Positions 1 to 64,000 of a stretch of DNA of 64,000 nucleotides are shown piece after piece; the stretch's first letter is position 1, and each line of letters starts with the position of its first letter. Location of the stretch: the NCBI GenBank assembly GCA_030427635.1, contig JAUIBA010000005.1:150854-214853 (forward strand). Reading direction: 5' to 3'. Source of the DNA: Bacteroidia bacterium (lineage in GTDB: Bacteria > Bacteroidota > Bacteroidia > Chitinophagales > Chitinophagaceae). The notes beneath the pieces are model-generated. The model was not told the origin of the DNA. It saw nothing but the letters and a program-made list of their open reading frames with translations, and did no database searches. Made by a program: the position numbers and the translations under genes.

Positions 1-289
1 TAGATTTATGAAATACACCTGTAATGATGAGATTGGGTACATCGAACTCCATTTCAGGGAAAATGCTCTTCTTCCAAGCGGCATACCTCGCTGCAGCTTC
101 TCTGGTTTTGAACCATGGATCTTCGCTATACTTAGGCGACAGCTGCTTTCCGTCAGTACTGATCCCCTTATGCAACTGCTTCCTATTCAGGTCTGCTACT
201 GCTGTTCCATTACGGTCAATTATTGCACCTGACATTGCCTGAACGTCAATTGAACGTACTCTTTCCAATATTTGCTGTCCTGTTGCCAT
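1..289 (-). CDS. Phage protein of unknown function, 3' part cut off by window edge
   Basis: An open frame begins with ATG at 289 and runs off the left edge without a stop; about 96 residues are visible, starting MATGQQILERVRSIDVQAMS. It is rich in charged residues with no hydrophobic segment or recognisable motif. It follows the virion genes on the same strand, just past a terminator hairpin (300-327), so it starts or belongs to a separate transcript. From its position it is probably a tail or tail-assembly gene, but nothing in the sequence proves this. Confidence 0.7.
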   Translation of the reverse strand, partial: MATGQQILERVRSIDVQAMSGAIIDRNGTAVADLNRKQLHKGISTDGKQLSPKYSEDPWFKTREAAARYAAWKKSIFPEMEFDVPNLIITGVFHKS

Positions 290-299
290 TACAAAGAGA

Positions 300-327
300 A
301 AAGGCGGGCGATACACCGCCCGCCTTT
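300..327 (-). terminator. Rho-independent terminator, minus strand
   Basis: A perfect 11-bp stem (300-310 pairs with 317-327; GGCGGGCG core) has a 6-nt loop. On the minus strand it is followed by TCTCTTTG, a moderately T-rich tail. It lies between the stop of the 348-650 gene and the start of the partial gene at 289. The plus-strand side also has GATTTTT, so it may work in both directions. Confidence 0.8.
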
Positions 328-347
328 GATTTTTAAGGTAATACTTA

Positions 348-650
348 CTACTTATTATGCTTATCGGCCTCTGTATTTGCTACCGGCAGAGTTGTTTCCG
401 CTTTGTTATCTGCTTTTTCTGGATTAACAGCATCATAAGCAATATCCCACAGCTCACCGAGCATTTGTTTCCTCTTTTCGTCAGGAATCCCGATAAAATG
501 CGTCTTATTTTTTGATATATAATCAGCTCTTTTCTGGCTAACTATTGTGTTTGCAATGTATTGACCATTACCGTACCTGCAGGTTATTGGCTTTACACCT
601 ATGGCTTTAGTATTTTTCATTTTCACTTTGTTATTAACCCCTGCAATCAT
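348..650 (-). CDS. Small phage protein, unknown function
   Basis: 100 codons from the ATG at 650; an in-frame ATG at 620 (MKNTKAIGV) is an equally possible start since no strong ribosome site separates them. The protein is basic in its first half and acidic at the end, with no membrane segment. It sits 40 bp after the 338-aa virion-module gene and ends just before a terminator, so it is likely the last gene of that transcript. Candidates from position are a tail chaperone or connector, but I do not recognise it. Confidence 0.7.
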   Translation of the reverse strand: MIAGVNNKVKMKNTKAIGVKPITCRYGNGQYIANTIVSQKRADYISKNKTHFIGIPDEKRKQMLGELWDIAYDAVNPEKADNKAETTLPVANTEADKHNK

Positions 651-690
651 TTAAGAACAGGAGAATTATAAAATGTTGTTACAGTTTCAG

Positions 691-1707
691 TTACGGAGTT
701 ACATCCGGCAACTTGAAGCGCATCTTATTTGACTCATAGTACTCAAACCCAACCGATGCCAGTGCAGTTACATTAACAAACTTTATGTGTGCTACTCTTG
801 CAGGCACATAATCAGGATCTGATGTATCTAACTCCCATGTTACAGCACCGGTTGAAGTGTCATATGTGATAGAAAGAATATCAATTGTGTTTCCTGATGT
901 TTCAGATATACACTCAAAGCAGTTGATATCTATTATACTTGGTATATACTCAGCAAGGTTGGTATTATGTAACCCAATCCACATACTACCAGTTATAATA
1001 CCATCTGTAGCTGTACTTAAAAGTGTAAGCAAAACATCACGAATTGAGTACTGTTCAGCATATGCAATTAGGTCCATACCGGTTTCTATTATCATTGCAT
1101 GCTGGTTCATCTCTGCACCATCATACAAGTCAATATTAACCTTGTACATAGCCTCAGTGTCAGGTGTAGGCAGTCCCCAGTCAGGTATGTACAGGCGGCT
1201 CATACGCATCCCTTTTGCACCCAGTACCTGAAGCCCGTTAAGGTCACCGTCGATCTGATCATAAAGGCGTGTCACCCAGATATTTCCCTTTTTATCAAAA
1301 AGAGCAACCTTGAATTTCCTGTGTTTATCCCTGAAACTCTGAATTGCATGGAAGTACTGAAAGCCACCATCATCAAAAGTGAATTCATAAGATGGTTTAC
1401 CCTCGTTTGTAGTGATTTTCTTCCCGTATTGCAATGTCTGAACTGTTGGGTCTTCACTCTGATTATCCATTGCTTCAAATGGTCCAATGAAATATGCCCT
1501 CAACTTTTGGTCAGGGTTTATCAATGCTGTTTCAAGCGCTGCCATGAACTCATTTCGTAACTGCTCGTTAGTGAAATGTGCGTAATCCATAATGACTTTA
1601 AAGTCAACCGGCAACATGAATGCTCCAACAATAAGAGACGGGTTGAATACATTCTCTACCTTTCCGGTGTTGGCAACCGTACTGTTATTAATTAATGCTA
1701 TATCCAT
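691..1707 (-). CDS. Probable phage virion protein (338 aa), unknown family
   Basis: Soluble 338-residue protein, mildly acidic, rich in aromatic and beta-type stretches. No signal peptide or membrane segment is seen. Its place, five genes after the capsid and between two terminators (1750-1781 upstream, 300-327 downstream of the next gene), suggests an abundant structural protein with its own transcription, such as a tail tube or sheath-like protein. This is inference from position; no motif is diagnostic. Confidence 0.75.
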   Translation of the reverse strand: MDIALINNSTVANTGKVENVFNPSLIVGAFMLPVDFKVIMDYAHFTNEQLRNEFMAALETALINPDQKLRAYFIGPFEAMDNQSEDPTVQTLQYGKKITTNEGKPSYEFTFDDGGFQYFHAIQSFRDKHRKFKVALFDKKGNIWVTRLYDQIDGDLNGLQVLGAKGMRMSRLYIPDWGLPTPDTEAMYKVNIDLYDGAEMNQHAMIIETGMDLIAYAEQYSIRDVLLTLLSTATDGIITGSMWIGLHNTNLAEYIPSIIDINCFECISETSGNTIDILSITYDTSTGAVTWELDTSDPDYVPARVAHIKFVNVTALASVGFEYYESNKMRFKLPDVTP

Positions 1708-1749
1708 TTCTTATGGCTTTTACTGTATGAAGAAATTGTTTTAAAGAGA

Positions 1750-1781
1750 AATTTGCACCTGCTGTGCTGCAGGTGCAAATT
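1750..1781 (-). terminator. Rho-independent terminator after the secreted virion-module protein
   Basis: A perfect 13-bp stem (1750-1762 with 1769-1781; core TTTGCACCTGC) has loop TGTGCT. On the minus strand it is followed by TCTCTTT, the same tail type as the hairpin at 300-327. It starts 2 bp past the stop codon at 1783 and separates the capsid-connector block from the 338-aa gene. Confidence 0.8.
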
Positions 1782-1782
1782 C

Positions 1783-2265
1783 TTAATAGTTAAAAAAGTT
1801 CTGAAGATTGAATGTAGCTGTCACAGTGCCGGTTGTATTATAGTTCAACCGGTAGTACTGGAACTGTGCTTTGGGAATCTTCCAGGTAAATGAGTTTGTT
1901 GCAGCATTCGTAAATGTCACCACAGAGTCCGCACAGGTATTACACTGCGTAAGATCTCCTTTAAGCGGATACCACGGTCCGTTTACTGTATCATCTGCCC
2001 CGGTTAGTGTGGCATATCCTGCCAAGGTGCCGCTGTGCCTTGAAATATTGAGCTTAAATGTCAGGTTCCAATTATACCTTGACCAAGTAGAAAAGCTACC
2101 ATTATCATCATCAGCCAGCGTATCAACAGTAACTACCGTTCCTGAATTGTTACGCATTACAACTGCTTTGTTTGATTTAGTTACAATTGGTGCCTGTGCA
2201 TGTATTTCAGCGGCACAAATCATGGTTGTTGCTGCAATCAGCAGCATTTTGATGAAGTTTTTCAT
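1783..2265 (-). CDS. Signal-peptide-bearing protein inside the head gene block
   Basis: 160 residues. The N-terminus (MKNFIKMLLIAATTMICAAEIHAQ) is a textbook Sec signal peptide with a cleavage site after AEIHAQ, typical of Bacteroidota. The rest is beta-rich with a single Cys pair (CNTC, around residue 107) and aromatic/Asn-rich strands, resembling small secreted beta-sandwich proteins. It is co-directional with the capsid genes, 14 bp after the preceding stop and ending at a terminator. A Sec signal is unusual for a head protein; it could be a cell-surface cargo protein (for example for exclusion or host interaction) or a virion protein with a hydrophobic N-terminus. Confidence 0.8.
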   Translation of the reverse strand: MKNFIKMLLIAATTMICAAEIHAQAPIVTKSNKAVVMRNNSGTVVTVDTLADDDNGSFSTWSRYNWNLTFKLNISRHSGTLAGYATLTGADDTVNGPWYPLKGDLTQCNTCADSVVTFTNAATNSFTWKIPKAQFQYYRLNYNTTGTVTATFNLQNFFNY

Positions 2266-2279
2266 TGTTTTTGTTTGAT

Positions 2280-2876
2280 TTAGTAATTGATTTTTAATGT
2301 TAAATCCTGAATCTCAATAGCATCTATCGGGTCGTTAAATACATTTGCATCCAGTCCTGATCTCCCCCAGTAATAGCGGTCCCACTTTCTGTGTGGTATC
2401 TGTTTTTTGCTGTACAATACGAAGAATGCAGATTTATCAATCTGGTTTAATAGTTCCTCGTATATTGGGTAAAGGATAGGTTTGAATGACTTCTCCAACC
2501 TGTCAGACGCTTTCAACTTTGTGCTTGTACAATATGCTATTACCATCTGAAGAGTAACGGTAGCTTTATATGACACTGGCCTGTCCGTCCACTGTTCCGG
2601 GAAGTCCGTAAACAACATCACCATAGGCCACATATCCATTTTACCGGATGGATTCTGACTGCGTTCCTTTAATGTCTGCAGTAGTTCTACTGGGTGACCA
2701 AACTCAAACCGGATAGACTGTATTTTCGAAGCTGTAACACCAGGCTTTGATTCCTGCAAAACTGCAAGGTCTGCTGCCTGTATCCTCTCAAGCAGGGAAA
2801 GGCCGCTATTATCGGTGGCTACAGATGCCAATCCGACAAGACGCTTCATTTCCTCTACTACTGGAATATACTTCAT
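2280..2876 (-). CDS. Phage head-tail joining region protein, unknown family
   Basis: 198 residues from the ATG at 2876, which directly follows the stop of the preceding gene (TAA, C, ATG); the longer reading frame to 2951 would overlap that gene and is rejected. The protein contains MDMWPMVMLFTDFPEQW and a Tyr/Trp-rich end. Position after the connector-like gene suggests a neck, tail completion or minor tail protein. The family is not recognised with certainty. Confidence 0.8.
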   Translation of the reverse strand: MKYIPVVEEMKRLVGLASVATDNSGLSLLERIQAADLAVLQESKPGVTASKIQSIRFEFGHPVELLQTLKERSQNPSGKMDMWPMVMLFTDFPEQWTDRPVSYKATVTLQMVIAYCTSTKLKASDRLEKSFKPILYPIYEELLNQIDKSAFFVLYSKKQIPHRKWDRYYWGRSGLDANVFNDPIDAIEIQDLTLKINY

Positions 2877-2877
2877 G

Positions 2878-3429
2878 TTACAGGTTGAAAATATTTGTCC
2901 TTCCGAATGGGTTTGTATGGCAATTGTTAAACTCTGGGTAATCAGCAGCATTTGCTTTTACAAACTCAAGCATCTTGTCAGTAAGTGCTGACATTTCATT
3001 ATATGCCCGACTTTGCTTTTGGACCACACTTGCCGATGTACTGTTTTCAGCTTTCCCCTTCACCTCCCCAATTGTTGTAGTGAATGTGATATTATCACAG
3101 CTCCAATTGTAGTAGATGTAATTGGCTATCGGTGTGGTCTTTCTTAACGCTCCTTCCTGTATTTCATCAGGAGTATTAATGAGGCCTGTCCAGTAATCCA
3201 TATTCCCGTGACAATTTTCAAATTCGTATCCATACAACAAGCGTTCAAATCGTGCTGTTAGCGGGTCCATACTATCTGACAGTGCTTTCCATAGGGGATA
3301 ACCCAGCGCTAGCCTAAGATATTCGGTCTCGTACTTCGAAATGAAATAGTCGAGATTTCCAGAAACATCTTCGGACGTTAAGCCAGGTATGTTTATCTCC
3401 CCTATGAAATATGACTGATCGATGAGCAT
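2878..3429 (-). CDS. Connector-like phage head protein (DUF6712-like)
   Basis: 183 residues, largely helical. The N-terminal part (EINIPGLTSEDVSGNLDYFISKYE followed by YLRLALGYPLWKAL, residues about 10-50) matches the pattern of Bacteroidota phage head-tail connector proteins of the DUF6712 type, which bind the portal ring after packaging. It lies two genes after the capsid, as expected. The family assignment is from memory of the motif; the connector role is inferred. Confidence 0.65.
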   Translation of the reverse strand: MLIDQSYFIGEINIPGLTSEDVSGNLDYFISKYETEYLRLALGYPLWKALSDSMDPLTARFERLLYGYEFENCHGNMDYWTGLINTPDEIQEGALRKTTPIANYIYYNWSCDNITFTTTIGEVKGKAENSTSASVVQKQSRAYNEMSALTDKMLEFVKANAADYPEFNNCHTNPFGRTNIFNL

Positions 3430-3438
3430 TGGTAGTGC

Positions 3439-3687
3439 TTATATGTTTTCGTTGTCATCAGTGGTAGTTGCACCCGCTTTGGCGGAAACCTTGTTTTCTT
3501 TCTCGAACTCTGCCTGCTTTGATGCATCCTTGTATTTAGCAAAGCGGCTGGCTACGAGGTTACTGGCGGTGAGTGGGTGTACATTGTACTCCCGGCCAAC
3601 TACCAACATCTGTTTCTTTGAATTAGAGATGCCGATTACCGTTTCTGTTTTGCGGAGGTTTACGGCTCCTCCTTTGGCTGTATTCAT
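3439..3687 (-). CDS. Small phage protein between capsid and connector
   Basis: 82 residues, starting MNTAKGGAVNLRKTETVIGI; a compact N-terminal part is followed by a Lys/Glu-rich and Asp/Asn-rich flexible tail. It is 62 bp downstream of the capsid gene. Such a position is often taken by a head decoration or completion protein, but no motif supports either role. Confidence 0.7.
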   Translation of the reverse strand: MNTAKGGAVNLRKTETVIGISNSKKQMLVVGREYNVHPLTASNLVASRFAKYKDASKQAEFEKENKVSAKAGATTTDDNENI

Positions 3688-3749
3688 TATCTAACTGATT
3701 AAATGGTGTATAATTTGGTTCTACTTGCCTTTGGCTGTATGCGGTAAGC

Positions 3750-5165
3750 CTAAATCGCGGGAGCTTCCAGCGCAGCCTTAATGACGTCAAGGTCATCATA
3801 TACAAATGCCGGTGTCTCCACATCCTTTATGAAGTGCATCAGGCGGGCCTCCACCAGAAATGTCACCCGGTTGTGGGAGAAGTCATCATCATTGTAGCCG
3901 ACGCGCACGTTGATGTCCATCAATACACGTACGTGTGATTTCTTCATATCTCCAATCAGGATCTTGCCGGCTTCCACCTGGTTCTTTGCAATTACCGGCA
4001 GGCCATCGATATTCAGAGCGTTTCTGTCAGCAGAAGGCGGGATGATGTAGTTGCCGTTGGCGTCCTTGATAGTCCGCAGCTTGAAGCGGGTAGTTGGATG
4101 TACGATGGCTGCAGTGGGCATGAAGTTGAGTGTCTCCAGCATCGTATTTACAGCCAGTACAGCATCGTATTCATTAGCTTTCTCTGTAGTATTGTCAAGT
4201 GCCGGCAGCGCATATGCACTGGCGTATTCAATGATGCCCTTAAGGTTATTTCCCAGCCCATCACCTGACAAGAGCTGATCATCAATCTTCAGACGCAGGT
4301 TGTCCACACCTTCGCTTCGTATCTCGCTATCAATGAACGGCACGTCAGAGAGCATTTCTTCGTTCACATTGAAACGTGTGGCCACCTTCTTCACTGACTG
4401 GGTTTCTCCTACTATCTCAAAGTCTGAAAGTGGCTTCAGATCGCCTTCCGCTATGAATGCTGTACCATCTTCCCTGTTTACCTTATTGTACCAGATAACA
4501 GTCGGTGTTGATATACTGCCAGTGTCTACAAGGTCAATCAGGAAGGGCTGATTACGAGGTGCCTCGTTAAGTCCGGACATTACTGTTGTACCCGGCAGTG
4601 TGGGAGCTTGGGTGTTGGTAATATTACCTGTGCCCATTATGGCAGCTGCCTTGAAACTGAGTGTTACATGAGCCTTCTGGTTTCCCTTGATGGCAACGAT
4701 CTCATCCTTCTTTTCAGTGTATGCTTTCATAAAGGCAGCATGGAAAGGCAGCACATCGATAGCGGCAAAGCCATTGTCCTTCATCTTTTCAATGAGCTCA
4801 GCATGCTTTTTAACAGTTTCCAACGTGTCTGCAAAATCCTGCTGTTGCTCTTCAGACAACATTGCTTTCTCATGCTTTTTGCGGAATTCCTCAATCGCAT
4901 CGTCAACAGCCTTTTTGTCAACGTTATCTTTGGCCCACTCTTTGAGTACAACGTCCATTGCCTCGACGAACTTCTGGCTCTTCTCGTCGATGGCGTCCCA
5001 CGAGTTGTTTTTTTTGAATGTAGCAACAAGGCCAACGAAGGCAAGTCCCACCTTCGCTGAGTGTGTTTTCTTCATGGTTACAGCTACGCCCAATGTGCCA
5101 AAGAGCGCCAGCCCGAGAATAAGCGCCTTAGTGTTTTCTCTGATCTTCAGAATGTACTTTTTCAT
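3750..5165 (-). CDS. HK97-type major capsid protein with helical delta domain
   Basis: 471 residues. Residues about 60-150 are charged and helical (coiled-coil delta or scaffold domain); the remainder has the HK97 coat pattern, including LLSGDGLGNNLKGII and a C-terminal FLVEARLMHFIKDVETPAFV. The protease gene directly upstream would remove the N-terminal domain during head maturation. The start is fixed by the stop of the protease gene 2 bp away. Odd: the first 50 residues contain two hydrophobic stretches (about 13-31 and 37-49), which would be unusual for a soluble coat precursor and may tether early heads to the membrane. Confidence 0.9.
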   Translation of the reverse strand: MKKYILKIRENTKALILGLALFGTLGVAVTMKKTHSAKVGLAFVGLVATFKKNNSWDAIDEKSQKFVEAMDVVLKEWAKDNVDKKAVDDAIEEFRKKHEKAMLSEEQQQDFADTLETVKKHAELIEKMKDNGFAAIDVLPFHAAFMKAYTEKKDEIVAIKGNQKAHVTLSFKAAAIMGTGNITNTQAPTLPGTTVMSGLNEAPRNQPFLIDLVDTGSISTPTVIWYNKVNREDGTAFIAEGDLKPLSDFEIVGETQSVKKVATRFNVNEEMLSDVPFIDSEIRSEGVDNLRLKIDDQLLSGDGLGNNLKGIIEYASAYALPALDNTTEKANEYDAVLAVNTMLETLNFMPTAAIVHPTTRFKLRTIKDANGNYIIPPSADRNALNIDGLPVIAKNQVEAGKILIGDMKKSHVRVLMDINVRVGYNDDDFSHNRVTFLVEARLMHFIKDVETPAFVYDDLDVIKAALEAPAI

Positions 5166-5167
5166 AT

Positions 5168-5914
5168 TTAATTTGTTGTTTTGGAAAGTCCTTTTGTTAA
5201 CATTTCAAAATTGAATCCCTTCGTTGGCGGCTCGCTTTCGTTTTTGGGTGGCATTACCGGCCCTGACTCTGCAAGTGCTATATGTTGGGTAATCAGCTTC
5301 TTTATTTCGAGTTGCTTTTCATACTGGAGCCCCTTCAGTGCCTTTTCCGTATCACGTAACAGCTTATTCTTTTCACTTTCGATATCCACACTCTTCATTC
5401 CCTCAAAGCCTGTTTCCTCATTGCACCCCAATGACACAACAGAAATCTCAAACAGGTTAATTTCTTTCACTACGAAGCAATCGTTATCACTATCCCACTC
5501 GCAGCTTGACCACACATATTGGTACCCAATACTGAACTGATTGAGCGTTCCGGATTTCAACTGTTCAAGACATATATCTCCCTGCGGTATCTTATCGATT
5601 ATTGCTTCGAAATACAGTCCCTTCTCATCCTCTACCAGCTTCGTGATGCGCCCCAACGGATTGGTCATATCGTGCATCCATAGATATATTATCTTCCGAT
5701 TGGTTGAACTTTCCGGGCCACGCTCTTGTATTGACTTGGAGCAACAGCCTTTTATCAACATATCTCTGGCGCTATCAACATTTCCCCACACAGCAGCATA
5801 ACCGCTTATAGTGCGGCTATCAGCATTGACCTTCATCTCATTCGCCTCAATAGCTTTGAAATGTATGGGGCGACTACTGTCCTTTTTGGGTATCTGTTTG
5901 GCTATTACTGTCAT
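5168..5914 (-). CDS. HK97-type prohead serine protease
   Basis: 248 residues. It shows the caudovirus prohead protease signature: ISGYAAVWGNVDSARDML, a catalytic His in LWMHD and a catalytic Ser in NQFSIGY, then the EISVVSLGC strand. The role is cleavage of the capsid delta domain during maturation. The start overlaps the end of the portal gene by 41 bp, which is common for this pair. The C-terminal 60 residues are helical and charged and may interact with the scaffold domain. Confidence 0.9.
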   Translation of the reverse strand: MTVIAKQIPKKDSSRPIHFKAIEANEMKVNADSRTISGYAAVWGNVDSARDMLIKGCCSKSIQERGPESSTNRKIIYLWMHDMTNPLGRITKLVEDEKGLYFEAIIDKIPQGDICLEQLKSGTLNQFSIGYQYVWSSCEWDSDNDCFVVKEINLFEISVVSLGCNEETGFEGMKSVDIESEKNKLLRDTEKALKGLQYEKQLEIKKLITQHIALAESGPVMPPKNESEPPTKGFNFEMLTKGLSKTTN

Positions 5915-7286
5915 TACTACCTTTTTTTGAGAGGTTTATGATTGTGCTTACTAACTGCAGCTGGGCTTCGTCCATATCAAAGACAAGCCTGTCATATATT
6001 GCATTGGTAACTTTTTCGTAGCCGCATACTACCCGCCAGTCATTGAGTGTTATTATACCCATCAGGAAGCGCACACGACATGTTTCATTGTTCTTCCAGT
6101 CAACATCTGACTTCTCCTTTTTGTTCTCCTGCAGTACATCTACGTCCTCAAATGACGGGAACAGATACAATCCGCTTTCTGAAAGCCTGAGATGGTTGTT
6201 AAGTGACATTGCTATACTGGCTGCTTCAGGAATGACCACGTTACTGTATAATGTTTTCTCGTCCTGATTAGCATTTTCATATGTCGCACCTTCCTTGCGT
6301 GGCATTAATGTTCTGGGAACATTGAGGACAGCGAATATTGCTGCTGCATCCACTTCAGTTTCAGCAAAAGGGTCCAGGTCTTTGATAGACATTGCAACGT
6401 TGATGTAATCAATTGGAAGGTTAGTAATGGCTACCGGGCTTCTATTCCCGGTCAATCCATACGTTTTGCCGTAATCATCTAGTAGCTGCTCACGTTCCTT
6501 TGTAGTTAGTGCTTTCATGCCATCTGCGTCCTGTTTCCGGCTAACTATAAACCCGAGAGCACCTCGTTTTGTATATATGACATTTCGAGCTTCATAAACA
6601 GCCAGAAGATTACATATTGCTTTCTGTGCTGACAACAAAGGGCTTTTGCCATGTAGCTTAAGGTCATTGGCGTACAAACTGGCATGCTTTGTATATATAA
6701 CCTTATCTGGAGATATAGCCACTGTCTGTGAACCCATGGATACATCATAACTCTGTATAAGGTCGCTGATAGAGGTCGCTGTAAGTATCTTGAATTGCGC
6801 CTGCGGCCTGATATAGACTGTATCTGCAGGCAAATTGAGCATTGTAGATACATTCTTATAGTTGAATGATAATGTACCGGGTATATTCATGTACAGGTAG
6901 TTTTTGCCTGTTACCTTTTTCAGTGCCACCCATTCATATATAAGCTCCTGAAAGTTTTGCAACGGATTGGGTTCAGACAGCAGCCGGTTAAGATTCTTGT
7001 TGTCATAAACCACTTCATCATTACTTATTTTCCTCACTTGCCACTTTGCCTGTGCTACTCTGAATGCGATATGATGTACAGGTGCAAATACCTCTGGCAT
7101 TGTGTGGTAGATGTTTATTAGGCTACTGTCTGAATACTGCCCCCATACTGCATTCATAAACCGTCCTAGTTCATTATTGGACAAGTTGAAGAAATAGTTA
7201 CCATGAGGTGTTGACAAGTCTACATCTACATTCTTTCTCGCGAAAACAGGAAGACCAGCCATTATATGTGATAATGCCGAACTCAT
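5874..7286 (-). CDS. HK97-type portal protein
   Basis: 470 residues of the right size for phage portals. Supporting patterns are VALKKVTGKNYLYMN, a LHGKSPLLSA segment (typical GxSPL portal motif) and GALGFIV followed by a Lys/Glu-rich helix. Gene order terminase - portal - protease - capsid is the standard HK97 order. The start overlaps the stop of the small upstream gene by 4 bp (ATGA), indicating translational coupling. The C-terminal 20 residues are Ser/Asn/Gln-rich and disordered. Confidence 0.9.
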   Translation of the reverse strand: MSSALSHIMAGLPVFARKNVDVDLSTPHGNYFFNLSNNELGRFMNAVWGQYSDSSLINIYHTMPEVFAPVHHIAFRVAQAKWQVRKISNDEVVYDNKNLNRLLSEPNPLQNFQELIYEWVALKKVTGKNYLYMNIPGTLSFNYKNVSTMLNLPADTVYIRPQAQFKILTATSISDLIQSYDVSMGSQTVAISPDKVIYTKHASLYANDLKLHGKSPLLSAQKAICNLLAVYEARNVIYTKRGALGFIVSRKQDADGMKALTTKEREQLLDDYGKTYGLTGNRSPVAITNLPIDYINVAMSIKDLDPFAETEVDAAAIFAVLNVPRTLMPRKEGATYENANQDEKTLYSNVVIPEAASIAMSLNNHLRLSESGLYLFPSFEDVDVLQENKKEKSDVDWKNNETCRVRFLMGIITLNDWRVVCGYEKVTNAIYDRLVFDMDEAQLQLVSTIINLSKKGSNDSNSQTDTQKGQ

Positions 7287-7489
7287 TTGATGTCTTCGGC
7301 CTCCTGTACCGTTTCATCCGGGCGTGAAAAGTTGTGTATAAGCAGCATGTATGCTGCCGCAGCCTCCTTGTCATCTAAATTTGACCAGCGAACGTGAGCA
7401 TCCAACAGCTCCTGCATAAGTTGCTTACGCAGACTACCTGTTTTTGCCTTCTTTTTCTTGATGCTTATTGTAAATGGCCCGATGTTCAT
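7283..7489 (-). CDS. Small basic protein ahead of the portal
   Basis: 68 residues: a basic N-terminus (ISIKKKKAKTGSLRKQ) and an amphipathic helix ending in a flexible acidic tail. It overlaps the portal start by 4 bp and is the first gene behind the late-type promoter at 7497-7543; its ATG lies only 7 bp downstream of the -7 box. Function unknown. Confidence 0.7.
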   Translation of the reverse strand: MNIGPFTISIKKKKAKTGSLRKQLMQELLDAHVRWSNLDDKEAAAAYMLLIHNFSRPDETVQEAEDIK

Positions 7490-7496
7490 TACAGAA

Positions 7497-7543
7497 CAAA
7501 AGTCCTCCTACACACATGTGTGGGCAAATAGTTATACTTTACC
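7497..7543 (-). promoter_or_regulatory. Late-type phage promoter 1 (13-bp element, 26 bp, -7 box)
   Basis: On the minus strand GGTAAAGTATAAC (7531-7543) is followed after exactly 26 bp by GACTTTTG (7497-7504), one mismatch from the Bacteroidota -7 box TAnnTTTG. It precedes the 68-aa/portal/protease/capsid genes. The same element, spacing and box recur at 9405-9451 and 12477-12523, and in a weaker form at 12762-12808. There is no TTTG -33 box at the usual spacing, so an upstream-binding activator is inferred. Confidence 0.7.
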
Positions 7544-7547
7544 GACT

Positions 7548-9095
7548 TTATGAATTCACAACTACCTGCCACAAATGCGCAAAGTTTGTCCGGAAGTATT
7601 TTGCCAACCCAGCACTTGAGTCAGGAGCGTCATCATGAGCATTCTTATTTGTACCGCTCTGGTCTTGCCTGTATGATGTTAGCTCTTCTATAAAACGTCT
7701 GTACTCAGGTAATTCAAGGCAATCCTCCCGGAAAACAAAATGATTCCTGATAAATGCAGCAGCCTCCAATATGCGTGTATGTTTGTTGGTTGTATTGTTT
7801 ACAGCATCAACCTCACAGTCGCTTCCATCTTCCTCAATTGCCCTTTTGATATTGGTCCTGAATAGTCGCCAGCCGCTGTTACTTTCAATTACTGCTGAGT
7901 TACAAGCATGCTGCTTTAGGAACTCCACACATCTTGGCTCATTAACATCAGTCCCTTTGGTATTAAAGATAATATCTGCCACATATATCTTATTGCCAAT
8001 TAGATACCCAACGATGGCACACAAACTGTCACCCCCTTTATCTGCAGGGTCAATATGCGTGTGCCGGTACTCTGACAGCTTCTCAACAAGTATTTCTTTA
8101 GGATTGTAGTACTTAAGATCAGAGTCCGGGAATAATAGACCTTCTCGCGGCTTGGGGTTCTGCTGATACTGTCGCTGAAAGGCTATGCGTACCTCCTCGT
8201 CTGCATTGTCTCGCATCTTCTTGAGGTCCTCTACTGTATGCATAGAGGGGTCAAGTGCTTCCAGTTCTCCGGCATCATTAACCCCCAGCGCTGGCAGCAC
8301 AAGCTCTTCCCACTCTCCACCTTCCGAAGCGAGCCCCTCAGTCGCTTTCAGGTACCCTATCAGGTCCATCGGGTGAAGTCGCTGCATGATGACAATTACT
8401 GGAGTATCCCGGCTGTTCAGTCGGCTCTTAATGGTAGAGTTCCAGCGCCGGTTTACACGCATCCGCTTGATATCCGCATCCGCATCGTCTGGCTTGATGG
8501 CATCGTCAATGATCAGTGCTCCGCCAAACTTCCGCTTCTGCCCTATTGTTATAAGCAACTCATCGAGCCATTCTTCTATTTCGTCAGTCTCATCAGTCCT
8601 TGTACCAGCACCAAAACCAGTCACCTGCCCTGCTGCACCGGTTGCATACACTCCTCCGCCGGCCGTGGTATACCATTTCTTTTTACTGTCGGTGGACTTC
8701 TTTATACGCACATCAGGAAACAGACGGCGATATTCAGGTGACTGTACAATATCTTTTGTTCCCTCGCTATTGTCGAAAGCCAATGCATCACTGGCAGATA
8801 GATGTATGAACTTCGCAGCTGGGTTCAGCGATAGCCCATGAGCAATAAAGTTCTTTACTGCCAGCTCTGTCTTTCCATATCGGGGAGGGATACTTATAAG
8901 CAGCCGGCGGCATTTACCCGACAGGACACGCTCCAGCGCCCTGGCTATCTGCTTGTGATGCTTACGAACAACAAACTTCCTGTTGTGCAGATTTTTGTAA
9001 AAGTATCTCGTGGAGAACTCCAATGACCTGAGACACTTAACAGTCGCCAGCTTCTGTTTCTTAATTGCCCGTATTTCTTCCTTTGTAACAGACAC
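7548..9095 (-). CDS. terL: Terminase large subunit
   Basis: 515 residues, the size of a phage TerL. The ATPase part shows Walker A at about 68-77 (SIPPRYGKTEL), Walker B at 193-198 (ALIIDD) and a coupling motif (IMQRLHPMDLIGYL). The C-terminal nuclease part starts with HIDPADKGGDS and ends with a DAPDSSAG aspartate motif, as in RNase-H-fold terminases. A short acidic insert (TRTDETDEIEEWLDEL, about 165-180) separates the ATPase motifs. It packages DNA through the portal encoded next to it. Confidence 0.95.
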   Translation of the reverse strand: MSVTKEEIRAIKKQKLATVKCLRSLEFSTRYFYKNLHNRKFVVRKHHKQIARALERVLSGKCRRLLISIPPRYGKTELAVKNFIAHGLSLNPAAKFIHLSASDALAFDNSEGTKDIVQSPEYRRLFPDVRIKKSTDSKKKWYTTAGGGVYATGAAGQVTGFGAGTRTDETDEIEEWLDELLITIGQKRKFGGALIIDDAIKPDDADADIKRMRVNRRWNSTIKSRLNSRDTPVIVIMQRLHPMDLIGYLKATEGLASEGGEWEELVLPALGVNDAGELEALDPSMHTVEDLKKMRDNADEEVRIAFQRQYQQNPKPREGLLFPDSDLKYYNPKEILVEKLSEYRHTHIDPADKGGDSLCAIVGYLIGNKIYVADIIFNTKGTDVNEPRCVEFLKQHACNSAVIESNSGWRLFRTNIKRAIEEDGSDCEVDAVNNTTNKHTRILEAAAFIRNHFVFREDCLELPEYRRFIEELTSYRQDQSGTNKNAHDDAPDSSAGLAKYFRTNFAHLWQVVVNS

Positions 9096-9097
9096 AC

Positions 9098-9400
9098 TTA
9101 CGGCTCGATTTCAGTGAATGATATTATTGGACCACGGTCCGGGCTCCATTGATTTTGTGTTTTACCCTCTCCATTACATAGAGGACATACATTGCTACCG
9201 TTATCCAGCCTACCTATTCCGAGACATTGAGTGCATGTATACCATCCATCCATTTCAGTGGTCTTGGCATCTTTGATAGCATTTAGTCCAGATACAGCTG
9301 TCTGATCCTCTGAATAGGTAATAAGTGCGTCCTCAATCTGCGCCATGCTCAATGAACGATATGACACCTTTTTCTGCTCTGCTACTTTTATTGTTGCCAT
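9098..9400 (-). CDS. Small zinc-knuckle protein next to terminase
   Basis: 100 residues from ATG 9400 (a longer frame would need a GTG at 9430, inside the promoter). It carries CTQCLGIGRLDNGSNVCPLC NGEG, a pair of CxxC(x)GxG knuckles like one half of the DnaJ zinc finger, at about residues 56-78. A role in DNA or protein binding during packaging is likely by position; the small terminase is probably the gene at 10036. The start codon lies only 4 bp after the -7 box of promoter 2, so its mRNA may be leaderless. Confidence 0.75.
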   Translation of the reverse strand: MATIKVAEQKKVSYRSLSMAQIEDALITYSEDQTAVSGLNAIKDAKTTEMDGWYTCTQCLGIGRLDNGSNVCPLCNGEGKTQNQWSPDRGPIISFTEIEP

Positions 9401-9404
9401 AAAA

Positions 9405-9451
9405 CAAAAGTACCCCAAGCCATATGGCACAGAAAATTGTTATACTTTACC
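9405..9451 (-). promoter_or_regulatory. Late-type phage promoter 2
   Basis: On the minus strand GGTAAAGTATAAC (9439-9451), exactly 26 bp, then TACTTTTG (9405-9412), a perfect TAnnTTTG -7 box. It drives the zinc-knuckle and terminase genes. With the usual distance from -7 box to start site, transcription would begin at or inside the ATG at 9400. Confidence 0.75.
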
Positions 9452-9466
9452 TTTATTATTCATTTT

Positions 9467-10039
9467 ATGAGTCCTGAAAAGAAAATTGATGATGTACTAA
9501 AGGCGCTAAACAGCGCATACATTAAAAGTATATCAATTATTAAATACAAAGATGGAAACATAACAGTGGTTAGCCATCCTGATATAAGCTATAGATATGT
9601 ATCCATGTCAGATTTATTCATTTCAGTCATGTTTGAGAACTTAAATGATGATGAAATCAATCGCGATGTGAGTCTGATTATTGATTTCCTTCTTGACAAT
9701 GGATTAGTTGGAGTAACTAAAACAAATACGATTCCCGCTAGGGATGATAAGTATTACATCACTTGGAAAGGCCGTGTTTTGATTGAAAACGGAGGCTATA
9801 CTAAAGAGAAAGAGTTGAGAGAGCAAAAAGAACGAATTTCTGAACTAAAATACAACATGACTATTGCTGGCGCATGGCTAGCTGGTATTGGTTCTATTTT
9901 ATTAGTCATCATTGAAGTACTCAAAAACGCAAAATGGGTAGTTAGTATAGAAGCTGGTACACTTGCAATAATTCTGCTTATGGGTATATTGCTTGGCATT
10001 TCGATATGGCAGTTGATACGACCACAATCAAAAAACTAG
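9467..10039 (+). CDS. Inverted AT-rich cargo gene: small protein with two C-terminal membrane helices
   Basis: 190 residues from ATG 9467. The N-terminal two thirds are soluble and look like a winged-helix-type fold (MSDLFISVMFENLNDDEINR, then FLLDNGLVG and YYITWKGRVLI). A charged coiled stretch (KEKELREQKERISELKYN) leads to two membrane helices (about 137-152 and 160-180). It sits opposite to the packaging genes, between the small terminase and the zinc-knuckle gene, and is visibly more AT-rich than its neighbours. These are the marks of a moron (cargo gene expressed from the prophage). Superinfection exclusion or phage defence is a plausible but unproven job. Confidence 0.8.
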   Translation: MSPEKKIDDVLKALNSAYIKSISIIKYKDGNITVVSHPDISYRYVSMSDLFISVMFENLNDDEINRDVSLIIDFLLDNGLVGVTKTNTIPARDDKYYITWKGRVLIENGGYTKEKELREQKERISELKYNMTIAGAWLAGIGSILLVIIEVLKNAKWVVSIEAGTLAIILLMGILLGISIWQLIRPQSKN

Positions 10040-10515
10040 TATTCTTCCTCCAGCTCACGATTGATTGCATCAATTTCATCTGGAGATAGCCGTGTATCTA
10101 ATTGCTGAGGTGTGACCGGTGTAACAGTTGGGTTATCATCATCTTTAGGTCTGTAGTGTACAGTGGTACCCTCAATGTCTGCTATCAGCTTCTCATACTG
10201 CAATATCACCCGCAGCCCTTCCGGTGTGCCTGCAAACTCAGGTTTAAGGGTTCGTATTCGCATTCTCAATTCCTGAACCTTCTGTTTCCGTTTAACTTCA
10301 AGAGTATCATCATCATACTTAACCATCCGCTCCTTTGCCTTTTTTAATAGCTCATAAGCATGGCGGTCTGATTTTGCCCAGGCCTTGTCTGTGATATTTT
10401 TGATAATAAGAGCCGTAGGCGCTCCATCATATACCCATCCGAGTATAGCTGTGAGGCGCCGCTCAAACTCGATTTTATCGGGCCTGTTAACCGTTCTCAG
10501 TTGTCCATAGGCCAT
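10036..10515 (-). CDS. Probable terminase small subunit
   Basis: 159 residues, with an N-terminal helical DNA-binding region (about 12-70, including AKSDRHAYELLKKAKERMVKY) followed by a charged helical stretch and a disordered acidic tail. Size, charge layout and location ahead of the large subunit fit TerS, which recognises the packaging site. It overlaps the stop of the inverted cargo gene by 4 bp (tail to tail) and is coupled to the 75-aa gene upstream. Confidence 0.65.
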   Translation of the reverse strand: MAYGQLRTVNRPDKIEFERRLTAILGWVYDGAPTALIIKNITDKAWAKSDRHAYELLKKAKERMVKYDDDTLEVKRKQKVQELRMRIRTLKPEFAGTPEGLRVILQYEKLIADIEGTTVHYRPKDDDNPTVTPVTPQQLDTRLSPDEIDAINRELEEEY

Positions 10516-10742
10516 TATGGATATATTGTATTGACTATTTCTATCAAGTCGTTCAGTTCTTCAATACTCGCACGAAGACGTAATGCCTGTAATTCACGCA
10601 TCTTCTTTACATCATCTGGAATATTATCGATTGGATTGTTATCGAATGCAGTAAGAGCCTGAATGCGATTGTTAAGTCTTGACGTAAGCAGATCTTTGAT
10701 TGGTTGAACAGCCATATTGATAATCTTTATGTTTTCTGACAT
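10515..10742 (-). CDS. Small helical protein upstream of the small terminase
   Basis: 75 residues from ATG 10742 (MSENIKIINMAVQPIKDLL); an alternative ATG is at 10715. The longer frame to 10808 begins with GTG inside a hairpin and is unlikely. All-helical with many charged residues; its stop overlaps the next start by one base. Probably a packaging-module accessory protein; no family recognised. Confidence 0.65.
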   Translation of the reverse strand: MSENIKIINMAVQPIKDLLTSRLNNRIQALTAFDNNPIDNIPDDVKKMRELQALRLRASIEELNDLIEIVNTIYP

Positions 10743-10903
10743 ACGCCGGGTTTTAGTCCGGCAAAAATAAGCTTTGTATATCAACCGGTACGGTGGCCCG
10801 GAGGCCACCGTGTTCTTTTCAGTGGATTTGTGTCAGGGTGAAAATCCACTCAAAAGACCCTCTGCAAGAGAGGTAAAAAATACAGCTTAACACCCAACAA
10901 TCG
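10743..10903. other. Gene-free stretch with two hairpins
   Basis: Between the methyltransferase fusion and the small terminase block. It has an 8-bp perfect stem (10791-10798 with 10803-10810, CGGTGGCC arms) and a 9-bp stem (10821-10829 with 10842-10850, AGTGGATTT arms). Neither is followed by a T-tract on the minus strand, so they are not clear terminators; a packaging-site or RNA-processing role is possible. A TATTTTTG box on the minus strand (10762-10769) could be a -7 box but has no matching upstream element. Confidence 0.5.
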
Positions 10904-12454
10904 TTACTCGTTTATTGTTAAGGCAATATTGGGTTGATATTCATTATTATCCAAGGAATCAACGTGTATTTCCTCTGCTTTAATTTCAGGAAACTCCAAT
11001 TTGATTGCCGCAGGATCACCCTTATAAAACACTAACACATTCTGATGAGTGCGCCCCGCTTTCCTACTGCTTGAAAACTGCTTATGCACCCTAACAGGCA
11101 GGCTACCGGCTACATTCACCAGAATAAGTTCGTTATAATACCTGCAGCCGGCGTCCTCAAAAGCGTTGATAGTATCCCTTACAAAATTCTTGTAGTATCC
11201 CTTACTGTCTCGTATCTCACTTACCACGAAGCACGCGAATCGATTGTCTTTTAACCGCTTGGCCCACCGTTTAACAATCTCCCTGTAGTTTATCAGGAAT
11301 TCATCATAGTTCATATTACTCAGGTCTCGGCTATCGTCACTGTATTGCTCCAGGTCATGATATGGAGGGCAAGAGAACAGGAAGTCAAATAATGTATTAT
11401 CAGGTAGTATCGTCTCAATATCAAGAGCATCTCCACTGTACCACTTAACATATCCTCTTTGTGTTCCCGACAACTGCGGCATATCCTTTAAAGCTATTGC
11501 CTGGCTCTCATTTGCTGCCACTTGCTCTGGCCGTAAATCTGTCCCAACATAATCCAATCCCAGCAGTGACGCTACTATTCCTCTCACGGAACCACCTGCA
11601 AACGGGTCTCCGCATACGGCTGTCGCCGGGCAAAACCAGCGATACAACACCTCACAAAGCACCGGGTCAAATATGCTTGCCCCTGAATATATATGCATTC
11701 CTCTCTTCTCAGCTTCCGCGAGTATTTCATCCCATGTTGGGTCACGCTGTAAGAGTACCCTCATCTTATTCCGTAGATTATATACAGCGCCAGACTGCCC
11801 GCTTCTCGATATCAATTCGACATCTTCCCTCGTCTCCTGGCTTGCTATACCCAGCTGGTGCCACTTCTTTTTCCTTTCCTGCCAATACCCCTGTCTGGTA
11901 TCAAGTATACTGAAAGGTGGAACTATATAACGGTCTTTTAGCGATACGTGCGCTATGTCGGCAATGTCTTTTGAATCTTCACCTGTTGTCAGAGCCGCAA
12001 AGCCGTACATATCAAACTCAGACAGTTCAATATCAAAGCGGATTTCATCCATAGAGATGTTAAATACATCCATGAAGTCTGTTAACCCATCATTAGTAAC
12101 ATTCGCATATATAGACGAATACACTAACACCAGTTTTGCAGCCTCTTTCTTGTTGTTACATCTGATGAACGTTGCGGGCAATTCGTCTGGTACTGGTATC
12201 CCCTCCTCTATCAACTCCGTAAGCATCATTGTCCTGTGCTTCCCATCCAGGCAATATATGTTCTCACCATCCTGCCAAACATAGAAAGGCTGGCTGAACT
12301 GATTCTCAATTATGGAACGTTTTAGCTTCTGCCGCCTTGTCTCAGATAATTGCTTGAAGTTATCTGATTGCAGGAATTGCAATTTTCTCCAACTAACAGG
12401 AGATGTGCCTATTACACGAGATGATAAGGTTGGGTGTTTGGTTGTCGTTTCCAT
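10904..12454 (-). CDS. ParB-like domain fused to DNA methyltransferase
   Basis: 516 residues. The N-terminal part (about 20-130) has the ParB/Srx-type pattern: FSQPFYVWQDGENIYCLDGKHR. The C-terminal part is an amino-methyltransferase: SAM-binding DPFAGGSVRGI (about 279-289) with GTDLRPEQ next, then catalytic SCPPY (motif IV, [SDN]PPY type). Such fusions are common in phages near the terminase genes and methylate adenine or N4-cytosine, either to protect phage DNA or to mark it for packaging. No partner restriction enzyme is seen in the prophage. It follows promoter 3 (12477-12523). Confidence 0.85.
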   Translation of the reverse strand: METTTKHPTLSSRVIGTSPVSWRKLQFLQSDNFKQLSETRRQKLKRSIIENQFSQPFYVWQDGENIYCLDGKHRTMMLTELIEEGIPVPDELPATFIRCNNKKEAAKLVLVYSSIYANVTNDGLTDFMDVFNISMDEIRFDIELSEFDMYGFAALTTGEDSKDIADIAHVSLKDRYIVPPFSILDTRQGYWQERKKKWHQLGIASQETREDVELISRSGQSGAVYNLRNKMRVLLQRDPTWDEILAEAEKRGMHIYSGASIFDPVLCEVLYRWFCPATAVCGDPFAGGSVRGIVASLLGLDYVGTDLRPEQVAANESQAIALKDMPQLSGTQRGYVKWYSGDALDIETILPDNTLFDFLFSCPPYHDLEQYSDDSRDLSNMNYDEFLINYREIVKRWAKRLKDNRFACFVVSEIRDSKGYYKNFVRDTINAFEDAGCRYYNELILVNVAGSLPVRVHKQFSSSRKAGRTHQNVLVFYKGDPAAIKLEFPEIKAEEIHVDSLDNNEYQPNIALTINE

Positions 12455-12476
12455 GTTTTACTGAGCTTTACTGAAC

Positions 12477-12523
12477 CAAAAGTAGGCTTAGCCAAAGGGT
12501 TATGGGACATGTTATACTTTACC
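12477..12523 (-). promoter_or_regulatory. Late-type phage promoter 3
   Basis: Minus strand: GGTAAAGTATAAC (12511-12523), exactly 26 bp, TACTTTTG (12477-12484), a perfect TAnnTTTG. It precedes the ParB-methyltransferase gene with a leader of about 17 bases. The 26-bp spacers of promoters 1-3 are not similar to each other, so the conserved spacing is meaningful. Confidence 0.75.
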
Positions 12524-12858
12524 CAGCAGGCCACACAATACAAAGCATTAAATTCATACTATTTCTGGCATGATACACCCCCAGACCCCCTCGTTAACTG
12601 ATTACTTCAGGCCGTACAGCTTCAACTGCATACGTCATTGTATTACCGGTAGTTTTACTCTTGCATCTACTGATATCCAGTTGCCAACCGGGCAGCAGAT
12701 TTAAATCAGATTGGCCTCTCTTCTGTCTTCCTGTTGACGTTACCAGTAAGTGGTAGTAACACGAAGGTATTTTGTGGTAATTGCATCTGATTTCTTCTAT
12801 ACTTTACCGTTTCCCCGTCACTTCTCGACATATATACTATTTCAGGTAACTTTACCCA
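12524..12858. other. Gene-free cargo boundary, 335 bp
   Basis: No convincing coding frame on either strand. It carries the weak fourth late-type promoter (12762-12808) and a related GGTAACTTTACC sequence (12845-12856) just before the plus-strand gene at 12859. A run of C and T with CCCCCAGACCCCCT (about 12570-12585) stands near its left side. It separates the minus-strand packaging block from a small plus-strand cassette. Confidence 0.5.
12762..12808 (-). promoter_or_regulatory. Weak fourth copy of the late-type promoter
   Basis: Minus strand: GGTAAAGTATAGA (12796-12808; two end mismatches), 26 bp, TACCTTCG (12762-12769; one mismatch from TAnnTTTG). It keeps the exact spacing of the other three copies. 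It would give a leader of about 300 bases before the methyltransferase fusion at 12454, running through promoter 3. Confidence 0.5.
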
Positions 12859-13125
12859 ATGGCAGAGCGGTTATACAGTATTGTTACTTCTCAGGGAGAA
12901 TGGACCTGCAGAGTGTTGCCTGTGTGGGTTCTCGGTACCCTCAGCTACACCTGCTCCATCATCCCGCCTGTTCACTTCCCCGGTGATGCGGTTCTGCTGC
13001 TCAATATGTCTTATGATGCAGATATTGACCGTTTATGCTTCAATAATGACGCTCCCCGGCCATCATATGACATTTCTGAGCTGGAGTATATGCTTGGCAC
13101 TGCTATCCACAGCGGTAATCTTTAG
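12859..13125 (+). CDS. Small plus-strand phage cargo protein (88 aa)
   Basis: 88 residues starting MAERLYSIVTSQGEWTCRV; a central hydrophobic stretch (VLGTLSYTCSIIPPV) is followed by an acidic half (YDADIDRLCFNNDAPRPSYD). First of three plus-strand frames between the packaging block and the replication block. Codon use looks coding. No family recognised. Confidence 0.55.
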   Translation: MAERLYSIVTSQGEWTCRVLPVWVLGTLSYTCSIIPPVHFPGDAVLLLNMSYDADIDRLCFNNDAPRPSYDISELEYMLGTAIHSGNL

Positions 13126-13201
13126 GCCGGGTTAGGAAGATATCCACAAATTTCCTGTTGTTGATTATCGTAATACTGTCGGTTAATAATTTCGGGGTGT
13201 T

Positions 13202-13526
13202 ATGGGGGATAATAGCAGATACTTTCGCGGTACGGGTGCCTTTATGGGGGCATTTGAAGATATGGATTATGGATTATGGCTTGCATATCACTGATATAAT
13301 CAGCCGTCACGTTATCAGTGCCATCCTGCACATGGCGCACTGTCAGGGAAAGATTTCAGACACTCATGGTATGTCGCTGGCTGACTTTGTTGCCGTCAAT
13401 TATAAGTTTATTGATGCATTTGGCCACGCATTTCATCGCAAGCATAAGTTTGTCATTCAGAAGTACATGGTTAAAGCCGGCATTGAGGACTTTATAGAGC
13501 GCATGGTCTTTCTTCACACACATTAA
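13202..13526 (+). pseudogene. Small cargo gene broken by a 7-bp tandem duplication
   Basis: Frame 1 starts at ATG 13202 (MGDNSRYFRGTGAFMGAFED) and stops at 13292. The natural continuation (LHITDIISRHVISAILHMAH and on to the stop at 13526) is in another frame. The switch lies at three consecutive 7-mers, ATGGATT, ATGGATT, ATGGCTT (13262-13282). Removing one 7-bp unit joins both halves into a 105-residue frame. So this is either a slipped-strand mutation, a phase-variable switch or a sequencing error. A shorter internal start at 13269 could still make the 85-residue C-terminal part. Confidence 0.65.
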
Positions 13527-13538
13527 ATCTCTGGAGCT

Positions 13539-13775
13539 ATGATAATAATACCTTGGGAAGAGAAGTCCAGCACTTTGGCTGTTTGTATTGTGGGTGAGTA
13601 TGAGTTGCGCCGCAGGGGGAGCTGTGAGCCATACCGGTATGAATTTTGGCGCAATGGTGTTCTTCAGGACAATACCCTTCACTATTTTGATTCCCTCCGT
13701 ACCTATGTATTCATGCGCGAGCAGACGCGGAAGCGTGATTTATTCTTTCGCCCGCCATGGCGCAATAATCAATAA
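13539..13775 (+). CDS. Small plus-strand phage cargo protein (78 aa)
   Basis: 78 residues (MIIIPWEEKSSTLAVCIVGE), 12 bp after the preceding frame. Strongly basic and aromatic in its second half (FWRNGVLQDNTLHYFDSLRT), which resembles a small nucleic-acid-binding or regulatory protein. Last gene of the plus-strand trio and convergent with the minus-strand gene ending at 13887. Unknown family. Confidence 0.6.
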   Translation: MIIIPWEEKSSTLAVCIVGEYELRRRGSCEPYRYEFWRNGVLQDNTLHYFDSLRTYVFMREQTRKRDLFFRPPWRNNQ

Positions 13776-13782
13776 AAGAAAA

Positions 13783-13804
13783 GGGCCCCTGAGAACAGGA
13801 GCCC
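13783..13804 (-). terminator. Rho-independent terminator between convergent genes
   Basis: Stem 13783-13791 with 13796-13804 (one C-A mismatch), tetraloop AGAA. On the minus strand it is followed by TTTTCTTTTATT. It ends the transcript of the minus-strand early genes (last gene 13887-14114). A second inverted repeat (13823-13830 with 13846-13853, ACACCACA arms) lies just upstream of it. Confidence 0.75.
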
Positions 13805-13886
13805 AAACCATTACTATCTATGACACCACAAATGTATTTCAGCTATGTGGTGTTATACGAATTTTGTGGATATCTTCTGATTCTAG

Positions 13887-14114
13887 CTACACTTCCGGAG
13901 GAAACAAGATTTTGTCTATTCTGTCTAGTTCTTCATTCCGTAGGCTTTCTGTCAAATACTGCCATTCAATATTTTCTTTACGTGGCACTACAAATACAAT
14001 TTTATACCCCTCATAGTGATAGGAAACAATTTCGTCAAGATTCACTGGAGGGTTTTTAATCTTTACATAGTCGCGATATAGTCCCCTGTAGTCGGGTTTT
14101 ATCCAATTTGCCAT
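13887..14114 (-). CDS. Small phage protein, last gene of the early transcript
   Basis: 75 residues starting MANWIKPDYRGLYRDYVKIK, rich in Tyr, Glu and Arg, no membrane segment. It is followed by a terminator. Function unknown. Confidence 0.65.
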   Translation of the reverse strand: MANWIKPDYRGLYRDYVKIKNPPVNLDEIVSYHYEGYKIVFVVPRKENIEWQYLTESLRNEELDRIDKILFPPEV

Positions 14115-14154
14115 AGCTTGTATTTTCCTCTAATGTACTAAAATTTCCATATCA

Positions 14155-14484
14155 CTAAATCACCTCATTTACCTCTCCCAGTCCGGTTGATGCCGGCCCA
14201 TACACCCCACACCCTTTGCTTTCATACTCCACAGCAGTTTTCAGGTAGCCGTTACACACATCACATACCACCTCCCCGGTAGTGGTGTCAGCAAAGGTTA
14301 CTGGTATCTTTCCGGTCGGCAGCGGGTTCACCTCTATGGTAGCAGGTACGCACTTGGGGCAGTCGTATATCAGTACATCCTCCTGCTGCATGGTGGTGAT
14401 CACTTCGCTGAGTGTTATATCTCCGTAGGCATCTATCGCCTCTTTCAGGTCCCATGGCCTGAGTCTTGTAATTTCTTGATTCAT
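14155..14484 (-). CDS. Small zinc-ribbon phage protein
   Basis: 109 residues. Two CxxC pairs (CPKC at about 42-45 and CDVC at about 74-77) are spaced as in a zinc ribbon. The N-terminal part is helical (LRPWDLKEAIDAYGDITLSE). Nucleic-acid binding is likely; specific role unknown. Its start is 19 bp from the divergent membrane-protein gene at 14504. Confidence 0.7.
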   Translation of the reverse strand: MNQEITRLRPWDLKEAIDAYGDITLSEVITTMQQEDVLIYDCPKCVPATIEVNPLPTGKIPVTFADTTTGEVVCDVCNGYLKTAVEYESKGCGVYGPASTGLGEVNEVI

Positions 14485-14503
14485 TGTATTGTATATTTAT
14501 GAT

Positions 14504-14977
14504 ATGATATCTGAAAAAGTTCAAGAGTATATCCTCGATGCATTTGCGAAAACGCATAACCGACATTTCATCATAATAATTGCGGTTAATATCATTACCG
14601 TATGGTGTCTATGGTATTTGGCCATTTTTCTTTTATCACCTTCTACCTACTATAACACAACATTTTTTATTCAATTCATATTTTCATTTGTATTAACGGT
14701 TGGCTGGTTATACATATCTATTATAGACGATATAACTACAGATATCTCAAACATTATTACAACTGCTTTTATCTCATCATTAATGGCAGTATTTCGATTA
14801 GGCTTGATGCTAGCATTATATTCAAGTTTTGATCGATTTTTTTTACTCCCATTGGGACTTGACAAAACTGTTCACTCTATAGTTGGCATTCAATTCAGAA
14901 TTTTTGCTTTTGGCTTATATTTAATTTATGGAATTCAGGCTCTATATCGTTTTTATAAAAGGTCGCGTATAAACTAA
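14504..14977 (+). CDS. Inverted AT-rich cargo gene: four-helix membrane protein
   Basis: 157 residues from ATG 14504. Four hydrophobic segments (about 22-46, 53-71, 87-107, 122-146) with basic ends (YRFYKRSRIN). It is inverted relative to the phage genes and is clearly AT-rich. Like the gene at 9467 it looks like a moron. A membrane protein expressed from a prophage often blocks DNA injection by related phages; that is inference only. Confidence 0.8.
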   Translation: MISEKVQEYILDAFAKTHNRHFIIIIAVNIITVWCLWYLAIFLLSPSTYYNTTFFIQFIFSFVLTVGWLYISIIDDITTDISNIITTAFISSLMAVFRLGLMLALYSSFDRFFLLPLGLDKTVHSIVGIQFRIFAFGLYLIYGIQALYRFYKRSRIN

Positions 14978-14996
14978 TAACAAACAATACAGTTAA

Positions 14997-15443
14997 TTAG
15001 CGATTTGATTCAGGCAATACCATATCAATCGTAAACTCTTTATAATTCCTACTCGTGTATCGGTACACCTTCCAGCCCATAGATGCCGCGAGGTTATACT
15101 TGGTACAGTTGGCAGCATAGCCGGCTTTTGTTTGATGTCCGCCCTTCTTTCCTGTAGCTACCAGCCCTTCGTACTCCACGGCTATCATAAGCTCAGGGAA
15201 TGCTATATCAAACTTGAATCGGCGTTCTGGGTGAAACCTGTATTCAGTCTGGTAAGATATCCCTGCATCGTCCAGCAGTTTCAGTATGTCGTTTATCCGG
15301 TTGGCTCCCTTCGGTTTGGCTGCAGGTAGTTTCTGCTGGTCGGGTTTCGGTCCCGGTTTATTGCCCACGTCCTTCCATCCCCGTAGCTTTCCATCGGCTA
15401 CCATCTTGTCAAGGTCTTTGGGCGATATGTTCCAGCGGCTCAT
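14997..15443 (-). CDS. Small PD-(D/E)XK-type nuclease-like protein
   Basis: 148 residues. The second half has a nuclease-like core: FKFDIAFPELMIAVEYEG (D...E-x-E) followed by KYNLAASMGWKVYRYT, the pattern of VSR/DUF559-type endonucleases that end on a 'G-W-x-V' strand. The N-terminus (MSRWNISPKDLDKMVADGK) is a short DNA-binding-like helix pair. Overlaps the next nuclease-fold gene by 4 bp. Could be a homing-type or Holliday-junction nuclease of the phage. Confidence 0.65.
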   Translation of the reverse strand: MSRWNISPKDLDKMVADGKLRGWKDVGNKPGPKPDQQKLPAAKPKGANRINDILKLLDDAGISYQTEYRFHPERRFKFDIAFPELMIAVEYEGLVATGKKGGHQTKAGYAANCTKYNLAASMGWKVYRYTSRNYKEFTIDMVLPESNR

Positions 15444-16102
15444 TGGCTATCAGGCTTGACGTAGATGAATTTGCCATCCCGGTACTCTATGTTTTTTATC
15501 ACTCCCGTTCTCACATACTTCATGGCAGCAGCTTTGAACAGGGATAGGGTACGGTAATGGTTATAATCCACATTCTTGTAGCACTCGGCAGGCGTTACAC
15601 CCACATCTCTCCACCTCATACACTCCTGCGTAAACAGTTCAACCCAATAACCCCACGACGTTACCCGGTTGGTCTGGCTACCAGCCTCGCTCCGTTTCAT
15701 ATAGTCGTGCAGCTTGACGGGTAAGGCTTTCCTGTTGAGCGCAGGCCTTACCCATTCGGTTATCTGTCCTTTGTTCCCCCTACCACCTACCTCCCGGTAG
15801 CCCAGAATTCCTATGCCGTGTTGCTTACATATGGACTCTGCCAAACTATGTGGGCGATACTTAACAGGTACCGCTATATACGTCCAATGAAACGATGGTC
15901 GCTGGTTGATGGCCTGCTGTATCACATCGAAATTCAGCGCGCACTTCACCTCTATCCCTACGCGCAATCCGGACTCATACCCCATAACCTGTATGCCGTC
16001 CACTACTATGTCAATGATACCTCCACGGGTGGGCACTTCTTTGTATATGTCAAAATCAGCGAAGTAATCAATGAATTTTAATGCCAAATCTGCCTCTTTC
16101 AT
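15440..16102 (-). CDS. Nuclease-fold phage protein (possible PD-(D/E)XK)
   Basis: 220 residues. The N-terminal half contains GIIDIVVDG (catalytic Asp) and GLRVGIEVKCAL (ExK), the hallmark of PD-(D/E)XK enzymes, then FHWTYIAVP. The C-terminal half is a basic helical domain resembling a winged helix (TPAECYKNVDYNHYRTLSLFKAA). It is coupled with the gene at 14997. Function in phage recombination or host DNA degradation is inferred. Confidence 0.7.
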   Translation of the reverse strand: MKEADLALKFIDYFADFDIYKEVPTRGGIIDIVVDGIQVMGYESGLRVGIEVKCALNFDVIQQAINQRPSFHWTYIAVPVKYRPHSLAESICKQHGIGILGYREVGGRGNKGQITEWVRPALNRKALPVKLHDYMKRSEAGSQTNRVTSWGYWVELFTQECMRWRDVGVTPAECYKNVDYNHYRTLSLFKAAAMKYVRTGVIKNIEYRDGKFIYVKPDSQ

Positions 16103-16152
16103 GTCCTATTTTATATTGTTACGTATATTCGATATGTTCCAGCGGGTGGACA

Positions 16153-16854
16153 TTAATCGTTTTTAACGATTTTAATTGGTGCGATAATCTCATTTAGCTT
16201 GCCCTTATACTTAGCCATCTCCTCTTTAGGTGTTCTCAGTGGCATAAGCAGCATCATAATATCATGAGCATATATTATGGCGCTTATGCCCGCGCCGCTA
16301 CGTACCCATCGCATAGGAGCATTTACAGCCATACACACCCGCGCCGCCGCCAGTATGCTATTAGGGTTATGATACACACCGTCTACCAGTACCACACTCC
16401 CATTATGTCCCGCCTCATCATCCATATCTGGTATACGTATCATATTCCCCTCATATTCACCATTACCAGTGCCATCGCACCTATCACAGTCTCGGCTACG
16501 CCCACTTTTAGTGTACAGATCACCATCCCCCTCACACCTGTCACACAGAGTATATACGTCTTCATATGGCAGCAGCAATATCTCATCATACAGCCATTGG
16601 GCATCTGTCTCAAAGAGCGCTACATCCTTATTATGCTCCGGTATTACACTACGGTATTCAGGATATAACTTGGAGCGAGTCTCATACAAAGTAGAATTTA
16701 CATACCCTCTCGGTGCTACTATCAGCTTTATCCCATCGGTAGCTACCACTACATCATTATCATACACCGGCACATCTATTTTCCGATGCTTATTATATGA
16801 CCCCGTACCCGCAAAGGCTTGAACCTCATTATTTATAAACTTTACAATATTCAT
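16153..16854 (-). CDS. DNA-clamp-like protein with inserted DnaJ-type zinc finger
   Basis: 233 residues. VVVATDGIKLIV followed by LYPEYRSVIP matches the DNA polymerase sliding-clamp pattern (ATDG-h-L ... YPdY..vIP). Between the two clamp-like parts sits CDRCEGDGD (about 104) and CDRCDGTGN (about 122), a DnaJ-like zinc finger. The total is about 60% of a bacterial clamp, so it may be a reduced phage clamp or clamp-binding protein. Both identifications are from motifs only. Confidence 0.55.
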   Translation of the reverse strand: MNIVKFINNEVQAFAGTGSYNKHRKIDVPVYDNDVVVATDGIKLIVAPRGYVNSTLYETRSKLYPEYRSVIPEHNKDVALFETDAQWLYDEILLLPYEDVYTLCDRCEGDGDLYTKSGRSRDCDRCDGTGNGEYEGNMIRIPDMDDEAGHNGSVVLVDGVYHNPNSILAAARVCMAVNAPMRWVRSGAGISAIIYAHDIMMLLMPLRTPKEEMAKYKGKLNEIIAPIKIVKND

Positions 16855-16874
16855 AATGCTGGTAATTTTATTTG

Positions 16875-17291
16875 TTACTTTTCTTTCAGGTTCTTCTTTT
16901 CCAATATTTGCCCGTGTTCAATGATGAACACATCCCTATCCGTAGGCGCTCCCCACTCTGGCCGGCCACGCCCTATGCGTATACCTTTACACTCAATGTC
17001 CAGTGTGGGCCTGTTAGCTCCGTAGCCATTCACCAGGCGGGTAATGTCAAATTTCCGCAGTTTACAGAAATAGGTTTTTATCACATCAGCAGCTTTATGC
17101 CCGCTATTGATGTCATCCAGTATATCCTCTGCTACTTTTTTCCACTCATCCGGCTCTTCCATTGGCATATCTGAGTAGTCAAGAAGCCTCCTCAGCCAAT
17201 ACAGAGATATCTCTCTATACTCTTCCGTTTTCTCTCCTGTTACCGTCTTACTGAACCATGGTTCAGATATCGGCAGGTGTAGTATGTTCAT
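16875..17291 (-). CDS. ASCH-domain protein
   Basis: 138 residues. ILHLPISEPWFSKTVTGEKT EEYRE at the start and RPTLDIECKGIRIG later fit the ASCH/PUA-like fold that binds RNA or modified nucleotides, common in phages. Small GYGANRP and EWGAPTDRDVF loops form the presumed pocket. Its ATG overlaps the stop of the preceding 37-codon frame by one base. Confidence 0.75.
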   Translation of the reverse strand: MNILHLPISEPWFSKTVTGEKTEEYREISLYWLRRLLDYSDMPMEEPDEWKKVAEDILDDINSGHKAADVIKTYFCKLRKFDITRLVNGYGANRPTLDIECKGIRIGRGRPEWGAPTDRDVFIIEHGQILEKKNLKEK

Positions 17292-17404
17292 TATTCTTCG
17301 GTTATTACGTTTACAATTATTGTTACTATAAGGTTCAGGTCACTTCCTTTCAGCCGATACATTAGCTTTCGCAGGTCTTTTGCACATGCAAAGTCCTCAC
17401 GCAT
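17291..17404 (-). CDS. 37-residue microprotein nested between two phage genes
   Basis: A short frame starts with ATG 17404, inside the last codons of the DUF3127 gene (overlap 8 bp), and ends TAA at 17291, overlapping the ASCH gene's ATG by one base. It reads MREDFACAKDLRKLMYRLKG and ends with a hydrophobic LNLIVTIIVNVITEE. Tight overlap on both sides is the usual sign of a real translated gene. Unknown function. Confidence 0.6.
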   Translation of the reverse strand: MREDFACAKDLRKLMYRLKGSDLNLIVTIIVNVITEE

Positions 17405-17675
17405 TCAGGTTGGTGATGTATTTTGTAGTGCCATCCTTACGGTCCACGTATGACGAGCCGTTTATATTAAAGTTCACCTTCAGCATATCACCCACGTTGT
17501 AGCTATCCACCAGCTCACACTTTCCCTGTATCAGCTGCAGCTTCGCATAGTTGGTGTAAGTGTTGCCGTTTATCTCTTCGGCAAGCCGCAGCACGAATTC
17601 GCGTTTTTTAAACTTCTCATTGACCTGTTCGGTCTGTCCCTTTGTCTCCAGTACTCCTGTAATTTCCAGATTCAT
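17397..17675 (-). CDS. DUF3127 single-strand-binding-like protein
   Basis: 92 residues with the DUF3127 pattern: KKREFVLRLAEE, ...KLQLIQGKCELVDSYNVGDM LKVNFNING... This OB-fold family is found in Bacteroidota chromosomes and phages and is thought to bind single-stranded DNA. Placed right after dnaB, fitting a replication role. Confidence 0.8.
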   Translation of the reverse strand: MNLEITGVLETKGQTEQVNEKFKKREFVLRLAEEINGNTYTNYAKLQLIQGKCELVDSYNVGDMLKVNFNINGSSYVDRKDGTTKYITNLNA

Positions 17676-17702
17676 TGTATTGTGTTATTATGGTTTTGAT
17701 AA

Positions 17703-19247
17703 TTAAAATGGCATCTCTTCATGCCCGAATGGTCCCGGAGCTGAATTGTTAAGGTTCTGGTATGCTCTTTCCTGCATTCCCCTGTTATTGTTATGGTCAC
17801 CATACACAGGTGCATCCGGGTAGGCGGTTCCCAGTTTCAGTATATGCCGGTCCACATCTGACCAGCGTTGTAGTTCCTTGTTAAATTCCAGCGGCATTTC
17901 ACCCAGCCCTACGTTCCTGCCCTTAGCTATATTCAGCAGTATCTTTCCGGCATATATCGGGTACTTAGCTACTATTGTCGCCGGCGGGTTACTCAGAAAC
18001 ATTACTATGTCAGCATCCTGCTCTATTGCTCCACTTTCGCGCAGGTCACTCAGGTTGGGTGTTCGGTTTTTTTCGTTCTCTATGCTTCTGTTCAGCTGTG
18101 ATAGCGCTATAATCGGCACTTCAAGGTCTTTGGCCAGTATCTTTATCTTTCTACTGTTCTGGCTTACCTGCTGCTCCCTGTTCAGTCCTTTATCCACGTT
18201 TTCCATCAGCTGCAGGTAGTCTATCAGTACCAGGTCCAGCCGTCCATACTTCTGTTTCAGCTTCCTTGTTTTGGCCCGTAGCTGAATGTGGTTCAGGCCT
18301 GCAGTATCGTCTATGAATATCTTCATCTTAGCCAGCTCAGTAGAAGCTGCTGACAATCTCATTTTCTCTTCAGCAGTAAGTCTGTTAGGGTTGCTTATCT
18401 GGCTCCCCTCCACACCACTCACGCACGATAGCATCCTACGGTGTATCTGGCGCTCTCCCATCTCCAATGAGAAGATGGCTACTATTTTGGCATCCTTATC
18501 GCCGTTGATAGATTTGGCTGCGTTGATGGCAAGGTTTATTGCGAATGCTGTCTTTCCTACTGAGGGTCGTGCAGCTAGTATAATCACGTCACTTTTCTGC
18601 CAGCCAGATGTTTTTTCATCCAGCTCTTTAAATCCCGTGGTTACTCCGGTGTATAGCTTTTCAGAACGGCTCTGCTCCTCTATTTCCCGCATGGTAGACA
18701 TCATCCCACGCGATAGCGGTACCGGCTCATTTCTTACAACTTCACCTGTAATAGACGTTAGCCCATTGCTCACATGGTCCAGCAGGTCAAAAACGTCTGT
18801 CGTATCCTCATAGGCCATACCCACAGCCTCACTCCCTACACGTATCAGTTCACGGCTCATGTGCTTTTCCAGCACTATACGGGCATGTACCTCCACATGG
18901 GCGCTGGATATAACCCCCATACTCAAATCAGTAAGAGCTGCAGGACCACCCGCAATGTCAAGATTTCCCCTGCGGCGCAACTCTTCCATCACAGTCAGGG
19001 CATCTACCGGGCTGCCGTTAAGGTACAGGTGTTGCATTGCCTCATACACTACCCTGTGCGCCTCATGATAAAATACCTCAGGTTTGGATATCAGCCCAAA
19101 CACTACATCCTGCTGTTCCTTCTCCATCAGCATAGCACCTATCACAGCTGCTTCCGTGTCTGTAGCCTGCGGCGGCACATGGCCGTATATCATGCTCTCC
19201 GCACTTCCTTTACCTTTGCTGATTTTTGAAATAATGTTGTTGCTCAC
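17703..19247 (-). CDS. dnaB: Replicative DNA helicase, DnaB family
   Basis: 514 residues, full DnaB length. N-terminal helical domain (TDTEAAVIGAMLMEK at about 30), then RecA-type core with Walker A AARPSVGKTAFA, Walker B LDLVLIDYLQLM and the LRESGAIEQDADIV motif. It unwinds the phage fork. Overlaps the upstream gene's stop by 4 bp. The upstream DUF1376 gene is the likely loader or initiator. Confidence 0.95.
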   Translation of the reverse strand: MSNNIISKISKGKGSAESMIYGHVPPQATDTEAAVIGAMLMEKEQQDVVFGLISKPEVFYHEAHRVVYEAMQHLYLNGSPVDALTVMEELRRRGNLDIAGGPAALTDLSMGVISSAHVEVHARIVLEKHMSRELIRVGSEAVGMAYEDTTDVFDLLDHVSNGLTSITGEVVRNEPVPLSRGMMSTMREIEEQSRSEKLYTGVTTGFKELDEKTSGWQKSDVIILAARPSVGKTAFAINLAINAAKSINGDKDAKIVAIFSLEMGERQIHRRMLSCVSGVEGSQISNPNRLTAEEKMRLSAASTELAKMKIFIDDTAGLNHIQLRAKTRKLKQKYGRLDLVLIDYLQLMENVDKGLNREQQVSQNSRKIKILAKDLEVPIIALSQLNRSIENEKNRTPNLSDLRESGAIEQDADIVMFLSNPPATIVAKYPIYAGKILLNIAKGRNVGLGEMPLEFNKELQRWSDVDRHILKLGTAYPDAPVYGDHNNNRGMQERAYQNLNNSAPGPFGHEEMPF

Positions 19248-19969
19248 TTTGCCAGTTTTAAAAATCTTGCTTCTAAGTCTGTTTCCGGGTTGGCCTGTCG
19301 CTCAGCCCGTTTTTCTCTCAGGTTCTTTACCCATGTCGCTATGTAGCTGGGGCCGGGCCGGGCCACCTTGAAAAGAATTGTTTTTGCTTCTAAGTCGGCT
19401 TCCTCTTTCGTAAGCTCCGGCATGTAGGTTTTCAACTGCATCGATACCCTGTCCACGGCCAAAGGATCTACGGTGTCATGCAGTGGTGGAGGCAGTTGAA
19501 ATTCCGGCGGCGGCGCTTCTGCTACGTTAGTAGCAGTTTTATTTTCTATTTGGTTTTCTATTTCCCCCCCCATGGGTTCGTTCTGGGTTTCCCGTGGGTT
19601 TCCCACATTAAACCCATGGGTTTTGTTTGGGTTTCCCGTTGGTTTCCCGTGGTTTTTTGGCGGTCTGCCTCCCTTTGCGCCATTGGCGCGGTTTTTGGTG
19701 TATGTAGCCTCCACTTCCCCACGCACTATTTCCAATCGCTTATTTTTAAGGCTCTCCTCGCCACACTTATTAAACTTTTTCAGCACCCTTTTCAGGTTTT
19801 TTATTTTCAGTCCCGATATGCTTAAAAGCTCCTCTTCGTCTGCCGGCACACTGCCCTTATCCCACTGGTACAGCAGCAGCTTCATGTAGCCACCTACCTC
19901 CTCTGTTGTCATGCCTATGGTACCTATGATGAAGTCCTTTACGTAGAATGGGAAGTATGGATATTCCAT
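19244..19969 (-). CDS. DUF1376 replication protein, likely initiator or helicase loader
   Basis: 241 residues. N-terminus YFPFYVKDFIIGTIGMTTEE and the following helix match DUF1376, found next to phage helicases. A low-complexity linker (about 95-160, GKPTGNPNKTH, VGNPRETQ) precedes a C-terminal helical domain that could bind DnaB. The linker's DNA contains phased repeats (19584-19651), recalling lambda O, whose gene contains the origin. Coupled with dnaB by a 4-bp overlap. Confidence 0.75.
   Translation of the reverse strand: MEYPYFPFYVKDFIIGTIGMTTEEVGGYMKLLLYQWDKGSVPADEEELLSISGLKIKNLKRVLKKFNKCGEESLKNKRLEIVRGEVEATYTKNRANGAKGGRPPKNHGKPTGNPNKTHGFNVGNPRETQNEPMGGEIENQIENKTATNVAEAPPPEFQLPPPLHDTVDPLAVDRVSMQLKTYMPELTKEEADLEAKTILFKVARPGPSYIATWVKNLREKRAERQANPETDLEARFLKLAK
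19584..19651. repeat. Origin-like iterons inside the DUF1376 gene
   Basis: The 8-mer GGTTTCCC begins at 19586, 19597, 19630 and 19641: spacings of 11, 33 and 11 bp, all multiples of 11 and therefore near one helical turn. Since 11 is not a multiple of 3, the repeats cannot come from a repeated peptide. A perfect 12-bp palindrome AACCCATGGGTT lies at 19611-19622 between the pairs. Candidate phage replication origin. Confidence 0.6.
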
Positions 19970-20044
19970 TTTTCTGCTCGGTTTGTCTTTAACTGTTCTT
20001 TGTCAATTGCTGGCATCTGTTTTGCCAGTTACTGGTATGCTTGT

Positions 20045-20347
20045 TTACCTGAATAGTTCGTTCTGTATGGCTGCGCTACGCAGGGTATCAGGTGTTATAT
20101 CCCTGCCGGCTTCTACAATCTTTAGCAGCTCATCTACACGGCTCTCTGCTGCCTTACTGGCCCGCAGGTTATCCTGTGTACGCATAGCAAAGTATCCGTT
20201 CTGCTTGTCCCGCATATGCTTCACAGCATTGGTTACCTTTGTCAGGGAGTACCGGGCTGTACGTGTATCTTCATTACACTGTGCCACCCACTTTGCTACT
20301 TCATCAGGCACCTGATAGTGCCGGCCATCTATTACAATGTTTACCAT
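20045..20347 (-). CDS. Small phage protein, unknown function
   Basis: 100 residues from ATG 20347; the longer frame would use a GTG at 20350. Starts MVNIVIDGRHYQVPDEVAKW and is mostly helical and basic (VTNAVKHMRDKQNGYF). It lies between the C5 methyltransferase and the replication initiator. No family recognised; a DNA-binding role is possible. Confidence 0.65.
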   Translation of the reverse strand: MVNIVIDGRHYQVPDEVAKWVAQCNEDTRTARYSLTKVTNAVKHMRDKQNGYFAMRTQDNLRASKAAESRVDELLKIVEAGRDITPDTLRSAAIQNELFR

Positions 20348-20358
20348 CACTTATACAT

Positions 20359-21906
20359 TTATTTGGTTAACGATTCCACACACTGCCTTACAAGCCACTC
20401 CATAGCTGGTGGTGTTACTGCATTTCCCAGCTGTTTTACCTGGTCTTTGCTATTCCCGGTTACTACATAGTCCTTGCCAAATGCCATAGCCAGCTTTATT
20501 TCATTTGGCTTTAACATTCGGTAGTAACAATCCTCTATTCTTGCCTTTTGATATGTTATCAGGCTGTGTCTATCCTTTGTTGTAGCTGTTCCAAGTGGTT
20601 GAGATATATGTGTACTTGTATCCTGCCCGTAGTAATAATCAATGAATGAGTTCCATGCCTCATTTGTCACTATTCCCATATGTGGTACCGTGGTTACAGT
20701 AGATGATGCCTCAGTTACTGGCCGGGCTGTACTGTGCCCCTTATTCTCTACCATCAGTGCCATAGCGTGGTTTATGCCTCCGGCTGTCACTGTCGCCATT
20801 GGTCCTGTCGCGGGCCTGCACTCACCTGTCCTGTTCATTTCCACTATGTATGGCACTACCAGCGCCATGCTCTGCCGTGTGGTTTGTGTCTGTAGCGTTT
20901 CACCTACGCTACGCACGTTCTGTATATTGCCATGCTCTGATTTCAGCACCAAAGGCATTATTAGCTTAAAGTGTGGCTGTGTTGGTATCGTTGGCAGCTT
21001 ATCAGCTACAGCCTTTACTCTACTTTCAGTACCGGTACTTTGCTGGTCATTAACTATATGCGGGTATCCGCTGTACTTCTTTAGCCCCGCCTCTATCCGG
21101 CGTAGCGTGTTGGAGCTGAGCGGCTTTTCCCGGTCTCCTATCCTCCTGCCTACATCGCTCCAGTCTATGCAGTTGAATGCCGCATAATAGTATGGCTCTA
21201 CCACCGTTGAGCATTTCGGGCAGCGGTATAGATACTGCTGCTTATACTTGCCATAAGGTTTGCGGCTATCTTTCCACCACTGTATAGCATGCACGTCACT
21301 TTCGCAGGTGGTACACCTCGCCGCCGGCCGGTAGTCCAGGTCAGGTGCTTTATTGCCTTTCTTCCAGAATACTACATACATCCTGTCCCTGCTCTGTGGT
21401 GTAGGGTGTGCATGCATGCTGTTCAGGTACACACATTTATTCAGGTATCCCAGTGAGTGCATTGCCATCAGCCACGCCTCCCACATCACCCAATTACGGG
21501 CATCTACCACATTCTCTACTATGATGATGTTGTATTTGTGGTATTCGGCAAATCTGCACACATCCCACATCGTAGCCCGGCTCCTTTCGGCAGCAGCATC
21601 ACAAACCCCTTTATCATATAGGCTCAGCTGTGCCTGTACCTGCTTCTGTCCTTTTGCCAGTGAATGGTTAGTGCATTCAGGCGATGTTATCAGGATATCA
21701 GTGCTACGATACCGGCGCGGGTCACATGCGCTTATGTCGGTACATTCATGGTCTGTATCTGGGAAGTTCGCCTGATGCGTCTCTATAGCCCGGCTCCAGT
21801 GGTTCAGTGCCAGCCGCACCTCAATCCCCGCAGCTCTCGCGCCCTGACTGCTTCCCCCAGCTCCACAGAATTGGTCGGTTACCGTTATGAATGAGTTTTT
21901 TTTCAT
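20359..21906 (-). CDS. DNA cytosine-C5 methyltransferase with zinc-ribbon insert
   Basis: 515 residues. Motif I DQFCGAGGSSQGA (about 12-24), motif IV with the catalytic Cys in SPECTNHS (instead of the usual PPCQ), motif VI VENVVDARNW, motif VIII QSRDRMYVVFW, motif X QLGNAVTPPA near the end. Between VIII and the target recognition region is a Cys pair set (CTTCESD ... CPKC) like a zinc ribbon. It methylates cytosine in phage DNA; no partner nuclease is seen, so self-protection or regulation is likely. Confidence 0.9.
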   Translation of the reverse strand: MKKNSFITVTDQFCGAGGSSQGARAAGIEVRLALNHWSRAIETHQANFPDTDHECTDISACDPRRYRSTDILITSPECTNHSLAKGQKQVQAQLSLYDKGVCDAAAERSRATMWDVCRFAEYHKYNIIIVENVVDARNWVMWEAWLMAMHSLGYLNKCVYLNSMHAHPTPQSRDRMYVVFWKKGNKAPDLDYRPAARCTTCESDVHAIQWWKDSRKPYGKYKQQYLYRCPKCSTVVEPYYYAAFNCIDWSDVGRRIGDREKPLSSNTLRRIEAGLKKYSGYPHIVNDQQSTGTESRVKAVADKLPTIPTQPHFKLIMPLVLKSEHGNIQNVRSVGETLQTQTTRQSMALVVPYIVEMNRTGECRPATGPMATVTAGGINHAMALMVENKGHSTARPVTEASSTVTTVPHMGIVTNEAWNSFIDYYYGQDTSTHISQPLGTATTKDRHSLITYQKARIEDCYYRMLKPNEIKLAMAFGKDYVVTGNSKDQVKQLGNAVTPPAMEWLVRQCVESLTK

Positions 21907-21944
21907 GTTGTAATTGCAATTCTTATTTCAAATGACAGGTTCAT

Positions 21945-23099
21945 CTACGTTTTACTAAAAGGCACATTTGTCAATTGCCTCCCGTTATTGGTTATATAAT
22001 ACAGCCCCTTATCATCCTGTTGTATCCGCATAGTTTCTATCTGGCCAAACAGCTCTATATTTCCCCCAAGGTCCACCACCCATCCCGTCTGTTTATTCGG
22101 GTGAGGGCGCATTACCCTGCCTACCATCTGGTAGTATAATGCCAGTGACATAGTTGACCTTGCTATAAGCGTACACTCCAGTTCCGGATAATCAAATCCT
22201 GTAGTCAGCACACCCACATTAGCTATGCACCTTATCTTACCAGTGGTAAACTCCTTTAGCATGCGTTCACGTTCTGTTGCTGGTGTATCACCTGTCAACA
22301 CCACAGCGCCGGGTATTCCTTTTGCTACTGTCATAGCCTCATCTATCAGTGTGCAGAATATCAGCAGGTTCTTACGCTTTGCCAGCAGCCTGTTTGCATA
22401 GTCTGTTATTTTGGCCGGCATGTCTATCGTCCGGTAGTATGCCCTTACTGATGATTCTGAAAAGTCTGTGCCGGTACTATTCATCCTCAGCATGGTCCTG
22501 TCTATCATACTCACCGGGAAGTACTCCATCTTCGCCAGATGCCCGGCATCAAACAGTACATTGTTCTGTATGTAGTACAGCACTTTTGAGAATATCCGTG
22601 GCGTCTGTCGTGTTATAAATCTCAGCTCTGCACCTTCTCCCCCTGTAGTCAGCCGGTATGGTGTTGCCGTCAGTCCCAGCACCTTTGCATGGCTCATTCT
22701 TTTAAAGAAGTCAGCGTACATACCCTGGTATGGGTTACATAGGTGGCATTCGTCCACTATTATATTCCTGAATTGTTTGAACAGATGATGCTTCGTTGCT
22801 ACGCTTCCAATAGTCGCAAAAGTGATGTTGTCTATGTATTTCATACCTGCAGATGCAGAGTATATACCAGCCCTGTAGCCATAGCTCATAAACTTCTTAA
22901 CGTTCTGCTCCAGTATTTCCTTCGATGGTTGAAACACTACCGTTTTCCCTTCCAGTCCACCAGCTATATTGGCTATCACAACCGATTTGCCTGAACCTGT
23001 CGGCAGTATTTCTATCCCGTTATAGCTCTTTCCATCATTAAAGAAGTCTATGCCAGCTTTTATGGCTTCTATCTGGTATGGTCTCGGGGTAAATGACAT
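21945..23099 (-). CDS. SF2 DEAD/DEAH-type helicase
   Basis: 384 residues. Walker A LPTGSGKSVV, DECH box IIVDECHL, motif III LTATPYR, and C-terminal motif VI YYQMVGRVMRPH. Related to UvsW/RadD-type helicases used in phage replication and recombination. Sits directly ahead of the next gene (1 bp between stop and start). Confidence 0.9.
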   Translation of the reverse strand: MSFTPRPYQIEAIKAGIDFFNDGKSYNGIEILPTGSGKSVVIANIAGGLEGKTVVFQPSKEILEQNVKKFMSYGYRAGIYSASAGMKYIDNITFATIGSVATKHHLFKQFRNIIVDECHLCNPYQGMYADFFKRMSHAKVLGLTATPYRLTTGGEGAELRFITRQTPRIFSKVLYYIQNNVLFDAGHLAKMEYFPVSMIDRTMLRMNSTGTDFSESSVRAYYRTIDMPAKITDYANRLLAKRKNLLIFCTLIDEAMTVAKGIPGAVVLTGDTPATERERMLKEFTTGKIRCIANVGVLTTGFDYPELECTLIARSTMSLALYYQMVGRVMRPHPNKQTGWVVDLGGNIELFGQIETMRIQQDDKGLYYITNNGRQLTNVPFSKT

Positions 23100-23100
23100 G

Positions 23101-23667
23101 CTACTCTCCCTCCTTTATTGCGTCACTTATGGTAAGCTGTTTTACATTGTCATCCTCTTCCTCTTCCTCAATGGCTTCATATTTCCCTTCCTTGTATGCT
23201 GCCACTTCATCGCGTACTGCTTCTACTGCTGCATTCAGCTCGTTATACCATTTATAGGAAGACATATTATCCATTGGTATTTTAGGAGTTGCCAGTTCTA
23301 TACGTCCACCTGCAGAGCTCACATACTTGTTTCCTACCAGTATCACTGTTTCATTTTCCCTGCTGCCTCTTACTTTAATACCGGTCACATTGTAGAGGAG
23401 TGTAAACTCATGGCCATGATACTTGTCTATGTCGTCTATCTCTACCCGTCCCAGCTTAAAGCTGTCATCAATTACGGCCAGATGTACATTCAGTCGCTCA
23501 AATGCCTTGCGCATATCTTCCAGTATCACCCCACTTCCTTTTACTTTGTGAGTGTCACCGCTGCCTATGCCCTCGGTAATTTCAAATACGTAGTCACAGA
23601 AGTCATCCTTCAGGTGTGCTTCTTTAATGATGTAGCTGCCCGCAGGCGCTGTTGCTTTGCTTTTCAT
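23101..23667 (-). CDS. Phage protein with acidic tail, possibly single-strand binding
   Basis: 188 residues. The core is beta-rich (FTLLYNVTGIKVRGSRENET VILVGNKY) and the C-terminus is a Glu run (EAIEEEEEDDN) followed by a short helix. An acidic tail on a small beta protein beside recombination genes resembles phage ssDNA-binding proteins, but there is no diagnostic motif. Confidence 0.6.
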   Translation of the reverse strand: MKSKATAPAGSYIIKEAHLKDDFCDYVFEITEGIGSGDTHKVKGSGVILEDMRKAFERLNVHLAVIDDSFKLGRVEIDDIDKYHGHEFTLLYNVTGIKVRGSRENETVILVGNKYVSSAGGRIELATPKIPMDNMSSYKWYNELNAAVEAVRDEVAAYKEGKYEAIEEEEEDDNVKQLTISDAIKEGE

Positions 23668-23668
23668 T

Positions 23669-24118
23669 CTATAATTGATTGTTTAAGTAATGATCTATTG
23701 TCATCTGCTCGTTCGGCTCCGGTATATACACACCCAGTACCAGGATGGCAAACTGCCTTATCCTATCGCAGTAGTCGCTGAAGTCTACTGTGCTCAGGCA
23801 ACCGGTACTCTTGGCTATCATCAGTACCCCGCCATCTTTCACTTCTATTTCCGTTGCGTTAAATTTTGATTTCAGGAACTCATGCGTTTCGTCCTGGTCA
23901 AAGTCGTTTCCATAGCTGTTAATGGCTTCCATCACCATTGGTACTACTACAGCCCAGTAGTAGCCGTTCTGTCCGGCACTGCGGCGCTTACGTTTCAGCT
24001 TTAGGGTTAGCACCACGTTACTGCCGGCATGCTTCATGCGCCAGTTGGTCAGCTCATCCTGTTTGTACACAGTTAGCTTTCCCTCAGGGGTTATATGTCC
24101 GGCCAGCTCCAGCATCAT
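23669..24118 (-). CDS. NinB/Orf-like phage recombination protein
   Basis: 149 residues. The segment KRRSAGQNGYYWAVVVPMVM (about 43-62) and following HEFLKSKFNATE match the NinB/Orf-like pattern of small phage recombination mediators. Two adjacent ATGs at 24118 and 24115 overlap the previous stop. Role inferred; located in the recombination block with helicase, exonuclease and ERF genes. Confidence 0.55.
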   Translation of the reverse strand: MMLELAGHITPEGKLTVYKQDELTNWRMKHAGSNVVLTLKLKRKRRSAGQNGYYWAVVVPMVMEAINSYGNDFDQDETHEFLKSKFNATEIEVKDGGVLMIAKSTGCLSTVDFSDYCDRIRQFAILVLGVYIPEPNEQMTIDHYLNNQL

Positions 24119-24462
24119 TCGTCATCACCTGTTATATACCTAGCTGCCGCTTCTGTGCCGGGTTCAGGAAGCGCTATTGACTGTTTAGCCACCACCTCAC
24201 TTACCTGCCACACCTGTATGGGAGCTACATTTATTCTGTCAGCCATATACCGGGCTGTTATCTCATCTACCGGGTTTATGGCATATATAGCTGCATTGTT
24301 CAGCAGGCGGGTATATTCCGGCTGCTCTTTCGTTTCGGGTACATCTACCCGCAGCATGTTGGTCCCGGCTATATTCTGCTCAGTGCAGTAGCCTGCTATC
24401 TTCTGGTGGCCAAACAGTTCTATGATGGCCCACGTTTCAAACTTTTGTGCGTTCTGTGACAT
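24115..24462 (-). CDS. Conserved small phage protein, unknown function
   Basis: 115 residues. FETWAIIELFGHQKIAGYCT and GTNMLRVDVPE are typical of a recurrent small protein in Bacteroidota phages and mobile elements; I recognise the shape but know no function. Ends AAARYITGDDE. Overlaps the next gene by 4 bp. Confidence 0.65.
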   Translation of the reverse strand: MSQNAQKFETWAIIELFGHQKIAGYCTEQNIAGTNMLRVDVPETKEQPEYTRLLNNAAIYAINPVDEITARYMADRINVAPIQVWQVSEVVAKQSIALPEPGTEAAARYITGDDE

Positions 24463-24467
24463 TGTTA

Positions 24468-25211
24468 TTACTGATTTAAGTCTGCCAATATTTTTCTAAG
24501 TACATTTTTGGTATCCTCCGGAAACTGGTTGCTTATTACCCAATTTGCAAACTGAATATTGTCCCTTACAGGAACATCCTTTGTTTTGCTTCCAAAAGAA
24601 TAGGTTGGTAGTCCATCTTTATTGATGTATATCTTTCCTGCTATGTCCAGAGTCTTCCTGCCATCATTGCAGTATATATCCAACTCATCTATTGTCATGG
24701 CTGACAACTCAGGGTATCTTACTATTTGTTCATAGTATATATCCATAGCGGCGATAGTATCTGCACCTGCTGTATGTGCATCTTCATGTGTCTGGTTCAG
24801 ATAAAATTTCTTTGCTGCTGATAGGTCTCTACGCTCTTTTAGGGTGTATATCTTATAGCTATCCAGTATCGCTTTTATTGTTATGAATACACCATTACTT
24901 GCCAGCTCTCTTACTAAAAGTGGCACATCAAAGTGCCTTATGTTATATCCTGACAATATGCACCCATCAAAGTATTCACCTATTGCCTTAGCGTATGCAG
25001 AGAATGGCATTTTACCAGATACCATTTCATTTGTTATACCGTGTACCTCAGTTGATTCTGCAGGTATTTCTACTGGTGGTTTTACCAGTATTTCTTTCAG
25101 CCCGTATGACTCACCAGTAACATAATTTCTTTTAATAGCAGCTAATGATATTATATAGTCTGTGTCCGGGTTAGGCCCAGTGCTTTCAATGTAAAAAAAA
25201 ATAATGTTCAT
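24468..25211 (-). CDS. DnaQ-like 3'-5' exonuclease with first catalytic Asp replaced
   Basis: 247 residues. ExoI region reads IIFFYIESTG, where the family has FfDxEtTG, so the first catalytic Asp is Tyr (TAC instead of GAC). ExoII (GYNIRHFDVPLL) and ExoIII (HTAGADT) are intact. The start is fixed by a 4-bp overlap with the previous gene. The change sits right after a run of nine T. A DEDDh exonuclease without this Asp should be inactive or weakened unless the base call is wrong. The remaining 60 residues are helical and unassigned. Confidence 0.8.
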   Translation of the reverse strand: MNIIFFYIESTGPNPDTDYIISLAAIKRNYVTGESYGLKEILVKPPVEIPAESTEVHGITNEMVSGKMPFSAYAKAIGEYFDGCILSGYNIRHFDVPLLVRELASNGVFITIKAILDSYKIYTLKERRDLSAAKKFYLNQTHEDAHTAGADTIAAMDIYYEQIVRYPELSAMTIDELDIYCNDGRKTLDIAGKIYINKDGLPTYSFGSKTKDVPVRDNIQFANWVISNQFPEDTKNVLRKILADLNQ

Positions 25212-25474
25212 TTCCTGTACCTTTTCTTTTTGGGTGGCCTTGGTGCACGGCCGTTTTTGAATATTATTTCATATTTATCATGGCTCACAGGCAGGTAGTC
25301 CGACGGTAGCCCGGTTGCTATGGGTATTGGTTCAGAATACAGTTCTATGCTTTTATAGTACCACCTGCCTTCTTCCTTATACACCCTGTATTCTGCCGGG
25401 AATCTGTCCTTTTTCTTCAGGGGTGTTACTACTGCAGTACACCCGTCCGGGTTCATAGAGCAGCAGGTTATCAT
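25208..25474 (-). CDS. Small basic phage protein
   Basis: 88 residues. Cys-containing start (MITCCSMNPDGCTAVVTPLK), a mixed beta core (PAEYRVYKEEGRWYYKSIEL) and a strongly basic end (APRPPKKKRYRK). Overlaps ERF and exonuclease genes by 4 bp each. Probably DNA binding by charge; family unknown. Confidence 0.65.
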   Translation of the reverse strand: MITCCSMNPDGCTAVVTPLKKKDRFPAEYRVYKEEGRWYYKSIELYSEPIPIATGLPSDYLPVSHDKYEIIFKNGRAPRPPKKKRYRK

Positions 25475-26451
25475 GCTGCCTGTCCTTTTATGGCTTTTAT
25501 CCTGCTGTTTATCTTGTGCATGATGCTTTGAGACCTATCGCATATCATGCTATTGTTTTTGTGTATTCTCAGTACCTGGGCCTCAGTTACGCAGTAATCC
25601 AATGCTGTTACAATTTCTTCCTCACTCAAACCATTACGGGATATCTGCTCGTTTACCTGATACGCAGCCTTAAGTGACGCTTTTTGTGATTCACTGAGTA
25701 TATACACGTTCAGTGCCTGCTCATATACTTGCAGCTCACCTTCATTTAGCCGTTCTATTACTTTGGCAAACTGTGCATCCTTTATCATGAATTTCCCGCT
25801 ATTATCAGCTGCCTTTGGTTCTTGCGGCTGTGTTGCTTCCTGCTTGCGCTTTTTAAAAGATGCCTGTAGTTCAGTATCGCTATCCACAGTTCCACGGTTT
25901 GCATTATAGAGGGCTACTATTTCTTCTTTGTTTGCCGCAACAGCCAGCGTTGCCTTGATTGCAGGTGCATTCCCGTTGTAGTTCCTATTAAATGGAGATA
26001 TTGGGGCTGAGGGCACTGACTGTGCCGCTGGTGGGACTTGTTGGGGCTGCTGCTTACCGCTTTTTCCTTGCTCTGATGCAGCATTGCCATCGTCATCCTC
26101 ATCTATATTCAGTCCCAGCGTTGCCGTAAGGGAGTATCTGCGGGCATATGTTATTGCAGATCCTATCCCCTGCGGGGTGTTATTGGATGGAGTAAGGTCA
26201 TATTCTGTTTCTATCCATTCCCCGGTCTCGGTATGCATAAGTATGGTAGTCAGCTTACCCCCTTCTGGCAGTTGTGTATAGCTTAATGAATGCTTTGTGA
26301 GCAATGGTTGTATTGTATCAAGTATACCGGTCAGTGATGCATATCTGCTTTTGAAATGTGGGTTGGTGCTGTCTTTCGTTATCTTAATACCCTCTGCCTG
26401 GAAAGCACCCAGAGCAGACATTAATTTCTGAAATGAGTCAGATCGTTTCAT
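25471..26451 (-). CDS. ERF-family single-strand annealing protein
   Basis: 326 residues. The N-terminal region has the ERF signature: NPHFKSRYASLTGILDTIQP, PQGIGSAITYARRYSLTATL GL, then acidic DEDDDGNAA. The middle (130-200) is Gln/Pro-rich and flexible; the C-terminal part is helical. ERF anneals single strands for phage recombination and pairs with the exonuclease and NinB-like genes downstream. Confidence 0.9.
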   Translation of the reverse strand: MKRSDSFQKLMSALGAFQAEGIKITKDSTNPHFKSRYASLTGILDTIQPLLTKHSLSYTQLPEGGKLTTILMHTETGEWIETEYDLTPSNNTPQGIGSAITYARRYSLTATLGLNIDEDDDGNAASEQGKSGKQQPQQVPPAAQSVPSAPISPFNRNYNGNAPAIKATLAVAANKEEIVALYNANRGTVDSDTELQASFKKRKQEATQPQEPKAADNSGKFMIKDAQFAKVIERLNEGELQVYEQALNVYILSESQKASLKAAYQVNEQISRNGLSEEEIVTALDYCVTEAQVLRIHKNNSMICDRSQSIMHKINSRIKAIKGQAA

Positions 26452-26453
26452 GT

Positions 26454-26732
26454 TTACAGCTTTTTTATTATTGAATTTTGTTTACTATATACCTCTATGA
26501 GCAGGCTATCTACATGTGCCCGGGTCTGCGTTCTGTTACCCCATACCATTTTATAGGTATGGATACGCTCTTCTACTGCATATAGCTCTTTTAGGCTGTT
26601 ACTGGCCTCTATTTCCCTCAGTAGCTCGTTATATGCTTCTTCACACCGCTTCTGGTCTCTGCATCGCAGTTCCCATTCAGTTGCTGGTGCCGGGGAGAAG
26701 AATGCTTTTATGTACTCTATCAGCTTTTTCAT
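26454..26732 (-). CDS. Small helical phage protein
   Basis: 92 residues, almost entirely helical (ELRCRDQKRCEEAYNELLRE) with a short hydrophobic start (LIEYIKAFFSPAP). Coupled to both neighbours in the early operon. No family recognised. Confidence 0.65.
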   Translation of the reverse strand: MKKLIEYIKAFFSPAPATEWELRCRDQKRCEEAYNELLREIEASNSLKELYAVEERIHTYKMVWGNRTQTRAHVDSLLIEVYSKQNSIIKKL

Positions 26733-27064
26733 GCCCTTATCCTTTTAGGTGAATAATAGCCGGTCCTGCCCTCTCTGATGTTGATTACCCTGCTGCACAG
26801 CTGCTGTATATCTTCTTTTGTGGCAGTATTCAGCCAGTTGGTAAACAGTATATACTGTTCCTGCTTCGTCTCCGGCAGTCTCTTCTGCTCTCCCTTCCAC
26901 TGCTCATGCAGTGCTGCATAGGTCACAGTCTTTACCAAGTATTCCGGCTCTTCCTCCAGTCGTGCGTTGGGCGTGTAGCAGGAGCATATATACTCCCCCA
27001 TTACGTTAGCCTTGTAGAAGTCTACTGCTATCAAGGCTGTGCTGTAATCTGTGGCTTGTGTCAT
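26729..27064 (-). CDS. Small phage protein, early operon
   Basis: 111 residues starting MTQATDYSTALIAVDFYKAN; soluble, helical, no motif recognised. Its stop overlaps the start of the following gene (4 bp). Conserved position beside ERF suggests a recombination or regulatory accessory. Confidence 0.65.
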   Translation of the reverse strand: MTQATDYSTALIAVDFYKANVMGEYICSCYTPNARLEEEPEYLVKTVTYAALHEQWKGEQKRLPETKQEQYILFTNWLNTATKEDIQQLCSRVINIREGRTGYYSPKRIRA

Positions 27065-27070
27065 AGCTTT

Positions 27071-27271
27071 TTATGGTTTTCTATGTTTGATATTTCGGTG
27101 TCTTCTCTGTATCAGTTTTGCTTCCTGAATTTCAGTTAACCTACCCTTTCGGGGAGCCGGAGACGTTTCCGCCTCCAACTCTGTTCTCAAACCTGTAGCA
27201 CGCTGCAGACCTGCCAGAAAAAATGCTTCAAGACTTTTTACATCTTCCAGTATCTCTTTCGGGTCTCTCAT
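27071..27271 (-). CDS. Small basic phage protein (66 aa)
   Basis: 66 residues: an amphipathic helix (DVKSLEAFFLAGLQRATGLR) and a very basic tail (LIQRRHRNIKHRKP). Overlaps the DnaA-domain gene by 4 bp. Looks like a nucleic-acid-binding microprotein, unknown. Confidence 0.6.
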   Translation of the reverse strand: MRDPKEILEDVKSLEAFFLAGLQRATGLRTELEAETSPAPRKGRLTEIQEAKLIQRRHRNIKHRKP

Positions 27272-27561
27272 TTTCTTAATATTTTATCTTCAAGTGATTT
27301 TATTACAGTAGCAAAGGCGTGGTCACCATTGGATATCTCTTCTATCTTCTTCCTGGCATCGTATACATTCTGTTTGTTCTTATACCCGAGTATATCCGCT
27401 ATTTGTTGTCCGGTTAGTTCAGTGTATCTCCATAACAGGAATGTTGCTGTTTGCCTTGCACTGACAATCTGAACTGTATCCCGCCTACGGCTCTTATTGT
27501 CAATCTCCATTCTGGCGATTCCGAAGTGTTCACAGACTATTGTTAGTATTTTCTCATTCAT
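27268..27561 (-). CDS. Stand-alone DnaA domain-IV-like DNA-binding protein
   Basis: 97 residues. SARQTATFLLWRYTELTGQQIADILGYKNKQNVYDARKKI matches DnaA domain IV (helix-turn-helix that reads DnaA boxes), without the AAA+ part. In a phage it may regulate or hijack origin recognition, or act as a regulator. Linked by a 4-bp overlap to a 35-residue membrane peptide frame upstream. Confidence 0.75.
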   Translation of the reverse strand: MNEKILTIVCEHFGIARMEIDNKSRRRDTVQIVSARQTATFLLWRYTELTGQQIADILGYKNKQNVYDARKKIEEISNGDHAFATVIKSLEDKILRK

Positions 27562-27665
27562 TGTATTGCAGTAATCAATAGGAAGAAAATCATTGTAAGT
27601 AGTGTTGTCGCAAGCACCACATACACCGGCATTGGTGAGTATGGTACTATCTCATAGAGGCGCAT
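27558..27665 (-). CDS. 35-residue membrane microprotein
   Basis: Starts with ATG 27665 inside the end of the 49-residue frame (19-bp overlap) and ends with TGA 27558, overlapping the DnaA-like gene by 4 bp. Sequence MRLYEIVPYSPMPVYVVLA then a continuous hydrophobic helix (TTLLTMIFFLLITAIQ). Single-pass peptide. Overlap on both sides supports translation. Confidence 0.55.
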   Translation of the reverse strand: MRLYEIVPYSPMPVYVVLATTLLTMIFFLLITAIQ

Positions 27666-27796
27666 AGTAACGTAAGTAGCAGGAGAGTAATCATTGCATG
27701 AGTTCCAACAATAATCATAAGGTCATTCAGGCGTTGTTTTCTGTACTCTTTGGCCCAACGGTACTCACCAAGATTGATTCGATATTCGTGTGACAT
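27647..27796 (-). CDS. 49-residue membrane microprotein
   Basis: ATG 27796 to TAG 27647. N-terminal half is charged (MSHEYRINLGEYRWAKEYRK), the C-terminal half is one membrane helix (LMIIVGTHAMITLLLLTLL). It is the second early gene behind the Cro-like gene. Together with the overlapping 35-residue frame it resembles a pair of tiny membrane proteins of unknown job (exclusion, holin-like or lysogeny-related). Confidence 0.55.
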   Translation of the reverse strand: MSHEYRINLGEYRWAKEYRKQRLNDLMIIVGTHAMITLLLLTLLCASMR

Positions 27797-27848
27797 AGTA
27801 TAGTTGTTAAAATGAATTGTGATTTTCTGGCACGTATTGTGAGTGGTG

Positions 27849-28088
27849 TTACTCGGCGTTTGTTAGTGCAGCTCGGATGATTTCAATCTTTTCCTGACTA
27901 CCTGACCCAGCAAGAAGAACCCTGAATAGTACCTGACGTGATACTCCAATATCATCTGCAGCTTCTGTTACAGATTGGAATTTTTTAGTGTATTGCCTAA
28001 GTGCCTTCTTTTCGTCAGCTGTAAGAGCTACACTTTTGCGCTTAGTTGTTTTTGTAGTATCTTGGTCTATTGTATTTGTTGCGAACAT
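27849..28088 (-). CDS. Cro-like small HTH regulator
   Basis: 79 residues from ATG 28088; the longer frame to 28136 would run through the operator and early promoter. The C-terminal half (FQSVTEAADDIGVSRQVLFR VLL) is a helix-turn-helix of the type found in phage Cro-like or copy-control proteins. First gene of the leftward early transcript, divergent from the CI-like repressor. Likely represses the lysogeny side or tunes early transcription. Confidence 0.7.
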   Translation of the reverse strand: MFATNTIDQDTTKTTKRKSVALTADEKKALRQYTKKFQSVTEAADDIGVSRQVLFRVLLAGSGSQEKIEIIRAALTNAE

Positions 28089-28112
28089 TTTCTTTGCGTT
28101 TTGTTTGCAATA

Positions 28113-28165
28113 CAAAGTTTGGGAATTTTTTCCCATTTCACAAATTTATTGTGAAATAATTCTTT
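28113..28165. promoter_or_regulatory. Early promoter with repressor operators between cro-like and repressor genes
   Basis: On the minus strand a TTTG -33 box (28141-28144) is followed after 20 bp by AAACTTTG (28113-28120), one mismatch from TAnnTTTG. In its spacer and flanks lie palindromes: O1 TGGGAATTTTTTCCCA (28120-28135) and an inverted pair TTTCACAA / TTGTGAAA (28136-28143, 28149-28156); a half-matching O2 (28150-28165) leads into the plus-strand repressor. O1 lies exactly between the -33 and -7 boxes, so repressor binding should block leftward early transcription. Confidence 0.7.
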
Positions 28166-28172
28166 TTATAAC

Positions 28173-28916
28173 ATGTCTGTAAGGGAGATAATTGAGCGAT
28201 TTGGAATAACTCAGCAACAACTTGCTGACTTTACGGGTATTCCCAGAGATAGAATCGGCAAATGGGTGCAACAAAACAGGATGCCGCCAAAGGCTACTGA
28301 CCTAAATGCAATAAACGCCTTTGTGAACTATTTCACACAAAATACATTTAGCAACCTCAAAGACATTGTTGACAACTATTACTACGATGGTAGTGGTGTT
28401 AAGATACGTTCTGAGCTTGAGCCAAAAGCTGGCGCTGAAAAGACAGTTATTCCACTAGGTAAGCATGCTCATACAAGATTAAAAACTAGCGAGTATAAAG
28501 ATGCCTTTTCAGAATGGGGTGGATTACCAATGTACAACCTCCCTATAACGGCATCATTCATTGCATCATATCGGGATGAGCAGGGCATAATGCCTCAGTA
28601 TTATTTGTATGACCCCCGGTTTAGGGACTGCGATTTTGGCGCAATTATCACCGGAGATAGTATGCACTCTGAAATAAGGCATGGTGACTTCATAGCCTGT
28701 AAGGAAATAACAGATATGAGCTTTGTTGTATATGGTGACATCTATTATGTTGTAGGTAAGAATGGGCTGGAAACATGTAAGTATCTGAATGCAGATCCGG
28801 ACGATAAGGATAGTTTTCTTCTGGTACCAAGGAATGAGAAAATAAGCCCCAGCCCAATCAAAAAAGACATGGTATTGAAGATGTATAAAGTTAGAGGAAT
28901 AATCAGAGGATATTGA
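28173..28916 (+). CDS. CI/LexA-like phage repressor with S24 peptidase domain
   Basis: 247 residues. N-terminal HTH (GITQQQLADFTGIPRDRIGK WV) and C-terminal S24/LexA peptidase: catalytic Ser in GDSMHSEIRHGD (about 160-171) and a Lys in GLETCKYLN (about 206). Such repressors self-cleave after DNA damage, inducing the prophage. Its own coding region contains an operator-like palindrome (28322-28337). Confidence 0.85.
   Translation: MSVREIIERFGITQQQLADFTGIPRDRIGKWVQQNRMPPKATDLNAINAFVNYFTQNTFSNLKDIVDNYYYDGSGVKIRSELEPKAGAEKTVIPLGKHAHTRLKTSEYKDAFSEWGGLPMYNLPITASFIASYRDEQGIMPQYYLYDPRFRDCDFGAIITGDSMHSEIRHGDFIACKEITDMSFVVYGDIYYVVGKNGLETCKYLNADPDDKDSFLLVPRNEKISPSPIKKDMVLKMYKVRGIIRGY
28322..28337. promoter_or_regulatory. 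Operator-like palindrome inside the repressor gene
   Basis: TGTGAA-CTAT-TTCACA has the same 6-4-6 architecture as O1 (TGGGAA-N4-TTCCCA) with one base changed per arm. Position 150 bp into the repressor gene would allow autorepression by a roadblock or DNA looping to the promoter region. Confidence 0.5.
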
Positions 28917-29106
28917 TATTGAAAGTTATACTTTACTAAAGTAAGATAGCTGGCAAAAACCGCGCCAGTACTACGTTTCATCGTTCTAAAAAAGACATAA
29001 CGGAAACGTCAACGGAAAAATCAATGAAATTGAGAAAAGCAATATAATAATCTAAGTAAAACCGCTACAGGTAAGGGTTTCAGGAAATAGTACTCAATGA
29101 CACTAC
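28917..29106. other. Short phage right-end segment, no gene
   Basis: About 190 bp between the repressor stop and the tRNA fragment. A motif like the late-promoter element (GTTATACTTTACT, 28925-28937) occurs but lacks the -7 box at the 26-bp spacing. No coding frame, and in particular no integrase gene. Confidence 0.5.
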
Positions 29107-29150
29107 GCCTTCTAAGCTGAGGGTCATTGGTTCGAATCCAATCCGGATCA
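29107..29150 (+). other. Prophage attachment site: 3' half of tRNA-Arg(UCU)
   Basis: Sequence from the anticodon loop (CCTTCTAAGCTGAGG, anticodon TCT) through the T arm (ATTGG-TTCGAAT-CCAAT) to CCGGATCA, but no 5' half: the D arm and acceptor 5' strand are missing and replaced by phage-like DNA. This is what remains when a phage integrates in a tRNA anticodon loop/T-arm region. A complete tRNA-Arg(UCU) should then be present at the other prophage end, left of this window. Confidence 0.7.
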
Positions 29151-29155
29151 CTCAC

Positions 29156-29187
29156 AAAGCCTCGCACTATGCGGGGCTTTTCTTTTT
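29156..29187 (+). terminator. Terminator behind the tRNA fragment
   Basis: 11-bp stem (29156-29166 with 29170-29180, one G-U pair), loop CTA, then TCTTTTT. The same hairpin is repeated after each of the three tRNA-like copies (about 29294-29325, 29432-29463, 29570-29600), with slight changes. Confidence 0.8.
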
Positions 29188-29194
29188 ATATCAA

Positions 29195-29288
29195 ATCATA
29201 GTAGCTCAGTTGGATAGAGCATCAGCCTGCTAACCTGCCTGCCGGCAGGCAGGGCTGAGGGTCATTGGTTCGAATCCAATCCGGATCA
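29195..29288 (+). pseudogene. tRNA-like unit A with 20-bp palindrome in the anticodon loop
   Basis: D arm (GCTCAGTTGGATAGAGC), anticodon stem TCAGC/GCTGA, T arm and acceptor 3' strand are all present, but the 5' acceptor strand (ATCATAG) does not pair with CCGGATC. After loop CTGCTAA (anticodon GCT) the perfect palindrome CCTGCCTGCCGGCAGGCAGG is inserted at 29234-29253. Probably not a functional tRNA. Confidence 0.6.
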
Positions 29289-29332
29289 CTCACAAAGCCT
29301 CGCATTATGCGGGGCTTTTCTTTTTATCTCAA

Positions 29333-29426
29333 ATCATAATAGCTCAGTTGCATAGAGCATCAGCCTTCTAACCTGCCTGCCGGCAGGCAGGGCTGAGGGT
29401 CATTGGTTCGAATCCAATCCGGATCA
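29333..29426 (+). pseudogene. tRNA-like unit B with 20-bp palindrome
   Basis: As unit A, shifted by 138 bp. The loop is CTTCTAA (anticodon TCT, Arg), the same as in the attachment-site copy. The palindrome sits at 29372-29391 between loop and 3' anticodon stem strand. D loop has TTGCATAG instead of TTGGATAG, which removes a conserved G-G. Confidence 0.6.
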
Positions 29427-29470
29427 CTCACAAAGCCTCGCACTATACGGGGCTTTTCTTTTTATATCAA

Positions 29471-29564
29471 TTCATAATAGCTCAGTTGCATAGAGCATCA
29501 GCCTGCTAACCTGCCTGCCGGCAGGCAGGGCTGAGGGTCATTGGTTCGAATCCAATCCGGATCA
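29471..29564 (+). pseudogene. tRNA-like unit C with 20-bp palindrome
   Basis: Third copy, another 138 bp on. Loop CTGCTAA (anticodon GCT), palindrome at 29510-29529, D loop TTGCATAG, acceptor 5' strand TTCATAA again not complementary to CCGGATC. Its terminator has GCAGGGC instead of GCGGGGC. Confidence 0.6.
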
Positions 29565-29600
29565 CTCACAAAGCCTCGCATTATGCAGGGCTTTTCCTTT

Positions 29601-29710
29601 TGCCCCCTAATCGTCTAGCATCGGGATTGACTGGTAAAAGGTGAGGATATATACCCCTTCTGGTAGCGGCAATGTAAGCAACAGGCGCAGTCCTCACACC
29701 AGAACAACCT
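29601..29710. other. Structured stretch with tRNA-like start
   Basis: TAATCGTCTAGC (from about 29628... within 29609-29620 region) looks like the 5' part of a tRNA-Glu, but no T arm follows. GTGAGGA (29641-29647) pairs with TCCTCAC (29691-29697) across 43 bases. I cannot say whether it is a tRNA relic or another RNA; no coding frame. Confidence 0.25.
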
Positions 29711-30334
29711 TTATATCTTCCTGAACATATAACCACCCGGCGACTTTGTGTAGCCTACCCCTTTCATTGATTGGGTTATCGCTTCCTTTGTAGGATGCGC
29801 TCCTTTCATAGGGATAAAGTACGTATCAAGGTTCTTGTCAGAAATGGTAAAGCTCTCATCGCTTTTGCGGTTGTAAACGGCTATCAGCTCATAATCGTTA
29901 TCTAAATACGCCAGCGATGCATCGCCATGTGAGTTATTGCACACAAGCAGCCCCTTATGCTTTAAATACTTCTTTGTTGCCTGTCCTACAAAACCCGCAT
30001 ATTGAGATATAATTAAGTCGAACTGATTTTCACCTGCGGGGAGCTCTTTGTTATAGTCCTGCTGGTAAAAATGTATGGATGCTTCGGCCTCATATTCTTT
30101 ATGGCTGCTGATAAATTCCTTCACATCCGCTGCTTCATAAAACCTATATGTGTTACGGAACGAGTCCACATAAGTAACATCAGAGAATATAAGTGAGGGC
30201 GTTATATGCACATGACAGCCGGGATAAAGTACCCGCTCTATTTTGTACACCTTATTCAGCCTCCTGAAAAGGCCAATAGAAGTATATTCCTTATCTGCAT
30301 GATACTTTTTGTATAGTGATAATCCTGCTATCAT
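29711..30334 (-). CDS. SAM-methyltransferase-like protein
   Basis: 207 residues. Rossmann-like features: VLYPGCHVHITPSLIFSDVTYVDSF (motif I/II region), QFDLIISQYAGF (motif IV) and KGLLVCNNSHGD (strand 5). Substrate unknown. The first host-side gene after the tRNA array; it may be part of the host or of an older insertion at the same tRNA site. Confidence 0.6.
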   Translation of the reverse strand: MIAGLSLYKKYHADKEYTSIGLFRRLNKVYKIERVLYPGCHVHITPSLIFSDVTYVDSFRNTYRFYEAADVKEFISSHKEYEAEASIHFYQQDYNKELPAGENQFDLIISQYAGFVGQATKKYLKHKGLLVCNNSHGDASLAYLDNDYELIAVYNRKSDESFTISDKNLDTYFIPMKGAHPTKEAITQSMKGVGYTKSPGGYMFRKI

Positions 30335-30362
30335 GCTTTTTGCCTTTTATTAATCTGCCACC

Positions 30363-30935
30363 TCATATACTTACCGGCATATCTAAATGCATAACAGAAC
30401 GCTGAGGATTGCCTGCCCCGAACTGCACTTTATAGTGCTGGCCTGCTTTTAGCCTCCCTTCCTCATAGTCTGGTGGCAAATCCTGAATAGCTTTATACCC
30501 TATGCCCTGTATTTTATACACATACTCCATTGCATAGCCTGACAATGCCTTGCTCAAAAATCTGAATTTATATATCCTCACTATTTCCCCTTCCGCTTCA
30601 TAGGTTCGCTCGTTATCATCAAAAACGGGTAGCCAGCTTAATGGCATATAATCCGTAGGGTCTGCAGGGTTTACTTTAACTACATATTTCTCACCTAAGT
30701 GATTACCGCAGCTTACCCTGCCACCACCATTATATTGCTTACCATTTACGTAATATTCCATTTCGCCTCCGGCACCCTTCCCATGATTCACATACGTTAC
30801 CATTCCCACTGCAGTATCCCATCCCGAAAAATCAACCCGCACACTGGTAAAGCTATTAGCAATATACCCTATTGCGATGATCAGTGAAACTGAAAGAAAG
30901 ACTACAGAAGTAATTATTACCCGTCGTTGATTCAT
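30363..30935 (-). CDS. Membrane-anchored extracellular protein, unknown
   Basis: 190 residues with one N-terminal membrane helix (VIITSVVFLSVSLIIAIGYI) and a soluble part with repeated small beta domains (YYVNGKQYNGGGRVSCG; KIQGIGYKAIQDLP). The pattern recalls DUF3592-like proteins but is not certain. Same strand and close to the methyltransferase-like gene. Confidence 0.65.
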   Translation of the reverse strand: MNQRRVIITSVVFLSVSLIIAIGYIANSFTSVRVDFSGWDTAVGMVTYVNHGKGAGGEMEYYVNGKQYNGGGRVSCGNHLGEKYVVKVNPADPTDYMPLSWLPVFDDNERTYEAEGEIVRIYKFRFLSKALSGYAMEYVYKIQGIGYKAIQDLPPDYEEGRLKAGQHYKVQFGAGNPQRSVMHLDMPVSI

Positions 30936-31000
30936 ATTTAAAACAAATTATCAGATGCTGTGACCGCTGATGCAAACACCGACACAGATACCACCACAGT

Positions 31001-31570
31001 TTACCGCTCCACTATATAATCCAGCTCTGTTACCCCGCAGGCAAACTGCTGTGTGTGCAGTAGTTTAAGTTTTGTTCGCTCTTTTATGTTTGCAAACAGC
31101 GGAATACCCTCCCCCAACACAATGGGATTAACAAACAGCCAGTAGCCATCTATAAGGCCATGCTGCATGAGGGAGTGTGTAGCAGTGGGGCTGCCAAAGA
31201 GCAGTATATCAGGGCCATCCTGCTGCCTTATTTCCTGTATGCGTGCTGCTATATTGTCGCTTATAATGGTTGTGTTGGCAGGCGCTGCACCCCGCATAGA
31301 GGCCGAGAGCACTATTTTATGCGCCTTGCTATACCATGCCGCGTGTTCTATATCGTGCTGTGTGGCATTGGGCTTATCGGCAGCCGTAGGCCAGTAGCCT
31401 TCCATCATATTGTAGGTAATGCGTCCATACAAGGCAGTATCGCCCGTAGCTATGCGCTTGCCTACATAACTAAAGATCTCCTCGTTGACCTTTATCCAAT
31501 CCATTTCCCCATTAGAGCCTGCTACAAAGCCATCCAGAGATATATGCATGAATGAAATTATCCTTCTCAT
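31001..31570 (-). CDS. RibD C-terminal-domain (dihydrofolate-reductase-like) protein
   Basis: 189 residues. MHISLDGFVAGSNGEMDWI at the start, GDTALYGRITYNMMEGYWP, and DILLFGSPTATHSLMQHGLI fit the RibD_C/YyaP family of small NADPH-binding reductases. Substrate unknown. Stands alone; upstream 220 bp hold no gene. Confidence 0.85.
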   Translation of the reverse strand: MRRIISFMHISLDGFVAGSNGEMDWIKVNEEIFSYVGKRIATGDTALYGRITYNMMEGYWPTAADKPNATQHDIEHAAWYSKAHKIVLSASMRGAAPANTTIISDNIAARIQEIRQQDGPDILLFGSPTATHSLMQHGLIDGYWLFVNPIVLGEGIPLFANIKERTKLKLLHTQQFACGVTELDYIVER

Positions 31571-31789
31571 ATGATACTGATTTACTGGTGTCTGCTTTTA
31601 TTGCGGTACAGCATATACCGTACGCCAAAATAACAAAAACAGCCGTATGTTTCTGAGTTTACTCAAGTATCAGTTATGTGGTATTGTAGATGTGTACTAT
31701 CCGGAAAAGTCTAACTCAGGAGTGAGCGATGTTATGCTATCACTTCTATAGACCATTAAAAAAAGTGGGGAGATATGATTTTGAATGTG
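31571..31789. other. Gene-free intergenic stretch
   Basis: About 220 bp with no coding frame and no convincing hairpin. It contains the promoter region of the reductase gene on its left; nothing specific recognised. Confidence 0.4.
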
Positions 31790-32656
31790 TCAATCTAAGG
31801 GGTGGGAAGTTTTATTTTTCTGTTGCTGCTCCTTTTCTTTCAGTATGCGTAAGTGCTTGTTTAGCATTTCTTTAAAGGGCAAATCATCGTCGGGAACAGG
31901 GAGATTACTTCCCGAAAAGTTCGCAAAAATTGCTCGCGATATTTTTTTAATGTCTGGCTTCTTTGTCGCAGGTTCCGGTGTGGTTTCTTTGTCTGTATCC
32001 GTGGCTGGTGATGGTGGTGCTGAGGGTTGTTCTTTTGCTTCATCATGTCTGGGTGGCGGTGGGGTGTCCGGCTTCGGTTCTTTTGTGTCAGCAACGGGGT
32101 CGTCAGGAGGTATGGGGTTACGGGCTTCCTCTTCATCTTTCCAGCCTTCCATTGCTTCATCGAATGGGGAAGGGATATGACCATTTTTATCGAACTCTGA
32201 GGTGAGGAAGCTGTGCTGATGATAGGGCTGGTAGTCGTAAACCATATCATCTACTATAGTCCGTGCCTCATCGGCCAGATGGGGAGCGCGATGGGTGAGT
32301 TGCTCCATAAAGGAGTTAGCCATCTGCATGTACTCGCTGCCGGAGCAGCGTTTGCTGAGTCTGCTGATAGAAGTGGTGAGCTGATGGATAACCTGTGTCT
32401 GGTCTTTAGTGATGCTGACGGCAGAGTAATAATCGCCCAGCCTATCATTAACATATAGATTGAGCAGGTGGTAACATTTGTCCATAATAAGAATGGGCAT
32501 GTTGCGAACAGAGCGGCGTAGCTGGTCCCAGTTGCCCTGCTGCGCCCATGAGGTGATGGTGCGGCGGCTAACGCCTACTTCATTGGCAATGGCGGTCTTG
32601 GTGAGTGAGGACTGGAAGTATAGCTCTTCGGCCTGCTGGCGTTGGTTCGTTTTCAT
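31790..32656 (-). CDS. HTH protein resembling phage small terminase N-terminus
   Basis: 288 residues. N-terminal HTH AEELYFQSSLTKTAIANEVG VSRRTITSWAQQGNW (about 9-43) is like the DNA-binding part of Mu/PBSX-type terminase small subunits. A helical middle follows, then a Pro/Asp/Glu-rich disordered stretch (about 175-240) and a charged C-terminal helix with KEKEQQQKNK. No other phage genes adjoin, so it may be a relic or a host regulator. Confidence 0.65.
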   Translation of the reverse strand: MKTNQRQQAEELYFQSSLTKTAIANEVGVSRRTITSWAQQGNWDQLRRSVRNMPILIMDKCYHLLNLYVNDRLGDYYSAVSITKDQTQVIHQLTTSISRLSKRCSGSEYMQMANSFMEQLTHRAPHLADEARTIVDDMVYDYQPYHQHSFLTSEFDKNGHIPSPFDEAMEGWKDEEEARNPIPPDDPVADTKEPKPDTPPPPRHDEAKEQPSAPPSPATDTDKETTPEPATKKPDIKKISRAIFANFSGSNLPVPDDDLPFKEMLNKHLRILKEKEQQQKNKTSHPLD

Positions 32657-33062
32657 GTTCAGTGGATTTAGGTTTATGTTTTGGGTGTAAAGTTGGGGTA
32701 CTGGTGCGTGATGGGAAAATTGGGTTTTAGTGATATGCAGCTATGTGCATGTGGTATGCCTTTTGGCGCATATGATGTAAAATAGTTTGCAGTGTGGGTG
32801 CGGGTTTCGGTGTGTTTGGTGTGTTGTATTCTAACCACAAGGGGCACAAGGGATTCACAAAGGGGGATGTGTGGGTTTGCGGGTGAGATAGGGCACAAGG
32901 GTGTGACGTGATATGCCCGTGGGCTGGTTGCAGGCGGGGACGCCTGCAACGGCGGAAATTTTTAATACCCTCTTTATACATTAGTAACTTTGCATTTCTG
33001 TTGATTTTCAATAATACATGAAAATTTACACCAATGTAATTTGTCTAAAACCTCAACACATA
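32657..33062. repeat. Low-complexity intergenic region with REP-like palindrome
   Basis: Strand-biased G/T-rich stretch with fragments CCACAAGGGGCACAAGGG (from 32836) and CACAAAGG, which I recall as a dispersed intergenic motif in Bacteroidota. A perfect 10-bp stem GTTGCAGGCG / CGCCTGCAAC with loop GGGA lies at 32927-32950. Open frames on the minus strand here are compositional and not supported. Just upstream of the start at 33063 is TACATTAGTAACTTTG with a possible -7 box. Confidence 0.5.
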
Positions 33063-33812
33063 ATGAATGGATACGTTTACATCATGACCAATGAAGCGAT
33101 GCCCGGACTGATAAAGATTGGACGAACTCAAAAAAGTCCTGAGGAGCGACGACGCGAGCTTTCAAAACCAACCAGTGTACCAAAAGAGTTTGTTTGCGAA
33201 TATGAAATATATTCAAACGACATAGTTGCATTGGAAAAACATACTCAGACCGTATTGAAGAATGAACGATACAATAGAAATAGAGAATTTTTTAGAGCAG
33301 ACTTAAGTGAGGCAATTAACATTATTAACAAAAAAGCTAAAGAACTACGATTAAAAAGTCAATTATTGACTAAGGGAACGAATGAAATATTTGAACCGTA
33401 TGAAGCTATAGAAGTATTAGGTAGATTGCATGCACTCTATCCTGGAATGATCAGATCTGAAATCATTTCAGTTAGAGTATATCAGACAAGTTTGCGATGT
33501 TATTTAGAAATGACTGAAGAAAAGATATTTAATGGAGAACAAAGCCCCCCTCTTTTAGATATTAAAATTCACAGACAAGACATGGCATTTATTTGCGGAG
33601 ACGATTATGATATCGATAGAATAGATGACTCTCAACATAAGTGCCTAGCATTTGATCCATCAAAAGGTGTCTCTTTCAATGCCAGAGTATTTCTGGAGGA
33701 ATTCGATAGCTATTCTAAACTAATGTGTTTTGATCTTTTTACAGAGGAAGCAGGACAAGTAATATCAAAAGAACATTCTAGAATTCACAACATAGATGAA
33801 AATCCATTCTGA
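33063..33812 (+). CDS. T5orf172/GIY-YIG-like nuclease protein, AT-rich
   Basis: 249 residues from ATG 33063 (an upstream in-frame ATG at 33018 would add 15 residues). GYVYIMTNEAMPGLIKIGRT (about 2-21) with SPEERRRELS and FVCEYEIYSND fits the GIY-YIG-like T5orf172 (MUG113) domain. The rest is an unassigned acidic domain. The gene is much more AT-rich than the surrounding host genes, suggesting transfer. May be an antiphage or mobile-element nuclease. Confidence 0.75.
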   Translation: MNGYVYIMTNEAMPGLIKIGRTQKSPEERRRELSKPTSVPKEFVCEYEIYSNDIVALEKHTQTVLKNERYNRNREFFRADLSEAINIINKKAKELRLKSQLLTKGTNEIFEPYEAIEVLGRLHALYPGMIRSEIISVRVYQTSLRCYLEMTEEKIFNGEQSPPLLDIKIHRQDMAFICGDDYDIDRIDDSQHKCLAFDPSKGVSFNARVFLEEFDSYSKLMCFDLFTEEAGQVISKEHSRIHNIDENPF

Positions 33813-34122
33813 TACCGCTGCAATATTGATCTGACGTAAAGCTTCATAATAAAACTAACATCAATTCTGAAATGCTTCACACAAGGGGTAGAAAAGAACA
33901 GGCCTTTTGCTTCATGCCAAGTCACACCTATACCAGATTGTAAACAGTTTAGGCGCAAATGCATCCCGACAAATCATAAATATCACCGATAGTTATGCCA
34001 CTGCCAGCGTGTATATTATTATGTAACACAGCACGGGGGACGCATGCAATATATCTCCCCGCTTTTTTATTACATTTGCTCCGCAATCACCAATTAAATT
34101 ATTTACCAAACAATAAAGCATT
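33813..34122. promoter_or_regulatory. Intergenic region with terminator and lpd promoter
   Basis: A hairpin with 6-bp stem (34034-34039 with 34056-34061) followed by CTTTTTTATT ends the AT-rich gene's transcript. TACATTTG at 34071-34078 is a perfect TAnnTTTG -7 box; it would place the lpd start site at about 34084, giving a leader of about 38 bases. The rest (33813-34030) has no feature I can name. Confidence 0.6.
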
Positions 34123-35529
34123 ATGGCATACGATGTGATCGTAGTAGGAAGCGGACCGGGCGGCTATGTGGCGGCTATACGCGCCTCACAGCTCGGATAT
34201 AAGACAGCTATAGTAGAAAAAGAAAATCTTGGTGGTATATGCCTCAACTGGGGCTGTATCCCTACCAAAGCCCTCCTGAAGTCTGCCAGTGTGTATGAAA
34301 ACTTTACACATGCAGCAGATTATGGTATCGTTGCCACTGACTTCAAGGCCGACTTTGGCGCTGTGATAAAGCGTAGCCGCGGTGTTGCAGACAAAATGAG
34401 CAAGGGCATCCAGTTCCTCATGAGGAAGAACAAGATAGATGTGCTCACCGGCATGGGTAAGCTCAATGCCAAAAAAGAAGTAGAAGTAACCGGTGCCGAT
34501 GGTAAGGTAACTACCTACCAGGCACGCCACACCATACTGGCTACAGGTGCCCGCAGCCGTCAGCTGCCTAACCTGCCTATAGATGGCCAGAAGGTAATAG
34601 GCTACCGCGAGGCTATGGCACTGCCACAGCAGCCAAAAACTATGATAGTAGTAGGCTCTGGCGCTATAGGTGTAGAGTTTGCCTATTTCTATAACAGCAT
34701 AGGTACCAAGGTTACTGTAGTAGAGTTTCTGCCACGCATAGTGCCTGTAGAAGATGAGGATGTATCTAAAGAGCTGGAAAAATCTTTCAAGAAAAAAGGC
34801 ATCACCGTAATGACCAACGCTTCTGTAGAGAAAGTGGACATTTCGGGCAATGGCGTAAAAGCTACTGTAAAAACAGCTACCGGCGATGTGGTTCTGGAAG
34901 CAGATGTGGTACTGAGCGCAGTAGGCGTATCGGCCAACATAGAAAACATAGGACTGGAAGCGCTGAATGTAAAAACAGATAAAGGAAGAGTAGTAGTAGA
35001 TAAATACTACAAAACAAATGTAGATGGTATCTACGCCATAGGTGACATAGTACCGGGTCAGGCACTGGCGCACGTAGCATCGAAAGAAGCTATTATATGC
35101 GTAGAGGCTTTTGCCAATAAGGACGGCAAATACCACCATGTACCAGAGGCGCTGGACTATGGCAATGTACCGGGCTGTACTTACTGCTCGCCGGAGATAG
35201 CCAGCGTAGGCCTTACTGAAAAGCAGGCACGCGAGGCCGGCTATGAGGTGAAGGTGGGTAAATTCCCATTCTCAGCATCGGGCAAGGCTACAGCAGCAGG
35301 CGCTCAGGAAGGTTTTGTGAAAGTGGTATTTGATGCCAAATATGGCGAGTGGCTGGGTACGCACATGATAGGCTACAACGTAACAGAAATGATAGCCGAA
35401 ACTGTGGTAGCACGCAAGCTGGAAACCACATGGCAGGAAGTGCTGGACAGCATTCACCCGCATCCTACTATGAGTGAGGGTATTAAAGATGCCGTAGAAG
35501 TAGCACTGGGCGAGGCTATACACCTCTAA
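34123..35529 (+). CDS. lpdA: Dihydrolipoyl dehydrogenase (E3)
   Basis: 468 residues. FAD site VVGSGPGGYVAAIRA, redox disulfide CLNWGC (about residues 40-45), NAD site VVGSGAIGVEFAYF, and C-terminal HPHPTMSE catalytic pair. Reoxidises lipoyl groups of the 2-oxo acid dehydrogenase complexes and glycine cleavage system. Neighbour lipA makes the lipoyl group. Confidence 0.97.
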   Translation: MAYDVIVVGSGPGGYVAAIRASQLGYKTAIVEKENLGGICLNWGCIPTKALLKSASVYENFTHAADYGIVATDFKADFGAVIKRSRGVADKMSKGIQFLMRKNKIDVLTGMGKLNAKKEVEVTGADGKVTTYQARHTILATGARSRQLPNLPIDGQKVIGYREAMALPQQPKTMIVVGSGAIGVEFAYFYNSIGTKVTVVEFLPRIVPVEDEDVSKELEKSFKKKGITVMTNASVEKVDISGNGVKATVKTATGDVVLEADVVLSAVGVSANIENIGLEALNVKTDKGRVVVDKYYKTNVDGIYAIGDIVPGQALAHVASKEAIICVEAFANKDGKYHHVPEALDYGNVPGCTYCSPEIASVGLTEKQAREAGYEVKVGKFPFSASGKATAAGAQEGFVKVVFDAKYGEWLGTHMIGYNVTEMIAETVVARKLETTWQEVLDSIHPHPTMSEGIKDAVEVALGEAIHL

Positions 35530-35545
35530 TGGTCTACACACAATA

Positions 35546-35583
35546 TAACAGTAAGGGGTCTCGTATGAGACCCCTTACTGTTA
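35546..35583. terminator. Bidirectional terminator between lpd and OsmC genes
   Basis: Perfect 17-bp stem (35546-35562 with 35567-35583), tetraloop GTAT; core AAGGGGTCTC. It separates convergent genes and ends directly at the OsmC stop codon. Long perfect stem in place of a strong T-tract. Confidence 0.8.
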
Positions 35584-35997
35584 TTAAGCTTCCGGCCATA
35601 TAAAGGACATGGTCTTTACCATATCGGGGTGCAGGCTATAGAATACCGGGCAGGTATTGGCTATATGCTCTATTTTCAGCTTCTGCTTATCTGTAAAAGG
35701 TTTGCTGCGCGGAAAACGGAATACCAGCACTATCTCTGATATACGGCGCGGGTCTGATGCCATAATCTTGGTAACATCGCAGGTAGCGCCGTCTATATCC
35801 AGGTCGTGTATAGGTGCTGCTATACCTAATGTGGTGAGGATACAGGTAGCCAATGCGGTAGCCACGAGGTCGGTAGGCGAAAAGCGCTCTCCTTTCCCTT
35901 TATTATCGGGCGGTGCATCTGTTTCTATAGAAGTGCCTGATTTTACATGAGTGGCGGTAGTACGTAATGCCCCGTCATAAACGATAGTTACAGTCAT
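35584..35997 (-). CDS. OsmC-family protein
   Basis: 137 residues. FSPTDLVATALATCILTTLG (reactive Cys) and NTCPVFYSLH (second Cys) are the pair that reduces organic hydroperoxides in OsmC/Ohr proteins. Likely a thiol peroxidase protecting against peroxides; lipoamide/E3 systems can supply electrons to OsmC enzymes, which fits the neighbouring lpd and lipA. Confidence 0.85.
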   Translation of the reverse strand: MTVTIVYDGALRTTATHVKSGTSIETDAPPDNKGKGERFSPTDLVATALATCILTTLGIAAPIHDLDIDGATCDVTKIMASDPRRISEIVLVFRFPRSKPFTDKQKLKIEHIANTCPVFYSLHPDMVKTMSFIWPEA

Positions 35998-36091
35998 GAG
36001 GTTGTGATTTTTGTTAAATTTACATAGTTAGCATCAGCAGAAGAAAGTTTATTTTTTCAAATAGGTATAACTGTCTAACTTTATAACATCT

Positions 36092-36904
36092 ATGCCCATA
36101 TCAGGAAAAATAGTCCTTTTTGTGCTCGCCTGTGCATCCATCCCTGCCGGCGTTTACGGGCAGTCTGTATCCTCATCGGCAGGCAATCGTACTCCGCTTA
36201 AGGTAGCACCGCGTATAGCGCCTGCACCTACCTCCGAGATCAGTTTTGGCTACCGGCTGCATACCGACGGTTGGAGTGTGTACATGGATTATGGCATGAT
36301 GCGCACACGCGAAACGAAGGATAAGGACAAGTTTTACAATACGCACATACTGCAGTTTGAGCTATCGGAAAAAAAGCACCCCAAACAGGAAAAGCTAACA
36401 GTGCAGGACATGGGGGGCAATACCCTGGGCAAATACGTATTTGGCAAAATCAATAACTTCTATGCAGTAAAAGGCGGTTACGGCTACCGGAAGATGATAG
36501 CCGGCAAGCCCGACCCCGGCTCTGTATCCATACACTGGACAAGTGTCATAGGTCCGTCGCTGGGGTTACTGAAACCCTACTACCTCAATCTGGATGGTTT
36601 ATCGGGGGCAAACGGCTCTATAAAGTACTCTGACGATACGCGGCCTAAGTTTCTGAATCAGCAGTTAATAATAGGCGGCGCCGGCTTCAGCAAAGGGCTT
36701 AGCGAAATGAAAGCGATACCCGGCGCACACTTTAAGACCATGTTCCATTTTGACTTTGCGGCCGATAAGCATACGGTACTGGCTGTGGAAACCGGTGTAG
36801 ATATAGAATATTATGCCGAGCCTATACCAATTCTCTATAACAGGGAAGCTCAATCCTATTTTGCCAGCCTGTTCATGTCGGTGCAATTTGGCAAACGTTG
36901 GTAA
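36092..36904 (+). CDS. Outer-membrane beta-barrel-like protein
   Basis: 270 residues. N-terminal signal peptide ends at VYGQ (about residue 24). The body has alternating beta patterns (ISFGYRLHTDGWSVYMDYGM; FAVETGVDIEYY) and an aromatic end (FASLFMSVQFGKRW) typical of outer-membrane barrels. No catalytic motif. It sits 21 bp ahead of lipA and is likely co-transcribed; a functional link is not known. Confidence 0.75.
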   Translation: MPISGKIVLFVLACASIPAGVYGQSVSSSAGNRTPLKVAPRIAPAPTSEISFGYRLHTDGWSVYMDYGMMRTRETKDKDKFYNTHILQFELSEKKHPKQEKLTVQDMGGNTLGKYVFGKINNFYAVKGGYGYRKMIAGKPDPGSVSIHWTSVIGPSLGLLKPYYLNLDGLSGANGSIKYSDDTRPKFLNQQLIIGGAGFSKGLSEMKAIPGAHFKTMFHFDFAADKHTVLAVETGVDIEYYAEPIPILYNREAQSYFASLFMSVQFGKRW

Positions 36905-36925
36905 CCATTGTAACTTGCATCTTAT

Positions 36926-37864
36926 ATGCAGGAACTTCCCGTAATCAGTAACGTAGATATAACACAGGATACAAGGGTAAAAAAGCCCAACTGGCTTCGC
37001 GTAAAACTACCCATCGGAGAGAGCTACAGACATGTGCGCAATCTGGTGGATACGCACAAGCTGCATACCATATGCGAGAGCGGCAACTGCCCTAATATGG
37101 GCGAATGCTGGGGAGAAGGTACGGCCACATTTATGATACTGGGCAATATCTGCACCCGCTCCTGCGGCTTCTGCGCTGTGGCTACCGGAAGGCCTGACCC
37201 TGTGGACTGGGACGAGCCGCAGCGTGTGGCAGAGGCTATATACCTGATGAAGGTAAAGCATGCCGTTATCACCTCGGTGGACCGTGATGAACTGAAAGAC
37301 GGAGGCTCCATCATATGGGCCAATACCATAAAAGCAGTAAGGGCGCTGAACCCTGAAACTACACTGGAAACACTGATACCTGACTTTAAAGGCGACTGGA
37401 ACAACCTGCAGCGCATCATAGATGTAGCGCCGGAGGTAGTATCGCACAATATGGAGACGGTGGAACGCCTTACCCGCAAAGTGCGTATACAGGCCAAATA
37501 TCACCGTAGCCTGGAAGCGCTGCGCCGCCTGAAAGATGGTGGTATGCGTACCAAGAGCGGCATTATGCTGGGCCTGGGTGAGGAGAAGGAAGAAGTACTG
37601 CAAACCCTGCGCGACCTGGCCGATAACGGCTGCGATGTAGTAACACTGGGCCAGTACCTGCAACCTACTCAGAAACACCTGCCGGTAGTGCGTTTTGTAC
37701 ATCCTGATGAGTTTGCATTCTACCGCGAAGAGGGATACAAAATGGGCATTGACTATGTAGAAAGCGGCCCGCTGGTGCGCTCATCCTACCATAGTGAGCG
37801 GCATGTATTTGCCGGGGAAGGCCGCAAGGCATGGCTGCAATCGAAAGAGGAGGCCGGCGCATAA
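36926..37864 (+). CDS. lipA: Lipoyl synthase
   Basis: 312 residues. Auxiliary cluster ligands [12 protein letters not shown], radical-SAM cluster CTRSCGFC, and the C-terminal Ser motif SSYHSE. Inserts sulfur into octanoyl chains on E2 and GcvH proteins. Forms a lipoic-acid block with lpd two genes upstream. Confidence 0.97.
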
Positions 37865-37874
37865 CTTTATATCT

Positions 37875-38375
37875 ATGCCTGCACATCATACTGCTGCCTA
37901 CTGGAAAGCAAAACTGGATATGCTATCGCACCCGGAAGGCGGATGCTATAAGGAAATATACAGAAGCCCCATGCTGCTGCCGCAGCGGGTACTGACACCT
38001 GAGCATAACGGAGACCGTAATGCCATGACCAGTATATACTTTATGCTGGAGCAGGGCGAAAAATCGGCACTGCACAGAATAGCCTCTGATGAGCTGTGGC
38101 ACCATTATGATGGTGATACACTGGAAGTATATGAGATAACAGCCAGAGGCGTACTCACTACCCACCTGCTGGGTAAGGATAATGGCGCTGCACCTTTTGT
38201 ACTCATACAGGCCGGTAGCTGGTTTGGCTCACGGGTAGCAGCAGGGGGTACCTATACCCTGTGTGGCTGTACTGTAGCCCCGGGCTTTGACTTTGCCGAC
38301 TTTGAGATGGCGGATGCCGCAACGCTAGCAGGCATGTACCCACAGCATGAAGCACTGATAAGCGAAATGTGCTGA
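37875..38375 (+). CDS. Cupin (DUF985) family protein
   Basis: 166 residues from ATG 37875 (ten bases after the lipA stop). HPEGGCYKEIYRSP, TSIYFMLEQGEKSALHRIAS DELWHHYDGD and CGCTVAPGFDFADFEM match the DUF985 cupins, which bind a metal through the His residues of HRI/HHY. Function unknown. Confidence 0.85.
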   Translation: MPAHHTAAYWKAKLDMLSHPEGGCYKEIYRSPMLLPQRVLTPEHNGDRNAMTSIYFMLEQGEKSALHRIASDELWHHYDGDTLEVYEITARGVLTTHLLGKDNGAAPFVLIQAGSWFGSRVAAGGTYTLCGCTVAPGFDFADFEMADAATLAGMYPQHEALISEMC

Positions 38376-38411
38376 CAGTCATGTTAACCGGTGCGATATG
38401 TGGCAGCACTG

Positions 38412-40820
38412 CTAAAAGCCGTTACTACCCTCCCCCTGACCAGTATTGAGGAAGCCGGATTCTTCTTTTTTACGCATACCGAAGTTATACCTGATATTGA
38501 GCCCAAAGCGGCGCGTGTCGCCCTTACGGAGTCCGGTAGCCATAATATCGGCCTGGTGGATGGAAAACTCATTATTGTTCGTGAAGAACATATCTGCCAC
38601 GCTCAGTGTTACTTTCAGCTTCTTATCGAAAAACTGACGGTTGATACTCATATTGAACGAACCAAAAGTGCTGAGTTCATAAAACTGCAGCTGACCACGG
38701 TAGCGCATAAAGCCATTCAGTACGATCTGTGTATTAGGCCCAAGATCCAGTGTGTGATAGGTAAAGAATGTCCAGCTGCCCCGCGACCATGATAGTGGCC
38801 TGCCGTTATAGTAACCCTCATACATATTATAATTGTACTGACCACCCAACATGAAAAAGTAAACCTTGCCCGGAGGTATGGCACCAAGCGCCTTAAGGTA
38901 GAGTTCTTTGTTAGTACCCAGATTGTCGTAAGTGCGGTAGGTAAGCCGGCTGTTGTCGGCAGCCTGATATATGACCTGAGAGAACATGTCGGTCATATCA
39001 TTATACCCTACCACAATGAGGGGTAGATCATCTACAGATACATTTGCCTCATAGTTTGTCGTAAACTGTGGCCGTAATGAGGGGTTACCCACCTCAGATA
39101 CGTACTGGTCTACATAACGGGGAAAGGGGTTAAGATTGCTGAAGGCCGGGCGTGTGATGGAGCGGCGGTAAATGAGGTAGCTACGCAGCTCATAGCCTGC
39201 TATGGACATCACCTTACGGCTTACATATATGTAAGGGAAGAGGTCGGTACGGTGAATGGAGAACCCAGTATCGGCGGGGATAGTCTGCTGCCCTACCATA
39301 TTAGTATTCTCGGCACGCAGGCCTGCTTTAAGCATTATTTTGCCAAAGGGACGGGCCGCCTGCAGGTATGCTGCATAGATATGCTCTCTGTATCGGTAGG
39401 CATTGGTGCGTGAGGGGTCGTTATATACGGTGCCATTTATAATGGTATTAAAGTTGGTATTGCTATGAAACCATACTGCGGTACTCTTGATACCTGTTTC
39501 CATCATTGTACGGGCAGGGAGCTTCAGGGTAAGGTCTGAGCGGAGGGTGAGATAATGAAACCCGGTCGTTATATTACCATTACCGGACAGCAGACCCGGC
39601 TGGGGTATAGTGTAGCGGGTATCATATGCCTGGGTGCCTGTGGTGGGGGTATGGCTCCAGCTGGCATCTGTGGTCCACTCAGAGCCGGAGGTGTCTATCT
39701 TCAGGTGTGCGGTGAGTCCCTGTGTGATGGTGGTGGTGGTAGTGTTGTTATTGAGTCCTGTGTTATAGGCTACAGCCGTATCTTCGGCTGCGCTGATGAT
39801 GGCAGCAGGGCTGGAGCTGTGGGTCTCATTTTCATTGACTATGATGCGGCCCTCATAGTTAAAGTCCCACTTATCGCCTCTGGCATATCCTATATTATAG
39901 CTGCCATAAACCGACTGGCCGGGATAGGTAGTATAGGCATTCTGTGAGAAGAGTGAGTCGCCGGACAGGATACGGTCTGTACGCAGGCGCTCACCGTTAT
40001 TGCGGTTATTGACCTGTACGTTAAAGCTGGTGGTAAAGTCGCCATTACTGTTGTTAATGAGCCCGCCTATGAACTGATTGCCATACACACCCTGGTTCAT
40101 TCCCGCGCTGGCACTACCCGACAGGCCAATACGTACTCCTTTTTTCAGTATTACATTAACGATGCCACCGCTCCCGGAGGCATCATAGCGGGCAGATGGG
40201 GTGCGCATTATTTCTATCTTCTCTATAGAGCCGGGTGGTAATGACTTGAGAATGGCGGCAATTTCGGCATTGCCTATCTTCTGCTCCCGGCCATTGATGT
40301 AAACTTTAGCGGGCGTGGTGGAGGTGATATATATATTACCATCCTGGTCTACTACCAGACCGGGGATTTCCTCCATTATGTCGTAAGCACTGGTGCTGCT
40401 CTCCGCCAGCGCATCGGGGTTAACGATGGTGACATCAAAGCTCTCCCGGAAGAGGGGTGTCTTTGCCGTAACACTTACACTTTTCAGTGTATTGGGGGCA
40501 TCATCGGCAGTGATTGTTACCTGCTGACCGGACTTGGTGACGGTAAAGTCTTTCATAGCCGGCAGGTAGTTGATGGAGAAGATACGTGCCCTGTATTTGC
40601 CTCCCTGCTGCAGGCGGAAGGTGACCTGCCCTATGCTGTCGGTGATACCTTCCTGATGATCGGCGGCGGAGTCGGTGATGCTGCTCACCTGTATAGCGGC
40701 ATAGGCAACGGGAGCGGAGCGCTTATCGGCTACATGACACAGGACGGGTACCCGCTGTGCCGACAACTGCGGAGCAGCAGCGCTTAACATAACTATGAGA
40801 GCAATGATATATGAGTGCAT
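38412..40820 (-). CDS. TonB-dependent outer-membrane receptor (beta-barrel type)
   Basis: 802 residues. Signal peptide (cleaved near QLSAQ), a CarboxypepD_reg-like beta domain (residues 25-110), a plug (SVTAKTPLFRESFDVTIVNP, then PSARYDASGSGGIVNVILKK at about 200), and a long barrel with a C-terminal RRFGLNIRYNFGMRKK. Takes up large ligands through the outer membrane with TonB energy. No SusD partner follows, so not a classic Sus pair. Confidence 0.9.
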   Translation of the reverse strand: MHSYIIALIVMLSAAAPQLSAQRVPVLCHVADKRSAPVAYAAIQVSSITDSAADHQEGITDSIGQVTFRLQQGGKYRARIFSINYLPAMKDFTVTKSGQQVTITADDAPNTLKSVSVTAKTPLFRESFDVTIVNPDALAESSTSAYDIMEEIPGLVVDQDGNIYITSTTPAKVYINGREQKIGNAEIAAILKSLPPGSIEKIEIMRTPSARYDASGSGGIVNVILKKGVRIGLSGSASAGMNQGVYGNQFIGGLINNSNGDFTTSFNVQVNNRNNGERLRTDRILSGDSLFSQNAYTTYPGQSVYGSYNIGYARGDKWDFNYEGRIIVNENETHSSSPAAIISAAEDTAVAYNTGLNNNTTTTTITQGLTAHLKIDTSGSEWTTDASWSHTPTTGTQAYDTRYTIPQPGLLSGNGNITTGFHYLTLRSDLTLKLPARTMMETGIKSTAVWFHSNTNFNTIINGTVYNDPSRTNAYRYREHIYAAYLQAARPFGKIMLKAGLRAENTNMVGQQTIPADTGFSIHRTDLFPYIYVSRKVMSIAGYELRSYLIYRRSITRPAFSNLNPFPRYVDQYVSEVGNPSLRPQFTTNYEANVSVDDLPLIVVGYNDMTDMFSQVIYQAADNSRLTYRTYDNLGTNKELYLKALGAIPPGKVYFFMLGGQYNYNMYEGYYNGRPLSWSRGSWTFFTYHTLDLGPNTQIVLNGFMRYRGQLQFYELSTFGSFNMSINRQFFDKKLKVTLSVADMFFTNNNEFSIHQADIMATGLRKGDTRRFGLNIRYNFGMRKKEESGFLNTGQGEGSNGF

Positions 40821-40880
40821 AGGCAGGCCGCAAAGATAGTGGGTATGACTGTCTTCTCAGCCATAAAGAGGTGGGGGTAA

Positions 40881-43800
40881 CTACGCTGCTTCTGAATTCC
40901 ATTCCTTCCACCTTGATGTAGCCTGCTCCATTATTTCTGCCAGTACTGCATTCAACTCTTCCACTGACACCTTGCCCCGCAATGTGCGCTTTACAGCAAG
41001 CTGTATCTCAGCGTTGATGTCGGGCTTCTTGTACCAGTCTATGGTGAGATTCTTTTTAATTTCCTTCACTATCTGCTTTACGAGGTCGCTCATAAGGGCA
41101 TTTTCGGTCATGGCCTGCTTGTGTTTTGCCAGTATCTCGTAGAATGCCATTTCTTCATCACTCAGACCAAGGTTTCTTGCACGCTCATCCTCATCTGTCA
41201 TTTCCTGTGCGCGGCGCACCAACTCAAGTATAGTAGTATAGCTGTCGATAGCGTTATCGTGATATCGCTGTATTACTTTTTCTACCTGCTCGCGTAAGCT
41301 GGTATAGCGGATGATATTCTTATGCCTGCGGAGCGCTATTTCATTATTGAGTATCTGGCGTAGCAACTCTATCTTAATGTTCATGCCACTCTTCTGTTCC
41401 TTTGCGCCGAGCAGAAACTCCTCATCAATTATGGAAATATCCGGCTTTTCGAGGCCAGCCATAGCATACACGTCCACTATCTCATCGCTTTCGATGCTCC
41501 GGTGTATCAACTCTTTAATTTTCTCTGCCCGTAACCTTGTTGGAACAGGGGGGCGCTTAATCTTTCTAACCACAACAGCGACATGCTGCATATACAGAAT
41601 GTCAAGTGCGATATCCTGTATGCCGGAATGGCCGGTGACAAGATTCACCAAAGCGCTCATTCGCTTTTCTGCAAGAAGGAAACTGTCACAGCTATCATCT
41701 TGTTTTACCACATGGTCGGCCCCCATCATGGCAAGCTCAAATTTTTCTCCCCGGCTCAATCCCTTCCAGCCTGAATAGTCCAGACCATCGGGCATATAGC
41801 CCTGTAGCTCTGTTATTACATTGTGCATCTCCTCAAAGGCGGCCTCAATGTCGTATGTGGGCTTACCAGAGCCGCCACCGGCAGTGTACTTTTTAGTAGC
41901 ATCCTTCAGCCTGTCGCCTATACCTATGTAGTCTACTATCAGGCCATTGGGTTTGTCTTTAAATACCCTGTTTACCCTTGCTATAGCCTGCATGAGGTTG
42001 TGACCACTCATGATTTTATCTACATACATGGTATGCACACAGGGAGCGTCAAAACCTGTGAGCCACATATCCCGCACTATTACCAGCTTCAACGGGTCGT
42101 CGGGGTTTTTGAACCGCGTTTTTATGGCTTCCAGCTTCTCCTTTGTGCGGAAGTGCGGGCTCCATTCTTTGGGGTCTTTACCGAGATTGGCCGTCATTAC
42201 TACTGCTATTTCCGGGCAGCCATCCAGCTTTACCAGCGCATCATACAGCTTTACGCAGTTGCGCCTGCTCATGCAGGCTACCATAGCCTTGCCGGGCAGC
42301 TCCTTACTGCGCAGGAGGTAGTGGGAGAGCAGGTCTTTTGCCACTTTGGCTACCCGCTCATCTGAGCCTGCGGCATCTTCCACCGCCGCCCACTTCAACC
42401 TATTGGCCTCATCCCTGCCTGCATCGGCTACTATCTCCTCTGCCTCATCATCTATGCCCTCATTGCCCAGGTGCAGTTGTGCCAGCCGTGGCTCGTAGTA
42501 TATACTTTTTGTTGCGCCATCCAGCACGGCCTGCTTTATATCATAAGTATGTATTACCTCACCGAATACCTCTTCTGTATCTGCATCCTTCGTATCTACA
42601 GGTGTACCCGTAAAGCCTATAAAGGAGGCATGGGGCAGCGCTATGCGTATGTTCGCAGCAAAGCCATCCAGCAGTCCGTACTGGGTGCGGTGGCATTCAT
42701 CGGCTATTACTATGATGTTATCCCTGGTGGATAGTACGGGGTGGCTGAGCTCGTTCTTATCGCGCTGCAACCTGAACTTTTCTATGGTACTGAATATGAC
42801 CCCGCCACCGTCGCCACTCAGGTATTCACGCAGCTTGTCGGTACTATCGGCATGCTTTATGTCGCCCACGAGATCCCGGGCAGCTACGAAGTTTTCGTAT
42901 AGCTGTTTGTCCAGGTCGTTACGGTCTACCTGTACCACTATGGTGGGGTTCTGCAGCTCAGGCAGCTTGCTGATGATAGCCGCATATATAGCCATGCTGA
43001 TGCTCTTGCCGCTGCCCTGTGTATGCCAGATGACGCCAATACGCCCATCGCCAAAGGGCTTTATAGCTTTCTTCGTCTGCTCTGTGGCGAACTGTATACC
43101 GAAGAACTGGTGATACTTAGCCCCTTTCTTTATGTAGACTGAGTTGGTGTTCTCATGAAAAATGTAATACCTGATATATTGCAGCAGCCTGTCTTTAGGA
43201 AACAGGCCCTGCAGTAAGGTCTTTAACTGGAAGCTATCGGTGATGTTTCTGCCATCGGTGCTCTTCCAGGGTGCGTACCACTCCATGCTGCTGCTATACA
43301 TGCCGTGCATGGTGTCTTTGCCATCTGATATAATGGTGATGGCGTTATACTCGAACAGGAGGGGGATGTGGTGCCTGTAATGCTGTATCTGATTGAACGC
43401 ATCGTGTACGGTAACCGTATCGTCAAACATGTTCTTGAACTCGAACACAACTATGGGCAGACCATTGATAAACACAACCATATCCGGCCGGCGCTCTGTA
43501 ATGCCGTTTACGGTGAACTGGTTCACTGCCAGAAATTCATTATTGGCAGGGTTCGTATAGTCTATACAATAGATGTGATCCCTGTGTTCCTGTCCGTGCT
43601 CATCTGTCCAGGGCCAGTCTATGCCCTTAGATAGCTTCAGGTGAAAGTCGCGGTTGCGGATATCGAGGTCTGCACCCTTGTTGTAGGTAAACTCCTGTAT
43701 GAGCTCGGCTACTACCGCTGGTGGCAGGTGTGGGTACTGCCGCTCTATGAATGAGCGCAGCCTGTCTTCCAGCACTACCTTGCGGGTATTGCGGTGAATG

Positions 43801-43892
43801 GATGCGCCCTCTGTATAACTATAGCCGAGGCCCTGCAGCCACTCTATGGCGGCCAGTTCCACATCGTTTTCTATGAGCAGGTTTCTTGTCAT
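40881..43892 (-). CDS. hsdR: Type I restriction enzyme, HsdR subunit
   Basis: 1003 residues from ATG 43892 (a longer ATG start at 43931 is possible). N-terminal nuclease with catalytic Asp in RPDMVVFINGLPIVVFEFKN, then motor motifs: HTQGSGKSISM (Walker A), IADECHRTQYG (DEAD box), FTGTPVDTKDADTEEVFG. C-terminal helical domain binds the M-S complex. Last gene of the operon, 60 bp before the receptor gene's start. Confidence 0.95.
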   Translation of the reverse strand: MTRNLLIENDVELAAIEWLQGLGYSYTEGASIHRNTRKVVLEDRLRSFIERQYPHLPPAVVAELIQEFTYNKGADLDIRNRDFHLKLSKGIDWPWTDEHGQEHRDHIYCIDYTNPANNEFLAVNQFTVNGITERRPDMVVFINGLPIVVFEFKNMFDDTVTVHDAFNQIQHYRHHIPLLFEYNAITIISDGKDTMHGMYSSSMEWYAPWKSTDGRNITDSFQLKTLLQGLFPKDRLLQYIRYYIFHENTNSVYIKKGAKYHQFFGIQFATEQTKKAIKPFGDGRIGVIWHTQGSGKSISMAIYAAIISKLPELQNPTIVVQVDRNDLDKQLYENFVAARDLVGDIKHADSTDKLREYLSGDGGGVIFSTIEKFRLQRDKNELSHPVLSTRDNIIVIADECHRTQYGLLDGFAANIRIALPHASFIGFTGTPVDTKDADTEEVFGEVIHTYDIKQAVLDGATKSIYYEPRLAQLHLGNEGIDDEAEEIVADAGRDEANRLKWAAVEDAAGSDERVAKVAKDLLSHYLLRSKELPGKAMVACMSRRNCVKLYDALVKLDGCPEIAVVMTANLGKDPKEWSPHFRTKEKLEAIKTRFKNPDDPLKLVIVRDMWLTGFDAPCVHTMYVDKIMSGHNLMQAIARVNRVFKDKPNGLIVDYIGIGDRLKDATKKYTAGGGSGKPTYDIEAAFEEMHNVITELQGYMPDGLDYSGWKGLSRGEKFELAMMGADHVVKQDDSCDSFLLAEKRMSALVNLVTGHSGIQDIALDILYMQHVAVVVRKIKRPPVPTRLRAEKIKELIHRSIESDEIVDVYAMAGLEKPDISIIDEEFLLGAKEQKSGMNIKIELLRQILNNEIALRRHKNIIRYTSLREQVEKVIQRYHDNAIDSYTTILELVRRAQEMTDEDERARNLGLSDEEMAFYEILAKHKQAMTENALMSDLVKQIVKEIKKNLTIDWYKKPDINAEIQLAVKRTLRGKVSVEELNAVLAEIMEQATSRWKEWNSEAA

Positions 43893-43937
43893 GGGGTGTA
43901 AAAACGGGGTAAAAGGTACAAAATGTTGCATATAATG

Positions 43938-44840
43938 TTATATGTAAGACTTATACGCATTATTCACTCTGTTGATGATGGGTATAGCCTCCATCATGCG
44001 GGTAAAATGGTAGGTGTTATCTACCAGAAGCGACACATATGCCTCATAGTGTGGCCAGAAACGCCGCCTGAAACCATCATCGGCGAAAAGATGTTTCAGA
44101 TAATGTCCCTGCTGCTTAGCCATCAGCATTTCGAGGTATGTGTGCAGATAGTTCAGCTCGTCCCACACATCGGGGTGGTGTATATAATGCCTGTCCACTC
44201 TTGCGGCCTCGTCTATCCTGTCGTTCCAGGCATATACCATAGCTACCACATTGTAGCCAAACTGTTTCCGCTTCGTCTCGAACAGGCTTGCGTCTACATT
44301 GTCTACAATCCGTATTGGTTTCGTATCCAGCCATGCTTCGGCGAGGCCGGCCCATCTATATGCTTCCTCCTTTTCTACGGCCTGGCGCAGCCGCTCATAT
44401 GCCTGAAATATAGCGCCATCTCTTTCGGGCGCCATGTCCCAATCAGCGGCATCGGTGGTTAGACCGTCCTCATACGTTGGTCGCTCCTCTTCCTTTGGCA
44501 GCGTGAACAGCAATTCTATAAATTCTCTGCCTTCAGCATCTGCTATTATACGCGCCGCCCGTGCCTTATCGAGGTATGGGGTAAGGCGGTTATTGCTAAT
44601 GAGTACATAGTCGCCGGCGGGAAATGTATAGTTCTCCATTTCCAGCGTTGCTGAAACATCGTGTATATTGAAAGGGGTACCCGTTTCTCCAAGATACCCG
44701 GCACTGCTCAGTACCACAAAGTCCAGGTCGTGGCCAGGGTTCCAGTTGTGGGGCAGATAGCCATGGATAATATCGTATACACCATCATGCCCGCTTTGGT
44801 CTACAAGGTGTCCGTACCAGTCTCTGTTTTTATATGCCAT
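43938..44840 (-). CDS. Unknown protein inside the type I RM operon
   Basis: 300 residues, no membrane segment. It has a Trp/Tyr-rich start (NRDWYGHLVDQSGHDGVYDI) and a hydrophobic-aromatic end. Middle part contains EEERPTYEDG and helical, charged stretches. Not recognised. It lies between DUF4268 and hsdR genes on the same strand, so it is part of the same operon and may be a defence accessory. Confidence 0.7.
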   Translation of the reverse strand: MAYKNRDWYGHLVDQSGHDGVYDIIHGYLPHNWNPGHDLDFVVLSSAGYLGETGTPFNIHDVSATLEMENYTFPAGDYVLISNNRLTPYLDKARAARIIADAEGREFIELLFTLPKEEERPTYEDGLTTDAADWDMAPERDGAIFQAYERLRQAVEKEEAYRWAGLAEAWLDTKPIRIVDNVDASLFETKRKQFGYNVVAMVYAWNDRIDEAARVDRHYIHHPDVWDELNYLHTYLEMLMAKQQGHYLKHLFADDGFRRRFWPHYEAYVSLLVDNTYHFTRMMEAIPIINRVNNAYKSYI

Positions 44841-44852
44841 AGTGGATAGTGA

Positions 44853-45284
44853 TTAAAGTGCTTTAAGATGGGGTTCAAAATAGCGGTGCATGGCCTCTAT
44901 ATTCGTTCTCAACCATTCGAACTGCTGCGGCCAGTGGGCGGTATCCAACAGGTCTGCGGGCGCAGTCTTCGTTATTTTGGACATGATGCCATCAGGGCGC
45001 TCTACCCACTGCAACTCACCCAAAACCGCGGCGGCATCATTGCTGCACTTTTCCTTCAGCATGTTAAAGCGTTTTGTCGCATCAGGGCCTGTCAGGTAAA
45101 ACTCCACCCTATTCTCTTTTGGGCGGGTGCTGATGATAGCCTCAATGTGTACATCTTTCCCTCCAAAATACACCTCATAGCAGTGTTTGGCATGAGGTAT
45201 CGCAGTGAACCTGCTCTTATAAGTTTCCATGAAAGCTGTAAATGCTTCCCAGTACTTTAGTTGCTGCTCCTGTATTGCTGTCAT
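44853..45284 (-). CDS. DUF4268-domain protein, restriction-associated
   Basis: 143 residues. YWEAFTAFMETYKSRF at the start and RVEFYLTGPDATKRFNML, FEWLRTNIEAMHRYFEPH at the end match DUF4268, often found beside restriction genes. Start overlaps the hsdS stop by 4 bp (ATGA). Function unknown; perhaps a nuclease or regulator of the system. Confidence 0.75.
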   Translation of the reverse strand: MTAIQEQQLKYWEAFTAFMETYKSRFTAIPHAKHCYEVYFGGKDVHIEAIISTRPKENRVEFYLTGPDATKRFNMLKEKCSNDAAAVLGELQWVERPDGIMSKITKTAPADLLDTAHWPQQFEWLRTNIEAMHRYFEPHLKAL

Positions 45285-46519
45285 AGTGCTTGTTCTACCT
45301 GTTTAAGGTCGGCAGGGATGATTTCGCCTGATATGAGCCTGGGGAGGAGATAGTCGCGGGTTGCTGTCAGGTCTTGAATCTCTTGACGATTATTGACTAT
45401 CAATTGAATTAATGGATACACCTTCTTTTCAAATTGAGTACACAATTCGTCGTTTAGAACTATTTCTTCCTCAAGAATATCAGAGGGGCGCACTCTTTGA
45501 TGGCTTCCACTTGTACCGGTAGCCTTAGGTGCTAATTCCTCCATAAACTCTTTGGACGATACCAAACAATAAACAAACGAGAAATAGGGGTCTTGCGGCT
45601 CAAAGATGAGGAACTCCGTACTTGATATGGAATTGGGCAATGGATTAAGAACAGGCCAAATTCTTGGAAATCTTGGATTTAGTTTAGAAAAAAGGATGCT
45701 TCTTTGAGTTATCACTCCCTTATTACTCATAATCTGCTGACCATATTCACCCGATGGATAGCGCCTCTCATCATAAGCAGGTAAGCTATAATGATGGTAT
45801 AATGTATCAGGAAAGTTTGCAGGATTAACTCCCTTCCGGCTATGTGTAAGCAACTCTCCAATTAGTTTTACACTCCACCCATCGGGCAGGTTATCCTTAT
45901 CTATCCCATCTACAAAGTGGTGCCTGAACATAGCCTGCGCCATCTCCTCAAGGGTATGGTTCATTTGCCTGTTCAGCTCTATTTTATCATCGAGGGAGGA
46001 GAGGATGGAGGCGATGCGTTGTTGGGTGGGGAGAGGGGGTAAGCGTAATTTTAAACTCTTTACTATACTAAGATTTATCAGAGGAACAGATGTGCCAGTA
46101 TTCGAATTCCTGATTTCAGTAACAGACTCAGGAGAAGAAAAAGAATAATATGCAAATAATGGAATTACAACCTTTGTATCAAGCCTTGCCCTTATCTGTT
46201 TATTCGAAATAACGTACTTATCGTATTTACAACCATTATCTATAATCCCTACTTGCCCTATTGTCCCTGCAGCTGTGAAAATAATATCATTTGGATATGC
46301 CCAACAATCTAATTCCTCAGCTTTTTCTTCTGTAACAAAAACAAATCCTCCATCAATAAATTTAGGGAACCCTATTGATAGATTATTTCCTCTAATAACA
46401 GGGATTCCTTGCTCTACAAAATATTTACTACTTATGTTACTGCCAAATGGACCTGACTTTATTGCTCCTTTAACGGGCAATAGCACTTCCTCTAACCTAT
46501 ATGTTTTCCATTCGTTCAT
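45281..46519 (-). CDS. hsdS: Type I RM specificity subunit, HsdS
   Basis: 412 residues with two target recognition domains: the first starts MNEWKTYRLEEVL and ends about 165, then the conserved helix LPTQQRIASILSSLDDKIEL NRQMNHTLEEMAQ, then a second half starting LPDGWSVKLIGELL and a second helix (FEKKVYPLIQLIVNNRQEIQ). Determines the recognition sequence. Only one copy; no obvious recombination partner in the window. Confidence 0.95.
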   Translation of the reverse strand: MNEWKTYRLEEVLLPVKGAIKSGPFGSNISSKYFVEQGIPVIRGNNLSIGFPKFIDGGFVFVTEEKAEELDCWAYPNDIIFTAAGTIGQVGIIDNGCKYDKYVISNKQIRARLDTKVVIPLFAYYSFSSPESVTEIRNSNTGTSVPLINLSIVKSLKLRLPPLPTQQRIASILSSLDDKIELNRQMNHTLEEMAQAMFRHHFVDGIDKDNLPDGWSVKLIGELLTHSRKGVNPANFPDTLYHHYSLPAYDERRYPSGEYGQQIMSNKGVITQRSILFSKLNPRFPRIWPVLNPLPNSISSTEFLIFEPQDPYFSFVYCLVSSKEFMEELAPKATGTSGSHQRVRPSDILEEEIVLNDELCTQFEKKVYPLIQLIVNNRQEIQDLTATRDYLLPRLISGEIIPADLKQVEQAL

Positions 46520-46780
46520 TTAGTTACTTTTAAAAGGGGTGGCACCGTACCAGATGGTTGTAAATTTACCATTTTCTATGGCTGTAGAGAAGTGTATGGA
46601 GTCTTTATCGGGCAGTGCCTCCGACCTGAAGAAGTAGTTATTAACGGAGCCGTCTGCCATGCGGGTAATCTGCACATGCAGGGTGTTGAAATCGCTCCTG
46701 TCGTTATACTTTACTCTGAACCGGTCGTTCTGGTTTTCCCTGTCCGGCGGGATGTTTCTTTTTACAAGTTTAGTTTTCAT
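46520..46780 (-). CDS. Small protein between AbiF-like gene and hsdS
   Basis: 86 residues from ATG 46780 (an ATG at 46786 is also possible). Starts MKTKLVKRNIPPDREN and is basic/aromatic with strands (FNTLHVQITRMADGSVNNYF). Its stop directly adjoins the hsdS start. Unknown family; possibly a partner of the AbiF-like protein. Confidence 0.65.
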   Translation of the reverse strand: MKTKLVKRNIPPDRENQNDRFRVKYNDRSDFNTLHVQITRMADGSVNNYFFRSEALPDKDSIHFSTAIENGKFTTIWYGATPFKSN

Positions 46781-46801
46781 GTGCATAGATATTCGTGCGC
46801 A

Positions 46802-47485
46802 TTAAAGTGTATCAATCTGGTTGCAAATGGTGTTAATGTGGTCGAGGCCGTAGAGCAGGCCTGCTTCATCAATGTCCATCCACCGGAACAGCCGGATGAT
46901 AAGGGTGTAGTGCTGCCGGGCATAACTGGTGTCTTTTATAGCCTGACCCGGCAAGAAGCAAACGGGCTCGTGATGGGCTATGCGATTTCTGATGTCATTG
47001 ATAGTGGCGAGCTGGTTAAAGATATAAGTATGATTATACTGAATAGCAGGTGTACTTGCCGGCTTTGCCGGAAGGATTCGTAATAATGAGCGGCCTGTAG
47101 CAGCAAACTGGTGGGAGGCAAACATATACCGCCAAAAGCCGAACCCCAACTCAGCGACGAGTTTATTGTGGGTGTAGTTGTGGTTTAGTTTCGCTACAGC
47201 ATCGTTGATGTTGCTTTTAGTATACCTGCAATTATGATTGTCGAACAATCCTCCCGGGGCGGCAGCATTTTGCAGCCAGTTGCTGCCGTGAATAGCCTGT
47301 AAGTGGCTGTCTATTTTGTTTCTTAATGCTATCTCGAAGCAGCTTATAACGGTAAACAATTCCTGAGACAGACGCAGATTTTTGCGATATAACGTCATGG
47401 CTTTGATAGTACTGTTACTGCACGCCGATAGATACCTGTTCATGCGAACGAGGGTCATAACATTTTCAAAGTCCGCATATCTCAC
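46802..47485 (-). CDS. AbiF-like (Abi_2 family) HEPN protein within the RM operon
   Basis: 227 residues from a GTG at 47485. It matches Abi-like proteins: VRYADFENVMTLVRMNRYLS, LFTVISCFEIALRNKID, and HEPN ribonuclease motif RNRIAHHEP (R-x4-H, about residue 165). Abi_2/AbiF proteins abort infection by cutting RNA. It lies between hsdM and hsdS. Upstream, a 53-nt divergent transcription unit (47500-47588) may make a partner RNA. Confidence 0.8.
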   Translation of the reverse strand: MRYADFENVMTLVRMNRYLSACSNSTIKAMTLYRKNLRLSQELFTVISCFEIALRNKIDSHLQAIHGSNWLQNAAAPGGLFDNHNCRYTKSNINDAVAKLNHNYTHNKLVAELGFGFWRYMFASHQFAATGRSLLRILPAKPASTPAIQYNHTYIFNQLATINDIRNRIAHHEPVCFLPGQAIKDTSYARQHYTLIIRLFRWMDIDEAGLLYGLDHINTICNQIDTL

Positions 47486-47499
47486 GTAGACAGCATATT

Positions 47500-47530
47500 T
47501 TTGTAAGTCAAAAAGAATAATTTACCTTTG
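47500..47530 (+). promoter_or_regulatory. Consensus Bacteroidota promoter in the hsdM-abiF gap
   Basis: TTTG (47500-47503), 19 bp, TACCTTTG (47523-47530): exact match to the Bacteroidota -33/-7 consensus and spacing. It points away from abiF, toward the hairpin at 47543-47576. There is no plus-strand protein gene behind it. Confidence 0.7.
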
Positions 47531-47535
47531 TAATA

Positions 47536-47588
47536 TCTTATTCCCGGTAGCCTCTGGAGCAATTCAAGCTATCGGGTTTCGTTTTTTT
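47536..47588 (+). ncRNA. Candidate small RNA next to the AbiF-like gene
   Basis: Expected start at 47536 (6 bases after the -7 box). It contains a 9-bp stem (47543-47551 with 47568-47576, one G-U), a 16-nt loop CTCTGGAGCAATTCAA, then TTTCGTTTTTTT ending in the hsdM stop codon. About 53 nt long with promoter and terminator of its own, no coding frame. Partner RNA of the AbiF-like HEPN protein is the proposed role, from position only. Confidence 0.5.
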
Positions 47589-49233
47589 ATAGTGTCGGTT
47601 GCGCTTGTTCCCCACCACCAACCAATGATTGCAGATTGTTTTTTATTTTCTGCTGCAAGTGGTTGCTCCTTTCAAACTGCTCATTCAGCTTTGCCGTGAG
47701 TATCTGCATTTTCTCCTCAAACGGTACGCCATCATCTTCCTCTGCCTCGCTGCCCACATACCTGCCAGGTGTGAGCACATAGCCCTGCTCTTTCACTTCA
47801 GTGAGCGTAGCCGCTTTGCAATAGCCATCCACGTCTTCGTGTTTGCCACCCAGGTTGCGCCACTGGTGGTAGGTATCGGCTATGCGCTTTATGTCCTCCT
47901 CTCCAAAGGCGCGCAGCTTACGGCTTACCATAGTACCCATTTTGCGGGTATCTATAAACAGTATCTCGTTGCTGCGTTCACGGTGTTGGCCATCCCTTCC
48001 GTCTCTATTTTTGCTAAGGATAAAGAGGCAGGCGGGGATACCCGTGGTGAGGAACAGCTTATCGGGGAGCTGCACGATACAGTCTACCATGCCGTTCTCT
48101 ATCATATACTCGCGTACGTTCTTCTCGCCCTGTGTGCCGGTGGTCATGGCACCGTTTGCCATTACTATGCCCGCAGTGCCCCTGGGGCTCAGGTGGTGCC
48201 ATATGGTCTGGAACCACATATAGTTGGCATTGCCGTTGGTAGTAAATGCCTCTTTGGGGCCAAATAACCGGGGGTCTTCGTCATGCAGCACCTCAGGGTG
48301 CCACTGACTGATGTTGAAGGGCGGGTTCATGAGGAGGTAGTCGGCCCCTTTGCTGCCTGTTATATCCGGAAACTTATCTTCCAGCAGGCTGTCGCCCAGC
48401 TTCACCTCAAAGTTCATGTTGCGCAGCAGCAGGTTCATCTTGCACAGGCGCAGGGTGCCCTCGTAGCGCTCCTGTCCATATATCATGTAGTCGTGCGTGT
48501 AGCTGTGCGCTTTCAGGAATTTCACCGATTGCACCATCATGCCACCACTGCCTATGGCAAGGTCCATGATGCGGCCACTAAGTGGCTCTATCATCTCTAC
48601 CAGTAGCTGCACTATGCTGCCGGGGGTAAAGAACTGCCCCGCACCGCTGCCCTCTGCCATGGCAAACTTGCCTATGTAGTACTCGTATATGCGCCCGTAC
48701 AGGTCGGTTTCTGGGTTCTTATCTTCGCTGAACTCCTCTGATGAGAACAGATTGATAAGGCCTGCCGTTTGCACAGCCGAGAGCTGGCTCTTTACGAATA
48801 TGGGCGGGAGCAATCCCCTGTGGTCGGGGTTGGTAGCGGCCAGCAGGTCGTCTATGAGCATGAAGGCATTGTCCACCTTTACCTTTATATCGTCCTGCGT
48901 GGCGTTCTGCCGCAGGTAGGGCCATGTAGCCTCCCGGGGCAGCATGTATACCTTCTTGCTGGTGTACTCCAGCGGGTCGGTAAGCGTAGCCTGCTTTTCA
49001 GCTTCTTTAGTAGTATAGTAGGGCGACTCCGGCTCGTTGAGCTCCATCTCCAGTTGCGTGTAGCGGGCATGGTATCGCTCGCTGAGGTGCTTTACAAACA
49101 GGAGGGAGAGTACATAGTCTTTGTACTGGTTCTCTGCCACTGCTCCGCGCAGCTCGTTGGCGGCGTTCCACAGTTTGTCTTCAAATGATATATCGGCCTT
49201 AGCGGCGCCTTTTGTTTTCGTCTGTTTAGCCAT
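47587..49233 (-). CDS. hsdM: Type I RM modification subunit, HsdM
   Basis: 548 residues from ATG 49233 (the longer frame would use a TTG at 49248). N-terminal helical domain (FEDKLWNAANELRGAVAENQ), SAM motif DLAIGSGGMMV (DPAxGSGG variant with L for P), catalytic NPPF in LLMNPPFNISQW. Methylates adenine together with HsdS. First gene of the operon. Confidence 0.95.
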   Translation of the reverse strand: MAKQTKTKGAAKADISFEDKLWNAANELRGAVAENQYKDYVLSLLFVKHLSERYHARYTQLEMELNEPESPYYTTKEAEKQATLTDPLEYTSKKVYMLPREATWPYLRQNATQDDIKVKVDNAFMLIDDLLAATNPDHRGLLPPIFVKSQLSAVQTAGLINLFSSEEFSEDKNPETDLYGRIYEYYIGKFAMAEGSGAGQFFTPGSIVQLLVEMIEPLSGRIMDLAIGSGGMMVQSVKFLKAHSYTHDYMIYGQERYEGTLRLCKMNLLLRNMNFEVKLGDSLLEDKFPDITGSKGADYLLMNPPFNISQWHPEVLHDEDPRLFGPKEAFTTNGNANYMWFQTIWHHLSPRGTAGIVMANGAMTTGTQGEKNVREYMIENGMVDCIVQLPDKLFLTTGIPACLFILSKNRDGRDGQHRERSNEILFIDTRKMGTMVSRKLRAFGEEDIKRIADTYHQWRNLGGKHEDVDGYCKAATLTEVKEQGYVLTPGRYVGSEAEEDDGVPFEEKMQILTAKLNEQFERSNHLQQKIKNNLQSLVGGGEQAQPTL

Positions 49234-49248
49234 AGGTGTAAGTGACAA

Positions 49249-49467
49249 TATTACAAAATTCCGGGCAGGTGTGGGTACGAGCGGGGCAATTCAATCTTTC
49301 GCACTTTAGCCTCTCCCCGACGCTCTTCCGGGAGAGGGCAAGCTAATGTCCGCACAGTTGTGCGGGTGATATTAAGGCGGATGTTATGCGAAGATTTGAA
49401 ATACACCCGTGCAATAAATACTGTACTTTTGTATACGGTAGCATAATAAATAACTGACAGCCATCGA
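49249..49467. promoter_or_regulatory. Intergenic with hairpin and S41 protease promoter
   Basis: An 8-bp inverted repeat (49310-49317 with 49330-49337, CCTCTCCC arms) resembles dispersed intergenic repeats. TACTTTTG (49424-49431) is a perfect -7 box and would give a leader of about 30 bases for the GTG-started protease gene. No other feature. Confidence 0.55.
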
Positions 49468-51114
49468 GTGAAAGGTCAAAGCAGCGTCTGGTCTCCCCTA
49501 TTCTTTTCTGTAGTGCTTATAGTGGGCATGGTCCTTGGGTTTAATCTCCGGGATTCGCTGCGTAATAAGCGGGACTTTAATACTGTGGTGCAGCGCAATG
49601 ACCGGCTGGAGGAACTGATAGACCTGATACAGGCAAAATATGTAGATACGGTAAATACCAATACCCTCTATGAGGATGCCGTAGAAGGGCTACTCTCTCC
49701 CCTGGACCCGCATACCGTGTATATACCTGCCGATGAGCTGCAGAGCATTAATAATGACCTGGACGGAGGTTTTTCGGGAGTAGGGATAGAGTTTTTCATA
49801 GTACATGATACGGTAGAGGTAACAGCAGTAAATGATAAGGGACCGGCAGCTGTAGCAGGCATTACCACCGGCGACCAGCTGATAAAAGTAAATGACTCAC
49901 TGGTGGCGGGTAATGGCATTACCTCTGAAAAAATAATGCGGCTGCTGAGGGGTAAAAAACGCTCTACGGTGCAGGTAATGGTGCATAATGCCGACAGTAA
50001 CGACAGGACCGTAACCATAGCGCGGGATATTATACCAATATATAGTGTAGAAGCATCTATAATGGCCGATGAGCATACAGGATACATAAAGATATCGCGA
50101 TTCAGCGCCACTACGTATGATGAATTCAGCAAGGCGGTACAAGACCTGAAGGAAAGAGGCGCTACACAGCTGATACTGGATGTGCGGGATAATCCCGGTG
50201 GGTATCTGGATGCGGCAACATCTATCAGTGACGACTTTATAGCCGGGGAAAAACTGCTGGTAAGTACCCAGGGGCGACGGTCGGGCAAACAGGACTATAA
50301 ATCGGGCAAGACAGGACTGTTTGAGAACGGGAGGCTGGTAGTGCTTATCAATGAGCATTCGGCATCGGCCAGTGAGATACTGGCAGGGGCTGTGCAGGAC
50401 TGGGACAGAGGTGTGATAGCAGGCAGGCGCAGTTTTGGGAAAGGTCTGGTGCAGGAGCAGTATGAAATGCCGGACGGATCGGCACTGCGGCTGACGATAG
50501 CACGCTACTATACCCCATCGGGCAGGAGCATACAAAGGTCTTTTTCGGAGGGGCGGGATGCGTATCGTGAAGATATGGAGGAGCGGCTGCGCAGTGGCGA
50601 GCTTACCGGAACGGGTGAGCAGGCCGTACCGGACAGTACGGTGTACCACACCCATGCAGGCCGTACGGTGTATGGCGGCGGCGGCATAACGCCTGATATA
50701 TATGTGCCGTATGATACTACACGGTGGTCTACCCCACTGGTGCGGATAGCCTTTAGCGATGAGATGCGGACGGCAGTAAGAGATTATTACCTGAGAAACC
50801 GTAAACAACTGATATTCAAAGATATAGCAGACTTTATCAAATCTTTTCGTGCAGAGGAGCAGGTAATCAATAACTATCTGGCTATGCTGCCGGAAACAGA
50901 GCAAAGAACTGCTATGAAGCATGTAACTGCTACCAAGGGGCAGGAGTATGTGGCACTACAGGTAAAAGCACAACTGGCCAGATATATATTCAGAGACAAT
51001 GGCTACTACAGTGTGCGGCTGAAAGATGACAATGTTATGAACAGGGCATTGGCCATCATAAACGGAGACAGCTATGATGAGCTGCTGAAAAAACCGGAGG
51101 CCGCTATGCGCTAA
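49468..51114 (+). CDS. C-terminal processing peptidase, S41 family
   Basis: 548 residues, GTG start at 49468. N-terminal membrane anchor (SVWSPLFFSVVLIVGMVLGF), PDZ domain (about 85-165, GVGIEFFIV), S41 core with catalytic Ser in EHSASASEILAG and Lys in SFGKGLV, and a C-terminal helical extension. Acts in the periplasm, trimming envelope or tail-tagged proteins. Confidence 0.95.
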   Translation: MKGQSSVWSPLFFSVVLIVGMVLGFNLRDSLRNKRDFNTVVQRNDRLEELIDLIQAKYVDTVNTNTLYEDAVEGLLSPLDPHTVYIPADELQSINNDLDGGFSGVGIEFFIVHDTVEVTAVNDKGPAAVAGITTGDQLIKVNDSLVAGNGITSEKIMRLLRGKKRSTVQVMVHNADSNDRTVTIARDIIPIYSVEASIMADEHTGYIKISRFSATTYDEFSKAVQDLKERGATQLILDVRDNPGGYLDAATSISDDFIAGEKLLVSTQGRRSGKQDYKSGKTGLFENGRLVVLINEHSASASEILAGAVQDWDRGVIAGRRSFGKGLVQEQYEMPDGSALRLTIARYYTPSGRSIQRSFSEGRDAYREDMEERLRSGELTGTGEQAVPDSTVYHTHAGRTVYGGGGITPDIYVPYDTTRWSTPLVRIAFSDEMRTAVRDYYLRNRKQLIFKDIADFIKSFRAEEQVINNYLAMLPETEQRTAMKHVTATKGQEYVALQVKAQLARYIFRDNGYYSVRLKDDNVMNRALAIINGDSYDELLKKPEAAMR

Positions 51115-51135
51115 CCTCCGGCTCTGTAAGTATTT

Positions 51136-52185
51136 CTATATAATGTGATTCCAGTTATGTTTATCAGGCGCGGCACCGGTTCTGATATCGTAGAGCCAGT
51201 TTTTTAACCGGTACATAACGGCATCCTCACCTAAGTAACAGTCGTACATTTTATCATAAACAGCAATGCCGGCTATGGGCGCTATAACGGCAGCGGTACC
51301 GGCACCAAACGCCTCTACCCACTTACCGGCAGCAAATGCCTCCATCAGCTCGTCTACACTTATGGGGCGCTGCTCTGTTTTTATACCGTTATCTGCAGCA
51401 AGCGCCAGTAATGAATCGCGGGTAACACCATCAAGTATGGAGCCTGACAGTGGTGGGGTAATAAGTGTACCATCTATACAGAACATTGCATTCATGGTGC
51501 CAGACTCTTCTATAAGATGGTGCGTTTTAGCATCTGTCCATAAAACCTGATCAAATCCCTGCTCCCGCGCGAGGCCTGTGGGGTAAAATGCACCACCATA
51601 GTTGCCTCCGCATTTAGCAGCACCGGTGCCCCCATCGGCAGCACGGGAAAAGTGTGTTTCTACTTTTACCTTCAGCGGATTACTGTAATACTGATAGGCC
51701 GGAGTGCAGATGACCATAAAAAGGTATTCGTCAGACACTTTTACGCCTATGCGTCCTTCAGTAGCTATCATAAAAGGTCTAATATACAGAGAGCCATCGG
51801 CATCGGATGGTATCCAGTCGCGGTCTACCTTTACCAACTCCTGTATGGCACTCATGAACAGCTCCTGAGGAACATCGGGCATTACCATGCGCCTGAGTGA
51901 TTTTATAAACCGCTCGTAATGCTTCTGCATTCTGAAAATGTTTGCCTGTCCATCCTTCATACGAAAGGCTTTCATGCCTTCGAAAACGGTTTGTCCATAA
52001 TGCAGGCACAAAGCCATAGGGCTCATGGTGAGGTCGTGAAACGGCGTGACGGCAGCATTCTGCCATTGTCCGTTTTTGTACTCAGCAATGAACATATGCT
52101 CAGTAGGCACTTTGCCAAAAGGTAAAGAGCGGGTGTCTGTAGCATTTCTGTTCTTCTGAACCCTGATTTCAATTGTCTGTTCCAT
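51136..52185 (-). CDS. ilvE: Branched-chain amino acid aminotransferase
   Basis: 349 residues. Fold-type IV PLP aminotransferase patterns: LCLHYGQTVFEGMKAFRMKD, YIRPF, AKCGGNYGGAFYPTGLA and EESGTMNAMFCID (lysine-bearing region near AKCGGNY). Transaminates leucine, isoleucine, valine. Co-transcribed with the transporter gene upstream (18 bp gap). Confidence 0.93.
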   Translation of the reverse strand: MEQTIEIRVQKNRNATDTRSLPFGKVPTEHMFIAEYKNGQWQNAAVTPFHDLTMSPMALCLHYGQTVFEGMKAFRMKDGQANIFRMQKHYERFIKSLRRMVMPDVPQELFMSAIQELVKVDRDWIPSDADGSLYIRPFMIATEGRIGVKVSDEYLFMVICTPAYQYYSNPLKVKVETHFSRAADGGTGAAKCGGNYGGAFYPTGLAREQGFDQVLWTDAKTHHLIEESGTMNAMFCIDGTLITPPLSGSILDGVTRDSLLALAADNGIKTEQRPISVDELMEAFAAGKWVEAFGAGTAAVIAPIAGIAVYDKMYDCYLGEDAVMYRLKNWLYDIRTGAAPDKHNWNHII

Positions 52186-52203
52186 TTTATAACATTTTAC
52201 AAA

Positions 52204-53163
52204 TTATGACTCAGCGGCTGCACGGTCGGGCAGTGTCACCGCCATTTCTGTATCTTTCAACTGTTGTTTTTTCTGTAATCTGTAGCCCCGGTTTACAACA
52301 TAAACGCTGGTAGCGATGGTAGCAAATGCAAGTCCGATATAGATATTGAGGGCTTCGTTAAGGAACAGATAGCCGGCAACAACAGCTATAAGCGGGTTTA
52401 TATAGGCATATATGGTAGCAATGCCTACCGGCAGATGCCGCAGCGCATACATATAGGCTGCATAGGCCAGTACCGAGCCAAACGATATGAGATAGAGTAA
52501 TGACACTGCACCATCGGTATGCCAGTGTATGCCCTGCGAAAAATCATCGGCCACGGGGCTTATGAGCAACATGAACACACCTCCCAGACCTAGCTGCAAT
52601 GCGGCATTGAACAACGGGCCACCAGTACCCCGTGCTTTATTTTTACTGACCATGCTGCCGTATGCCCATGCCGATGTGGCTATAAGAATACCTATCATAC
52701 CTCCTACATACTCAGGGCGGGTCATGTCACTGATACTCTGCCTGAAGATAAGCGCTACACCGGCAAAGCCCATGAGCATACCGCCACCAATAAGCCAGTT
52801 GAAATGGTCTCTTTTAGACGACAGCAGATTGAACAGGATAGCGAATATGGGCATCATGGAGCAAAGCAATGCGGCTATACCACTGGGTATATATTTCTCG
52901 GCCCATGTAACGCCGCCATTGCCCAGGGTGAGCATTAAAAAGCCTATGAGTGACTGTGCCCTGAGGTTATTTCCTGAGAAGTCGAACTTTTCGCCATATG
53001 CACGGGCTACCGCCAGCAGTAACAGGCCTGCCACTACCTGGCGGCTACCTGCAAAAAGGAAAGGCGGATAGTACTGCACCCCTACCCTGATAGCCAGATA
53101 AGTGGTACCCCATACGATACATATAAAAATCAGTGCCAGATAGGCTTTGGTGGTTTGTGTCAT
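52204..53163 (-). CDS. EamA/DMT-family transporter
   Basis: 319 residues with ten membrane helices in two EamA repeats (IVWGTTYLAIRVGVQY in the first, FGSVLAYAAYMYALR in the second). Likely exports amino acids or metabolites. Neighbour ilvE suggests a branched-chain link but that is inference. Confidence 0.9.
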   Translation of the reverse strand: MTQTTKAYLALIFICIVWGTTYLAIRVGVQYYPPFLFAGSRQVVAGLLLLAVARAYGEKFDFSGNNLRAQSLIGFLMLTLGNGGVTWAEKYIPSGIAALLCSMMPIFAILFNLLSSKRDHFNWLIGGGMLMGFAGVALIFRQSISDMTRPEYVGGMIGILIATSAWAYGSMVSKNKARGTGGPLFNAALQLGLGGVFMLLISPVADDFSQGIHWHTDGAVSLLYLISFGSVLAYAAYMYALRHLPVGIATIYAYINPLIAVVAGYLFLNEALNIYIGLAFATIATSVYVVNRGYRLQKKQQLKDTEMAVTLPDRAAAES

Positions 53164-53374
53164 ATACTTAATGCCGGATGGCCTGCCGGGGTGTTTATGT
53201 ACTGAGGCTTATGTGTCCGGACAGTGCAAATTTCAATACTCTGCACCATACAACACAGATACAATTTTTAAACTTCAGACCATAACAGTTATATTTTATG
53301 ATGCAGCACCGGATAATATAAAACACAGACAGAGTTTGCAGATTACCAACAGGTACGTTACTTTGTACCTGCAT

Positions 53375-53554
53375 ATGAACTGGAAAGTAATAACAGGACT
53401 GGTACTGCTGGTAGTAGGCGTAAGAGTGATGTCGGTAGCGCTGGAGGCGACAGGCTCGAAAGCATGGATGGCCGGTATAGGCGGTGCAATATGGATTATT
53501 GCAGGTACCTTTCTGATAGTAAAGAATATAGTAGGAAAAGAAAACAAACTATAA
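53375..53554 (+). CDS. Small two-helix membrane protein
   Basis: 59 residues from ATG 53375 (MNWKVITGLVLLVVGVRVMS). Two membrane helices joined by a short SKAW loop. A longer frame upstream (from 53147) has no support. 14 bp before the VOC gene, likely the same operon. Unknown function. Confidence 0.7.
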   Translation: MNWKVITGLVLLVVGVRVMSVALEATGSKAWMAGIGGAIWIIAGTFLIVKNIVGKENKL

Positions 53555-53568
53555 ATACACTCCTGACA

Positions 53569-53973
53569 ATGGTATTTAACAACGCAATCAGCTGGTTTGA
53601 GCTGCCGACTACAGACATTGAGAGAGCGCAGGCATTTTATGAGGCCATCTTTGACATAAAAATGATACCTCTGGATAATCCTAACCTGAAGATGCGCATG
53701 TTTCCGGTAAGCAGTCCTATGAGCATAAGTGGCGCTCTTACCTATAACACTACCTTCTACAAGCCATCAGCTACCGATGGGCCTATGATATACCTGAATG
53801 CCAACCCGGATGTGCAGATAATACTGGACCGTATACCAGCAGCCGGCGGTACTATACTGGTGCCTAAAACACAGATATCGCCAGAGTATGGTTATATGGC
53901 TGTATTTACCGATACAGAAGGGAACCGTGTAGCGCTGCACTCCGTACCACAACAGGCACAGGACAACGGGTAA
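53569..53973 (+). CDS. VOC-superfamily (glyoxalase-like) protein
   Basis: 134 residues from ATG 53569. ISWFELPTTDIERAQAFYEA IFD and AVFTDTEGNRVALH are VOC/glyoxalase-bleomycin-type signatures; metal ligands are partly present. Substrate unknown. Confidence 0.85.
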   Translation: MVFNNAISWFELPTTDIERAQAFYEAIFDIKMIPLDNPNLKMRMFPVSSPMSISGALTYNTTFYKPSATDGPMIYLNANPDVQIILDRIPAAGGTILVPKTQISPEYGYMAVFTDTEGNRVALHSVPQQAQDNG

Positions 53974-53991
53974 TAACCGAAGGTGTTACAG

Positions 53992-55107
53992 CTAAACGGC
54001 GAATCGGGCGCGCATTTCTGAAACTATGCGCTGTGCTGCCTTTCCATCGCCATAGGGGTTAGAAATGGATGACATACGGCTGTATGCATCAGCATCCTGC
54101 AGCAGCCTCATGGCTTCGCGGTATATAAGCTCTGTATTGCTTCCGGTTTTGAGTACGGTGCCTGCATCTACTGCTTCAGGCCGCTCGGTAGTGTCTCTCA
54201 ACAAAAGCACAGGCTTGCCCAGCGATGGTGCTTCTTCCTGTACACCACCACTGTCGGTAAGAATGAGACGTGCATTATTCAGCAGCCACAAAAATCCCGA
54301 ATATGCTGCCGGTGGTATAAGGCGTATGTATGGGTTATTGCCCAGTATGTCATGCACTACATCCTTTACATTCGGGTTGAGGTGAACCGGGAATATGGCT
54401 TTGATCTTTGCATCTCTTGTAATGCGGTCTATGGCACTGCAAATGTTCTGTATACCTGCACCGTGGTTTTCCCTGCGGTGCATGGTGATGAGTATATAAT
54501 CCCGCTCATTTTCCAGACCCAAATCCAGAATTTCAGCAGGCACCGCGTTTTCTATCTTTTTCAGACCCAGGAACAGGGCATCAATGACAGTATTACCTGT
54601 AACCATCATTTTACTATCCGGGATACCTTCGTTACTGAGGTTGATACGGGACTGCTCAGTGGGTGGAAAGTGCAGGTCTGTGACACGGGTGGTAAAAACC
54701 CTGTTCATCTCCTCGGGGAAGGGTGAGAATTTATCGCCGGTTCTTAAACCAGCTTCTACGTGTACTACACTTATCTTATTGTAAAAGGCTGCTAACGATG
54801 CCGCAAATGTGGTAGTGGTATCGCCCTGTACGAGTATGATGTCCGGCTTTTCTGCCTTTAGCAATGTATCTACAGCAGTAAGCATTCTGGCAGTAAGCGC
54901 TGCCAACTGCTGGTTTGGCTCCATAACATCCAGCGTAAAGTGTACCGGAATATCAAAGAAACCTATGACCTGCTGCAGCATCTCACGGTGCTGTCCGGTA
55001 GAACATACCTTTACATCAAAAGAAGATTCACGCTGCAGCTCATCTATTACAGGAGCCAGCTTTATAGCTTCGGGACGTGTGCCTAAGAATACTAATACTT
55101 TCTTCAT
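53992..55107 (-). CDS. wecB: UDP-N-acetylglucosamine 2-epimerase
   Basis: 371 residues. HVEAGLRTG, TDSGGVQEEAPSLGKPVLLL RDTTERPEAVDAGT and HLNPNVKD are standard for this family. Makes UDP-ManNAc for surface polysaccharide. Last gene of the glycosyltransferase block. Confidence 0.95.
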   Translation of the reverse strand: MKKVLVFLGTRPEAIKLAPVIDELQRESSFDVKVCSTGQHREMLQQVIGFFDIPVHFTLDVMEPNQQLAALTARMLTAVDTLLKAEKPDIILVQGDTTTTFAASLAAFYNKISVVHVEAGLRTGDKFSPFPEEMNRVFTTRVTDLHFPPTEQSRINLSNEGIPDSKMMVTGNTVIDALFLGLKKIENAVPAEILDLGLENERDYILITMHRRENHGAGIQNICSAIDRITRDAKIKAIFPVHLNPNVKDVVHDILGNNPYIRLIPPAAYSGFLWLLNNARLILTDSGGVQEEAPSLGKPVLLLRDTTERPEAVDAGTVLKTGSNTELIYREAMRLLQDADAYSRMSSISNPYGDGKAAQRIVSEMRARFAV

Positions 55108-55121
55108 ACTGTAGTTATCAA

Positions 55122-56582
55122 TTATTCGGGGTCTGCAAGTATATTCATTTTTTGTACACCGGCTCCACCGAAAAGGGTGTATTGCGTAGCCTGTGCATCA
55201 ATGATATACGATAACTCAATACCCGACGGCATAAAGCTCTGAATAAGAAATGCATGCCTTACATGGGGTACCACTACTCTATCGGCCTTCTGAGCAATAA
55301 CTGCGGCTGCTACCTTATACTGATTGTATTTTGCATCTACACTGCGGTCCTGTGCAATTTTCACAAAATATACAGTGCAGGGGATGATAATCAATGCAGC
55401 AAACGTAAATACAGCATACCTGCTGCTGCCACGCACATTCTGAAACAACACAAATAAAGCATATGCTGAAAAAAGAGTTGCAAATGGAATACAGAATGAA
55501 TGATACCTGCCATATATAGCCGTGAGGTGACCTGAGCGAAGACAAAGAAATGCCAGAAAAAGGCTGCCACTGATACCCGCGCAAAATAAAAAGAGCAGGT
55601 TTATCCTTACCTCCCGGGTACGGGCCACCTTTAAGCTCCAGATAAACAACAATAAAACAAGGGCAAATGAACAGGTAATAATCAATAAACTATTCCCGGC
55701 AAATGATACAAGCTGTAATTTAAAATCGAGCGCTGCAAGGCGCAGTGTCTCTGTTAAGACGACTCCCAATGTGGCCTGATGACCTGTATCTGCAACTTTG
55801 GCAGCAATGGTATCATTCTGCCCCTGCATAACCTTCAACCCATCGAGGGACAGGTAGAAATATACTCCAAGCAACAATACAGGTATAGCTACCGCTGCAA
55901 TATTTGCTACAGTGAAAAGCCTGCGCCAGCCAATAACCAATACAAAAGCAAAAAGTGACAATATAACATAGACACTAAGAAAGTGACAAAGTATAGCTGC
56001 TACAGCCCATAATGATGCTGTAAGTAACCTACGGGGTGAAATGCCGGTAGTGATACACTTTAATACGGAAAGCCCGGTAAGTGCTGCGAACAGCATACCC
56101 ATTATATATGCTCTGACCTCATGACTCATGCCCAGAAAAATACCATCGAACATGAGCAGCAATGTAGCTATACCGGTAAGCGGGTGGTAACCCATTAACA
56201 TCCTGGCCAGCTGAAACGATACCAGAAGTGTGATAGCTGCCAGTAACTTAGAAAACAGAACATATATACCAAGGGAGTTTCCGAAAATACCTGTAAACCA
56301 GTGTAGCCCTACGTTGTACAGAAAGCTATTGGCATTGTCCCTTACCGTAGCAACATATACATCTAAAAATGTATTATAGCGGGATATTTCGCCGGCAGTA
56401 ACGGTATCGCGGCCGGTGAATGCCAGACTGGTTTCATAGGAGATACCCTTACTGCAGAGCACCGAGATACTTTCATCGTACCAGATATCTTTTTCCAGTG
56501 GTAGCAGGAAAATGAGTAATAAGCCCACAAAAAGGGCTGCAAAACAGAATACTTCCGAAAGTGATTTTTTATTAATGCCCAT
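55122..56582 (-). CDS. Multi-pass glycosyltransferase-like membrane protein
   Basis: 486 residues with about eleven membrane helices and an early extracellular loop with DIWYDESISVL (acid residues typical of GT39/ArnT-like transferases, about 30-40). Uses lipid-linked sugars at the membrane. Start overlaps the stop of the GT2 gene by one base. Confidence 0.8.
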   Translation of the reverse strand: MGINKKSLSEVFCFAALFVGLLLIFLLPLEKDIWYDESISVLCSKGISYETSLAFTGRDTVTAGEISRYNTFLDVYVATVRDNANSFLYNVGLHWFTGIFGNSLGIYVLFSKLLAAITLLVSFQLARMLMGYHPLTGIATLLLMFDGIFLGMSHEVRAYIMGMLFAALTGLSVLKCITTGISPRRLLTASLWAVAAILCHFLSVYVILSLFAFVLVIGWRRLFTVANIAAVAIPVLLLGVYFYLSLDGLKVMQGQNDTIAAKVADTGHQATLGVVLTETLRLAALDFKLQLVSFAGNSLLIITCSFALVLLLFIWSLKVARTREVRINLLFLFCAGISGSLFLAFLCLRSGHLTAIYGRYHSFCIPFATLFSAYALFVLFQNVRGSSRYAVFTFAALIIIPCTVYFVKIAQDRSVDAKYNQYKVAAAVIAQKADRVVVPHVRHAFLIQSFMPSGIELSYIIDAQATQYTLFGGAGVQKMNILADPE

Positions 56583-57328
56583 CAGGGATTTAACCTGCCG
56601 GTTTTATAATCAAGCAATAGTTTCAGGGTTTGTTTCATAGTTTTCTGCACATTCATTTTCGATTCGCCCTGTTTCAGGTCGTACCGAAGTATCATAGGCA
56701 CCTCATTCATAGTGGCACTCTGGCTTGCAACTTTAAGCAATACTTCCACCATACAACCAAAACCCTTCTGTGTGATAAACTTATCACCATAAAAAGAAAT
56801 GGTTTTTTTCAGCATATCTACACGGTAAGCTCTGAAACCACAGGTGTAATCCTTTATACCTTCAAACCCTACGAAAACACGGAACAACAGGCCCGCTGCC
56901 CAGCTAAAAAAGCGACGGGACCGTTTAAGCCCTTTGATGCGCGCTCCAGGCTGGTACCTTGATGCAATAACGAGGTCACTCCCCTCTGCTATCTGCATGG
57001 CCATTCTCTGTATAAGGAACGGATTCTGACTATCATCTGCATCCAGCGTGACTACAATATCTGTATCCTTCAGATCGCGAATGGCGTGACGCAAACCTGT
57101 ATTAATAGCATTTGCCAGGCCTTTATTGGGCTGCACATCTACGACATCAATAGGAATATCTGAGGGGAAATTACGAGCCACCTCCAGTGTACGGTCTTTA
57201 CTACCGTCATTTACAACTACCACACTGGCATTCCAACCATATAGTCTGTATGCCTCATTGATTCGCTCCAGAAGTGGTGGTAACGAATCTTCTTCATTAT
57301 ATGCCGGTAGTACAATCCTTATGTGCAT
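56582..57328 (-). CDS. Glycosyltransferase family 2 (dolichol-phosphate-mannose-synthase-like)
   Basis: 248 residues. VLPAYNEEDSLPPLLERI, VVNDGSKDRTLEVA, DADDSQNPF (metal-binding DxD), RYQPGA and TCGFRAYR are GT2 motifs. Makes lipid-linked sugar donors, presumably for the neighbour transferase. Confidence 0.92.
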   Translation of the reverse strand: MHIRIVLPAYNEEDSLPPLLERINEAYRLYGWNASVVVVNDGSKDRTLEVARNFPSDIPIDVVDVQPNKGLANAINTGLRHAIRDLKDTDIVVTLDADDSQNPFLIQRMAMQIAEGSDLVIASRYQPGARIKGLKRSRRFFSWAAGLLFRVFVGFEGIKDYTCGFRAYRVDMLKKTISFYGDKFITQKGFGCMVEVLLKVASQSATMNEVPMILRYDLKQGESKMNVQKTMKQTLKLLLDYKTGRLNP

Positions 57329-57485
57329 AACATATTACTATCTGCTGTACCATATGCGGTACAAATCAGAAATTTGCTATTTGGTGCGCTAAAGTAATTC
57401 TTATTTTATTACCTGATGGTATAAACTGATATCTAAAGTAAGTTATCCTTGTGTTTCCGGGAAAACATATAAGATGACGGTATTA

Positions 57486-58100
57486 TCACCAGTCATTATC
57501 GGTGCGGGAGGCCTTTGCTATCGTAATCTGTGTCTCGCAAAACTGTTCCAGCTCTGCAACACTAACGGGCGCACTCCCCATAGTTTCCATCTGATATAGT
57601 TTATTATCATAGCAGTCAATAGAAATAACGCCATAACGCAACACTAACTGTGCTACATCGCGCCAGGGAAGGCTACGCCTGCGAAATGTAGCAGGCAGTG
57701 TAATACCAGACTCAGACACCCTGAGGTATAACTGATGCCCAGTATTGCGCTCCCATATTACAGAGAACACCAATGCAGCGGATAATACAGAAAATATACC
57801 AAGTGGGAACTTCCACATTTCAGAAGCAGAAAGGGCTACCAATGACAGTGAAACGATAAGCTCAGCTATACGCAGATACAAGTTAAGAGTACCCTTTACA
57901 ACAGCTTTATTACGAACAATAGTAACTGATGCCAGTAATATTCCAAACAACAATAAAGCAAGGCCCCAATAGGTAATCCTGAAATTATACACATATATAA
58001 TAGCTCCGGAACCAATAAAAGCAAGGGCACAAAAGAGATGCAGCGCTGTAATCTGCTGAGGTTTCACCCGGTCTCCCTTCACCGGAATGTCATATACCAT
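57486..58100 (-). CDS. Membrane protein, unknown
   Basis: 204 residues from ATG 58100. About four membrane helices in the first 125 residues, then a soluble C-terminal domain (RVSESGITLPATFRRRSLPW), resembling a PH-like or bPH_2-type domain. 25 bp after the kdtA stop. Function unknown. Confidence 0.65.
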   Translation of the reverse strand: MVYDIPVKGDRVKPQQITALHLFCALAFIGSGAIIYVYNFRITYWGLALLLFGILLASVTIVRNKAVVKGTLNLYLRIAELIVSLSLVALSASEMWKFPLGIFSVLSAALVFSVIWERNTGHQLYLRVSESGITLPATFRRRSLPWRDVAQLVLRYGVISIDCYDNKLYQMETMGSAPVSVAELEQFCETQITIAKASRTDNDW

Positions 58101-58125
58101 GGTGCAAAAATAATGCAATATCCAG

Positions 58126-59382
58126 CTAAAGCCAGCCAGCTTCCTGCATCTTCTTTACAATCCTGCCTACGGCACCTTCGTGCTGCTGCATAAAATCCTG
58201 CATAGTACGGTTCAGCCTTGCACGGGTATCAGGCTCTGCCGCAAGACGCGCTATGGTTTTACATGCATTATCAGCATCACTGACCGGGAATGCCACACCT
58301 GCAGCAACCAACTCAACTGCTTCCACAAACTTCCCATAAACCGGGCCCATTACTACCGGGAGGCCGAAAATGGCCGGCTCCAGCGTATTATGTATTCCTC
58401 CACGATTAAAACCACCACCTACAAATGCAATATCACCATAAGCATACAGGCTGGAAAGCATACCTATATTGTCAATAATCAATATCCTTTCATGACCAAC
58501 ATTTTCTACATTAAAGTTTGAGAACAACACACAGTCATCTCCAAACAGGTGCTGTATCTGCTGTATATGCTCCTTATGTATTTCATGCGGGGCAATAATC
58601 ATTTTCCAATGAGCAGGGAGTACATCAAAGCATGCTTTAAGCATACGCTCATCATCTGGCCACGTACTACCGGCTACCAGCACTTCTGTACCGGACCTGA
58701 AAGTTTCAGCAGCCGGAATGACCTTTAATCCTTTGCGGATAGCGGCAACACGGTCATATCTTGTATCTCCTGAAATTTGAACATTTTCTGTGACACCTAT
58801 GTTACTCAGCAGTTGTGCCGACTGTGCATCCTGAACATGTATCTGACTGAAATAGCCGAGCATTTTACGAAAAAGACCACCATACCAACGAAAAAACACC
58901 TGTTGTGCTCTGAATGCCGAGGATATGATAATAGTGGGTATTTCATTATCCTTAAGCGCTTTCAGGTAATAGTACCAGAATTCATACTTAACAAATATTG
59001 CCATACGGGGACGTATGAGCGATATAAAGTCGCGGGCGGCAGCAGGTCCATCCAGCGGCAAATAGCAAATGTGGTCTGCCCCCTTATAGCTTTTGCAGGC
59101 ATCGTAACCTGATGGAGAAAAGAAAGTAAGTAAAATTTTTACGCCTGGGTTTTCAGTCTTCAGTCTTTCCAATAGTGGCCTACCCTGCTCAAACTCACCC
59201 AGAGAAGAACAATGCATCCATATCACATTTTCGTATCCGGAACAGGAATGGCGTAACATTTGCCGCCAGTTTTTCCTGCCGGCAAGCCATTTACGGGCTT
59301 TCGTACTACGGACCGAAGCCAGTAGCACTGCCAGATAATACAACTTCAGCGATATGTGATAAAATAATGCCTGCAAGTACAT
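58126..59382 (-). CDS. kdtA: 3-deoxy-D-manno-octulosonic acid transferase
   Basis: 418 residues. N-terminal anchor, WMHCSSLGEFEQGRPLLERL, then VGGGFNRGGIHNTLEPAIFG LPVVMGP. Adds Kdo to lipid A. A full-length Kdo transferase confirms a Gram-negative host. Confidence 0.95.
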   Translation of the reverse strand: MYLQALFYHISLKLYYLAVLLASVRSTKARKWLAGRKNWRQMLRHSCSGYENVIWMHCSSLGEFEQGRPLLERLKTENPGVKILLTFFSPSGYDACKSYKGADHICYLPLDGPAAARDFISLIRPRMAIFVKYEFWYYYLKALKDNEIPTIIISSAFRAQQVFFRWYGGLFRKMLGYFSQIHVQDAQSAQLLSNIGVTENVQISGDTRYDRVAAIRKGLKVIPAAETFRSGTEVLVAGSTWPDDERMLKACFDVLPAHWKMIIAPHEIHKEHIQQIQHLFGDDCVLFSNFNVENVGHERILIIDNIGMLSSLYAYGDIAFVGGGFNRGGIHNTLEPAIFGLPVVMGPVYGKFVEAVELVAAGVAFPVSDADNACKTIARLAAEPDTRARLNRTMQDFMQQHEGAVGRIVKKMQEAGWL

Positions 59383-59414
59383 GCTGTAATAATATAATTA
59401 CAAAGAACGACCAT

Positions 59415-59834
59415 CTAACGATGTTCCAGATATTCCTGCAACATCATCACGGCTGCCACTACATCTATGAGTTCCTTCTTTTCCCGCTGGCTTTTCTTTA
59501 AACCCATGCCTGAGATTTCCCGCGAGGCAAGGCGGGAAGACATACGTTCATCGACCTTTTCTACGGGCATATCAGGGAATACATTAGCAAACTTTCTGAT
59601 AAACTTCTCTACAACAGGTGTAGCATCTGTAGGTGTATCATCAAGATTGAGCGGATAACCTACTAAGACCCGCTCAACATTCTCTGCCTGAATATACTTT
59701 TTCAGATACCCAATCAGCTCGCCGGTTTCAACGGTTGAGAGTGGCGTTGCCAATATCTGCAACTCATCTGTTACCGCTACTCCTGTTCTTTTCCGCCCTA
59801 TATCCAGAGACATAATACGCCCCATATGCTGCAT
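59415..59834 (-). CDS. ruvX: Holliday-junction resolvase-like RuvX/YqgF
   Basis: 139 residues. RIMSLDIGRKRTGVAVTD, VGYPLNLDDTPTDA and VDERMSSRLASREI mark the RNase-H-fold YqgF family. Role in rRNA processing or junction resolution. A second ATG at 59825 would also serve as start. Confidence 0.93.
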   Translation of the reverse strand: MQHMGRIMSLDIGRKRTGVAVTDELQILATPLSTVETGELIGYLKKYIQAENVERVLVGYPLNLDDTPTDATPVVEKFIRKFANVFPDMPVEKVDERMSSRLASREISGMGLKKSQREKKELIDVVAAVMMLQEYLEHR

Positions 59835-59973
59835 TTATTGCCGCAAAGTACAGCTATTTTCCATGACCGTATATGCCAACACAAAACACCAGTGTTGATA
59901 ACCTGTGCATGACATGCTTTATAACAATGACTATGTCTGAGGATACTTATCTTTTTACAGTAACTTTATAGGC

Positions 59974-60900
59974 ATGAATATCAGAAACCGCCCTTTATTA
60001 TATTTTGCTTCCGGTACTATACTGGGTGCGGCTGTGGTTGCGGCTATTGCCGGACGCGGTCTGGACCCCGGCACTACCAATGTAGAAATGTCTGATGACG
60101 GGCGGCCACACTACCGCTGGCATCCGCCCCACACCCCTCGCACCATGGAATTCTGCGGTGAAAAAGTACCGCTGGAAAAATGGGAGATAAGGGAAAAGCT
60201 GGACAGAGAGGTACTTATTAATTCGTATATGCACGGAACCCAGCTCTACATTCTGAAGCTGGCAGGAAGATATTTCCCCATCATAGAAGAAAGACTGAAG
60301 GCAAATGGTATGCCTGAAGACCTGAAATATGTGTGTGTAGCTGAAAGCGCTCTGCAACAGAATGCATGGTCGCCGGTGGGAGCTGCCAGTTTCTGGCAGT
60401 TTATGAAAGATACGGGACCGGCATACGGACTGGAAATAAACAGTGAGGTAGACGAAAGGTTTCATGTAGTAAAAGCTACAGATGCGGCCTGTATGTACCT
60501 GAAACGCGCGTATGAAAAATTTGGCTCATGGACGGCGGCTGTAGCATCCTACAATTGCGGCATGGGCGGCTATAACAAGCAGTCAGAATTTCAGCAGTCA
60601 TCCAACTATTACGACCTGATATTCCCGGAAGAAACAAACAGATATGTATTCAGAATTCTGGCTTTTAAACACCTTATGACCAACCCAAGACGTGCGGGTC
60701 TGATGGTAGATGAGACAGAGGCCTATAAACCATTAAGTTACCGCACAGTAGCAGTAACCCAAACAATACCCGACCTTGCGGACTTTGCGATAGCAAACGG
60801 TACCAGCTACAAAATGCTGAAGTTATATAACCCCTGGTTGCGAGCGCATAAACTCACAGTGAAGGCAGGTAAAAGTTATGAGATACAACTACCTCAGTAA
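59974..60900 (+). CDS. Lytic transglycosylase with LysM-like end
   Basis: 308 residues. N-terminal anchor (about 5-25), SLT domain with catalytic Glu in CVAESALQQNAWSPVGAASF WQFM and ASYNCGMGG, then a LysM-like C-terminus (IPDLADFAIANGTSYKML). Cleaves peptidoglycan in the periplasm (MltD-like). Confidence 0.93.
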   Translation: MNIRNRPLLYFASGTILGAAVVAAIAGRGLDPGTTNVEMSDDGRPHYRWHPPHTPRTMEFCGEKVPLEKWEIREKLDREVLINSYMHGTQLYILKLAGRYFPIIEERLKANGMPEDLKYVCVAESALQQNAWSPVGAASFWQFMKDTGPAYGLEINSEVDERFHVVKATDAACMYLKRAYEKFGSWTAAVASYNCGMGGYNKQSEFQQSSNYYDLIFPEETNRYVFRILAFKHLMTNPRRAGLMVDETEAYKPLSYRTVAVTQTIPDLADFAIANGTSYKMLKLYNPWLRAHKLTVKAGKSYEIQLPQ

Positions 60901-60976
60901 TATGAGAGTGGTATAATGCTCATCTCTTCTCATTCTATATGAGTGCCCTGCCAGAAATGCATTAAAGTGTTTTTGC

Positions 60977-63448
60977 ATGGCTTATTATAAAAAGAACAAT
61001 GAACGGCATATAAGTGTACACACACGGCAACAGTCCCGGATATGGGGTGCGTTGCTTAGTGTACTTACTCTACTGTGGGTGTATATACTAAATACACCCA
61101 TCGGGGCATTGCCTCCACTGGGTAAAATACTGGACCCACAAAGTGGCTGTATGGCAAATGCAGAACCGGTAAAAAAGAGTTTTGACCTGAACAGGGCAAT
61201 GTCTGGCATATCGAAAGACAGTAAAGTGTGGTATGACGACAGACTTGTGCCCCATATACAGGCAGCCAATGACCATGACCTGTACTATATACAGGGATAT
61301 GTACATGCAACCTTTCGCCTGTGGCAGATGGATATGCAGACCCGTGCCGCTGCAGGAAGACTGAGCGAAGTAGCAGGCGAAAAGACCTTTGAATTTGACA
61401 GAAAACAACGGCGTAAGGGTATGGTGTATGCTGCTGAAAACTCTCTGAGAGCAGCTGAAGACGACCCTCGCACCAAAGAAATGCTGGATGCCTATACTGC
61501 GGGTATTAATGCTGTAATTTCATCATTGAGCTACAGCTCATACCCCATAGAGTATAAGCTGATGAATTTTGTGCCGGAGCCATGGAGCAACATAAAAAGT
61601 ATCCTGCTCATGAAATACATGGCTGATGACCTGACCGGAAAAACAGATGATATAGCCCACTCCTATTTCAGAACCATCCTTTTACCGGACAATTACAACA
61701 ATCTATTCCCGGATAAGATAGCCGGCAGTACCCCTGTGATACCGGAAGGGACTCATTATCCCCCGGCCAGCCTCCCTACCCCGGTGGCACCGCAGGAGCA
61801 AAATGCTTTCCCCGCCTACAAAGCAGAAGACTTTGGCTATGAGCGGGAAGAAGGAAAAGGTAGTAATAACTGGGCTGTGCGAGGAACAAAGACGAAATCC
61901 GGTGTACCGATATTGTGTAATGACCCTCACCTGGCCCTTAATCTGCCCTCGCTATGGTATGAGGTACAATTACAAACCCCTGATATGAATGTGTATGGCG
62001 CATCGCTACCGGGAGCACCCGGGGTAGTAATAGGCTTTAATGACCATATATCATGGGGACTGACCAATAACTACCGGGATGTAAAAGACTATTACGAAAT
62101 AAAGACTGTAAAGGGGAACCCGGATAAATACTGGTTCAGCGACAAGCAAGTACCCTTTAAAAAACGCATAGAGCACATACAGGTAAAAGGACAGGACACA
62201 TACGCAGATACCGTAAGGTATACGCTGCATGGCCCACTGATATATGACGAACAGTATAATGAAAACGGCAGCCTGAAAAGGCCGCTGGCGGTGTGCTGGA
62301 TGGGCCATAAAGCATCTAATGAGATGCTTGCTGTATATATGCTGAACAGAGCTGCTAAGTACAATGAGTTTACAGAAGCTATACAACACTTTGAATGCCC
62401 GGCGCAGAATATGATATATGCCGACAAGGCGGGCAATATAGCACTGTGGGGGCAGGGCCGCTTTGTAAACAAATGGTATAACCAGGGTGAATTTGTAATG
62501 AATGGCTGGGACAGCTCTACACTATGGGGAGATTATATACCTATGAATGAGAACCCACATGCAATGAATCCGGAGCAGGGATTTCTCAGCTCAGCCAATC
62601 AATGCGTTACGGATAGCACATATCCTTACTGGTACAATGGCGACTACTCTGAGTTAAGAGCATGGCGTATAAATCAGGCACTATCAGAAATGTCTGACAT
62701 TACGGTCAGCGACATGTTTGCATTACAAAATGATGACTACTCTATACTGGCCGGTACTATACTGCCTGTAATGCTGGGCTACTGCCAGGATATAAACAAC
62801 AACAAGTATCTGGATACCTTACGCAACTGGGATGGACGACTTACCGCAACCAGTATGGCCGGAACAATCTTTCAGCTATGGTGGCGCAATGTGTATCTGG
62901 GTATATGGAATGATGACCTGGGCCATTCTCCGGACCACCTTTTGCCACTGGCAGAAAGAACAATGCAGCTAATGATTACCGACACTACCCTGCGGTACTA
63001 TGATGACAGAGCAACACCGGAGAAAGAAACACTGCGGGATATTGTAAGACGCAGCTTAACCCGTACTACTGACAGCCTGACCAGAAAATCGAAAGAGGAA
63101 AGCCTGGAATGGTATCTGGCAAAGAATACGTCTGTTACCCATCTGGCAAAAATCCCTGCATTCAGCTTCCCGGGTCTGAAAACGGGTGGCTGGGGTAATA
63201 CTGTAAATGCAATGAAAGGCAATCACGGCCCATCGTGGCGCATGGTAGTACAAATGAGTAAGGAAACAGAAGCCTGGGGTGTGTACCCGGGTGGACAATC
63301 CGGCAACCCGGGCAGCAGATACTATGCTACGTTTCTTCCGAACTGGGTAGAAGGAAAGTACTACAGATTACTCTTCCTTTCTCCCCAGACTACAGGGCAG
63401 GATGCCCGTATCATTTATACGTGGAACTTAAAACCTGCCGGTAAATAA
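60977..63448 (+). CDS. Penicillin-acylase-family (Ntn) hydrolase
   Basis: 823 residues. N-terminal membrane helix (about 20-40), alpha-chain part, catalytic Ser at the autoprocessing site GSNNWAV (about residue 295), NDPHL, then the beta-chain. Cleaves an amide; substrate not predictable (acyl-homoserine lactones, beta-lactams or peptides). Confidence 0.93.
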   Translation: MAYYKKNNERHISVHTRQQSRIWGALLSVLTLLWVYILNTPIGALPPLGKILDPQSGCMANAEPVKKSFDLNRAMSGISKDSKVWYDDRLVPHIQAANDHDLYYIQGYVHATFRLWQMDMQTRAAAGRLSEVAGEKTFEFDRKQRRKGMVYAAENSLRAAEDDPRTKEMLDAYTAGINAVISSLSYSSYPIEYKLMNFVPEPWSNIKSILLMKYMADDLTGKTDDIAHSYFRTILLPDNYNNLFPDKIAGSTPVIPEGTHYPPASLPTPVAPQEQNAFPAYKAEDFGYEREEGKGSNNWAVRGTKTKSGVPILCNDPHLALNLPSLWYEVQLQTPDMNVYGASLPGAPGVVIGFNDHISWGLTNNYRDVKDYYEIKTVKGNPDKYWFSDKQVPFKKRIEHIQVKGQDTYADTVRYTLHGPLIYDEQYNENGSLKRPLAVCWMGHKASNEMLAVYMLNRAAKYNEFTEAIQHFECPAQNMIYADKAGNIALWGQGRFVNKWYNQGEFVMNGWDSSTLWGDYIPMNENPHAMNPEQGFLSSANQCVTDSTYPYWYNGDYSELRAWRINQALSEMSDITVSDMFALQNDDYSILAGTILPVMLGYCQDINNNKYLDTLRNWDGRLTATSMAGTIFQLWWRNVYLGIWNDDLGHSPDHLLPLAERTMQLMITDTTLRYYDDRATPEKETLRDIVRRSLTRTTDSLTRKSKEESLEWYLAKNTSVTHLAKIPAFSFPGLKTGGWGNTVNAMKGNHGPSWRMVVQMSKETEAWGVYPGGQSGNPGSRYYATFLPNWVEGKYYRLLFLSPQTTGQDARIIYTWNLKPAGK

Positions 63449-63789
63449 TGAGATATCTGACAACTATTATCAGTATTGCTATAGCATGTGCATTACTTCA
63501 GTCGGTGCTGCCCTGGTGGTCTATAGCCTTAGCATCATTTGTGGTATCACTGCTCACTGCACTGCGCCCTGGCAGAGCATTTATTGCCGGTTTTTCGGGT
63601 GTGGCATTATGGTGGCTTATCTTAGGTATTATCCGTGACGTAAGGAACGAACACATTCTTTCATCAAAACTTGCGGTATTATTTCATCTGCCCGGTTATA
63701 TATCTTATCTGGTCTTTGCTATGATAATAGGAGGGCTGACCGGAGGAGTGGCAGCTACTGCCGCAGCCATGCTAAACAGAAAGAGATAG
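63448..63789 (+). CDS. Small membrane protein, coupled to the acylase gene
   Basis: 113 residues with three to four membrane helices (TTIISIAIACALLQSV; WWSIALASFVVSLL; GFSGVALWWLILGII; YISYLVFAMIIGGLTGG). Its ATG overlaps the acylase stop by one base, so translation is coupled. Unknown. Confidence 0.7.
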   Translation: MRYLTTIISIAIACALLQSVLPWWSIALASFVVSLLTALRPGRAFIAGFSGVALWWLILGIIRDVRNEHILSSKLAVLFHLPGYISYLVFAMIIGGLTGGVAATAAAMLNRKR

Positions 63790-63838
63790 GACTAACTGCC
63801 GCTTTACATCCTGTACCAAACGATATATACATACAATA

Positions 63839-63866
63839 AGCCCGGGTCAGAAAAGTGACCCGGGCT
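63839..63866. terminator. Terminator after the acylase operon
   Basis: Perfect 11-bp stem (63839-63849 with 63856-63866; AGCCCGGGTCA arms), 6-nt loop, then ATTATTTTG on the plus strand. Ends the plus-strand operon. Confidence 0.8.
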
Positions 63867-63935
63867 ATTATTTTGATATATAGGCCAAAAATGGTTGGTA
63901 AAATCTGCTGTAATCCTTTACTGCATTGATTTTGG

Positions 63936-63971
63936 AAGAAGTTTATTGAAATTAGTTTCAATAAACTTCTT
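63936..63971. repeat. AT-rich perfect hairpin at the window end
   Basis: A 16-bp perfect inverted repeat (63936-63951 with 63956-63971), tetraloop TTAG. AT-rich and followed by TGCTTTATGG, so it may be a terminator of a gene beyond the edge or a protein-binding site. No gene seen from 63790 to the end. Confidence 0.55.
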
Positions 63972-64000
63972 TGCTTTATGGTTACTTCAAAAAAAAGCGA

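Follow-up and report, generated by a model that had tools for sequence, protein, structure and literature searches.

The abiF gene of a type I restriction operon and the predicted RNA gene of about 50 nt beside it very probably encode a toxin and its RNA antitoxin, of which the latter would be transcribed independently and act in trans on the AbiF protein; we base this reading on sequence comparison and on analogy with a published system. Because the restraint of AbiF by a structured RNA has already been published (PMC12373285; also Rfam family RF03085, and the AbiF-RNA complex of PbAbiF, 8vz6, as described in PMC12737573), the original prediction went too far in calling this an undescribed defence system. 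The AbiF-RNA pairing is known, and what is new here is an RNA outside Rfam together with its different wiring.

The window, by which we mean the whole 64,000-nt stretch of DNA analysed, carries abiF on the minus strand (46802..47485), sandwiched between hsdM (47587..49248; a type I methyltransferase gene, Pfam N6_Mtase and HsdM_N) and hsdS (45281..46519; Methylase_S), which run on the same strand, as do hsdR (40881..43931; HSDR_N, SWI2_SNF2 and T1RH-like_C) and an 88-aa ORF that matched nothing in Pfam or PADLOC (46520..46786). Another two genes of the restriction operon, at 43938-45284, encode a DUF4268 protein (PADLOC PDC-S11) and a 300-aa product for which Pfam gave no match. This abiF is the sole Abi_2 match in its own genome, and the intergenic DNA carrying the hairpin described below is likewise single copy there; a repeated element of this genome is ruled out, the 15 other matches being short with E of at least 0.4. 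Elsewhere in the window, at 29201-29556, there are three tandem tRNA-like Rfam matches, spaced by about 138 nt and not confirmed by ARAGORN.

The 227-aa product of abiF scored 37.1 bits against Pfam Abi_2 (PF07751; cut-off 25.6 bits) and thus belongs to this family, and its GTG start lines up with the start in relatives in alignments A1 and A3. A HEPN catalytic motif is predicted at R166-N-R-I-A-H171 (46973..46990, minus strand) from invariant residues and profile alignment: R166, N167, R168 and H171, which fit the HEPN pattern R-N-x3-H, are invariant in 59 of 59 aligned proteins, namely the window protein, 13 relatives and proteins from 45 of 80 loci (the best 80 of 553). Profile alignment to RF03085-type AbiF gave a probability of 87.5% (E 3.6e-6) and covered the motif, and RF03085-type AbiF in turn matched 8vz6 at E 4.8e-61. 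The window protein alone gave no match to 8vz6 at E up to 10; the 8vz6 protein has 300 aa and is of the RF03085 type, whereas the window clade has 227 aa and its profile matches 8vz6 weakly, at E 0.37. The likeness to 8vz6 (PbAbiF-AbiFr) is by description, this complex being an AbiF dimer with one RNA per monomer and the HEPN site at the interface (PMC12737573, PMC12373285). We infer that the AbiF of this locus is a toxic RNase.

The small RNA unit is predicted to be transcribed divergently from abiF. Its promoter, TTTG-N19-TACCTTTG (47500..47530, plus strand), consists of TTTG at 47500-47503, a spacer of exactly 19 bases and TACCTTTG at 47523-47530, with a box that recurs in related loci. We take TTTG-N19-TACCTTTG to be the Bacteroidota-type promoter. 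The RNA gene itself, of a family that we call R1, is predicted by model R1 and covariation at 47535..47588 on the plus strand (about 54 nt, with putative ends). It comprises the 5′ arm CCCGGTAGC of the closing stem (47543..47551; sequence, fold and two-sided changes), a loop in which CYCUG and CAA are conserved and a small inner hairpin is predicted (47552..47567; invariant columns of alignment A2), the 3′ arm GCTATCGGG (47568..47576; sequence, fold and covariation) and the T tract TTTCGTTTTTTT (47577..47588), which ends in seven T at 47582-47588. The two arms form nine pairs, one of them G-U. Stem and T tract together (47543-47588, plus strand) resemble the end of an intrinsic terminator, and the T tract touches the hsdM stop codon on the opposite strand (47587-47589). 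A role as hsdM terminator is ruled out by the T tract lying on the other strand, and likewise by the RNA standing downstream of abiF elsewhere. Within the window's ORF list no plus-strand ORF of at least 80 aa overlaps 47536-47588. The exact promoter, the 9-bp hairpin, the seven-T tract (47500-47588, plus strand) and the lack of a protein gene on that strand had all been claimed in the original prediction and are seen as claimed.

The window has two occurrences of the pattern TTTG-N19-TANNTTTG where 0.26 would be expected, and because two were also reached in 5 of 100 shuffles, the promoter pattern alone is weak evidence. Folding of 47532-47592 gave −16.9 kcal/mol (z −3.28), which none of 200 shuffles equalled. 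Model R1, whose 49 building sequences include the window site's own, scored 75.7 bits at this site and 15.2 bits at the second-best place in the window, which has one R1 copy only and no tandem repeat. The claim that an independent small RNA unit stands next to an AbiF-like HEPN gene is supported as a prediction. To judge from the sequence, a small RNA would be made as a transcript of 47535-47588, its start and end both being predicted positions. Conservation is the decisive evidence, at the level of sequence comparison, that the hairpin unit is real.

A scan of 84,980 species genomes gave 553 confirmed places, the best 80 of which are the loci used here, and R1 was built on alignment A2 of 49 distinct RNAs from those loci, the window site and three relatives. 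R1 found the RNA at abiF in 77 of these best 80 of 553 loci, so that the original prediction passes its own check on whether the hairpin is conserved beside related abiF genes. The RNA is upstream and divergent in 51 of the 77 (L057, at 1,587 nt, among them), downstream on the same strand in 19 and downstream and convergent in seven, one of which (L103) touches the end of the matched abiF region; the upstream same-strand layout published for RCd22 was found in 0 of 77. Fifty of the 77 are seeds of R1 or identical to one, and the remaining 27 are all 26 downstream cases and L057. The three loci missed by R1 are two that start at a contig end (L053 and L084) and one with full flanks and a variant hairpin upstream (L110); setting aside the two at contig ends, the RNA is near abiF in 77 of 78 loci from the best 80 of 553. 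In 72 of the 77 loci the RNA is preceded, at a distance of no more than 20 nt, by a TANNTTTG box, compared with 0.7% of 20-nt windows, and it accompanies every placement (46/51 upstream, 19/19 downstream same-strand and 7/7 downstream convergent); the five loci that lack it include L044 and L049, both titled Acidobacteria, and L088, where the RNA is the second of two tandem copies. Two RNA copies stand close together in L014, L039, L044, L087 and L091 by the model and in L088 by reading, and L109 has a partial second copy.

On a quick tree of 85 AbiF proteins, 82 of them with labelled placement, the placement changed at least four times on the best tree and at least twice when starred branches only were trusted, the latter changes being forced for the downstream convergent group; proteins whose RNA is downstream on the same strand make up a single clade (support 96). 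At its best, the RNA pairs with its own abiF ORF no more strongly than with the ORFs of other loci (mean z −0.06, n=77), and antisense to the abiF reading frame is not supported. This varied placement and the lack of preference for the own ORF are best explained by a trans-acting product.

The predicted structure of the RNA also shows compensating changes. In A2, 99.2% of stem cells are paired and two-sided changes affect 9 of 13 pairs, including seven of the nine closing-stem pairs (49 sequences); the cells with two-sided changes number 67 against 13.8 in shuffles, none of 500 shuffles reaching that count, and sliding the partner by 1 to 3 columns lowered pairing to 20–45%. Every base of the loop motifs CYCUG and CAA is invariant in A2 save for Y. 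Of these seven bases, three stay unpaired in the predicted fold and the other four make up the first two pairs of the inner hairpin, and the loop is likely, as far as such conservation can indicate, to be a protein-binding face. No long variable segment able to act as a guide is present in A2.

The association extends beyond the 80 loci. Among 99 genomes (the window's own and relatives), AbiF matches occur in 16 genomes at 20 places, and a divergent RNA-like unit was recognised upstream, by reading, at 18 of the 18 places read, the window included; these units are of the window's type, close variants of it, or the longer types b and c described below. The two other places are G007, which has the published RF03085 RNA, and G060:C122. 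A class-wide search gave AbiF matches in 21 of 295 genomes, with an upstream RNA at 22 of 25 distinct genes (by model R1, pattern or reading); no RNA was seen at the other three, which are broken or partial (L130, L132) or a weak match (L133). In a plasmid collection 409 records match the protein, and from the six best we fetched five, two Neisseria gonorrhoeae records being alike and one of them taken. These loci, from Chryseobacterium, Hymenobacter, Phocaeicola, Riemerella and Neisseria gonorrhoeae, lie outside R1's set, and the RNA is upstream and divergent in 5 of 5 (E 2.1e-18 to 2.5e-7). The Neisseria gonorrhoeae record (L218), with its AbiF relative and R1-like RNA, is labelled plasmid and looks like a chromosome because of its size of 2.17 Mb. 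Carriage by phages is not supported, as 26 viral-contig loci with distant Abi_2 relatives gave a single R1 match, at E 0.98, and a phage collection gave three distant records.

The RNA is also found where the toxin gene is damaged or missing. An in-frame stop interrupts abiF at 5 of the 80 loci (best 80 of 553), and the RNA is present in all five. When R1 was run over the 99 related and 295 class-wide genomes, which overlap as sets, 35 distinct matches were obtained. Seventeen of these stand beside AbiF, four of the genes being broken or partial, and 18 stand away from it, of which 13 are RNA-like and solitary and five are plain terminators without the loop bases. No AbiF remnant was found in the fetched stretches around the 13 solitary RNAs at E up to 0.01; eight have the loop pattern (six with a promoter box), one is a variant type with a box, and four have a broken loop, as is expected if selection relaxes after loss of the toxin. 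The genome G031 has the RNA and abiF flanked by a pfkB gene and a flavin reductase gene; at the equivalent chromosomal site in the same genus, G030 and G008 have the RNA only, and the G008 copy is decayed. The solitary copies could mean that the RNA is used apart from AbiF. One solitary RNA, in genome G035 (L186, 6507-6561), has a type I restriction operon on one side and two recombinase-like genes, so labelled by reading, on the other.

The closest published counterpart is RCd22 of Clostridioides difficile, which binds and neutralises AbiFCd, whether in cis or in trans, neutralisation being lost with stem-breaking changes and kept with stem-preserving ones (PMC12373285). Both systems combine an Abi_2 HEPN protein bearing R-N-x3-H with a small structured RNA, predicted in our case, that has a promoter and a terminator of its own (PMC12373285, for RCd22), and because of this common anatomy an antitoxin role of the R1 RNA is supported. 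RCd22 differs in being upstream on the same strand, in having two RF03085 motifs and in also attenuating abiF transcription (PMC12373285), whereas the window locus has one RNA, without an RF03085 match and on the opposite strand (downstream in some relatives). An abiF attenuator as in RCd22 is ruled out by orientation, with 0 of 77 upstream on the same strand.

The R1 RNA is not recognised by Rfam release 15. Searching for RF03085 (threshold 37 bits) brought nothing from the window with E relaxed to 10, nothing at E up to 1 from 17 related loci, and no match in L168 (the window's site), L036, L045, L060 and L077; conversely, R1 failed to find the RF03085 sites it was given (L024, L030, L031 and L032). 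By eye the two RNAs look alike in having a GC-rich closing stem and loop bases of the kind CYCU (5′ side) and UCAA (3′ side), with a T-rich stretch after the stem in the three RF03085 sites read; the RF03085 consensus has GCCUCU and GCUCAA, R1 has CYCUG and CAA, in a similar stem-loop. This suggests common descent of R1 RNA and RF03085, a kinship that rests on short shared bases because neither model finds the other's RNAs. RF03085 is present in 3 of 60 relatives' genomes, and in the two loci whose frames were read, L192 and L193, abiF follows on the same strand. In L192 the RF03085-type RNA (1962-1998) has a TAcaTTTG box and a T-rich stretch, with abiF just 3′ on the same strand; both layouts occur within one genus. 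In the open-licence literature searched, as far as it was accessible, no description of the R1 RNA or of a divergent AbiF RNA was found.

Two further RNA types, defined by patterns and by reading of sequences, accompany other Abi_2 genes. Type b, which is longer and likewise divergent, accompanies Abi_2 genes that are more distant and has UCCUCUC...GAUGAUGAA enclosed by a CCCGG/CCGGG stem (L019, 1392-1451, minus strand; L020, L022, L125, L129, L131 and others; 11 aligned), and gave no Rfam match in the seven of its loci scanned. Type c, also divergent from Abi_2 genes, has GCCUCU...GUAA inside a stem such as CUUGGU/AUCAAG, and a separate terminator hairpin then follows in several loci (L018, L026, L027, L119, L120, L121, L122, L128, L134 and L135). 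Two RNA types meet in L098, which has the type-c pattern upstream of abiF (7595-7633, minus strand) and the R1 RNA downstream. A Chryseobacterium plasmid (L214, 2658-4681) has two differing Abi family genes in a row, the second with an R1 RNA; the first shares 41% identity with the RF03085-type AbiF of L192 and has no RF03085 match, with a weak R1 match (13.7 bits) upstream.

According to the reading we prefer, the RNA would bind the AbiF protein in trans and restrain its RNase, with the loop bases probably contacting the protein, and the antitoxin dose would be set by the separate promoter rather than by terminator read-through ahead of the toxin. When the RNA is lost on phage transcription shut-off or RNA decay, AbiF would be freed, RNA would be cut and the cell would arrest; this trigger is borrowed from type III systems, to which the pair may be compared by analogy. 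In the ToxIN family of type III systems an RNase toxin is held by an RNA antitoxin, as predicted here, but toxin and antitoxin structures are of another kind, the toxin is co-transcribed and the antitoxin is a repeat-array RNA (PMC12373285). Co-transcription with a terminator between antitoxin and toxin is not the layout of the loci studied here, the RNA being on the opposite strand or downstream in 77 of 77, and the window RNA is single and free-standing rather than a tandem repeat. In the upstream divergent layout a read-through abiF mRNA would carry the complement of the RNA, and the RNA could for this reason act chiefly as antisense to abiF or by transcriptional interference, in the manner of type I systems, which we consider quite improbable. 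Only 19 of 50 upstream-divergent loci have an abiF-directed TANNTTTG box within 150 nt, compared with 20 of 26 loci whose RNA is downstream (p 0.0016). In 28 of 35 upstream-divergent loci the next ORF upstream is read in the same direction as abiF (p 0.0005 against one half, a null that takes no account of operons, bacterial neighbours often running together), and in the window no abiF-directed box is present within 215 nt of the abiF start; all this would suit such a role. However, the RNA is downstream in 26 of 77 loci, 19 of them on the same strand and hence not antisense to the leader, no duplex preference for the own ORF is seen, the layouts show no significant difference in neighbour bias (p 0.085), and the invariant loop bases are not demanded by pairing to a complementary leader. 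That the RNA is a two-way antitoxin, which cages AbiF and is in addition a perfect antisense to the read-through abiF leader of the upstream-divergent layout, is rather unlikely; if it were true, strong transcription of the operon, the window's upstream gene being hsdM, would make AbiF and soak up the antitoxin, and restriction-operon activity would become the trigger.

The proposal that AbiF is the ancestor of Cas13 (PMC12737573) brings up an RNA that activates or guides AbiF, as crRNA does for Cas13, and its presence nearby in 77 of 78 flanked loci is equally expected of a needed cofactor. We regard this as very improbable, since the RNA is retained beside broken abiF genes and is also solitary, the C. 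difficile RNA inhibits (PMC12373285), and A2 is without a long variable guide-like segment. The stem and T tract look like a terminator, and 5 of the 35 genome matches are indeed plain terminators without the loop bases; but a mere intrinsic terminator or DNA regulatory site, with no RNA partner of AbiF, is an almost negligible prospect given that the promoter box is found in all three placements, that the loop bases are conserved and that the unit is tied to one protein family on either side of the gene.

The original prediction had also seen the pair as functionally wired into a restriction operon, and this part is not supported. Abi2/AbiF/AbiD HEPN proteins are known to be embedded in R-M operons (PMC3710099), the same protein family and neighbourhood as here, without an RNA partner in the description given in the accessible part of that source. 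Searches seeded with HsdM, HsdS and HsdR of the window found type I matches in 4 of the 80 loci (best 80 of 553) within the fetched sequence, which is short for some. The abiF gene lies in or near type I genes in the window, L190, L039, L044, L053 and L055; it is flanked by hsdM and hsdS in L055, and the pair is flanked by two hsdM genes in L190. Such cases would be expected if the pair were an accessory of type I restriction, triggered by attack on restriction, but the scarcity of type I matches, neighbours that are diverse and include a single N6_Mtase, and the occurrence of the pair on plasmids make this extremely improbable. Among the 99 nearest proteins of 54 loci, a set without ORFs over 2.4 kb from which the HsdM-like neighbour of L039 is therefore absent, there were one N6_Mtase, four NOV_C, three YhcG_C and three RhuM (first 25 of 116 Pfam families), and the top PADLOC families matched three proteins each. 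Judged by its sequence context, the pair is an autonomous module that sits in restriction operons sometimes, with some copies among defence-like genes, and its nesting in this restriction operon looks incidental.

AbiF with its RNA has been proposed as the ancestor of Cas13 (PMC12737573), and a trans-acting RNA is a step needed before an RNA becomes a separately encoded guide. A large clade in which the RNA is freed from the toxin transcript, shifts in position around the toxin gene and is in places solitary would show that the trans-acting RNA is what persists. The gain would be an RNA family beyond Rfam release 15 and an easy means of locating such pairs throughout Bacteroidota.
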